Of a stretch of DNA of 35,258 nt, positions 1-35,258 are shown piece after piece. Where the stretch lies: contig CAMCXE010000012.1 of assembly GCA_945882995.1 (NCBI GenBank), positions 1-35,258 on the forward strand. The letters run 5' to 3'. Below the pieces are notes generated by a model that was not told the origin of the DNA, did no database searches, and worked only from the letters and a program-made list of their open reading frames with translations. Positions within the stretch are counted from its first letter, which is position 1. Each line of letters starts with the position of its first letter. The stretch comes from Thalassocella blandensis. GTDB taxonomy: Bacteria; Pseudomonadota; Gammaproteobacteria; Pseudomonadales; Cellvibrionaceae. The position numbers and the translations under genes were made by a program.

Positions 1-300
1 AGGGTCGTGGAAATAAATAACCATCCCAAATCCACCCTATGCTGGCATGCGAATAAACCATTGCTCTAGTTCAGTTTTTCTCTCCAATTTTGATTGTAAC
101 TATTCAGCATATTTCCCCGTCATCCCCGCGCAGGCGGGGATCCAGCGGCCAATAGACGGTTTTTACTTGAGTGAATATCGTGATTGCTTCTGAGCAGTTG
201 CCATCTGGATCCCCGCCTGCGCGGGGATGACGTGGGAAAATTAAAATTGTGCTGAATAGTTACTTTTGATTTTGGGATGATTATTTATTTCCACGGCCCT
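1..300. mobile_element. 300-bp MITE-like palindromic element
   Basis: The first 30 bases and bases 271-300 are inverted repeats matching at 28 of 30 positions and starting AGGGTCGTGGAAATAAATAA. A second perfect 28-bp inverted repeat (118-145 and 205-232, core CCCCGCGCAGGCGGGG) lies inside, and the sequence between the two pairs is also partly complementary (CTATTCAGCA near 100 versus TGCTGAATAG near 252). There is no coding capacity. Long terminal inverted repeats plus an inner palindrome fit a non-autonomous transposable element. The left target duplication cannot be seen because the element begins exactly at the window edge. I did not identify the parent transposase family. Confidence 0.8.
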
Positions 301-326
301 TATGCTCGGATGAAAAGGAAAATGAA

Positions 327-962
327 GTGGCTTCTGAAGATTGGTATAGAAATGAAAAATGGAATGAAGAAATTGAGGAAGCTTTTTTTGTTAAGCTTAA
401 GCGTTCTCGTTCACAAAAAACTCAATACCTAAAAATTCAGGCTGGCTATCTTGTAGGAAATTATCCAGAAGTAACGCTACGCCTAATTAAATATGCCCGA
501 GAGAATTGTCCCGACGAATTCTGGGAGCAGGATTTTTGTCTATATGAAAGCAAGGCCCATTACCGTCTAACCAAATACGAAAAAGCCATCTCATGCGCAT
601 ATCTATCAGTCGAGTGGAGAATCAAGAAACCAAATCATAAAACCGAAATTCCTTACTGGCTATCTGAGTTAGTATTACGCACTGAAAGTGCAAAAGACTA
701 TGAAAAATCTCTAGACATTTTGTTAAAATTGCACCATCCATCACCATTTCCCATCACTGAATTTTATTTTCATGGTTATACCTCCTTGCTTTCGTATAGG
801 CTTGGAAATATTAGGGTTGCAAAACCTGAGGCAGCACTGGCGTTATCATGGGCTGAAAAAGACGAAAATCTTCTCCAGAATAAGCCGAAGAGAAAACTTG
901 GTGTCTTTAAGAAAAAACTAGATTGGCCATACAGTGAAATAGTTTTAATTGCCAACAAATAG
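327..962 (+). CDS. TPR-like hypothetical protein
   Basis: A 211-residue cytoplasmic protein with no signal peptide or membrane segment. The start is GTG at 327 with AAGGAA at 315-320; the upstream ATG at 310 is in another frame. The N-terminus (DWYRNEKWNEEIEEAFF, KLKRSRSQKTQYLKIQA) resembles a family of uncharacterised proteins with TPR-like helical pairs that I recall from proteobacteria. Helical repeats are suggested by the NYPEVTLRLIKYAREN and KAHYRLTKYEKAISCAYLS stretches. The gene is clearly more AT-rich than its neighbours (many AAA, AAT, TTA codons) and starts 27 bp after a MITE, which suggests horizontal acquisition. Function is unknown; a scaffold or immunity-type role is possible but not shown. 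Confidence 0.75.
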   Translation: MASEDWYRNEKWNEEIEEAFFVKLKRSRSQKTQYLKIQAGYLVGNYPEVTLRLIKYARENCPDEFWEQDFCLYESKAHYRLTKYEKAISCAYLSVEWRIKKPNHKTEIPYWLSELVLRTESAKDYEKSLDILLKLHHPSPFPITEFYFHGYTSLLSYRLGNIRVAKPEAALALSWAEKDENLLQNKPKRKLGVFKKKLDWPYSEIVLIANK

Positions 963-1128
963 AACGGTACAATATAGAAGGCCAAGTAGCGCGCAGCCGC
1001 TATCACGGCTGGGTCGGCTTACGCTTCGCTCTAGCCACCCCTACGCTTAACATTAGCCACCAACCACCCTAGACAAACGAGGCCGCTTCTTGCCACCATA
1101 GCGGCCTTGCCAACTCTAGGGAATCTCC

Positions 1129-1704
1129 ATGCTGCTTAAACCTCTCCTGCTACTGGGCGCACTCACCTTAGCCGGCTGCGCCAATATTGGCGCACAGTCC
1201 AGCCACGTGCGCTACCCAGATTCAACAGCCAACCCGCCAGCGCCCGCCCGTACCACCGGGGCCATTAAGCAACCCGCCCCAGCGAACAGCGGCGTATACC
1301 TGCCGCCACCAGTAACCATCATAAACGCCCCAGAGCCCGCACCAAGCGACTCCCCCGGCGATACCAGTCCCACCACAGACCCCAGCTACAACCGCCCAAG
1401 GCCCGCCAGCGGCATGAGCGACGCGCCTAAACCATTGGGCAACGCCGTGGGCAGCCTCATCACTCAGGCACAAAACCAATATCAACAAGGCAATTACCAA
1501 GGCGCCATCGCCACCGCCGAGCGCGGCCTGCGAATCGACCGACGCACCCCGGAGCTGTATTTAATTTTGGCCAAAAGTTATTTACAGCTAGGGCAAACCG
1601 ACCAATCCGCCCAATTCGCCAACCAAGGCCTGCGCTACAGCACCAGCGGCAGCAACGAAGCCGCCGACCTTGAGGCTACCCGGCACCAAGCCTTGGGCAA
1701 TTAA
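1129..1704 (+). CDS. TPR-containing outer-membrane lipoprotein (predicted)
   Basis: A 191-residue protein with a lipoprotein signal: hydrophobic LLKPLLLLGALTLAGC with lipobox LAGC, the lipidated Cys at about residue 17, and Ala-Asn after it, so no inner-membrane-retaining Asp at +2. Residues 20-105 are low-complexity and rich in Pro, Ala and Ser, probably an extended linker. Residues 110-185 hold about two TPR units (ITQAQNQYQQGNYQGAIATA, PELYLILAKSYLQLGQTDQS). AGGGAA at 1118-1123 can serve as ribosome-binding site. A strong hairpin follows at 1710-1741. TPR lipoproteins usually act as periplasmic assembly scaffolds; no partner is evident here. Confidence 0.85.
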   Translation: MLLKPLLLLGALTLAGCANIGAQSSHVRYPDSTANPPAPARTTGAIKQPAPANSGVYLPPPVTIINAPEPAPSDSPGDTSPTTDPSYNRPRPASGMSDAPKPLGNAVGSLITQAQNQYQQGNYQGAIATAERGLRIDRRTPELYLILAKSYLQLGQTDQSAQFANQGLRYSTSGSNEAADLEATRHQALGN

Positions 1705-1709
1705 CCTAG

Positions 1710-1741
1710 AGCCATTGGCCAGCGTGTGCTGGCCAATGGCT
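1710..1741. terminator. 14-bp perfect hairpin after lipoprotein gene
   Basis: AGCCATTGGCCAGC, a GTGT loop and the exact complement form a 14-bp stem five bases after the lipoprotein stop codon. There is no T tract, so it may act as a transcript-end stabiliser or a weak or Rho-assisted terminator. Confidence 0.55.
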
Positions 1742-1884
1742 TAACAGCCCCGGTATAGCCTCCGCCTCCTCGGCAATGCCATTAAGTTTAGGATTTTCGC
1801 CTTTTCAAAATGTTTTCTTCGGGTACATCCACATTCCTGCCGAAGCGGGACAAGCCCGTTTTTTGGCCGAGTGGAGAGGTGATT

Positions 1885-2480
1885 TTTAGGGGCAAATGGA
1901 CAGGAGCCGCATGGATGCGACGAAGTAGAGCAACGCACGACTGCACGGATGCAGGAGGTAGAGCGACGCAGGAGGCCAAAGCCGAGGAGCAATTGCCGAG
2001 ACGTCCATTTGAGCCGTGACGGGACAGGAAAAAATGGCAGGACTGCCATTTTTGATGCCGAAGGCAGCCCGAAGGGCAGAGCCACAGGGATGTGGCGGAT
2101 CCTCTCACGCCACGGCGACCCTCAAAATCGCCTCGGCAGAAAATTGCTCGATTTCATTCCCGATGAAATTCTACCTCCCCCATCCATGGGGTCGTCCTGC
2201 AATTTCTGCATTCGCGCCATCCATGGCGCTTGAGGGAGGGTATTTTTGCGAAGCAAAAACCAAAAAGTCGGGTGGCCTTTCTTTTTGGTTACTTTTTCTT
2301 TACCAAGTGCATCCATGCACTTGGCCCTGCGGGTCGCTTCGCGATTAAAAATTGCTCCAGCAATTTTTTGGCCACGCAGCAATTTGCTGGGAGCAAATTG
2401 CCACAGCGAAGCTGCCCGAAGGGTGAAGGCCACGAAGGCCTTCATGAAAGAAAAAGTTACTCGCCCAGGAGGGCGAAATA
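1885..2480. repeat. Array of small hairpins with GGA/TCC loops, no gene
   Basis: No credible protein is encoded between 1742 and 2561. Instead there are at least ten short palindromes. The ones with GG, GGA or AGGA at the centre on the plus strand are CGCAT-GG-ATGCG (near 1910), TGCA-CGGA-TGCA (near 1940), GGCAG-GA-CTGCC (near 2037) and CGCCC-AGGA-GGGCG (near 2463). The ones with CC at the centre, so GG on the minus strand, are CCCAT-CC-ATGGG (near 2183), GCCAT-CC-ATGGC (near 2218), AGTGCAT-CC-ATGCACT (near 2308) and TTGCT-CC-AGCAA (near 2355). CAAATGGAC (1892-1900) pairs with GTCCATTTG (2003-2011). Similar hairpin-rich spacers with spurious ORFs on both strands are common in Gammaproteobacteria; their role is not established. 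Confidence 0.6.
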
Positions 2481-2561
2481 AGGGCTAAAACTCACTCGAT
2501 AAATCAGTTTTGCGCTTGGCGTTGTGATATTTCGCTGGTGGCAAAGGCGGCGCTCAGCACC

Positions 2562-3416
2562 TCAGCGCCGCGTCTGCCAAGCCTCATAAAACGCGCAACT
2601 CAAAATCACGCTGCCACCCAGCCAAGTGGTCAGAGTAGGCACCTCGCCCAGTAGCAGCCAGCCTAAAAAAATCGCCAAGGCGGGCTGAAAACAGCCGATT
2701 AAAGTCACCGATTTGGCGGAAAGCGCCCGCAAACTCACCACAATTAAGGTGTGTGCCAACGCGGTGCTGATTAACCCCAAGGCAATGATATAACCCCATT
2801 CCCGAGCCGGTAATAGCATGGCTTGACCAAACTGCGCGAAGGGTAAGGTTACCACCAAGGCTACACAGACTTGAATGGTCATGGCCTGGCTGCCGGATTC
2901 CCCCTGCAACCAGCGCCGCTGCAGCACATTACGCGTGGCAAAAGTGAAGGCTGAAATCAACCCAAAACCAATACCGGCAATGGCCTGACTGTTGATGTCC
3001 CAATGCGGCACCATCATCGCAAGCCCCGCCAGCACCAATAGTCCTGCCAATAGGTCTTTAATTTTGGGCCATTTTCTATCGAGGAGCGGTTCCAAAATTA
3101 CCGTGACCACTGGCGCGCTGTAATGCGCCAAAATCCCAATGGCCAGGGTGGAAACCTGCATCGAGTGAAAAAAAGTACTCCAATGGGCGCCCATCAACAC
3201 GCCTAGCACGACGATCAGTATTTTCTTATTGCGCGTCTCAAAGCCCCAAACGGTGTGTTGCGCGCTGGCTAGGATTATGAGCGCCAAGGCGGCAATAGCG
3301 CAGCGCAATGCGGTAATGGTTAGCGCATCCAAATGAATGGATTTACACCAGACCCCATTAATCGCTAAAAGCACGTTGGCGAGATAGAGCGCGGGCAAGC
3401 CGCTGAGGGATTTCAT
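2562..3416 (-). CDS. EamA/DMT-family inner-membrane transporter
   Basis: A 284-residue, strongly hydrophobic protein with about ten predicted membrane segments in two homologous halves, the usual length and arrangement for the drug/metabolite transporter superfamily. Each half carries EamA-like features: the N-terminal half begins LPALYLANVLLAINGVWCKS and has the LRCAIAALALIILA segment; the C-terminal half has IGFGLISAFTFATRNVLQRR and ends LGWLLLGEVPTLTTWLGGSVIL. It probably exports or imports a small metabolite; the substrate cannot be told from sequence. It lies downstream of glk on the same strand, but a strong terminator (3473-3511) separates them, so it is likely a separate transcript. 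Confidence 0.9.
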   Translation of the reverse strand: MKSLSGLPALYLANVLLAINGVWCKSIHLDALTITALRCAIAALALIILASAQHTVWGFETRNKKILIVVLGVLMGAHWSTFFHSMQVSTLAIGILAHYSAPVVTVILEPLLDRKWPKIKDLLAGLLVLAGLAMMVPHWDINSQAIAGIGFGLISAFTFATRNVLQRRWLQGESGSQAMTIQVCVALVVTLPFAQFGQAMLLPAREWGYIIALGLISTALAHTLIVVSLRALSAKSVTLIGCFQPALAIFLGWLLLGEVPTLTTWLGGSVILSCAFYEAWQTRR

Positions 3417-3472
3417 GGGGGGCCAGCTGAGGGGTCTTAAGATGGTGTTATGGCGGCAGCTGTAGTTACGCC

Positions 3473-3511
3473 GAAAAAAACGGGCAAGTCGGTACAGCTC
3501 CGACTCGCCCG
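3473..3511 (-). terminator. Rho-independent terminator of glk
   Basis: On the minus strand CGGGCGAGTCGG and CCGACTTGCCCG form a 12-bp stem with one G-T pair and a 7-nt loop, followed by a run of seven T (A tract 3474-3480 on the plus strand). It starts 8 bases after the glk stop codon. Confidence 0.85.
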
Positions 3512-3518
3512 CTGCTAG

Positions 3519-4487
3519 CTAGGCGCCCAGTTGTTGTTCCAGCCAAGCGGCAGCACCTGCAAAGGCAATTTCAGGATGCACAATTAAATCTACCGGAACA
3601 TTCGCCACGTAACCGCTTTGCAAACCTTTGGCGTTAAATTTCTCAATAAAAGTACTCGCGCGCAGAAAGTCGGAAAAGCGTGGGACTACGCCGCCAGCAA
3701 TATACACCCCGCCCGTGGCGCCATAGGTGAGTGCTAAGTTACCCGCGAACGAACCGGCGAGACTGCAAAAAACCTCCAGCGTTTGACGGCATAGGGCACA
3801 GCTATTGGCCAGCCCTTTGGTGGTCACATCGGCTGGGGTCACGCTTTCTGGTGCCACGCCCAGCACCACGGCCAAAGCGTTATACAGGTGCACAAGGCCA
3901 GGCCCGGAAATAAATAATTCCGCCGATACCTGCGCGTGAGTGAGCATAGCCGCCTTAATAATGTCTGCTTCAAGCGCATTGGTGGGGGCTAGGTTTACGT
4001 GGCCCCCTTCGCTGGGCAGCGGCAACCACTTACCCGCATGGTTCACCACACCCGCAACACCCAAGCCTGTGCCGGCGCCAAATACGGCCTTATTGCCATT
4101 GGGGTCGCTTAGGCCCGGCTTGATGTTCTGCACATGGTCTGGGTGAATATTGCCTACGGCAGCGGCAATTGCCGCAAAATCGTTCATAGGGATAAACGCT
4201 TCCAAACCAAACTCCGCTGCCACTTGGCGGCAGGAAAATTCCCAATTGAGATTGGTCATTTTTACCTGGTCTCCTATGATGGGGCCGGCAATAGCGGCGC
4301 AGAGCGCCCGGGGTTGAATGCCACCGATTTTGCCTAAATAGGCTCGAAACGCATCATTGATATTGGGGTATTCGCCGGCTGGCAAAATATGAATGTCGCT
4401 AATGTTGAATTGCCCATTGTGTTTGCCACTGACGAGAGCAAAACGCGCATTGGTACCGCCGATATCGGCAACGATAGATGGATACAT
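3519..4487 (-). CDS. glk: Glucokinase
   Basis: ATP-dependent phosphorylation of glucose to glucose-6-phosphate in the cytoplasm. The 322-residue length matches bacterial Glk of the ROK/hexokinase-like fold. Visible motifs are the N-terminal phosphate loop ADIGGTNARFAL (7-18), the catalytic NDF with Asp113, GAGTGLG (137-143), the sugar-binding SEGGH (159-163) and the C-terminal GGVYIAGGVVPR. The frame stays open upstream to 4634, but that extension runs through a foldback repeat. MYPSIVADIGG at 4487 is therefore taken as the start; it places the phosphate loop where Glk proteins have it. No Entner-Doudoroff or uptake genes are adjacent. Confidence 0.95.
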   Translation of the reverse strand: MYPSIVADIGGTNARFALVSGKHNGQFNISDIHILPAGEYPNINDAFRAYLGKIGGIQPRALCAAIAGPIIGDQVKMTNLNWEFSCRQVAAEFGLEAFIPMNDFAAIAAAVGNIHPDHVQNIKPGLSDPNGNKAVFGAGTGLGVAGVVNHAGKWLPLPSEGGHVNLAPTNALEADIIKAAMLTHAQVSAELFISGPGLVHLYNALAVVLGVAPESVTPADVTTKGLANSCALCRQTLEVFCSLAGSFAGNLALTYGATGGVYIAGGVVPRFSDFLRASTFIEKFNAKGLQSGYVANVPVDLIVHPEIAFAGAAAWLEQQLGA

Positions 4488-4522
4488 AAATATAGAATCT
4501 CGACAAATGTGAGGAGGGCCTG

Positions 4523-4689
4523 AACCTAGAAACCTCAGTTGGATCACCAAAGTCTGCGCAACCCCTTGGCGCGCCAAGCAAAAGTTAAATTTGGCGAACA
4601 ACCAACCAGGTTGCCCGCCAAATTTAACTTTCACTAATCACACCAATGGCTTACACAGCTTTTTGGCGCCCAACTGAGGTTTCTAGGCT
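4523..4689. repeat. Foldback repeat family C, copy C1 (complete)
   Basis: A 167-bp imperfect palindrome. The ends are AACCTAGAAACCTCAGTTGG (4523-4542) and its near-exact complement (4670-4689). The centre holds a perfect 16-bp stem (4581-4596 with 4616-4631) and an inner CAACC/GGTTG hairpin. Other copies lie at 22543, 32841 and 33481, with relics at 6639, 29926 and 32170. This copy occupies the divergent spacer between glk and xrtH. Bases 4690-4924 beyond it hold no recognisable gene. Confidence 0.9.
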
Positions 4690-4924
4690 GAAAGCCCGCC
4701 ACATTAGAGAAGCGGTGCGGGAGGGTCAAGCGCGAGCCCATGTCAATGCGCGGTGTTTCTATAGGTACCAAGCCCAGCGGGCAAAAATTTTCGCCTGCCG
4801 TCGGTTAGGGACGCCATCAACGCACCCCCTGCACTGGCCAGATCCATCCGCGACACACAACCGTCACACGCTTGGTTTAGCTTCCTGTCAGACACCTAGG
4901 TTACCTAGTCCGAGCAAGAAAATT

Positions 4925-5455
4925 ATGACCGACCGCCCCACTGCTATTCCGCCGCCTACCATGGCTCATCCCTTCGGCTTCATGGCTAGGTTCATGGTGT
5001 TGTTTGGCATTATGGAGTACCTCTATTTTCAAATTCCGGATTCATTGTTGCGCGACCTGTTTTATCAGCAAGGTCTGGCTACACCTTGCGCAGCGGCAAT
5101 TAATTTCTTGAGTGCGCATGAGCATGTGACTGCAACGCGGGGAATCTTGCAGTCTCGGGCAGTATCATTAGAAATAGTGCGCGGCTGTGATGGAGCGGGC
5201 CCATTATTTTTGTTAACTGCCGCCATGCTGGCTTTTTCTGTGTCTTGGCGCCACAAAATTAGCGGCATTATCGTGGGTGTGATGTTGCTAATTTTGGTTA
5301 ATTATATTCGTATCATCGGCTTGTATTTTGTGGTTAGGCATCATGGCATCTGGTTTACGCTGGTTCACTCCTATATTGTTCCTACCATGATAGTTGTCGT
5401 TGGCTGCGTGATTTTTGCGTGCTGGTCGACCATCGGCGTGCGTAGAATTTTGTGA
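4925..5455 (+). CDS. xrtH: Exosortase H (XrtH-type transpeptidase/protease)
   Basis: A 176-residue multi-pass inner-membrane protein of the exosortase/archaeosortase family, predicted to cleave C-terminal sorting tails and transfer the protein to a surface anchor. The family's catalytic trio is visible: Cys88 in EIVRGCDGAGP, Arg129 in NYIRI and His148 in LVHSY, each at the start or end of a membrane helix. The short length and the RGCDG context match XrtH, which serves IPTL-CTERM proteins, rather than the longer XrtA (EpsH). The frame is open back to 4646 through repeat C1. I chose ATG 4925 for family length; the Shine-Dalgarno sequence is weak (AAGAAAA), so ATG 4963 is possible. It overlaps the next gene by 4 bp (GTGA), and a candidate substrate follows at 6720. 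Confidence 0.85.
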   Translation: MTDRPTAIPPPTMAHPFGFMARFMVLFGIMEYLYFQIPDSLLRDLFYQQGLATPCAAAINFLSAHEHVTATRGILQSRAVSLEIVRGCDGAGPLFLLTAAMLAFSVSWRHKISGIIVGVMLLILVNYIRIIGLYFVVRHHGIWFTLVHSYIVPTMIVVVGCVIFACWSTIGVRRIL

Positions 5456-6090
5456 CTGCATTTCGTTGGCAAGTTTGGCTTTGGCGTGGCTGTGTGGCCT
5501 GGATTGGTGTTACAGGCTTTTTTTATGTTTTTGGGGCAAGCTGCATGGAGCGGCTTTTGCCGTATTTGGAGTTTTGGGTTAATACATTAGCTGATCATTA
5601 TCGCGCTACTCTGTTCATGGGTACTGGAGCGCAGGGCGGGGTCATTAATATTTCAGCGACAGTAACCGCCGATATTTATCAGTACAATTTTCCCATTGCG
5701 CCAAAAGGTGCTCAATTTACTGCCGCAGTAACCGTTGCTCATGCACTCATCCCCTTGGTTGTTATCTACTCAATTTTAATGCTGTGGCCGGGCTCATTTA
5801 GGCAATTGATTTTACGCCTGTGTTTGGGCGTCATAGCGGCAATACTTGTCATTTCTCTCACCGAGCCCGCGCTGTTGGCCGCCCACATCGAAGAGATTTT
5901 TTACGCCGCCTTGCAAAAAATCGCTAATCAAGAAATGCCCATGCCACGTCTTTTGTACTGGGTAATGTTTATGGAAGTTGGCGGCATCTGGTGGTTATCC
6001 ATCAATATGGCCATTGTATGCATATGGATCAGTGCGCGGCTTGATGCGTTCATTTGGCGTGGTGCCGGGAAACCTCGACGCTCAGCGTAA
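5452..6090 (+). CDS. Exosortase H-associated membrane protein (predicted)
   Basis: A 212-residue integral membrane protein starting at GTG 5452. The start overlaps the xrtH stop by 4 bp, so translation is probably coupled. Membrane segments are apparent at about residues 8-30, 92-112, 120-142 and 168-195, with an extracytoplasmic loop between (NTLADHYRATLF, ISATVTADIYQYNFPI). Genes of this type sit directly after xrtH in other genomes as I recall, and a partner role in sorting or anchoring is inferred from that context. No catalytic motif is visible. The stop at 6090 is followed by about 380 bp without a gene. Confidence 0.65.
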   Translation: MTAFRWQVWLWRGCVAWIGVTGFFYVFGASCMERLLPYLEFWVNTLADHYRATLFMGTGAQGGVINISATVTADIYQYNFPIAPKGAQFTAAVTVAHALIPLVVIYSILMLWPGSFRQLILRLCLGVIAAILVISLTEPALLAAHIEEIFYAALQKIANQEMPMPRLLYWVMFMEVGGIWWLSINMAIVCIWISARLDAFIWRGAGKPRRSA

Positions 6091-6473
6091 TGCGTCGCCC
6101 GCTTTTGTTGGCGAACTCTTGGCTTTCTCGGCAATGGCATCAAAACGTACCGAGTGCTATGTGCTGCTATCAAAAATCCGCTATTCGCATGAATTAACGC
6201 GTTATCGCTCTAGGTGATATGCGGGTATTCACAGCACAGTGGTGGCGTCGCAATATGTGATCTTTACTTGACGCGCCAGCAAATAAGTAATTGTCAAAAA
6301 TACGTATTAAATAATTAACCTCTTGGACATCTTTTAGACACATGTCACGCATAACCTCAGTGCAATGATGGAGCGCGTAAGGACGCTAATGTTGGTGAGG
6401 TTATTGTCTCTCACTCACACGCAATTGCGGCTTAATGAGCGCTGGTGCCTGAATCAATCCACTTTAGCGTCAG
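6091..6473. other. Non-coding spacer upstream of the nuclease repeats
   Basis: About 380 bp between the XrtH partner gene and the palindromic repeat. No ORF with coding character is seen. An AT-rich stretch (6280-6330) contains TTGACG and TTGTCA boxes but no convincing -10 at the right distance, so I do not call a promoter. Confidence 0.4.
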
Positions 6474-6635
6474 GGGCACCTTCGGAAATTCACTTTTCGC
6501 GCTCTCGCTGCGTTATTTTCGCGCTCTCGCTGCGTTATTTTCGTGCTCAGTCGGTCATTTATACAGCATAAACTCCCTCCCTCCGCGCGAAAATGCCTTG
6601 CGGTCATCGCGAAAATTAAATTTCCGGAGGAGCCC
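6474..6635. repeat. Palindromic repeat family B, copy B1 (expanded)
   Basis: A MITE-like element with ends GGGCACCTTCGG and CCGGAGGAGCCC. It is the same family as 28721-28856, sharing the CTCGCTGCGTTATTTTCG, GCATAAACTCCCTCC and GCGCGAAAATGCCTTG blocks. This copy is longer because a 22-bp unit (cgcgctctcgctgcgttatttt) is tandemly duplicated and CCTC is repeated. It lies in the leader of the nuclease gene. Confidence 0.85.
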
Positions 6636-6638
6636 TTA

Positions 6639-6698
6639 AACCTAGAAACCACAGTTGAAGTGCGCAGCTTTTTGGCGCCCAGCCGAGGTTTCCAAGGT
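6639..6698. repeat. Foldback family C relic C7 (internally deleted)
   Basis: A 60-bp remnant that joins the left terminal repeat (AACCTAGAAACCACAGTTG) directly to the last part of the right arm (CAGCTTTTTGGCGCCCAGCC, then GAGGTTTCCAAGG). It abuts repeat B1 and ends 21 bp before the nuclease start codon. Confidence 0.75.
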
Positions 6699-6719
6699 GA
6701 ATTTCACGAGGAACCCCAC

Positions 6720-9700
6720 ATGTTTATCTCTCTTGCCGTTACGCGCAGCACCTTGGTATTGGTCCTACTTACCATGTTCATTGGCTCTAATGCCTCTGCT
6801 ATTTCTCCAGACGTTGTGATCAGTCAAGTCTACGGTGGCGGCGGAAATTCGGGGGCACCTTACACCAATGACTACGTTGAGTTATTTAACCGTGGTTCCA
6901 GCGTGGTTAATTTAAATGGCTGGTCTATTCAATACGCCTCAGCTGCAGGCACTAGCTGGACCAATAAAACAAATTTAGGCAATGTGAATTTGGCGCCGGG
7001 TCAATATTATTTAGTGCAAGGGGCGAGTGGAGGTGCAGTGGGTTCTAGTTTGCCAACGGCTGATGTTGTTGGCACCACGAATATGAGCGCAACGGCGGGT
7101 AAGGTTGCTTTATTGAACACCACCACGGTAATAGGTGCCATTACCTGTCCAAATGCGTCAAACGGCGTGGTGGATTTTGTCGGTTTTGGCACCAGTGCAA
7201 ACTGCTCAGAAACGGGCAATACAGCCGCGCCGAACAATACCACTGCGGTTATCCGAGCCACCAGCGGTTGTACCGAAACAGATAACAACGCCAGCGATTT
7301 TGCGGTAGCTGCGCCAACGCCGCGCAATTCGTCAACTGCCCTTCATCCCTGTAATGGCGGCCCAACTATTAGCTTGTCCGTCAGCGCCAACGCAGGGTCG
7401 GAAACTAACCAGACGGTTATCACCGTCACCGCCACCGCATCAACGCCGGTATCCGGCAATCAACAACTGAATCTGACCGTTACAGGGCCTAATGTCACGG
7501 CGGGCGATTACAACCTCAGCAGCCAGACTATTAGCATCCTCAACGGCCAAACTACAGGCACTGTGACTTTGACAATTGTTGATGATGCGTTAGCGGAGGG
7601 CACAGAAACCGCCGTGCTCACCCTAAGCAATCCTCCCGCAGGTTATACCTTAGGTACCGCCACACAGAACATTACTATTACCGATAACGATGTTGCTTCC
7701 ACCGCGATTTACCAGATCCAGGGCTCCGGCGCGAGCAGCCCGCTGGTCGGCCAAACTCTGGTGACAGGTGGTGTTGTGTCCAAGCTCAGCAATAACGGCT
7801 TTTATATCCAGGACGCCGTGGGCGATGGTAATCCAGCCACCTCAGACGGTATTTTTGTGTTTACCAGCACGGCCCCCACGGTGGTTGTGGGGCAGTTAAT
7901 TCAACTTGGCGGCACAGTCTTGGAATTTAATACGGGCGCGGCCTCCAATACAGATACCCTGGCACATACGGTGACCGAGCTGACATCTCCCACTGGCATT
8001 TCGGTCGTTTCCTCTGGCAATAGCATCACGCCAGTTGTGGTAACACTGCCGGAAGCCGTGAACGATGATTTGGAGCGCTACGAGGGCATGTTGGTTACAT
8101 TAAATGGCCCGCTGACCGCTTCGCAAAACTACTTCCTTGGCCGCTACGGTCAAGTGACACTGTCTGTGGGAGGACGCATGGAAACTCCCACCAACAAATT
8201 CCGACCCAACAGCGCGCAAGCTCTGGCGCTGGCCGACGAAAATGCCCGCCGCCGGATTATTTTGGACGACGGGACTTCCGTGCAAAATCCCGACCCCACA
8301 CCCTACATAGGTTTGGATAACACCTTGCGCGCAGGGGATACAGTGGCATCTATTACCGGTGTTATTGATTACGGTTTGGCAACTAGCGGCAACACCAGTT
8401 TTGGCGATTATAAAATTCACCCCGCCCAAGCCCTTAGCTTTACCCGCACCAATCCGCGCTCCTCGGTCCCGGATGTAGTAGGTGGCAATATCAAAGTGGC
8501 GAGCTTTAATGTGCTGAATTTTTTCACCACTTTTACCAATGGTGATACGGCCTCAGGTCAAAGTGGGCAGGGTTGTTCGCTGGGTGGCGCAGTCTCAGCG
8601 GCCAACTGTCGCGGCGCTGATAGCCACGCTGAATTTACCCGTCAACGCGATAAAATTGTTGCGGCCATTAGCATCCTCAACGCCGACATTGTAGGCCTGA
8701 TGGAAATTCAAAATAACGGCAACACGGCCGTGCAAAATCTTGTGGATGCACTGAATGCCGTCATGGGCGCAGGCACTTACACGGCCTTAGCATTGCCGAG
8801 CCAAGGAACGGGCACGGATGCCATTCGCGTTGCCATGATTTACAAATCGGCATCGGTCACTTTGATTGGCAACTCAATGAGCGATACAGACGCCATTAAT
8901 AGCCGTCCGCCACTGTTACAAAAATTTGCCGCGCCTAACGGCCAGCAATTTACCCTAGTGGTTAACCACTTTAAATCCAAAGGCAGTTGCCCCAACGCGG
9001 GAACAGATCCTACCAATGAAGATTCGGCGGACGGCCAAGGCTGTTGGAATGGCCGCCGCGTACTTCAAGCGCAACGTTTGCGTACTTGGTTGGCGGCGAA
9101 CGGCAGTGCGGACTCCTTAATCATCGGTGATTTAAACGCCTACGCTCAAGAAGACCCTATTTTCGACCTGACCAGCAATGGTTATAAAGATCAAGTAGCG
9201 GCATTTAACAGCTTCGGCTATTCCTACGTGTTTGACGGCGGGGCAGGGCGTTTGGATCACGCGATCAGCAGTGCTTCAATGGGGCCCAAAGTGGCTAGTG
9301 TTAAACATTGGCACATCAACGCGGATGAGCCCTCCATTGTTGATTACAATCTGGAATTCAAGAAACCCGCTTGTTCCATTTGTGGGCCTGACTATTACGC
9401 TGCAAACGCTTTCCGCGCTTCCGACCATGATCCGGTAATAATTGGTTTAAGCCTGAACGATCTAGATGGTGACGGTTTAACTGACGCTCAAGAAGCCACG
9501 CTGGGCACGAATCTTTATGACCTAGATTCTGACGATGACGGTATCCCTGACGGCGTTGAAGATGCCAACCACAATGGCGTTACAGATGCCGGTGAAACCA
9601 ATCCAGCCAACGCCGATACCGATGGCGATGGGATGCAAGACGGCACTGAACTGGGTTACGCCACGAGCGTTGCCGATCCCGATGGCGTAGGCCCAATGCT

Positions 9701-9998
9701 GGGAACCAATCTGTCGATTTTTATCCCAGACGCCGACTCCAGCACCAAAACCCTTCCCACTATCGCCGATACCGATGGTGATGGTGCTAGCGATGGCGTG
9801 GAAGATCCCAATCATAACGGTATGGTGGATTTGGGTGAATACGATCCATTGAGTGACGCGTCTACCCCCAGCGGTGGCGGCGGCGAAAGTGGCTCGCCTC
9901 AGCAAATACCGGCAATGCCTGCTTGGGCTATGACATTGTTCGCCGGTCTGCTGCTGTTGTGGCAGCGCACACTTGTGCGACGCGGAAACTCAGTTTAG
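6720..9998 (+). CDS. ExeM/NucH-type extracellular nuclease with CTERM sorting tail
   Basis: A 1092-residue secreted multidomain protein. Residues 1-27 are a signal peptide (cleavage after SNASA). Then come a lamin-tail domain (28-150, SQVYGGGG, DYVELFNRG), a Calx-beta domain (215-324, ending ITDNDV) and an OB-like nucleic-acid-binding region (328-580). An endonuclease/exonuclease/phosphatase domain (590-905) has ASFNVLNF, LMEIQNN, VVNHFKSKG, GDLNAYAQEDP and SDHDPV. Acidic Ca-binding thrombospondin type 3-like repeats (913-1055, DLDGDGLTD, DSDDDGIPD, DTDGDG) follow. The last 30 residues (IPAMPAWAM, hydrophobic core, WQRTLVRRG) look like a variant IPTL-CTERM signal, fitting XrtH encoded just upstream. 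ATG 6720 has AGGAA before it; the longer open frame runs through repeats. Likely role: degrading extracellular DNA, by family knowledge. Confidence 0.9.
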   Translation: MFISLAVTRSTLVLVLLTMFIGSNASAISPDVVISQVYGGGGNSGAPYTNDYVELFNRGSSVVNLNGWSIQYASAAGTSWTNKTNLGNVNLAPGQYYLVQGASGGAVGSSLPTADVVGTTNMSATAGKVALLNTTTVIGAITCPNASNGVVDFVGFGTSANCSETGNTAAPNNTTAVIRATSGCTETDNNASDFAVAAPTPRNSSTALHPCNGGPTISLSVSANAGSETNQTVITVTATASTPVSGNQQLNLTVTGPNVTAGDYNLSSQTISILNGQTTGTVTLTIVDDALAEGTETAVLTLSNPPAGYTLGTATQNITITDNDVASTAIYQIQGSGASSPLVGQTLVTGGVVSKLSNNGFYIQDAVGDGNPATSDGIFVFTSTAPTVVVGQLIQLGGTVLEFNTGAASNTDTLAHTVTELTSPTGISVVSSGNSITPVVVTLPEAVNDDLERYEGMLVTLNGPLTASQNYFLGRYGQVTLSVGGRMETPTNKFRPNSAQALALADENARRRIILDDGTSVQNPDPTPYIGLDNTLRAGDTVASITGVIDYGLATSGNTSFGDYKIHPAQALSFTRTNPRSSVPDVVGGNIKVASFNVLNFFTTFTNGDTASGQSGQGCSLGGAVSAANCRGADSHAEFTRQRDKIVAAISILNADIVGLMEIQNNGNTAVQNLVDALNAVMGAGTYTALALPSQGTGTDAIRVAMIYKSASVTLIGNSMSDTDAINSRPPLLQKFAAPNGQQFTLVVNHFKSKGSCPNAGTDPTNEDSADGQGCWNGRRVLQAQRLRTWLAANGSADSLIIGDLNAYAQEDPIFDLTSNGYKDQVAAFNSFGYSYVFDGGAGRLDHAISSASMGPKVASVKHWHINADEPSIVDYNLEFKKPACSICGPDYYAANAFRASDHDPVIIGLSLNDLDGDGLTDAQEATLGTNLYDLDSDDDGIPDGVEDANHNGVTDAGETNPANADTDGDGMQDGTELGYATSVADPDGVGPMLGTNLSIFIPDADSSTKTLPTIADTDGDGASDGVEDPNHNGMVDLGEYDPLSDASTPSGGGGESGSPQQIPAMPAWAMTLFAGLLLLWQRTLVRRGNSV

Positions 9999-10387
9999 CC
10001 AATGATTGAAATGATTCAAAAAGTAGCGGCGCATTTAACAACATGAAAGGCTCAATAAGTACTGAGCCCAAACAATCAAGAGCGGCCAATGTGGTTTAGC
10101 ATTTGATTTTTTACGGTCCTTATATTTTCGCAGGAGTCACATTTATGGTGCACAGCCAATGGCTTGCACCGTTAATAAATTGTAGGTCAATGAATTGCTT
10201 TTGCTGCGCAGGCCTATGGACTGCGCAGTTTGAAAGTTCAGCTGGGACTTTTAGTCTAAAAAGCAGCTGTAAGCTTGGTCATTATTCCATCGCAAATTGT
10301 TAACTTAAATTTAATTTTTTGGAAATATTTTAGCCGTACCCTCCCAAAGCGTGTTTTTGCCCTTCAACCTGACTTATGGAGATACTC
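9999..10387. other. Intergenic spacer with small hairpin
   Basis: No gene is seen. GGCTCA (10049-10054) and TGAGCC (10063-10068) form a 6-bp hairpin without a T run, 50 bp after the nuclease stop. An AT-rich stretch near 10290-10335 may hold the promoter of the next gene, but no clear boxes are seen. Confidence 0.35.
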
Positions 10388-11167
10388 ATGGTACGTAAAA
10401 TTTTTGCGGTTAGCCTATTAGCTTTGGGCGTTAACCAAGCCAACGCGGCGCTTGTAGGCGGCGACATTATGTTCACTTCGTTCAACGCCGACGAAGACGG
10501 ATTTTCTTTAGTGACCTTTGTCAATCTCGGTGCTAATTCCACGATTTATTTTACGGACAACGAGTGGAATGGGTCTGCCATTGGCTCCGGCGGTGCTTTT
10601 AACACTGGAGAAAGTTATTCTCAGTGGAACACCGGCGGTGGTCAGATTGATGCCGGCACTGTGGTGCGTTTTAATAATGTGGATAGTGCTACATTGTTGG
10701 GCGCTTCTAAAGGTACATTTGGTCGCGTAACTGTATCCGGCAGCAGCAACTGGGGTATTTCCAACGCTAACGAGACGCTTTATGCGTACCTGGGTTCATC
10801 AGCGACTGCGCCATCCACATTTTTAAGTGCCATCACTAATGGCAATTTTGCGGTCGACGGGCCCATAGTTAACACCGGCTTGGTTCAAGGTATTACCGCG
10901 GTGGACCTAAATGGTAATTTAACTACATCGCCGGATTATGGTGTCTATCAGGGTCCCCGAACCGGGTTAAGCAATTTTGCGGATTACAAGGTATTAGTCG
11001 CAAACGAGGCAAATTGGACGGTTGATGCTATGAACGGGACTTACGCTGCCACAGTGCCAAGCACAACCGCCTTTACCGCTGTAAACAATGTGCCAGTGCC
11101 TGCTTCGGCTTGGTTGCTGGGTTCGGCGTTGGTGGGTATTGCTGGATTGCGTCGTCGCAAGGTGTAG
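10388..11167 (+). CDS. PEP-CTERM-type exported protein
   Basis: A 259-residue exported protein. The signal peptide MVRKIFAVSLLALGVNQANA is cleaved before ALVGG. The body (DIMFTSFNADEDGFSLVTFVNL, IYFTDNEWNG) resembles lamin-tail-like domains of other gammaproteobacterial PEP-CTERM proteins. The C-terminus (235-259) has the three-part sorting layout: VPVPASAW, a hydrophobic helix LLGSALVGIAGL, and a RRRK stop. ATG 10388 is preferred over ATG 10376 because GGAG at 10378-10381 is correctly spaced for it. This tail class is normally processed by XrtA, which is not in the window; whether XrtH can use it is unknown. Function is unknown. Confidence 0.85.
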   Translation: MVRKIFAVSLLALGVNQANAALVGGDIMFTSFNADEDGFSLVTFVNLGANSTIYFTDNEWNGSAIGSGGAFNTGESYSQWNTGGGQIDAGTVVRFNNVDSATLLGASKGTFGRVTVSGSSNWGISNANETLYAYLGSSATAPSTFLSAITNGNFAVDGPIVNTGLVQGITAVDLNGNLTTSPDYGVYQGPRTGLSNFADYKVLVANEANWTVDAMNGTYAATVPSTTAFTAVNNVPVPASAWLLGSALVGIAGLRRRKV

Positions 11168-11180
11168 GTCGATGGGGTTT

Positions 11181-11226
11181 GTGCCAACATTCCGCTAGCG
11201 CATTAGCGGTTAGTGGGATGTTGCAC
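11181..11226 (+). terminator. Long two-part hairpin after PEP-CTERM gene
   Basis: GTGCCAACATTCC pairs with GGGATGTTGCAC (one bulge, one mismatch) around an inner CCGCTA/TAGCGG stem, starting 13 bp after the stop codon. There is no adjacent T tract. It is a probable transcript-end structure. Confidence 0.5.
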
Positions 11227-11400
11227 GCTCAATCTACTGATAAAACAGTTTTTTGCCACAGCCGCTGGGCGCCAACTAGCGGCCTAATCCTTTGGCGCGT
11301 TTAGTAAACCTAGTGAAGGTGTGCGCGGTGGCTACAGGCAGGCCGGTAGGGCAATTGAGACTATTGGTTTGCCGGCGCAGGGGCGGCCGTGTTAGCAGCC

Positions 11401-11820
11401 CTAGAATTTTTTCAGCGAGCGTAAAAACAAGCCAGTTCCGCCGGCGCATAACACCAATATGACAATCAGATCAAACGCCGTCATGTTTCGCAGGGTGAAC
11501 TGCAGGGAAATAATTACCCCAAAAATAAGTGCAGCAATGGCGCATATAGCCAGTGCCCAACCCAATAGACTGGCCTTGTTATAAAACACCATGGCGATGC
11601 CAAATATAAACGGCACTAACACCATGCCAGAGGTGATTGACCTGGGCGAGCCGAAGGCCGGGAAAGAATAGAGGCTAGTGCCAAAACCAAATGATGAATG
11701 CACGCTAATGGCATTAAGCAGCAGGTAAAACCCCACACCCGCCATAATTAAGCCAAAAAAGAACTGTCCAATTCCACCTTGTGTGCCGCCAGCGCCGCGC
11801 ATGTTTACTCCGCTTTTCAT
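11401..11820 (-). CDS. Small membrane protein of unknown function
   Basis: A 139-residue protein with a Gly-rich N-terminus (MRGAGGTQGGIGQ) and about four hydrophobic segments: FFFGLIMAGVGFYLLLNAI, the region around ITSGMVLVPFIFGIAMVFY, LLGWALAICAIAALIFGVII and FDLIVILVLCAGGTGLFL. It ends RSLKKF. The gene is 20 bp downstream of tatC on the same strand and is probably the last gene of the his-tat transcript. I do not recognise a named family. Position suggests co-expression with Tat, not necessarily participation in it. Confidence 0.8.
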   Translation of the reverse strand: MKSGVNMRGAGGTQGGIGQFFFGLIMAGVGFYLLLNAISVHSSFGFGTSLYSFPAFGSPRSITSGMVLVPFIFGIAMVFYNKASLLGWALAICAIAALIFGVIISLQFTLRNMTAFDLIVILVLCAGGTGLFLRSLKKF

Positions 11821-11840
11821 GGGTTCAATTAATGATGTGG

Positions 11841-12611
11841 CTAGTTTTCAGCTAAGATTTTTTCCGGCTCAGTGGGTTTTACTGCCCATTTGCTGAACAA
11901 AATTCCCACTTCGAATAGCACGCACATGGGAACTGCCAAAAATAACATTGACCAAACATCCGGTGGCGTTATAAACATAGCCACAACAAAACAACCAATA
12001 ATAACGTACGGCCGCTTGGCGATGAGTGTCTCCACTGAGGCCACGCCAGTGGCAGCCAATATCACCGTGGCCACTGGAATTTCAAACGCGGCACCAAAGG
12101 CAAGGGACATTTGAATAATTAGATCCAGTGTTTTGGTTATGTCGGGGTTAACAATCACGTTTTGGGGGTTGATCTTGGCGCAAAAGGCGTAATAGCTCGG
12201 CAGGATGTAAAAATACGCAATTGCTGCTCCAATATAAAATAATACGCAGCTTGATAAAAACAGCGGTACCGCTAGGCGTTTTTCGTGGCGGTATAAAGCC
12301 GGTGAAATAAAAGCCCATATTTGAAAAATGCTAAAAGGCATAGTAATAAAAAGGGAAATGTAAAAGGTAAGCTTAAGCGGCGCTAAAAAGGCGGCCGTGA
12401 TGTCCGTGGCAATGAGGGTGCCTTGGCTGTAAACTTGCAATATGCTGGTCAGCGGGGCGGTGACGATGGCATAGATGTCGTTAGCAAAATACACCATGCA
12501 GGCAAATACGACGAGCACCGCGCTAATGGCCCACAGCAAGCGATTCCTAAGTTCTATGAGGTGTGATACCAAAGGTTGGGAAGCTTGTTCTTCTTCGAAT
12601 TCGTCGGTCAT
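11841..12611 (-). CDS. tatC: Sec-independent translocase subunit TatC
   Basis: Core receptor of the twin-arginine translocase, which exports folded proteins. At 256 residues with six membrane segments (about 24-42, 77-98, 114-136, 162-186, 198-213, 218-236) it matches the family. Conserved features are visible: the cytoplasmic signal-recognition stretch HLIELRNRLL (17-26), SPALYRHEK (103-111), FEIPV with Glu177, ITPPD (214-218) and LAVPMCVLFEVGI. Most proteobacterial TatC proteins have Ser-Gln after the TPPD segment; here it reads VWSM, a mild deviation. It lies 12 bp downstream of tatB. Confidence 0.97.
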   Translation of the reverse strand: MTDEFEEEQASQPLVSHLIELRNRLLWAISAVLVVFACMVYFANDIYAIVTAPLTSILQVYSQGTLIATDITAAFLAPLKLTFYISLFITMPFSIFQIWAFISPALYRHEKRLAVPLFLSSCVLFYIGAAIAYFYILPSYYAFCAKINPQNVIVNPDITKTLDLIIQMSLAFGAAFEIPVATVILAATGVASVETLIAKRPYVIIGCFVVAMFITPPDVWSMLFLAVPMCVLFEVGILFSKWAVKPTEPEKILAEN

Positions 12612-12623
12612 GGGGCTACAAAT

Positions 12624-13109
12624 CTAGTGAGATTCAGGGGATGGCTTGGGTGTGGTGTCTGCCGCTGACGGAGTGTTGTTTGGCCGTTTGCTGTGTTTGT
12701 CGTGCTCGTGGGGGGGATCTACTGCGTCAGAGCCCTCGTCGAGGTGTTGATGCGCATGATCGGCCGGCGGGAGATCGTGAGTAACTTCGGCGGATTGGTC
12801 AATTATGGTGGCGTCACGCAGTTCATTGTTAATGCTGGTTTGGTAATTCAATAAATCCCGTTCCAGTGCAGCCCGGGACTCCTTGAGTTTTTCCAGTGAC
12901 GCCATCACCTGCTCGTTGTGCAGCTGGCGGCGTATTTCGTCGGCACCTATGTGTTTTTCAATTTCCGAGCGGGTTTCGGTTATGGCATGACGCAAGCGAC
13001 CAAACCAAAGGGCACCGGTACGAATGGCGCCGGGCAACCGTTCGGGGCCTATTACCAATAGTGCCACTACGCCAACCACTAATAATTCGAAAAAACTGAC
13101 ATCAAACAT
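12624..13109 (-). CDS. tatB: Tat translocase subunit TatB
   Basis: TatB forms the substrate-binding complex with TatC. The 161-residue protein has one N-terminal membrane helix (about 5-20, with Glu8), the GPERLP hinge (21-26) and an amphipathic helix to about residue 65. A coiled-coil-like stretch ([20 protein letters not shown]) and a long His-, Asp- and Pro-rich disordered tail follow ([20 protein letters not shown]). The His-rich tail is longer than in many TatB proteins. It lies 5 bp after tatA, with tatC following, so it is co-transcribed. Confidence 0.96.
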
Positions 13110-13114
13110 GAGGC

Positions 13115-13366
13115 TTAAGACTTGTGTTCAGGTTTGATGGTCTCGCCGTGTTTTTCGTCGGTATGGGCTGTGTTTGGTTGAGGGCTCTCCGCGACTACGC
13201 GTTTAGCTTCTTCTTCTGCGCCCTCTTTTTTATTGTCGGCCATGGCATCTTTAAAGCCCTTTAATGCGCCGCCTAGGTCGCCGCCTAAGCTTTTGAGTTT
13301 TTTTGTGCCGAAAACTAGAAGCACAATGACCAAAAGTACAATCAGGTGCTGAATGCTTAAACCCAT
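13115..13366 (-). CDS. tatA: Tat translocase subunit TatA
   Basis: The pore-forming, oligomerising Tat subunit. The 83-residue length is typical. It has one short membrane helix (5-19), the FGTKKL hinge (19-24) and the amphipathic helix [19 protein letters not shown], then a charged tail. It lies 36 bp after hisE and 5 bp before tatB on the minus strand. The hisI-hisE-tatABC order is typical of gammaproteobacteria related to Pseudomonas. Confidence 0.97.
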
Positions 13367-13402
13367 AACAACCTCGCAAATATTGATTAAGTAACAAATA
13401 GT

Positions 13403-13735
13403 TTATTTTTGCCTGGAATTTTTTTCTGCAATGCCTGATAAGTCGAACCGCCGCGCTAATTCAGTGAGTATGTCTTCCGCAGTTAAATTCAAGTGGGAGA
13501 GCATCACTAAACTGTGAAACCAGAGGTCGGCAGTTTCGTATATCAGGTCTTTGGTGTCACCACTGATGGCGGCGTCTTTGGCCGCTAGCAGTGTTTCGGT
13601 GCATTCTTCGCCCAGCTTTTCCAAAATTTTGTTGAGGCCCTTATGGTGTAACGAGGCGACGTATGAAGATTCAGGATCGGCAGCGTGTTTGCGCTCGGCA
13701 AGCACGGTGGTTAACTGGGTTAATACGTCGCTCAT
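13403..13735 (-). CDS. hisE: Phosphoribosyl-ATP diphosphatase
   Basis: Histidine biosynthesis: hydrolyses PR-ATP to PR-AMP and diphosphate in the cytoplasm. The 110-residue protein is a MazG-like all-alpha hydrolase with the metal-binding motifs GEECTE (42-47) and ETADLWFH (67-74, the ExxD element). It follows hisI on the same strand with a 4-bp ATGA overlap, so translation is coupled. In this lineage the two activities are separate proteins rather than the fused HisIE of enterobacteria. Confidence 0.97.
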
Positions 13736-14118
13736 GGGTACATCTCACTTGGGTCGCGTAGTACTGGGTCCACAGTTTCCCAGTGTTCACCGTTTAACAC
13801 GCGATAAAAACAGGACTCCCGTCCAGTATGACAGGCAATACCACCCGCTTGTTCAACGCTGAGTATCATAACATCCGCATCGCAATCTAATCTGATCTGG
13901 TGCACAGTTTGCTGATGGCCTGAGGTTTCCCCTTTGTGCCAGAGTTTACCCCGTGAGCGCGACCAATAGACGGCTTTACCGGTGGCCACAGTGAGCGCCA
14001 GCGCCTCGCGGTTCATCCAAGCCATCATGAGCAGGCGACCGCTGGTGTCATCTTGGGCAATCACCGGTACAAGCCCATCGGGCGTCCAGCGTATTTCGTC
14101 GAGATAGTTGCTGCTCAT
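13732..14118 (-). CDS. hisI: Phosphoribosyl-AMP cyclohydrolase
   Basis: Histidine biosynthesis: opens the adenine ring of PR-AMP, the step after HisE. The 128-residue length is normal for stand-alone HisI. Visible are AWMNREAL (33-40), WHKGETSG (60-67), the Mg-binding DCDAD (78-82) and zinc-binding cysteines Cys79, Cys96 and Cys103 ([10 protein letters not shown]). It is the first gene of the hisI-hisE-tatABC transcript; the stop overlaps the hisE start. Confidence 0.97.
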
Positions 14119-14213
14119 GGGGCGGTCCGCTGCAAAAAGCGGTTAGTCTAGCCTATGCCGTTTTGCTAAGGCTATGGGCTGCGCATGTTCGCCACTTCTA
14201 AGGGGGGGGCAGA

Positions 14214-15710
14214 TTAGACGCGAAATTGATCCATTTGCTGTTTCAGTTCCGTGCTTTCATTTTTGAGTTGAGCGGCATTTTCGCTAACGACGCCCGCATT
14301 TTGGGCCACAGACTCGGATAATGAGTGAATGGCCGTAATGTTTTTGCTGACTTCGTTGGCCACGTTGCTCTGTTCATTCGCGGCCTTGGCAATGTGGTGG
14401 TTCATGCTATTAATGGTGTCAATGCTGGTGCGAATACGTTCGAGGGATTCACCGACCTTGGTGGAGGTGTCAATGGTTTCTTGTACCGATGACATGCTGG
14501 TATTCATGGATAGATGGGCTTCGTCGGCGGCTCTTTGTAGCTGAATAATAATCGACTCAATTTCTTGGGTGGAGGTTTGGGTTTTTTGCGCCAGCGAGCG
14601 CACCTCGTCCGCAACCACGGCGAAACCTCGACCCTGTTCACCGGCGCGTGCGGCTTCAATGGCGGCGTTAAGTGCCAGTAAGTTGGTCTGTTCCGCAATA
14701 GAGCGAATGACACCCATGACCGAGCCGATGTTTTCCGAATTTTCTTTGAGTACGGAAATTTTACGAGCGGTGGCTTGAATTTGGTCCGTAAGACGCCGGC
14801 CGGTGTCGCGGGAGGATTTAACGATTTGCGACCCTTGTTCGGCAAAACGCGCCGTTTCTTTGGTGTGGTCGGCGGTGGCCCCGGCGTGACGCGCGACTTC
14901 GGTGGCCGAGTGGCTAAGTTGCTGAAAGGCGGCGGCCACCAATTCGATTTCTTTGAGCTGTTGTTTGGTGGAGTGCACCGTGTTTTCGGTAGCGTCCGCC
15001 ATCACCCGCACATTGCGATTGACGTTCTGGGTAACCTGCGTGACGTTTTTGATGATGGTGCCGATTTGCTCCATCACGCGGTTAAAATTATTGGCTAGCA
15101 CCGCTACCTCGTCACCGCTGTGAGTGGGCAAACGGCGCGTTAAATCGCCGCCTCCCGCTGCGATGGCCGCTAACGAGCGGCTAATTTCCGACACCGGGGA
15201 AATAATTAAGCGGCGCGACAATACAAATACCGTGGCAAGGCTGGAGATTAATAGCATGACCACGACTACGGCGCTCATGCGTAATTGATTTTGTAAAATT
15301 TTAGCCATTTGGTGCGTGGAAAATACGATATTAAAACGCCCAATGAGTTCTTTTTCACGGATCAATTCGACACCGCTAATAGCCTGTTTAGTGGCCGTGT
15401 CGCTTGGGTCGGGTTTAGCGGCGGAGGCTAGCTCCTTGCCTTTATGGTCGAATATTTTAATTTCGGTAATTAAATCGGTATTGACGAGTGATTTGCTGAT
15501 CGCATCCACTTGCGCGAAATCATAGGCAAATACTGCCTCCAGCAGCGACGATTTAATTAATTCCATTTGTGATCGCGTGGCGGCAGTAAAACTGGCCTTT
15601 TGCTGGGCCTCAATAATTTTATAGGTCACCATCAGCACCACCATGGCTACCGCGGTCATGGTAATGGTGAGCGCAATCATCAGTTTAGTGCTAAAAGAGC
15701 GGTGCATCAT
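14214..15710 (-). CDS. Methyl-accepting chemotaxis protein
   Basis: A 498-residue transmembrane chemoreceptor. The first membrane helix spans about 9-31, a periplasmic sensing region 32-143 (probably a single-Cache-like fold: [32 protein letters not shown]), and the second helix about 145-166. A HAMP domain (167-220, [25 protein letters not shown]) leads into the signalling coiled coil. The hairpin tip around 335-372 has the invariant [20 protein letters not shown], then [15 protein letters not shown]. The protein ends QFRV with no CheR/CheB tethering pentapeptide. Its Shine-Dalgarno sequence is weak, and its ATG overlaps by 4 bp the end of a possible 53-codon ORF, so coupling may drive translation. 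The ligand cannot be predicted. Confidence 0.95.
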
Positions 15711-15868
15711 GGTTGTGTGATCCGGCAGGCTGTATAGGGTGCTGCAAAGGTTTTGTTCGCGAGTGTTCGGGGTGTTGATTGGTATGCTGGGCGCCCGACA
15801 GCTGAGTTAACCCCGCTGCAGGGTGGCGACACATCGTCGGTGATAGCAGTGGAAAAATGGAGAGCCAT
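15707..15868 (-). CDS. Possible small ORF coupled to the chemoreceptor
   Basis: A 53-residue ORF ([19 protein letters not shown] to ACRITQP) starting at 15868. AAGGAT is about 7 bases before the ATG, and the stop overlaps the MCP start as ATGA. It has two Cys, no signal peptide and no clear membrane helix. The spacing and overlap argue for a real leader gene; composition and lack of a recognised family argue against. It could equally be a chance ORF in the MCP leader. Confidence 0.35.
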
Positions 15869-15905
15869 AGGGGGTTATCCTTAATTAGCGCGGTAGCGAA
15901 CCGGT

Positions 15906-16103
15906 TCAGGCAATGCGTGATTTGCCTTGATTCCCTTCAAAGAGATACCGGTTAAATTTCTGCTCCTGGCTAAGAAACGCAAGCTGGGCAGCCGCTGTGG
16001 CAACGGCCGGACCGGCTGTCCAGTTGTGCGGTGCGGTGCAAAGGGCTATGGCCACTGCAAACGCAGCGACTGGGTTGTTCATACCTCGTGTTGATAGTTC
16101 CAT
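15906..16103 (-). CDS. Possible small ORF, unknown
   Basis: A 65-codon ORF 37 bp upstream of the small ORF at 15868 on the same strand. Met8 begins an Ala-rich hydrophobic stretch (NNPVAAFAVAIALCTAPHNW), and the end is polar (FNRYLFEGNQGKSRIA). No good ribosome-binding site precedes ATG 16103; a GAGG lies too close to Met8. The reading frame is plausible but not convincing. The spacer 16104-16397 beyond it shows no gene. Confidence 0.25.
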   Translation of the reverse strand: MELSTRGMNNPVAAFAVAIALCTAPHNWTAGPAVATAAAQLAFLSQEQKFNRYLFEGNQGKSRIA

Positions 16104-16397
16104 AAGGCGGCACCAACGGTTATTGGTTTAACAGGTATTGGATTCTTGTCCTTTAAAACTAGCACAGGGTTTGCGGTTGTAAACTTTTCTGGGCGGGTGT
16201 TGTACTGGCGCTTGCGGCCAAACGATCAAAATAGGTATAACGCCCATCTGGGCTTGGCACGAAACCTGAAGGGGTAACAGGAATGAATCTGTTCGCTGTG
16301 GGCAATTTGACGTTCCAGCACAGCTTAAGCGAAAGGGCTTGTTTAACAGGCTTAGGTTAGCCGCCATTATTCTGCATTCGGCAAGGTACCGTTTTTT

Positions 16398-17852
16398 ATG
16401 ACTATCAATTGGAAAGAATACGCTCCGACCCACTTTTATGACGAGCTGATCAGCACCCCCGGCAATGCTCGGCAGTCCGCCCGGCGTTTGGTGGCCTATT
16501 TGAGGTCATTGCGTGATGAAGAGGTTGAGCAGCGCCGGCGTGCGGCTGAAGCCACGGTGAAGGAAATGGGCGTGACTTTCACGGTGTACACGGAGGAGGG
16601 TAACATCGACCGTGCTTGGCCCTTCGATATCATCCCGCGCACCATCGCCAAAAAGCAGTGGGACAAAACTGCCGAGGGTCTTAAGCAGCGTTTGCAAGCG
16701 CTTAACCTGTTTATTCAAGACCTGTATCACGAGCAAAAAATTGTTCAGGACGGGGTCCTGCCGCGCTACATTCTCGAGCAATCCAAGAATTTTCGTCCAG
16801 AATGCGTGGGTATTTCGCCTCGTTATGGTGTTTGGGCGAATATTTGCGGCACTGATTTGGTGCGCGACAAGGATGGGGAGTTCTATGTTTTGGAGGACAA
16901 TCTGCGTGTGCCTTCCGGCGTGGCCTATATGTTGGAAAATCGCGCCATCACCAAACGGGTACTGCCTGACCTGTTTGAGCAAGCCCACATTGCGCCTATC
17001 GATGACTACCCCGCGCGCTTGTTCGATATGCTGGTGTCTTTGTCGCCCCGCGACATTGAGCAGCCGGTGGTGGTGGTGCTCACCCCAGGCATCTTTAACT
17101 CCGCGTATTTTGAGCATGCTTTCCTCGCGCAACAAATGGGCGCGGAACTGGTGGAAGGCAGCGATCTGGTGGTTCAAAGTGACGAATGCGTGTACATGAA
17201 AACCGTTGCGGGTTTGCAGCGCGTGGACGTTATCTACCGCCGCATCGACGATTTATTTTTGGACCCAGAAGCCTTTACGCCGGACTCCGTTTTAGGTGTG
17301 CCGGGCCTGATGCGCGCTTGGCGCAAAGGCAATGTAGCCATGGCCAATGCGCCTGGTGCCGGCGTTGCGGACGATAAAGTGGTGTATGCCTTTGTGCCGG
17401 CCATAATTAAATATTATTTGGACCAAGACCCCATTGTGCCCAACGTGGAAACGTTTTTGTGTATCAATGAAAAAGAGCGCGACTATGTGCTCGCCAACTT
17501 GGATAAGCTTGTGGTTAAGCCGGCCAATGAATCGGGTGGCTACGGCATGTTAGTGGGCCCGCATTCCACCAAAAAGGAGCGTTTGGAATTTGCGGAATTA
17601 ATTAAGGCTAACCCGCGCAATTATATCGCTCAGCCTACGCTGGCGCTGTCCACCGCGCCGACCTTAGTGGGCAATAATTCCCTCGAGCCGCGCCATTTGG
17701 ACCTGCGGCCGTTTGTGTTGCAGGGTGCTAGTACTTACGTAACCACGGGCGGGTTGACCCGCGTGGCGATGCGTAAGGGCTCGCTGGTAGTGAATTCATC
17801 GCAAGGCGGTGGTAGTAAAGATACCTGGGTAGTGGATACGGAGGCGAAATAG
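16398..17852 (+). CDS. Circularly permuted ATP-grasp protein (DUF404/DUF407)
   Basis: A 484-residue cytoplasmic protein of the circularly permuted ATP-grasp group, predicted to form amide (peptide-like) bonds using ATP. Family blocks are visible: GISPRYGVWANICGTDLVR and YVLEDNLRVPSGVAYML (about 138-182), TPGIFNSAYFEHAFLA, VDVIYRRIDDLFLDP, VKPANESGGYGM (about 373-385) and RHLDLRPFVLQG. The C-terminal GSLVVNSSQGGGSKDTWV is typical. The alpha-E gene begins at the next base after its stop, and a transglutaminase/DUF2126 gene follows. The trio is known from comparative genomics as a predicted peptide-synthesis or modification system; the substrate is unknown. Confidence 0.93.
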   Translation: MTINWKEYAPTHFYDELISTPGNARQSARRLVAYLRSLRDEEVEQRRRAAEATVKEMGVTFTVYTEEGNIDRAWPFDIIPRTIAKKQWDKTAEGLKQRLQALNLFIQDLYHEQKIVQDGVLPRYILEQSKNFRPECVGISPRYGVWANICGTDLVRDKDGEFYVLEDNLRVPSGVAYMLENRAITKRVLPDLFEQAHIAPIDDYPARLFDMLVSLSPRDIEQPVVVVLTPGIFNSAYFEHAFLAQQMGAELVEGSDLVVQSDECVYMKTVAGLQRVDVIYRRIDDLFLDPEAFTPDSVLGVPGLMRAWRKGNVAMANAPGAGVADDKVVYAFVPAIIKYYLDQDPIVPNVETFLCINEKERDYVLANLDKLVVKPANESGGYGMLVGPHSTKKERLEFAELIKANPRNYIAQPTLALSTAPTLVGNNSLEPRHLDLRPFVLQGASTYVTTGGLTRVAMRKGSLVVNSSQGGGSKDTWVVDTEAK

Positions 17853-18782
17853 ATGTTATCTAAAGTTGCAGAGCGTGTGTATTGGACCGCGCGTTATATC
17901 GAGCGGGTGGAAAATACGGCGCGTTTGTTGGGTGTATACGCCAACTTATTATTGGATTTGCCTAAGGGCGTTAATTTGGGTTGGTCGAACCTAGTGGAAT
18001 TAAATAGTGCCCAGCATTTATTTGATGAGCGCTATAAAAATCGCGACGAACGCAATGTGGTGAAATTTATTTTGGGCGACACTAAAAACCCGAGCTCGGT
18101 GGTTTCGTCTTTGTTCATGCTGCGGGAAAATGTGCGTACCACACGTGATGTGGTGCCCGCCGAAGCCTGGGAATTAATCAACGAATTGTCGCTATTTGTG
18201 AGTGATAATCTACAGCAAGCCGTTAATCGCGGGCAGCGGCATGATTTTCTTAAAGGCTTGATTAAGGGTTGCCAGCAACTTAATGGGCTCTTGTATGGCA
18301 CCATGAATCACGATGCGGCATGGGATTTTTTGCGCCTCGGCCGCAATTTGGAGCGCGCTGATATGACCACGCGCATCTTAGACGCCGGCGCCGCGACGAT
18401 TATGCAAACCCAAGGTGATGAAGTGGCTATCAATACTTGGCAAATTATTTGGGGTAACGTGTTACGCTCGGTGGGCGCTGACCAGAGTTACCGACGTACA
18501 TTACGCTCTGCGGTGCGTGGCAGTGATGTGGCGCGTTATCTGCTGGAAGATAAAGATTTTCCGCGCACTATTGCGCACTGTTTAATTGCGTCCGCCGATT
18601 CCGCTGCAAAATTACCCAGATCGGAACCCGTCTCCGACTGCTTAAATGCTCTGCTGTCACGAGGATTTGATGGCGTGGATTACCAGAATTTGGGCGCCCC
18701 GTTTCGTGATTATCTTAATAACCTTCAATTGGAGTTGGCTGCTGTACATAGTGCTATTGCCAACAATTGGTTTAACCAGTAG
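17853..18782 (+). CDS. Alpha-E domain protein (DUF403)
   Basis: A 309-residue, largely helical protein of the alpha-E family. It begins MLSKVAERVYWTARYIERVENTARLLGVYANLLLDLP, with the conserved Glu-rich helix, and has further conserved stretches (FMLRENVRTTRDVVPAEAWELINEL, FLRLGRNLERADMTTRILDAG). No catalytic motif is established for the family; it travels almost invariably with circularly permuted ATP-grasp and transglutaminase genes and is thought to be their partner. The ATG directly follows the previous stop codon, implying a polycistronic message and coupled translation. Confidence 0.93.
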   Translation: MLSKVAERVYWTARYIERVENTARLLGVYANLLLDLPKGVNLGWSNLVELNSAQHLFDERYKNRDERNVVKFILGDTKNPSSVVSSLFMLRENVRTTRDVVPAEAWELINELSLFVSDNLQQAVNRGQRHDFLKGLIKGCQQLNGLLYGTMNHDAAWDFLRLGRNLERADMTTRILDAGAATIMQTQGDEVAINTWQIIWGNVLRSVGADQSYRRTLRSAVRGSDVARYLLEDKDFPRTIAHCLIASADSAAKLPRSEPVSDCLNALLSRGFDGVDYQNLGAPFRDYLNNLQLELAAVHSAIANNWFNQ

Positions 18783-18961
18783 TCCATTGCATCGCTACTA
18801 TTTCAACTTTTTTCGCTAGCGTAGGTGTTGCGTCGATCTGGCCAGTGCCCGCTATTTTCATTTCATGGCTGTTAGATTGTTGAGCGGCCGTAATTATCGG
18901 TTAGCACCTTGGTTGTACTCCAATGTGCTGGGTGATTTATCGAGATATTTAGGACGACCCC

Positions 18962-21900
18962 ATGACCATTCGTGTTGCCATTAATCATCAAACCCATTAC
19001 GAATTTGACCGCGAGGTGAATGTGTCGGCGCATACCATTCGTTTGCGTCCCGCACCGCATAGTCGTACGCCTATTCACAGTTACAGCTTAAAAATTCAGC
19101 CGGAAAATCACTTTATTAATTGGCAGCAGGATGCTTACGGCAATTTTTTAGCGCGTATTGTATTCCCAGAAAAGTGCGAGCGTTTGTGGGTGGATGTGGA
19201 GGTGATTGCCGACATGACGGTGATTAATCCCTTTGATTTTTTTATTGAGGATTATGCCGAGGAATTTCCGTTTGCCTACGATAAACAGCTGCAAAAAGAG
19301 TTGGCGCCCTATTTAGAAAAGCTGGACTGCGACAAATTATTCGTCGATTTAGTCAAGCAGTTGCCAACCAAAAAACAGCGCTCCATCGACTATTTGGTGG
19401 CGGTGAATCAGCGGATTCAAAGTGCCGTGGAATATGCCATTCGCCTTGAGCCCGGCGTACAAACGCCTGACGAGACATTGGCGTTAGGAGTGGGATCCTG
19501 TCGCGATTCGGCTTGGTTGATGGTACAGGTGTTACGCCATGTGGGCTTGGCCGCGCGGTTTGCATCGGGCTATTTGGTGCAACTGAAAGCCGACGTGGCA
19601 GCACTGGACGGTCCTTCCGGGCCGCCGGAGGACTTCACTGACCTGCACGCGTGGTGCGAAGTGTTTTTGCCCGGCGCAGGCTGGGTGGGTATGGACCCAA
19701 CGTCGGGCCTGTTTGCCAGTGAAGGGCATATTCCCTTGGCCTGTACGCCAGACCCCGTATCCGCGGCGCCCATTAATGGCGCTACGGACAAATGTGAAGT
19801 GGATTTTGCGTACACCAATGTGGTGACTCGCGTCCACGAAGACCCACGCGTCACCAAGCCGTATACCGACGATCAATGGGCCGCTGTGATGGCGCTGGGC
19901 GATAAGGTGGACGCACAATTGGTCGCCGAAGACGTGCGCCTCACCATGGGGGGGGAACCCACATTCGTCTCTGTTGAGGATATGGAGTCGCCGCAGTGGA
20001 ACACCGAGGCATTGGGTGCCGACAAACTCAAACTGGCCAAAAGCTTATTGCTCAGGCTGAAAGACCGTTTTGCGCCACAAGGCCTGCTGCACTATGGGCA
20101 GGGCAAGTGGTACCCAGGGGAGGAAATCCCGCGCTGGGCGTTGGGCCTGTTTTGGCGGAAAGACGGCGAGCCCCTGTGGCGGCATAGTGAGTCGTTGGCG
20201 CGGGTGGATAAGAGTTACGGACACGGCTTGCGTGAGGCCCATTTGTTTATGTTGCAGCTGGTTAGCCGGCTGGGCCTGAATGCCGATTTTTGCCAAGCGA
20301 CCTACGAGGATGGCCTCTACTACTTGCTACAGGAGCAAAACCTGCCCGCCAACTTGGACGCGCAAATTGCGTCAGCCAAAGATGATTTATCGCGCCGCCG
20401 CTTGGCCCGCAATTTGGAGCGCGGTTTAGATAAACCTGCTGGTTATGTGCTGCCATTGGCCTGGAATTTTGCTACGGGCGCTTGGAGCAGTAGCCATTGG
20501 CAGATGCGTCGGGAACGCATTGTGCTTATCCCCGGTGACTCCCCCATGGGGTTGCGCCTGCCTTTGGACTCTTTGCCCCACACCGAGGAAACCCTGCGCG
20601 AAGAAGACGTCCCGCGTGATCATTTCGCCGAGCGGGCGCCCCTACCTAAACATGCCGAGCTGCCTAGCCGGTACAGTCATGCAGCCAAGGGTGCTGCCGT
20701 GGTACTGCCCGAGGTTAAGCCTCAAGAAGTGCCCAAACACCCGCATTTGCAAGAGAAAAGAATCGTACGGGAGTATTGGCAAGTGCTGCGTACCGCACTC
20801 TGCGTGGAGGCTCGGGAGGGCAGAATTCATATTTTTATGCCACCGCTGCAGTATCTTGAGCATTATGTGCAATTACTGGTGTGCATCGAGGAAACTGCCA
20901 AAGCATTGAAGATTCCCGTGGTCTTGGAAGGCTATGAGCCACCGAAGGACCCGCGCTTGGTTAAACTTTTGGTCACCCCAGACCCAGGTGTGATCGAGGT
21001 AAATATTCACCCCGCCAGCAACTGGCGGGAATTGGTGGATACCACCACCACACTCTATGCCGAGGCCTTCAAGTGCAAGCTGGGTGCGGAAAAATTCATG
21101 CTCGACGGCCGCCATACCGGCACCGGTGGTGGCAACCATGTGACCATGGGCGGCGCCACGCCGGCGGACAGCCCGCTGTTACGGCGCCCCGATTTACTGC
21201 GCAGCCTCATCACCTTTTGGCAGCATCATCCCAGTTTGTCCTACTTGTTTTCCGGCATGTTTATCGGCCCTACATCGCAAGCGCCCCGTGCCGACGAAGG
21301 CCGCGACGAGATGCTCTATGAGCTGGAAGTGGCCTTTGCCCAGATGCCCACCGGTGAATCACCTCAGCCTTGGCTGGTGGATCGTTTACTGCGCAATTTA
21401 TTAATTGATATCACCGGCAACACCCATCGCGCTGAATTTTGTATCGACAAGCTCTACTCGCCAGGTTCCGCCACCGGCCGTTTAGGTATTTTGGAGTTTC
21501 GCGGTTTTGAGATGCCGCCACACGAACGTATGGCACTGGTGCAGACCTTGCTGCTGCGTTGTTTATTAGCGCGTTTTTGGCACAAACCTTATCAGGCACC
21601 ACTAGTGCGCTGGGGAACGTTGCTCCATGACCGGTTTATGTTGCCGCATTTTGTGTGGGCCGATATGAAGGAGGTGGTGCGCGATCTGAATGAACAGGGT
21701 TATGCGTTTGATATCAATTGGCTACTGCCTTTTGAAGAGTTTCGCTTCCCGCATTACGGCCGAGTACAAATTGAAAACGTGGCCTTGGAATTACGATGGG
21801 CCATTGAACCCTGGCATGTGTTGGGTGAAGAGGTGGGCAGCTTCGGCACCGCGCGTTATGTGGATTCTTCGGTGGAGCGTGTACAAATTAAAGTCACCGG

Positions 21901-22363
21901 GTTGTGCGATAACCGATATGCCTTAGTCTGCAATGGTCGGCGCGTGCCGCTGCAAAACACTGGCACGCAGGGTGAATACGTGGCTGGCGTGCGCTACCGG
22001 GCGTGGCAGCCGCCGTCGGCCTTGCACCCCACTATCGGCATTCACGCGCCTTTGGTGTTTGACTTGCTGGATACTTGGAACGGTCGCTCCATTGGTGGTT
22101 GTACTTACCATGTGACGCATCCGGGCGGGCGCAGTTATGACGCCTTCCCCGTTAATGCCTTCGAAGCGGAATCCCGTCGTGGCAATCGTTTCTCCACCAT
22201 GGGTCACACACAAGGGCCCTATACGCCTCGCCCTTGGACCGATGCTAGCCGGCAGCTTTTTCCGCATATTGAGAACCGGCCGATGACGGCGCCGCCCATA
22301 GAAAAATTGGCGGAATACCCCCATACGTTGGATTTGCGCAGGGGCCCGTTATTCAGTCTATGA
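18962..22363 (+). CDS. Transglutaminase-like/DUF2126 amidoligase fusion
   Basis: An 1133-residue cytoplasmic protein. The N-terminal part (1-270) is a transglutaminase-like protease fold with beta-sandwich start (VAINHQTHYEFDREV) and the triad Cys180 (GVGSCRDSAW), His229 (DLHAWCEVF) and Asp245 (GMDPTSG). The rest (about 330-1120) is the DUF2126 putative amidoligase: LTMGGEPTFVSVEDME, GKWYPGEEIPRWALGLFWR, GTGGGNHVTMGGATPADSP, LGILEFRGFEMPPH and GGCTYHVTHPGGRSYDAFPVN. The fused length is normal for the long form. AGGA at about 18951 precedes the ATG. It lies 179 bp after the alpha-E gene, probably the same transcript. A cleavage plus ligation function is inferred from the two enzymatic folds. 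Confidence 0.93.
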   Translation: MTIRVAINHQTHYEFDREVNVSAHTIRLRPAPHSRTPIHSYSLKIQPENHFINWQQDAYGNFLARIVFPEKCERLWVDVEVIADMTVINPFDFFIEDYAEEFPFAYDKQLQKELAPYLEKLDCDKLFVDLVKQLPTKKQRSIDYLVAVNQRIQSAVEYAIRLEPGVQTPDETLALGVGSCRDSAWLMVQVLRHVGLAARFASGYLVQLKADVAALDGPSGPPEDFTDLHAWCEVFLPGAGWVGMDPTSGLFASEGHIPLACTPDPVSAAPINGATDKCEVDFAYTNVVTRVHEDPRVTKPYTDDQWAAVMALGDKVDAQLVAEDVRLTMGGEPTFVSVEDMESPQWNTEALGADKLKLAKSLLLRLKDRFAPQGLLHYGQGKWYPGEEIPRWALGLFWRKDGEPLWRHSESLARVDKSYGHGLREAHLFMLQLVSRLGLNADFCQATYEDGLYYLLQEQNLPANLDAQIASAKDDLSRRRLARNLERGLDKPAGYVLPLAWNFATGAWSSSHWQMRRERIVLIPGDSPMGLRLPLDSLPHTEETLREEDVPRDHFAERAPLPKHAELPSRYSHAAKGAAVVLPEVKPQEVPKHPHLQEKRIVREYWQVLRTALCVEAREGRIHIFMPPLQYLEHYVQLLVCIEETAKALKIPVVLEGYEPPKDPRLVKLLVTPDPGVIEVNIHPASNWRELVDTTTTLYAEAFKCKLGAEKFMLDGRHTGTGGGNHVTMGGATPADSPLLRRPDLLRSLITFWQHHPSLSYLFSGMFIGPTSQAPRADEGRDEMLYELEVAFAQMPTGESPQPWLVDRLLRNLLIDITGNTHRAEFCIDKLYSPGSATGRLGILEFRGFEMPPHERMALVQTLLLRCLLARFWHKPYQAPLVRWGTLLHDRFMLPHFVWADMKEVVRDLNEQGYAFDINWLLPFEEFRFPHYGRVQIENVALELRWAIEPWHVLGEEVGSFGTARYVDSSVERVQIKVTGLCDNRYALVCNGRRVPLQNTGTQGEYVAGVRYRAWQPPSALHPTIGIHAPLVFDLLDTWNGRSIGGCTYHVTHPGGRSYDAFPVNAFEAESRRGNRFSTMGHTQGPYTPRPWTDASRQLFPHIENRPMTAPPIEKLAEYPHTLDLRRGPLFSL

Positions 22364-22410
22364 ACAGCAGGTTAGGGGCCATGGTAGCAATGTCATTAAG
22401 TTTAGGATTT

Positions 22411-22454
22411 TGCGTGCAGTAAGGGCGCAGTTTGCTGCGCCCTTACTGCACGCA
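22411..22454. terminator. 20-bp perfect hairpin between convergent genes
   Basis: TGCGTGCAGTAAGGGCGCAG, a TTTG loop and the exact complement form a 20-bp uninterrupted stem 47 bp after the DUF2126 stop. It lacks a T tract but is the most stable simple hairpin in the window and may end transcription from either side. Confidence 0.55.
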
Positions 22455-22465
22455 AAGCCCTATAA

Positions 22466-22512
22466 AGCCTGCTGTTTCTTCCCGTCCACACTGGGCGCAG
22501 CAAGCAGCGTCC
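22466..22512. repeat. Diverged short repeat D, copy 1
   Basis: About 47 bp (AGCCTGCTGTTTCTTCCCGT, then GGGCGCAGCAAGCAGCG) that recurs at about 80 percent identity at 33300-33347. Both copies lie upstream of a family C foldback element. Confidence 0.6.
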
Positions 22513-22542
22513 TTAATTTAAGGGCCTTGGTTTAGTGAATTT

Positions 22543-22709
22543 AACCTAGAAACCTCAGTTGGATCACCAAAGTCTGCGCAACCCCTTGGCGCGCCTAGCA
22601 AAAGTTAAAAATGCCGAACAACCAACCCGGTTGCCCGTCATTTTTAACTTTCACTAATTACACCAATGGATTGCACAGCTTTTTGGCGCCCAACCGAGGT
22701 TTCTAGGTT
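22543..22709. repeat. Foldback repeat family C, copy C2 (complete)
   Basis: A 167-bp palindrome with intact ends (AACCTAGAAACCTCAGTTGG at 22543-22562). The central stem (22601-22616 with 22636-22651) has a single mismatch. It sits between the convergent DUF2126 and fliD genes and ends 10 bp from the fliD stop codon. Confidence 0.9.
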
Positions 22710-22718
22710 TAAGCGGCT

Positions 22719-24752
22719 TTATTTGCTGGCAGTAAACGGTAAACTTTTGAACAGGTTGTCGAGATAATTACCTGAAGCATTCATGCCATTTAAAACACCT
22801 TCCATGGCCATAAATTGCTGCGTGAGCCGTGTCTCAAAACCTTCAATGCGTCGGTCCAGATTTTTCTGATCCGATTCGTAGGTTTTGAGTTTTTGAGTTA
22901 AATCCGCTTTACGATTGGTGATGAGGCCAGACGAAGACAAAAATTGGGTGATCAGGGTTTTTAGCTCACTGCCGAAGCCGCGTGAATATTTGGCTGTGGC
23001 GGTAGTGGCGTTGGCGCCAATAATTAAATTCAAACCTTCTCCAGGTTCATCTAATTCGGGCCGCAATACATTGCCGAATCCAAACGCGGTTACGCCGTTA
23101 ATTGTGCCCGCCGTGTCCACACCCGCCGTACCGTTGGCTACGCTTAAGCCTAAATCGGCAATGCTGTTGGCGCTGGCGGCAGTAACATTTGCGCTGGAAC
23201 TGGAGCCAAACCGAGTAGAGGTAAACACTAAATGGTCCGTATCATAACTAACTGTTACGGTGATGCCACCGGCTAGTAATTTGGCGTCTTTGTTTATTTG
23301 ATTTTGCATGGCCGATGCAAGTGCTCCACCATTGGCGTAAGTGGTCGCGTCGGGCAGGGAAATGGTGTCTGAGGTTGTGCCGTTAACCTTAAGTGCAAAC
23401 GTATAATTTTTCCCGGTGGTATCAAGGCTGAAGGGGGCGGTGACTGCCCCCGCCGTAAAATAGCCCTGTTTGGGCTTGGTGGTTACCACTACCGCATAGT
23501 CCCCCGGCTCGGTTTGTTTGCCGTAGGAATTTACCGTTACTTCGCTGCTAGAGGACTCGGTATGCGGGGCAAAGAGTTTTTGCACCAAATCGAAATGGTC
23601 CGCAAAAGCCGCGGTGAATTCTTTTTCTTTAATTTCGAGGGTGCCATCGAGTTTGGTGCGAATACCCACGTTGGTCAGTGCGGTGAAGCCATCGTCGTCG
23701 AGGCCGGTAATGGCTTCGCCTAGCAGGTTGCGCACTTGCGACATTATGCCTTTGCCTAAGGCGTCGTTGGTTAACGAGCCTTTTTTCTTGGTTTCCTCAT
23801 TCGTTGAAAAAGCGGGCTTTACGGTCTCCAAAAATTTGTTGTATGCATCTACAAAACCGCGCACTTTTTCTTCAGCAAATGATTTGTCATCGGTGATATT
23901 TACGGTAACAATTTTGCCAGGGTCGGCTTTGGAGAGCTGGAATTTAAAGCCATCAATTACATCGTCTATCGTGTTGGTGGGGCGTGTAATGGCTAAGCCG
24001 TTTACGGTAAATGATGCATCTTTGCCCAATTGGTCGCCATTCATCTTTTTGCCGCCAACCGCCGTATTGAAGGCAAGGCGTGATAAATCGGAGGCATCGG
24101 TATTCGTGGGGGAGCCACCGGCTTCCGCCACCGTGATACTCAATTGATTTTGTAACCCTGAGGAGGCTGTAAATAGCAGCCGGTACCCCGTGCCATCTTT
24201 AACGATGCTGGCTTGCACACCAAAATCCGCTTTGTTAATGGTGTCGCGTAGGCCTTTTAACGTGTTGTTGGTGCTGTCAATGGTGATGGTTTTTGTGGCT
24301 TGGGTACCATCTGCGGTAAAACCGGCAAAGCCAGATGTCCACTCGCCCATTTCAAACGTTAAGGTACCTTCACCCACGGCATCGGTAGTGGCGGTAAACA
24401 GGGTGGATGACAGCGACTGTGCGGCGGCCACGTCTTGGATATCAAAAGCATAGGTGCCCGTAAGCACGTCGGTTTCTAGCTTTACTGGAGCAAACGCGTC
24501 GCTTGCGGTGTAAGACGCAGACTTGCTAAACATACCTTCTTTGTCGATGAGCGCCTCGCCGGCGGTTTGCAGCGTGGTGAGTGCTCCAGAAATTAAACCA
24601 AAGTCAGAGATTTGCGTTTCCGCCGTGGTTTTTTTGGTGTCGATACGCGCTTGTGGGCCCGCTTTTTCAATTTCTTTGAGCTGCTTGACGATGCTTGCAG
24701 AATCCACGCCCGAGCCGGCGCCAAGGGACTTAACAATATTGTTCTCAATCAT
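22719..24752 (-). CDS. fliD: Flagellar hook-associated protein 2 (filament cap)
   Basis: Caps the flagellar filament and promotes flagellin folding; exported by the flagellar type III apparatus, so no signal peptide. The N-terminal domain has GAGSGVDSASIVKQLKEIEKAGPQ, and a flagellin_IN-type motif follows (TLKGLRDTINKADFGVQASIV, residues about 165-200). The C-terminal coiled coil includes KADLTQKLKTYESDQKNLDRRIEGFETRLTQQFMAMEGVLNGMN. At 677 residues it is well above the 450-480 of Pseudomonas- or Escherichia-type FliD, because of extra repeats at about 395-560 with a second IN-like motif (ANGGALASAMQNQIN). GAGGAA precedes the ATG. The usual fliS is absent downstream. Confidence 0.95.
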   Translation of the reverse strand: MIENNIVKSLGAGSGVDSASIVKQLKEIEKAGPQARIDTKKTTAETQISDFGLISGALTTLQTAGEALIDKEGMFSKSASYTASDAFAPVKLETDVLTGTYAFDIQDVAAAQSLSSTLFTATTDAVGEGTLTFEMGEWTSGFAGFTADGTQATKTITIDSTNNTLKGLRDTINKADFGVQASIVKDGTGYRLLFTASSGLQNQLSITVAEAGGSPTNTDASDLSRLAFNTAVGGKKMNGDQLGKDASFTVNGLAITRPTNTIDDVIDGFKFQLSKADPGKIVTVNITDDKSFAEEKVRGFVDAYNKFLETVKPAFSTNEETKKKGSLTNDALGKGIMSQVRNLLGEAITGLDDDGFTALTNVGIRTKLDGTLEIKEKEFTAAFADHFDLVQKLFAPHTESSSSEVTVNSYGKQTEPGDYAVVVTTKPKQGYFTAGAVTAPFSLDTTGKNYTFALKVNGTTSDTISLPDATTYANGGALASAMQNQINKDAKLLAGGITVTVSYDTDHLVFTSTRFGSSSSANVTAASANSIADLGLSVANGTAGVDTAGTINGVTAFGFGNVLRPELDEPGEGLNLIIGANATTATAKYSRGFGSELKTLITQFLSSSGLITNRKADLTQKLKTYESDQKNLDRRIEGFETRLTQQFMAMEGVLNGMNASGNYLDNLFKSLPFTASK

Positions 24753-24980
24753 CGTAATTTCCTCAATGGCAGGCGCAAACCTTTAGCAACAGCAATAACA
24801 ATCACAGCGTTTGGCGCTGTGGCAAACCTAGTGATAACACATGACACCGCGGTTCCCAGCCGGCTCGCGCATGCCACGCACCAGCCAAAACCCTCATGAT
24901 TTGCTCCCTATTTCCCCGCAGACAAACAGTGGCTCGAGTGGTCACCCGCGCCCATTAGTTTGAGTGTGGCTGAGTATTTT

Positions 24981-25385
24981 TTAACCGGTGGCGTTGAGTA
25001 AGTTCATTTCGCCAGTCTCTTTCACTTTCCGCGCCAACTCCAAAAAGATGTCTTCTGGAATTTGCCGAATGAGCTCGCCAGATGCGGAGTCCACGACTTT
25101 TATCACGGTTTGATTCAGCTCTTGGTCTACCGAAAATTGCAAATCACGCTTAACGTTCTGCACATATTCATTCATCGAGCCTAAGGCGTCCTGCAATTGT
25201 TGGCGTTGCTGATCTTGCGCTTGTGCGCCTTGTGCAACTCCATCCTGCGCAGCGATTTCCAGAGTTTTTGGGGCTTCTGAGGGGGCAATCGGCAAAGGTT
25301 TGCCATCTGCCGCTTTGGCCGGCAGGCTATTGCCGCGGTTATTGGCTGCTAATTGCACGGGTTTAATAATGCTTATCTCGTTCAT
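24981..25385 (-). CDS. flaG: Flagellar protein FlaG
   Basis: A 134-residue FlaG-family protein; the family influences filament length in polar flagellates. The first half is polar and Gln/Ala-rich (QDGVAQGAQAQDQQRQQLQ). The conserved C-terminal half has LQFSVDQELNQTVIKVVDSASGELIRQIPEDIFLELARKV. A strong GGAGG precedes ATG 25385. It lies between fliC and fliD on the same strand but after the fliC terminator, so it may need its own promoter or read-through. The 228-bp gap to fliD has a CACAGCG/CGCTGTG hairpin (24803-24821) and no sigma-54 box that I could find. Confidence 0.92.
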   Translation of the reverse strand: MNEISIIKPVQLAANNRGNSLPAKAADGKPLPIAPSEAPKTLEIAAQDGVAQGAQAQDQQRQQLQDALGSMNEYVQNVKRDLQFSVDQELNQTVIKVVDSASGELIRQIPEDIFLELARKVKETGEMNLLNATG

Positions 25386-25401
25386 ATCAATCCTCCGAAC
25401 A

Positions 25402-25429
25402 CAAAAAGCCGGGGAGTTTCCTCCCCGGC
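25402..25429 (-). terminator. Rho-independent terminator of fliC
   Basis: On the minus strand GCCGGGGAG, a GAAA loop and CTCCCCGGC form a 9-bp GC-rich stem followed by TTTTTGT. It lies 63 bp after the flagellin stop and just before the flaG ribosome-binding site. Confidence 0.9.
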
Positions 25430-25492
25430 GGTAAGGCCTTCCGGCGCTAGCTTAAACGTGAGGGCTAGGCGCCTCGGCCCCATTTACTAAAG

Positions 25493-27574
25493 TTATTGCA
25501 GTAGTGACATCACTTGTTTTGGTCGGGCATTCGCCTGTGCCAACATGGCCTGCGACGCTTGCGACAAGACTTGTGAACGACTCAGGCTGGCACTTTCTGA
25601 CGCGAAGTCCGCATCCACAATCCGCGACCTTGCGGCGTTTGAGTTTTCCGACACGTTCATTAAGTTGGATACTGTAAAGTCTAGCCGGTTGTTCAAAGCA
25701 CCGAGTTGCGACCGCACGTCGTTCACCGTATCCAGAGCATTGTCGATGACATCAATGGCTTTTTGGGCATTGGCGGCAGTGTCTAAGCTAATCGATGAAA
25801 TTGAGGCGCCAAAGGAGCCGCTATTCATGGTGTTGGCGTTTTTCAACCCGAGTCGTGCCGCATCTGCATCATTGCTGAGTTGAACATTTATGGGGTTGCC
25901 GTTGGTGCTCTTTAACTGCAGGCCAGCGGTGGCTTCGAACGTCATGGTGCCGGTGGAGGCAATTGTGGCGGAGGATTGCGTGAAGGCCCCCAAAGAGTCA
26001 ACTAGGTCGCGCGTTACCGTTTGCAGGCCGGTTTGGCTACCCAAAAGCGATTCGGTACCGGTACTTGCCGCACCGATGGTAATGGTGCCGCGATCGGACT
26101 CCAGTATGATGTTGCGGCCAGCCACTCTCGCGGTAATACCGGATTCTTCCTTGTTGGTGTTGATGGCATCGGCAATATCCGTATTGGTGGCGCTTACAGC
26201 CAAGCCCAAGTCGTAGGTCACACCGTTTAGTACAACGTTGTCCAGTGTGGCTGTTACGTTGGAGGATACATAGCCGGTGAAATCAATGGTTAAGGTGGAG
26301 AAGGCTTTTGCGGTTACGCCAGTTTGGTCCGTTACCTTGTTGATGTTGTCGATTTTGCCTTGCAGCGAAGTCGTGTCGGTATTGTCAATGGTTACCCCAT
26401 TGATTGTCAGTTCACCTACAACCAGTGCTTCGGACGCACCGGTGGAGTCATTCACCAAGCCAGCACCATTCACCACACCCGCATCTCGGCTTTCTCTGAA
26501 CCCTAAGCGATCTAATTTATCCAGAGTACCGGTTTGGCCGCGCTCAATGGTGATTGGGTCGCCGTTATCCGAGGTGAGCACAATTTTGCCGCGATCGGAG
26601 ACGTCGCCGATACCGGTGGAACCTGCGGCACCTACCCCCAAGGTTTGCGCGTCTTTGGCCATTAAATTCAAGCGGCCTTTATCATCAATGGTGGCACTAA
26701 TTAAACCGCCGGATTCGGTATTTACCTTGTCAGCAAATTCCTGCAGGCTTTTGGTGTCCGCAATGTTGAATACAGCCGTACCGCCGTTTAATTTGGTTAA
26801 GGTGATGTCGGTACCTGCGCTGTCTGCCACGCCTGTACCTACATTGGAGGCATTTAGCTCTACGACCATGGACGCGGTTACGCCACTCACGTTTGTGTTA
26901 ATGAGGTTGAGAAGGTCTTCAACTGTGTCTGCAGAGCCAGTGAAGGTTTTGCTACCGGTAACGGATTGACCATTGATCAAGAGGTCGGTTTCAGCGAGCG
27001 ACACTTGTGAGTTAAAGGTGGCGGTGATTTGATCGCCCACCGCATCAGCACTTAAAGAACCCATACCAAGAGTTTTGGCATCTACGGCTTGAATTTTGAA
27101 ATCAACCGTTTGGTTGGCTTCGGAACCAATTTGTAGGCTTACTTTGCCCAGTTTACCGTCGAGAATGTTTTGGCCGTTGAATGAAGTGGTTTTGGCGATA
27201 CGGTCGATTTCTTTGGTGAGCTGTTTTGCCTCGGCGTCTAGGGTGCCACGGTCGGCGTCGCTGTAAGTTCCGTTGGCTGACTGTACCGCGAGTTCGCGCA
27301 TCCGTTGCAGGATGTTAGTACTTTCGGACAAAGCGCCTTCAGCCGTTTGAATCATGGAAACCCCGTCGTTCGCGTTGCGCACCGCTTGGTCTAGGCCGCG
27401 AATCTGCGAGGTTTGTCGGTTGGAAATGGCAAGGCCGGCTGCGTCATCTTTGGCTGAGTTGATCCTCATGCCGGATGACAAGCGAGTCATGGCTTTATCC
27501 ATCTCAGCGCCGGCTTTAACCATTTGGCGCTGGGCATTAATTGACGATACGTTGGTATTAACAAAAAGTGGCAT
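25493..27574 (-). CDS. fliC: Flagellin
   Basis: Major filament protein. Both conserved ends are intact: the N-terminal D0/D1 (FVNTNVSSINAQRQM, LSSGMRINSAKDDAAGLAIS, RGLDQAVRNANDGVSMIQTAEGAL) and C-terminal D1/D0 (VRSQLGALNNRLDFTVSNL, SRSQVLSQASQAMLAQANARPK, then VMSLLQ). At 693 residues it is far larger than common flagellins (270-500). The central 430 residues contain at least three flagellin_IN-like units (VEDLLNLINTNVSGVTASM, LQEFADKVNTESGGLISAT, IADAINTNKEESGITARV). AGGAGG precedes the ATG, a FliA-type promoter lies at 27669-27695 and a terminator at 25402-25429. There is one flagellin copy in this window. Confidence 0.97.
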   Translation of the reverse strand: MPLFVNTNVSSINAQRQMVKAGAEMDKAMTRLSSGMRINSAKDDAAGLAISNRQTSQIRGLDQAVRNANDGVSMIQTAEGALSESTNILQRMRELAVQSANGTYSDADRGTLDAEAKQLTKEIDRIAKTTSFNGQNILDGKLGKVSLQIGSEANQTVDFKIQAVDAKTLGMGSLSADAVGDQITATFNSQVSLAETDLLINGQSVTGSKTFTGSADTVEDLLNLINTNVSGVTASMVVELNASNVGTGVADSAGTDITLTKLNGGTAVFNIADTKSLQEFADKVNTESGGLISATIDDKGRLNLMAKDAQTLGVGAAGSTGIGDVSDRGKIVLTSDNGDPITIERGQTGTLDKLDRLGFRESRDAGVVNGAGLVNDSTGASEALVVGELTINGVTIDNTDTTSLQGKIDNINKVTDQTGVTAKAFSTLTIDFTGYVSSNVTATLDNVVLNGVTYDLGLAVSATNTDIADAINTNKEESGITARVAGRNIILESDRGTITIGAASTGTESLLGSQTGLQTVTRDLVDSLGAFTQSSATIASTGTMTFEATAGLQLKSTNGNPINVQLSNDADAARLGLKNANTMNSGSFGASISSISLDTAANAQKAIDVIDNALDTVNDVRSQLGALNNRLDFTVSNLMNVSENSNAARSRIVDADFASESASLSRSQVLSQASQAMLAQANARPKQVMSLLQ

Positions 27575-27668
27575 ACAGCCTCCTAACTCGTTTAACAGTC
27601 AGATTGCTTGCGAGCCATCACGCCAGCGGGCAACCAGAGCCTCAGTAATTTGAGCGCTTCTAGTAAGT

Positions 27669-27695
27669 GTTTCGGCATGGTGCGAAATTTCTTTA
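27669..27695 (-). promoter_or_regulatory. Sigma-28 (FliA) promoter of fliC
   Basis: On the minus strand TAAAGAAA (27695-27688), an 11-nt spacer and GCCGAAAC (27676-27669) match the flagellar sigma-28 consensus TAAAGTTT-N11-GCCGATAA at 12 of 16 positions with exact spacing. It lies about 95 bp before the flagellin ATG, the expected position for a class IV late flagellar promoter. Confidence 0.8.
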
Positions 27696-27833
27696 ATACT
27701 TTTGGCTTAATTTTTTAGGGTGCATGACTAATACTAATGGCTTATAAGCGTTTTCAATAATGCTTGCGAATTAGTCGTGTTTTGCCTCTAAAAACCGCTG
27801 CAAACGCGGGTTTTCAGACCAGCTCCTAGCCGT

Positions 27834-28673
27834 TCAGTGCAGCAGAAAATAGATTAACGAGCCAAATACGGCGGCTAATAGGCCTAAACCCACAATCAGC
27901 ATTAATCGGGAGCGCCGAATGGCGTCGGATTCACTGGCGGACGAGGGGTGTAGGATCGGCATAATCACCGGTCGGTTAGGTTCGGCGCTGGGCCTGTGTA
28001 ACAGATGTGTTGGGTGTAAATTTTCGGGAATGCTGGGGCGAAGTGCGGTTTTTTCGATATCGTCCTCTGGCCCTACAATGCGAAAACGCACTGCATCGAA
28101 ACTCAACACATCGCCATTGTGCAGCAGGACTCGGCGCACCCTGTGGCCATTCACGAAGGTGCCATTACTGGACTCAAGATCCTCTACTTCTAGGCCCAAT
28201 GGCGTGACAGTGAGGTTGGCGTGGCGGCGTGAGAGGTGCGCAAAGTTAAGGTGGATCTCGCAGTCTTGAGCGCGGCCGATGGTTTTGGTGCCGCTCAGCC
28301 GAATGGGTTTGGGGTCGAGTACCGTGCTCATGGGTTGCAATTGCCAAAGGTGCAGCTCGGTGGCGGCGGTTTTATCCGGCGTGCGGCGCAGCATTTTGGG
28401 GTCTATCACCGAGATCACTACCACGCCCAGCTCTAGGGTGTCGCCGTGGCGCAGCGTGGTATGCAGGCTTAGTGCCTCGCCGTTAACCCGCGTACTTCCA
28501 GCTAGGGGCAGAATCTCCACGTTTTCGCCATCCACAACCAACCGCGCATGATTAGGCTCGATGCTGGGATGGTTTAGCACGCAGTGGGAATCCGGGGATT
28601 TGCCAATGCTGTAGCCAGACTCCACGAGCCACATGGGTGGTTTTGCAAAATTAAGGAACTGTAATTGCAGCAT
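27834..28673 (-). CDS. Double FHA-domain membrane-anchored protein
   Basis: A 279-residue phosphothreonine-binding protein. FHA1 (about 1-92) is degenerate (YSIGKSPDSHCVLNHPSIEPNHARL). FHA2 (about 123-202) has the canonical residues IGR (132-134), SRRH (148-151) and SNGTFVNG (169-176). A single C-terminal membrane helix (about 255-277, LMLIVGLGLLAAVFGSLIYFLLH) anchors it with the FHA domains in the cytoplasm. ATG 28673 with AGGAATAGG upstream is preferred over the longer GTG start at 28709. It is divergent from a PP2C phosphatase gene, and a palindromic repeat fills the shared spacer. The pair suggests Ser/Thr phosphorylation signalling; no kinase or type VI secretion gene is in the window. 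Confidence 0.92.
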   Translation of the reverse strand: MLQLQFLNFAKPPMWLVESGYSIGKSPDSHCVLNHPSIEPNHARLVVDGENVEILPLAGSTRVNGEALSLHTTLRHGDTLELGVVVISVIDPKMLRRTPDKTAATELHLWQLQPMSTVLDPKPIRLSGTKTIGRAQDCEIHLNFAHLSRRHANLTVTPLGLEVEDLESSNGTFVNGHRVRRVLLHNGDVLSFDAVRFRIVGPEDDIEKTALRPSIPENLHPTHLLHRPSAEPNRPVIMPILHPSSASESDAIRRSRLMLIVGLGLLAAVFGSLIYFLLH

Positions 28674-28720
28674 GTACCTATTCCTGTGGGTGGAGGGCAA
28701 TAGGTGCACTTTATACTAAA

Positions 28721-28856
28721 GGGCACCTCCGGCAATCCACTTTTCGCGCCCTCGCTGCGTTATTTTCGTGCTCAGTTGGTCATTCATACCGCATAAACTC
28801 CCTCCGCGCGAAAATGCCTTGTGATCATCACGAAAATTGAATTTCCGGAGGTGCCC
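28721..28856. repeat. Palindromic repeat family B, copy B2
   Basis: A 136-bp MITE-like element with perfect 12-bp ends GGGCACCTCCGG and CCGGAGGTGCCC. The interior matches B1 (6474-6635) without its tandem duplication. It fills almost the entire divergent spacer between the FHA and PP2C genes, so promoters of either gene may lie within or next to it. Confidence 0.88.
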
Positions 28857-28966
28857 TGAAGGTGTGGCGCTGCTGTCATAAAGTTAACAAAGATTCCGAG
28901 CCTTCAAGACAGCTGCGGAAAATTAGGTTAGTCTCGGCGCTCTTTGCCTTGGAAATAGCGCGCCTC

Positions 28967-29728
28967 ATGTCTCGACCTTTCTTCAGCCATGCCACCGACG
29001 TGGGCCTGCATCGCGACAACAATGAAGATTTAATTGTCTGCCGCGCTGATTTGGGGTTGTTTTTGGTAGCGGACGGCATGGGCGGGCATGAAGCGGGTGA
29101 GGTGGCCAGTGCCATCGCTGGGCAGGTGGTGGGTGATTCCATTGCCCAAGGCGCTAGCTTGGTGGCTGCCGTCCAACAGGCCCATCAGGCCATAGTGCAC
29201 TCGCCAGACCAAGGCCGCGGCCATCGCGGCATGGGCTCAACCATTGTGGCTCTGTTATCCCGTGGCAAGCAGTACGAAATCGCTTGGGTGGGTGACAGCC
29301 GTGCTTATGTTTGGTCTGGCCCCGTGCATCAGCGCAGTTTACAGCAGCTCACCATCGACCATTCTTATGTGCAAATGCTCTACCAGCGCGGGGTAATTAC
29401 CGCGGCTGAGATGGCGCGGCACCCCGAAAAAAACATCATCACGCAGTGTCTCGGCTCCACCGATTTGGAGCAGGTGAAAGTGGATAGCCTGGTTTGCGAT
29501 TGGGAGCCAGGGGATTGGGTGTTGTTGTGTAGCGATGGCTTAAGTGACGCGGTGAGCGATCAAGTGATCTGCGATATTTTAAGCGAGCATTCGCAACCTG
29601 ATGACGCCGTTAAACAATTGGTGCAAACCGCGTTGAACCACGGGGGACGCGACAATATTTCGGTGGTAGTGGTTAGCTACCCTGCTAATAGCTGGTGGCG
29701 CCGAGTCGGTAGCTGGTTCGGACGCTGA
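28967..29728 (+). CDS. PP2C-family Ser/Thr protein phosphatase
   Basis: A 253-residue cytoplasmic metal-dependent phosphatase, probably reversing phosphorylation read by the neighbouring FHA protein. All core PP2C motifs are present: DVGLHRDNNEDLIV (11-24), VADGMGGHEAGEVAS (34-48), GMGSTIVAL, WVGDSRAY, LTIDHSYVQMLYQRGVIT, ITQCLGS, LLCSDGLSDAV (about 187-197) and GGRDNISVVVV (about 226-236). The length matches bacterial Stp1-type enzymes. ATG 28967 gives the usual N-terminus but lacks a strong ribosome-binding site. A GTG at 28862 in frame would add 35 residues without family similarity. Confidence 0.94.
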   Translation: MSRPFFSHATDVGLHRDNNEDLIVCRADLGLFLVADGMGGHEAGEVASAIAGQVVGDSIAQGASLVAAVQQAHQAIVHSPDQGRGHRGMGSTIVALLSRGKQYEIAWVGDSRAYVWSGPVHQRSLQQLTIDHSYVQMLYQRGVITAAEMARHPEKNIITQCLGSTDLEQVKVDSLVCDWEPGDWVLLCSDGLSDAVSDQVICDILSEHSQPDDAVKQLVQTALNHGGRDNISVVVVSYPANSWWRRVGSWFGR

Positions 29729-29800
29729 GGTTGCTAGGTTTGGCAGGGATTTCTAGCTTCACAGGGGCCTTTTGCGTGACACCCGTTGCGCGTCGCAAAA

Positions 29801-29888
29801 GCCGTTTGACGATCCAAAATCACATGAATATGTCCCTATAGTTCCCTCAATTCATCCTTGAATTGAGGGTTTTGGATCGTCAAACGGC
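29801..29888. repeat. 88-bp nested palindrome
   Basis: A perfect 19-bp inverted repeat (29801-29819 and 29870-29888, GCCGTTTGACGATCCAAAA) encloses a perfect 11-bp hairpin CCCTCAATTCA/TGAATTGAGGG (29844-29869). A TTTTGCG/CGCAAAA stem-loop (29770-29800) lies immediately before it. It is downstream of the PP2C gene and may terminate its transcript, but the layout also fits a small transposable palindrome. Confidence 0.75.
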
Positions 29889-29925
29889 ACTCGCTTGGAG
29901 GGATTGTCTTGCGTGCACGGGTCTC

Positions 29926-29984
29926 TCACTGGTCACACCAATGGATTACCCAGCTTTTTGGCGCCCAACTGAAGTTTTTAGGTT
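29926..29984. repeat. Foldback family C relic C5 (right half)
   Basis: Only the right arm remains (TCACACCAATGGATTACCCA, then GCTTTTTGGCGCCCAACTGA and AGTTTTTAGGTT). Its end overlaps the stop codon of the DUF945-like gene. Confidence 0.8.
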
Positions 29985-31350
29985 AAAAGGGCAGTACAAA
30001 AGGTTTGTTGTTCAGTGTGAGCAACCCTTTGTCGAGGGTGATTTGCGTCTTGTAGTGTCCTGCCTCCTCTTTGATTAACCCCTGCCCCAAAAATACATTG
30101 GTCATCATTAGTGTTTGGCTTTTTACTAGCTGTTCGGCCATAGCGCGATTGTTACTGGCAGTAATGTTTTTGCTGCCCAATTCTGTGGCTAGCCGCTGTA
30201 CTAGAGTTTTCTCGGCACTGAGGCTGCTCGTCAGGTTGAGCTGCGGGATCAGTGAGGTGGGTGAGCTCTGTAATTGCTGCCAATCCAGTGCCTTAGGCTC
30301 CGGCAGGCTGGCAACCGCTTTTAGCTCCACCAGCTTGGCACCCTCCGCGTCGCTGGCGAAGGCTAGTGATAACTGCGGCTGTTTTGGCAGTAACTGAGCC
30401 TTACAAATGTCCACGATGGCTTGCGGGTACTGCTCGGCCGGCATTGTGGATTGGCTGAGGGCGAAGAGCTGTTCGATAAACGCATTGGGCACTTGGTTTA
30501 ACGCGATCTGCGTGGCGGGGTTTTGCAATAGCCAAGAGCCGGTGTTCAATGCTTCGGCGGTGAAATTAAGTGTAAGGGTTTGCGTTTGAATAGCCGCTTC
30601 CGGCTCTAGGGTAAATTGCAGTTTGCCTTTGGTAATTAGCAGGTTGGCGGTTTTGTCCTCGCTGAGTCGGTCAAAACTGACTTGGTTGCTCAGGCTTAGC
30701 CCGGAGGTTTTCCACTGCAATTGTTTGTTGACGGTCGCGTTGCTGGCAGCCAATCTCCAGGTGGCGTTTTCAAAGCCAACTTGGCTGAAGAATGTGGCGT
30801 AACTCAATTCACGCTGGAACGGGTTTATCAGGCCTTTGCCTTGAGCACTGCTGAGCTGGAGGTTAGTCTCCCCGTGTTGCCATTTAAACGCGGCAAGTTG
30901 GTCGCTGATTTTAATCGCGCCAAGCAGTGTCACGTCGCCTTCTAGGATGTAAAGCGGGCCCGCTGACTCTTGAGACATAACCTGTTGCCAACCGGACTGC
31001 CTGTCAGGCGTGGCCACCAGCCTGAAGTGCGCCCAACCAAAATGAAAACGCGGTGACATAATCGCAGGGCCATGTTGCAGCTGGAGCTCTAGCGCGGTTT
31101 CGAAGGGTTGGGTGGCCATTTCGGTCTGTTCCCAGCGAAGCTTCCAGTTAGCATCCGATGTGAAATAATTTTGGTGCTCACTGACTAAAGTGGCGGTGAC
31201 ACCGGGCACCTGCCGTAGCGCATCCAACAGGGCTTGATTGGCAAGTTTGGCGGCTTGAGACAGCATGGGGGGGAGCGTCAACAGCAGTAACAGCAGCAGT
31301 GCTGCCAGTATTTGCGCAAGCCGTTTCATGATGTGTAGCAGTGTGTTCAT
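29983..31350 (-). CDS. DUF945/YdgA-like envelope protein
   Basis: A 455-residue protein with an N-terminal hydrophobic segment (LAQILAALLLLLLLTLPPML), a signal anchor or uncleaved signal, and a large beta-rich extracytoplasmic part. The middle (HFGWAHFRLVA, LYILEGDVTLLGAIKISDQLAAF, KGLINPFQRELSYATFF) and the C-terminal GHYKTQITLDKGLLTLNNKPF resemble DUF945 (YdgA family), of unknown function and thought to act in the periplasm or inner membrane. ATG 31350 overlaps the previous gene's stop as ATGA, so the two are coupled. The stop codon at 29983-29985 lies on the border of repeat relic C5, so the extreme C-terminus may have been altered by the insertion. Confidence 0.75.
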   Translation of the reverse strand: MNTLLHIMKRLAQILAALLLLLLLTLPPMLSQAAKLANQALLDALRQVPGVTATLVSEHQNYFTSDANWKLRWEQTEMATQPFETALELQLQHGPAIMSPRFHFGWAHFRLVATPDRQSGWQQVMSQESAGPLYILEGDVTLLGAIKISDQLAAFKWQHGETNLQLSSAQGKGLINPFQRELSYATFFSQVGFENATWRLAASNATVNKQLQWKTSGLSLSNQVSFDRLSEDKTANLLITKGKLQFTLEPEAAIQTQTLTLNFTAEALNTGSWLLQNPATQIALNQVPNAFIEQLFALSQSTMPAEQYPQAIVDICKAQLLPKQPQLSLAFASDAEGAKLVELKAVASLPEPKALDWQQLQSSPTSLIPQLNLTSSLSAEKTLVQRLATELGSKNITASNNRAMAEQLVKSQTLMMTNVFLGQGLIKEEAGHYKTQITLDKGLLTLNNKPFVLPF

Positions 31351-32126
31351 GGCGAGAGTCCTTCGCTAGTTGGGGGCGTGGCGGCATTGGCTGGCGGCAG
31401 TGGGGCGCCCAGTGTCTCCAGCTGTCCCATGGCTGGGTTCGCGCCAGCCTTGGCTTCGATCAATTCGGTAAGCTTGGTTTTGGTGAGTGTTTTGGCCTGC
31501 AAAAATAGCGTTTCCAAAATGGTTTTGGCCAGAGCCTCCGCACTTAGGCCTTCGCTTGGCGTGCCCAAATTTTGGAATGTGCTGGAGGGCAAATCCAAAT
31601 TGAATGTTCCGTGATGTTCCGTAAGCAATTGCACCTGGGCCGGCGCAATGGTCAGTGTTTCAACCATAAACCGCTTGTGTGATGCAGGGTGGGCGGCATC
31701 CGTGGCCTGTGGGGTCAAGGCATAGTTGTCTAGGGTATTCAGCAGGGTCACAAGGTTGGTAGATAGGCCCCGCTGCTCCACACGCATCTGCAGCCCGCCA
31801 ATAGTAATGCGTGAGATGTTGAGTTGAGTGGCTTGTAAATCGTTTAGGTTCATCTCCACCGCTATAGTGGCTGCCTCTAAAGCCAGCGGCGTTTGAAAGC
31901 CCGCTGGATTGCGGATCCGCACTCCCTTCACCTCTGCCAGCCCCTCGGAAAAATGCAGCACAACTTCCCCCACCTCCACCTTGGTGTGTAGGAGCCTTCC
32001 TCCTATCTCAGCGGCGCTAGAAGCCAGCCATTGGTCAAGGTGCTGACGAAATGCCACTGTGAGCGCTACGGCTATACAAATGGCGCCTATCACTACAATT
32101 TCGATAGTACGTTTAATAATTGTCAC
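31347..32126 (-). CDS. AsmA-like envelope protein (short)
   Basis: A 259-residue protein with one N-terminal membrane helix (IEIVVIGAICIAVALTVAF) and a periplasmic part resembling the N-terminal section of AsmA-like proteins: LHTKVEVGEVVLHFSEGLAEVKGVRIRNPAGF, IAVEMNLNDL, ISRITIGGLQMRVEQ. The C-terminus is helical, then Pro/Ala-rich. It is much shorter than AsmA or TamB. It is co-transcribed with, and translationally coupled to, the DUF945-like gene. A role in envelope lipid or protein homeostasis is inferred from the fold only. Confidence 0.7.
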   Translation of the reverse strand: MTIIKRTIEIVVIGAICIAVALTVAFRQHLDQWLASSAAEIGGRLLHTKVEVGEVVLHFSEGLAEVKGVRIRNPAGFQTPLALEAATIAVEMNLNDLQATQLNISRITIGGLQMRVEQRGLSTNLVTLLNTLDNYALTPQATDAAHPASHKRFMVETLTIAPAQVQLLTEHHGTFNLDLPSSTFQNLGTPSEGLSAEALAKTILETLFLQAKTLTKTKLTELIEAKAGANPAMGQLETLGAPLPPANAATPPTSEGLSP

Positions 32127-32169
32127 CTTGGGGCTGTGGGGTGGGTGGGTGCTAAGGCCATTCGCTTAC

Positions 32170-32276
32170 TAAGCGATAAAAATTACAAACCGCTAGCCAA
32201 GTTGCCCGTAAATTTTAGGTTTCGCTAGTTACAGCGATGGATTGGGCCGCTCAACTAAGGCTTCTAGGTTCGGCCT
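32170..32276. repeat. Foldback family C relic C6 (degenerate)
   Basis: A degenerate copy: the left arm is lost, but the centre (AAAAATTACAAA, then GCCCGTAAATTTTAGG) and the right arm (CAGCGATGGATTGGG, CTCAACTAAGGCTTCTAGGTT) are recognisable. The central stem still pairs, with a third bases combination (TAC/GTA). It lies between the coiled-coil gene and the AsmA-like gene. Confidence 0.65.
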
Positions 32277-32282
32277 ATAGCT

Positions 32283-32750
32283 TCACTCGTCGGTTTTGGA
32301 ATTATTTGAGCCGCCGCGCAAACGATTCAGCAGCGATTTAACCCCCGCACCAATGGAACGGCCCGGCCCCGTGTTTTGGTCCGCCGCTTGTGGTTGTGGG
32401 GGTGTGCGTTCGTCGGGTTCTCGAGGGGCTGTTTTGGCCGAATTTAACGCGGGTGCAGAGGGGCGCCGCTTCTCGTTGCCGGGTTCTGGTGCGCGCGCCG
32501 CCGCTGTAGCCGCGGCGGCTAGCTCTTTCTCTCGTTGCTGGCGTTCCTTGGCCTCACGTTCTTGGGCGAGTTTAAACGTACTAAATTGCGCCTCAACTAG
32601 GGTCAAGCGATTGCTAACCTGTGCAACGAGTTGTTGAGACTCGTTAAGCTCGGCTTGCAAGTCCGCTTGGTGCCGCTGGCTCTGCAAGTGCAGCACGTAA
32701 GCATAAGTCATGATGGCCATGGCAACGGGCCAGCCCAAATATTTCCACAT
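32283..32750 (-). CDS. Membrane-anchored coiled-coil protein, unknown
   Basis: A 155-residue protein with an N-terminal membrane helix (WPVAMAIMTYAYVLHL), a heptad-like coiled coil (about 24-85: HQADLQAELNESQQLVAQVS, then NRLTLVEAQF and KLAQEREAKERQQREKELAA) and a Pro/Arg/Ala-rich disordered region. It ends in a short basic helix (IGAGVKSLLNRLRGGS). No named family is recognised. The stop lies 7 bp from repeat relic C6. It may share a transcript with the two envelope genes downstream, 156 bp away. Confidence 0.75.
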   Translation of the reverse strand: MWKYLGWPVAMAIMTYAYVLHLQSQRHQADLQAELNESQQLVAQVSNRLTLVEAQFSTFKLAQEREAKERQQREKELAAAATAAARAPEPGNEKRRPSAPALNSAKTAPREPDERTPPQPQAADQNTGPGRSIGAGVKSLLNRLRGGSNNSKTDE

Positions 32751-32840
32751 GTTGTTACCTTGGTGCCCAGTTTATGGCCTGTTGAGGGTATTCGATGCTT
32801 TGTGCATGCTCAGTGTCGTTGGTTGCTGGCGCCTACTATG

Positions 32841-33008
32841 ATCCTAGAATCCTCAGTTGGATCACCAAAGTCTGCGCAACCCCCGGGCAGCGCCTAGCAA
32901 AAGTTAAAAATACCGAACAACCAACCAGGTTGCCCGTCATTTTTAACTTTCACTAATCACACCAATGGATTGCACAGCTTTTTGGCGCCCAACTGAGGTT
33001 TCTAGGAT
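32841..33008. repeat. Foldback repeat family C, copy C3 (complete)
   Basis: A 168-bp palindrome with ends ATCCTAGAATCCTCAGTTGG and CCAACTGAGGTTTCTAGGAT. The second base of each end differs from other copies in a complementary way. The central stem (32900-32915 with 32935-32950) has two mismatches. Its right end supplies the TAG stop of the relic reading frame at 33002. Confidence 0.9.
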
Positions 33009-33290
33009 GATTGGCGTGGCGAAGGGTTCATGTTCGTCGCGCGCTGCACCCCGCCAAATTCCGCGGGCACAGTATAAGTCTTGTTGACCTTTAAATTGTA
33101 TTGCCATTCCGTGGGAATTTTAGTGCCGGTGCCGGTGCCGGTGTCGGTTCGAGGCTGTGGCGCCCCCGCGGGGCTTTAATCACGGCTAAGCGCCACCCAC
33201 CGACCTTGTCCAGCGAGAGGGGCGGTGCCATTAGGTTAAGGATATTGTTGTAGCGGGGGCGCCGCGTGCTGCGGCCGAACTGCGCCCACA
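33002..33290 (-). pseudogene. Possible decayed C-terminal gene fragment
   Basis: On the minus strand a frame open from 33175 to a TAG at 33004-33002 encodes a protein-like tail (GTKIPTEWQYNLKVNKTY, then TVPAEFGGVQ) with no start codon. Just upstream another frame reads YNNILNLMAPPLSLDKVGGW, then RLAVIKAP, and would join it by a frameshift near 33175. The stop codon lies inside the end of repeat C3. No family is recognised. Coding origin is inferred only from amino-acid plausibility. Confidence 0.3.
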
Positions 33291-33299
33291 GCCATCTAG

Positions 33300-33347
33300 A
33301 GCCTGTTAGTTCTTCCCGTCGAGCACCGGGCGCAACAAGCAACGCCC
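33300..33347. repeat. Diverged short repeat D, copy 2
   Basis: A second copy of the 47-48 bp repeat seen at 22466-22512 (AGCCTGTTAGTTCTTCCCGT, then GGGCGCAACAAGCAACG), again upstream of a family C element. Confidence 0.6.
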
Positions 33348-33480
33348 AGCCTTGTCGGTTTCGCGGGTTCGCGTTTTCAGCTGTCAGTGGTGGTGTATTG
33401 CAGCCTGCAGGCGGCGGTAGATGGCTTCCATCGCCCAATCTTTGCGGCTGCGCCAAGATGCACAGAGACGTTGGCCCAAA

Positions 33481-33631
33481 TTGGATCACCAAAGTCTGCG
33501 CAACCCCTTAGCGCGCCTAGCAAAAGTTAAAAATCACGAACAACCAACCAGGTTGCCCGTGATTTTTAACTTTCACTAATCACACCAATGGATTACACAG
33601 CTTTTTGGCGCCCAACTGAGGTTTCTAGGTT
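33481..33631. repeat. Foldback repeat family C, copy C4 (left end missing)
   Basis: Everything from TTGGATCACC onward is conserved, but the left terminal 18 bases are replaced by unrelated sequence. The central stem is a perfect 16 bp (33523-33538 with 33558-33573) using CACG/CGTG where C1 has GGCG/CGCC. It lies about 330 bp upstream of the cold-shock gene. Confidence 0.88.
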
Positions 33632-33959
33632 AAATCTAGCGCTTGATATTTGTTGGTGATGTGGGTGTTGGGCAGATTTTTGAGTGGTTTTTATTGCCTG
33701 AAAAAATTAATTCAATCGTTTGAAATTGTTTGGCGTGGCGTGTCGTTACATTGATAACTTGTAAACAGCTTTGTTTGTCGTAGCAAAATTATATTAAGAT
33801 TTTGTGAAGGGTGTATTGCTATGCGTGTTTAAGGCGCATAAAATCGCCGCCGGTGTGACAGTTAGCGCCAACTTGTGTCGCAGTAAATTGTCGGTTGGTG
33901 CAAAATTAATCTGTCATGAGGATGCTACTACAGTAGTTAATTTTTGATTGGAGCGCGCA
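33632..33959 (+). promoter_or_regulatory. Long AT-rich leader of the cold-shock gene
   Basis: 328 bp without a gene. TTGTTT (33771-33776), an 18-bp gap and TAAGAT (33795-33800) could be a sigma-70 promoter, leaving a 5' leader of about 150 nt. A long structured leader is typical of cspA-type genes, where it acts as a cold-responsive RNA element. Small complementary segments exist, but I could not fold the leader here. Confidence 0.35.
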
Positions 33960-34169
33960 ATGTCTAGCAAAATTAAAGGCACAGTTAAATGGTTCAACGA
34001 GAGTAAGGGTTACGGTTTTATTTGTCGCGAAAGCGGTCCGGATCTTTTTGTTCACTTTAGCAACATTCAAAGCACTGGATTTCGCACCTTAAAAGAGGGG
34101 CAAGAAGTGGTCTTTACTGAAGGCTCCGGTCAAAAAGGCCCTCAAGCAGAAAATGTAGAAGTGGCATAG
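33960..34169 (+). CDS. CspA-family cold-shock protein
   Basis: A 69-residue single cold-shock domain, a nucleic-acid chaperone that melts RNA structure. RNP1 (KGYGFI, with [13 protein letters not shown]) and RNP2 (LFVHF) are intact, and the flanking KGTVKWFN start and [10 protein letters not shown] end are canonical. GGAG at 33949-33952 is well spaced for ATG 33960, so the in-frame TTG at 33948 is not needed. A strong terminator follows directly, so the gene is monocistronic. Confidence 0.97.
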
Positions 34170-34171
34170 TT

Positions 34172-34202
34172 AAAAATGGCGGCCTTGGCCGCCATTTTTT
34201 TT
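34172..34202 (+). terminator. Rho-independent terminator of the cold-shock gene
   Basis: AAAAATGGCGGCC and GGCCGCCATTTTT form a GC-rich stem closed by a tiny loop and ending in eight or nine T, two bases after the stop codon. The symmetrical A and T tracts would let it work in both directions. Confidence 0.93.
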
Positions 34203-34746
34203 GCGAAAAATAGCTGATAAACCTTGTTTTTGTGATGGTTGTGGATATTGGCCCCCGCATGGATTTGGCGACCGTTTTTGGGTGTCGTTCGTTTTGTGTG
34301 TGGGTGTTTTCCAGGAAATGCTGCAACGAATTCTGGGCTCGGTTGAATTTTTCAAGCGAGAGACACCTTGTTTGGGTGACTGTTATTTGAAGTTTCACGT
34401 CAATTGACTTTGGATTTTTGAGGGATTCAGGTAGGTTGTGTTATTTGCACCTTGAATTTTTTAGTGTTCGTTTGTTGCCGGGAGCAAGAAATTGCTGAGT
34501 TGCTAGCGTTTGGCGACATTTTGTTTTTTCTATATTTTAGCAGGCGAGGTTTGGCTATCTGCGTGCTGGATAATTTATTAATTCATCAGTCGCAGTTGAT
34601 CGCCAAACAGATTGAGCAATCTATGGTTGGCATTGATGGCGGTTGGAAATGACCGACAACCTGTTTGGCAATTTTTCACTTGCGATAGGCGTACCACGGG
34701 AAGGCACAGGCCTAGGCGGTTCAAGCTAGGCGTTTAGGCTTAACAG
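34203..34746. other. 544 bp without a confident gene
   Basis: AT-rich sequence with no recognisable RNA gene or repeat. A 66-codon frame from TTG 34452 to 34652 (VFVCCREQEIAELLAFGDIL, then LLIHQSQLIAKQIEQSMVGI) is open but has no convincing start, ribosome-binding site or family. Confidence 0.4.
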
Positions 34747-35046
34747 CTACTTGCCTTCGCGTTCAGCCTCAGCTGGTGTTAGTCGGGAATTCACAAACCT
34801 GCGGCCAAAAAATTCCAAATGCTGAGCAATATCGCGCAGCATTGATCTCCTGCCTTGCTCAACAAAACAATTCCGCGTAAATCCGCTTTGCCCTAACCAC
34901 CGGCCTTCTGTTGGCGGCTGGCTGTTCCGTCAAACTTGCCCTGCAAGCCCCATCGCCGCCAACGTTTTATTCAGCGTGTTAAGGCGCCTGCGCGGCACAT
35001 TAATGGTCTTGTTTGCGGAATCGCGCGCAATAATTTTCCACAGGTA
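34747..35046 (-). pseudogene. Decayed reading frame beside the IS
   Basis: On the minus strand one frame is open from 35046 to the stop at 34749-34747, except for a single TGA at 34932-34930. The upstream part reads WKIIARDSANKTINVPRRRL, then NTLNKTLAAMGLAGQV. The downstream part reads WLGQSGFTRNCFVEQGRR, then MLRDIAQHLEFFGRRFVNSR and LTPAEAEREGK. The last 31 residues could also be an independent small ORF from ATG 34842, which has AGGAG just upstream. No family is recognised. Confidence 0.3.
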
Positions 35047-35121
35047 TTAATGCAAGCCCGCCTAACAGCATGGCCAATAAGATTGTGCCCAGTGCTCCAC
35101 TTAATACAACCTAATCACCAC

Positions 35122-35258
35122 TCAACCTAAGCCAACTTTCAATAATCTTTCTGGCATAGGCGGTGTCCGAAGAGCAACATAGACCAAACGAGAAACTATA
35201 GAAACCAAATCTGCTCGCCGATTAAATCGGTATTGAAATTCAGCCAGATAGCGCTGCG
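35122..35258 (-). mobile_element. IS1595-family transposase, C-terminal end (partial)
   Basis: The minus strand encodes the last 44 residues of a transposase, cut by the window edge: QRYLAEFQYRFNRR, then ADLVSIVSRLVYVALRTPP and MPERLLKV, stop at 35124-35122. The YLAEFQYRFNRR stretch followed by TPPMP-RLLK is characteristic of ISXO2-like (IS1595) DDE transposases. Only the tail is visible, so intactness and the inverted repeats cannot be judged. Confidence 0.75.

Follow-up and report, generated by a model that had tools for sequence, protein, structure and literature searches.

The question raised by this locus is whether a stem whose bases vary between repeat copies yet stay paired is held by selection on a folded molecule, or whether one arm is rewritten from the other. 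The stem belongs to an interspersed repeat, here called family C, in a stretch of 35,258 nucleotides of Thalassocella blandensis (contig CAMCXE010000012.1, positions 1 to 35,258; hereafter the window). Covariation of this kind commonly passes for proof that an RNA structure is under selection, and family C lets the two causes be partly told apart. A preliminary description of the window had ascribed the pattern to selection, or a copying mechanism, acting to keep the fold and not the sequence; both causes are suggested by the data, at different places. The reading we favour, with moderate confidence, is that two processes shape this MITE family: selection for the fold of one strand in the lineages that spread, together with arm-to-arm copying in the genome of the window.

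Family C is a non-autonomous transposable element

With a length of about 163 bp, the repeat belongs to the non-autonomous transposable elements known as MITEs. Its copies and relics in the window, and the arms of the stem under study, are as follows.

4525..4687, minus strand: copy C1, upper stem AAATTTGGCG/CGCCAAATTT; target duplication CTGAA at 4520-4524 and 4688-4692
6600..6698, minus strand: degenerate half element
11259..11309, plus strand: weak relic of a single end
22545..22707, minus strand: copy C2; target duplication TTTAA
29923..29986, minus strand: half element with a single end
32163..32270, minus strand: degenerate relic, C6 of the preliminary description, TAC/GTA
32843..33006, minus strand: copy C3; target duplication ATGAT
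33476..33629, minus strand: copy C4, which holds the studied stem; nhmmer match to model positions 2-158
33523..33538, minus strand: 3' arm (minus-strand sense) of the 16-bp perfectly palindromic upper stem of C4, consensus pairs 60-75
33558..33573, minus strand: 5' arm (minus-strand sense) of the same upper stem of C4, consensus pairs 60-75
34590..34738, plus strand: degenerate relic in reverse orientation

The three complete copies measure 163–164 bp. Copy C4 retains the terminal repeat at 33612-33629, and unrelated sequence stands in the place of the other. Positions 33523-33573 are its upper stem, in which 16-nt arms that are exact reverse complements flank the apex. The base differences described earlier among the copies are found in the sequence of the window, and the distal bases of the stem do vary while staying paired, being AAATTTGGCG/CGCCAAATTT in C1, CACG/CGTG in C4 and TAC/GTA in the relic C6. 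The single mismatch ascribed to C2 is present, as are the two of C3 at the DNA level, although one of these, read by eye, pairs as G·U when the minus strand is considered. What had been taken for a complementary change at the tip of C3 (AT..AT for AA..TT) proves to be its 5-bp target-site duplication, with ATGAT flanking the copy on either side.

The consensus has perfect terminal inverted repeats of 18 bp, with the ends CCTAGAAACCTCAGTTGG in inverted orientation, and its termini CC..GG adjoin a 5-bp duplication of the form nTnAn. Both ends were readable in 104 of the 114 near-full copies; the duplication is exact in 66 of these 104 and has one mismatch in 25 more, and all 66 exact cases fit nTnAn. 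Terminal repeats and 5-bp duplications, in a unit too short for a transposase gene, mark family C as a transposable element, and three features of a MITE are found: short length with terminal inverted repeats, a target duplication of fixed length and many dispersed copies. It moves as DNA by its ends, presumably through a transposase supplied in trans.

The genome is a draft of 3.96 Mb in 321 contigs, several of which begin or stop within copies. An internal motif allowing at most one mismatch gave 166 matches genome-wide, against none for the reversed control. From the stretches fetched we drew two sets, the first of 142 distinct matches giving 96 near-full copies (46 left out) and the second of 178 giving 114 (64 left out). 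No two of the 114 copies have the same sequence. Two derivatives (L010:1327-1431 and L046:2-104) appear by eye to have lost the top of the hairpin, as a hairpin-associated deletion would give.

Other repeats were seen in the same DNA. Window positions 1-300 form a separate inverted-repeat element (outer arms 1-30/271-300, inner arms 109-152/198-241), and similar sequence adjoins or sits within six family C copies (L056, L097, L103, L113, L081 and L052). A further family of repeats, the third, contains a short tandem internally and is found at 6460-6639 and 28707-28860, with inverted ends reported for the second copy.

A single long hairpin on one strand

On the minus strand of the window family C forms a single hairpin of about 75 bp. 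The consensus folds at −115.4 kcal/mol on this strand versus −79.2 kcal/mol on the opposite strand, and the hairpin's 75 pairs include 11 G·U; for C4 the values are −93.2 kcal/mol (z −10.9) on the minus and −58.1 kcal/mol (z −5.0) on the plus strand. All 114 near-full copies fold better on the minus strand. With the strands folded separately, G·U pairs are also commoner on the hairpin strand in 114 of 114 (mean 11.0 vs 1.5 on the opposite strand).

A fair count of G·U and A·C requires each strand to be folded on its own. A ratio of 55:1 obtained on shared predicted pairs was biased, since folding excludes A·C by construction, and was replaced by folding of both strands. The fixed arm differences of the consensus are then 11 G·U versus no A·C, or one if the G·U in the fold of the opposite strand is included, and its opposed unpaired bases are A/G and AT/GG, not A/C. 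This asymmetry favours selection on one strand in the spreading lineages, in which changes that keep the fold of that strand would survive, with G·U tolerated and A·C hardly so.

No Rfam match in the window exceeded the gathering score, and a search of five loci at E ≤ 1 matched the element only to two miRNA precursors, weakly and far under their cut-offs. At 33817-34202 the window has a sub-threshold match to the cspA thermoregulator (RF01766; 42.9 bits vs a cut-off of 78, E 2.3e-08), which spans a cold-shock protein gene (PF00313; read as 33957-34169) together with its leader.

Related elements in other genomes

A search with the end motif, one base changed, led to 14 stretches of genome contigs. 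The same hairpin occurs in Halieaceae SI047_bin19, in the Gammaproteobacteria P_S1_bin.7 and B36_G6 and in Cellvibrionaceae CSMAG_696; the best match in a genome of the same bacterial family as the window's (G008) has 71% identity. We used 39 full copies out of 49 from the four other MAGs (10 left out), and 38 of the 39 fold better on the same strand. The consensuses of the five lineages, each folded independently, have 59 pairs common to all and 66 common to at least four; 17 of the 66 are altered on both sides, 6 on one side and 43 are unaltered. G·U pairs number 11, 13, 10, 11 and 11 on the hairpin strand of these consensuses versus 1, 1, 1, 2 and 2 on the opposite strand, and six are present in all five, counts that are not independent because the lineages share ancestry.

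From 28 hand-picked rows, with no structure given, RNAalifold returned 64 pairs, 21 of them with a both-side change that keeps pairing. On that structure 95.4% of the cells are paired, both-side cells number 161 vs 59.6 after shuffling and the covariation is 0.336 vs 0.057–0.087 for slid partners; the number of both-side pairs is less striking, since 40 of 500 shuffles reach 21. Both-sided changes build up between genera in this way, probably under selection that acts on the element as RNA or as single-stranded DNA.

The same ends, with at most two mismatches, were also found in Burkholderiaceae Pmx449_bin7 (108), Hydrogenophilales 16-64-46 (28) and Sulfuriferula multivorans Bin2_2 (16). Twenty elements from the first two are of a different kind, 19 being 233–254 bp long and one 147 bp; exact 5-bp duplications flank 10 of the 20, and in each of the 20 one strand folds better than the other. 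In this second MITE family of Betaproteobacteria (L235-L254; G043 and G044), 19 copies contain 19 distinct both-side Watson-Crick changes in predicted stems. The plasmid and phage collections, searched with blastn in its 'distant' setting, gave no match to family C. Two loci in viral contigs have the end motif and no partner end in the stretches examined, and were taken as chance matches.

Covariation among the copies

Within the window's genome, covariation exceeds chance. In a shuffle test on 75 of the 96 copies, 17 pairs had both-side changes vs 7.3 in shuffles and 126 cells vs 40.8, and none of 500 shuffles was as high. On a FastTree tree of the 96 copies with parsimony states, both sides of a pair change on one and the same branch in 27 cases vs 5.6–6.2 expected, 1000 simulations reaching at most 15, and pairing is kept in 23 of the 27; these event counts are approximate, since the copies recombine (for example at pairs 46, 47, 59 and 60) and the tree is disturbed. 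Chimeric arm combinations are present among the copies. A ratio of 15 G·U to 1 A·C on internal branches was dropped, many of its events lying on recombining markers. About 30% of copies have a 3' arm variant at pairs 46/126 and 47/125 (29 and 27 of 95), by which one pair is lost and one base gained, and which seems to recombine between backgrounds.

A column-pair test, put forward earlier as a check and run here in a home-made form resembling R-scape with a tree-preserving null, gave no pair at E ≤ 0.05 among the 96 copies. The signal was weak in 69 cross-genus rows (30 random own copies of the 96 plus 39 from other MAGs), where the open test gave no pair and the stem-only test gave 2 among 72 stem pairs, although of the 60 best-ranked column pairs 10 belong to the stem vs 0.35 expected. 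The covariation noted in family C is real.

In the window's genome, matched changes lie in long palindromic runs

If a single event transfers a mutation from one arm to the other, matched doubles arise without two mutations and selection in each copy. The consensus has two long perfectly palindromic runs, one of 18 bp formed by the ends and one of 16 bp within the upper stem (34 pairs in all). In the 114 copies, all 25 distinct Watson-Crick doubles lie in these long runs and none in the 29 pairs of short runs, with one-sided states numbering 113 in the long and 89 in the shorter runs (p=3e-6, on a split by run length chosen after the doubles were seen). Private states alone give a ratio of doubles to one-sided changes of 15:63 in long versus 0:39 in shorter runs (p=0.002, on the same split). 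Non-Watson-Crick doubles show no such concentration (4 long, 8 short). The matched doubles in the window's genome follow DNA complementarity, not RNA complementarity.

By run, the upper stem has 21 distinct doubles (12 private) and the end run 4. The latter, of which 3 are private, makes a weak case taken alone, and with 12 of the 15 private doubles in one 16-bp run, selection special to that run is possible. Private doubles comprise 4 transitions and 11 transversions, and private singles 34 and 68 (p=0.77 for the difference); for rRNA, the part of PMC8794818 that treats instantaneous compensatory changes gives 61.0% as transition-type. The restriction of doubles to long perfect runs and a private spectrum like that of single mutations favour arm-to-arm copying of DNA, and the matched changes in this genome mostly look like its products. 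Where the arms are perfectly complementary over 16–18 bp, a mutation in one would often pass to the other in one step, template switching within the hairpin during replication being the most likely route, as in quasi-palindrome mutation.

Copy L027 has three differences from its nearest neighbour, two of which make up one A-T to C-G double. In L101:102-269, flanked by TTTAA on both sides, some 16–20 nt within the 5' end match the complement of the copy's own 3' arm, although exchange with another copy could be the source of this rewritten segment. Among 21 nearest-neighbour pairs with at most six differences none has a matched double, a mild argument against copying at a very high rate.

The association of matched changes with DNA complementarity, as expected of quasi-palindrome template switching, was found in the window's genome only, on a split made post hoc. 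In P_S1_bin.7 (31 copies) the run-length effect is not repeated (2 doubles in longer and 7 in short runs, p=0.30, at a cut-off of 8 bp and with one of the two long-run doubles at a flank position); its doubles are mostly transitions, its runs reach 11 bp at most and its copies are more decayed. Nor is the effect repeated in 19 of the 20 copies of the second family (1 double vs 18, p=0.69).

Arm copying alone, with template switching keeping the palindrome symmetric and the folded strands under no selection, would account for the confinement of doubles to long perfect runs, their neutral spectrum and the rewritten arm segment of L101:102-269. It has precedents in quasi-palindrome template switching in E. 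coli (in the part of PMC7202029 that describes it) and in the proposal that template switching maintains RNA hairpins (as put forward in a section of PMC8794818). We nevertheless think it improbable as the whole cause: it would turn G·U into Watson-Crick pairs, yet the six shared G·U pairs persist in all five lineages, and it would treat both strands alike, whereas the opposite strand has no more than one or two G·U pairs.

The one-sided changes bear on selection. Among those that alter a Watson-Crick pair, the ratio of G·U to A·C is 13:21 for changes in one copy, 26:24 for those in 2–4 copies and 6:0 for those in at least five (p=0.03). Single versus shared one-sided variants alone do not differ significantly (p=0.13); the fixed differences, 11 G·U to 0 or 1 A·C, do differ from the 39:45 of rare one-sided variants (p=0.0006, or 0.004). 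Inserted copies thus drift, and spreading lineages seem to keep one strand pairable. For individual inserts the earlier statement, that it is the fold and not the sequence that is preserved, goes too far, given the private counts of 13 G·U and 21 A·C.

Could selection alone produce the doubles? A hairpin of RNA or single-stranded DNA would be needed for spread, and the doubles would be two-step compensations in source copies outside the sample. The compensation between genera, the G·U asymmetry, the 6:0 ratio in widely shared variants and the transitions of P_S1_bin.7, which a wobble route predicts, all fit. This explanation is nonetheless rather unlikely: the 29 short-run pairs also pair in RNA and have none of the 25 Watson-Crick doubles, the private doubles are mainly transversions (11 to 4) like unselected singles, and private singles show no bias to pairing.

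We regard it as very unlikely that the matched changes are false, created by alignment or by short-read chimeras between copies and arms. The assembly is a draft of 321 contigs in which several start or end inside copies, and chimeric arm combinations do occur. A private double, however, is a pair state absent from the other copies, which mixing could form only from two other copies with the halves. Furthermore the 114 copies all differ in sequence, 66 of the 104 have exact target duplications, and other MAGs contain the same fold with different sequences.

Genomic setting

The neighbourhood of the element was analysed with simple ORF calls for 86 of the 96 copies (10 with short flanks left out); 26 of the 86 have no neighbour gene within 400 bp on at least one side. 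A role at the level of the host, in which the hairpin would be retained in place to form 3' ends of host messages or to direct their processing, in the manner suggested for ERIC and NEMIS, finds some agreement here. None of the 86 copies lies inside an ORF of at least 90 aa, convergent gene pairs outnumber divergent ones (24 to 10), 18 of 85 gene ends facing the element fall from 4 bp inside it to 11 bp away, and there is one terminator-like match on the minus strand (0.4 expected in shuffles). Tandem gene pairs are, on the other hand, unbiased (12 sense, 14 antisense), private variants lack a bias to pairing, and the placement can also be explained by plain avoidance of promoters and genes; we consider such a role quite unlikely. 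The setting does not suggest that the hairpin must sit in host messages in a given direction.

Comparison with known elements

In architecture family C resembles Correia/NEMIS, ERIC, RUP and YPAL, which in the portion of PMC2229807 devoted to them are 100–200 bp long, with terminal inverted repeats or a long hairpin and target duplications, mostly intergenic and without a transposase gene. Assignment to Correia/NEMIS, ERIC or RUP was rejected on the termini, which for Correia, ERIC and RUP are TA (PMC2229807, Table 1) and for family C are CC..GG next to a 5-bp nTnAn duplication. Family C further differs from Correia-type MITEs in that its fold is strand-specific and kept across genera with both-side changes. 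QMITE1 and QMITE2 of Coxiella burnetii are likewise gammaproteobacterial MITEs with very stable long hairpins predicted. In the part of PMC5896051 that describes them, QMITE1 is about 400 bp with 2–4 bp repeats and QMITE2 has 7–9 bp repeats, unlike family C; the word 'compensatory' is absent from the main text of that paper. The literature searched, at the level of titles and summaries, gave no name for family C. It is thus a MITE of a family not found named, with a hairpin conserved on one strand. We know of no target duplication for REP or BIME sequences. Family C, with 163 bp and 5-bp duplications, was set apart from these palindromes, which measure 20–40 bp in the passage of PMC3733652 that defines them.

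A parent transposase was sought through the ends of the element.

ISEcp1 is a member of the IS1380 family. Its ends (IRL CCTAGATTCTACGT, 4-5-bp repeats; PMC7864471, in the part on its termini) are like those of family C in beginning CCTAGA and in duplications that are mostly of 5 bp; none of the ISEcp1 duplications in that part of the paper fits nTnAn, unlike family C. An IS1380-type parent was rejected for the window's draft genome, which has no PF13701 match. A PF13701 search of five genomes found the domain in two relatives, with no pair of family C ends around the genes. No end pair at insertion-sequence spacing was seen by eye among the matches listed, and no ORF beside the single ends in L162 and L166 looks transposase-like by eye. 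In all, no autonomous element or parent transposase with family C ends was found in the genomes examined.

Discussion

Both halves of the earlier proposal are suggested by the data, each in its own place. Selection is supported by a hairpin kept in other genera, by the 17 of 66 pairs altered on both sides and by the G·U asymmetry between strands; copying by Watson-Crick doubles that occur only in long perfect DNA palindromes with a private spectrum like that of single mutations. The whole element is best viewed as an imperfect palindrome whose minus-strand form is predicted to be one long hairpin with many G·U pairs. Its matched changes recall quasi-palindrome template-switch mutation, by which, in the relevant parts of PMC7202029 and PMC8794818, the arms of imperfect inverted repeats grow alike in one event and multi-base compensatory changes result. 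Unlike in those studies, copying is inferred here from more than 100 dispersed natural copies in one genome, and the effect appears only in perfect runs of 16–18 pairs.

A broader idea, which we hold to be speculative and doubtful, is that the family extends over Gamma- and Betaproteobacteria and that its propagation depends in cis on one folded strand, of RNA or single-stranded DNA, although the ends and duplications resemble those of an ordinary DNA transposon. Were this so, the G·U pairs would permit complete folding of one strand and spare the DNA from being a perfect, unstable palindrome.

Segments of family C that are perfect DNA palindromes have matched changes with a neutral spectrum, whereas the wobble pattern and the both-side changes between genera still point to selection. 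If the two-process reading is true, covariation in young palindromic repeats can overstate selection, and family C would offer a natural test bed for arm-to-arm copying.
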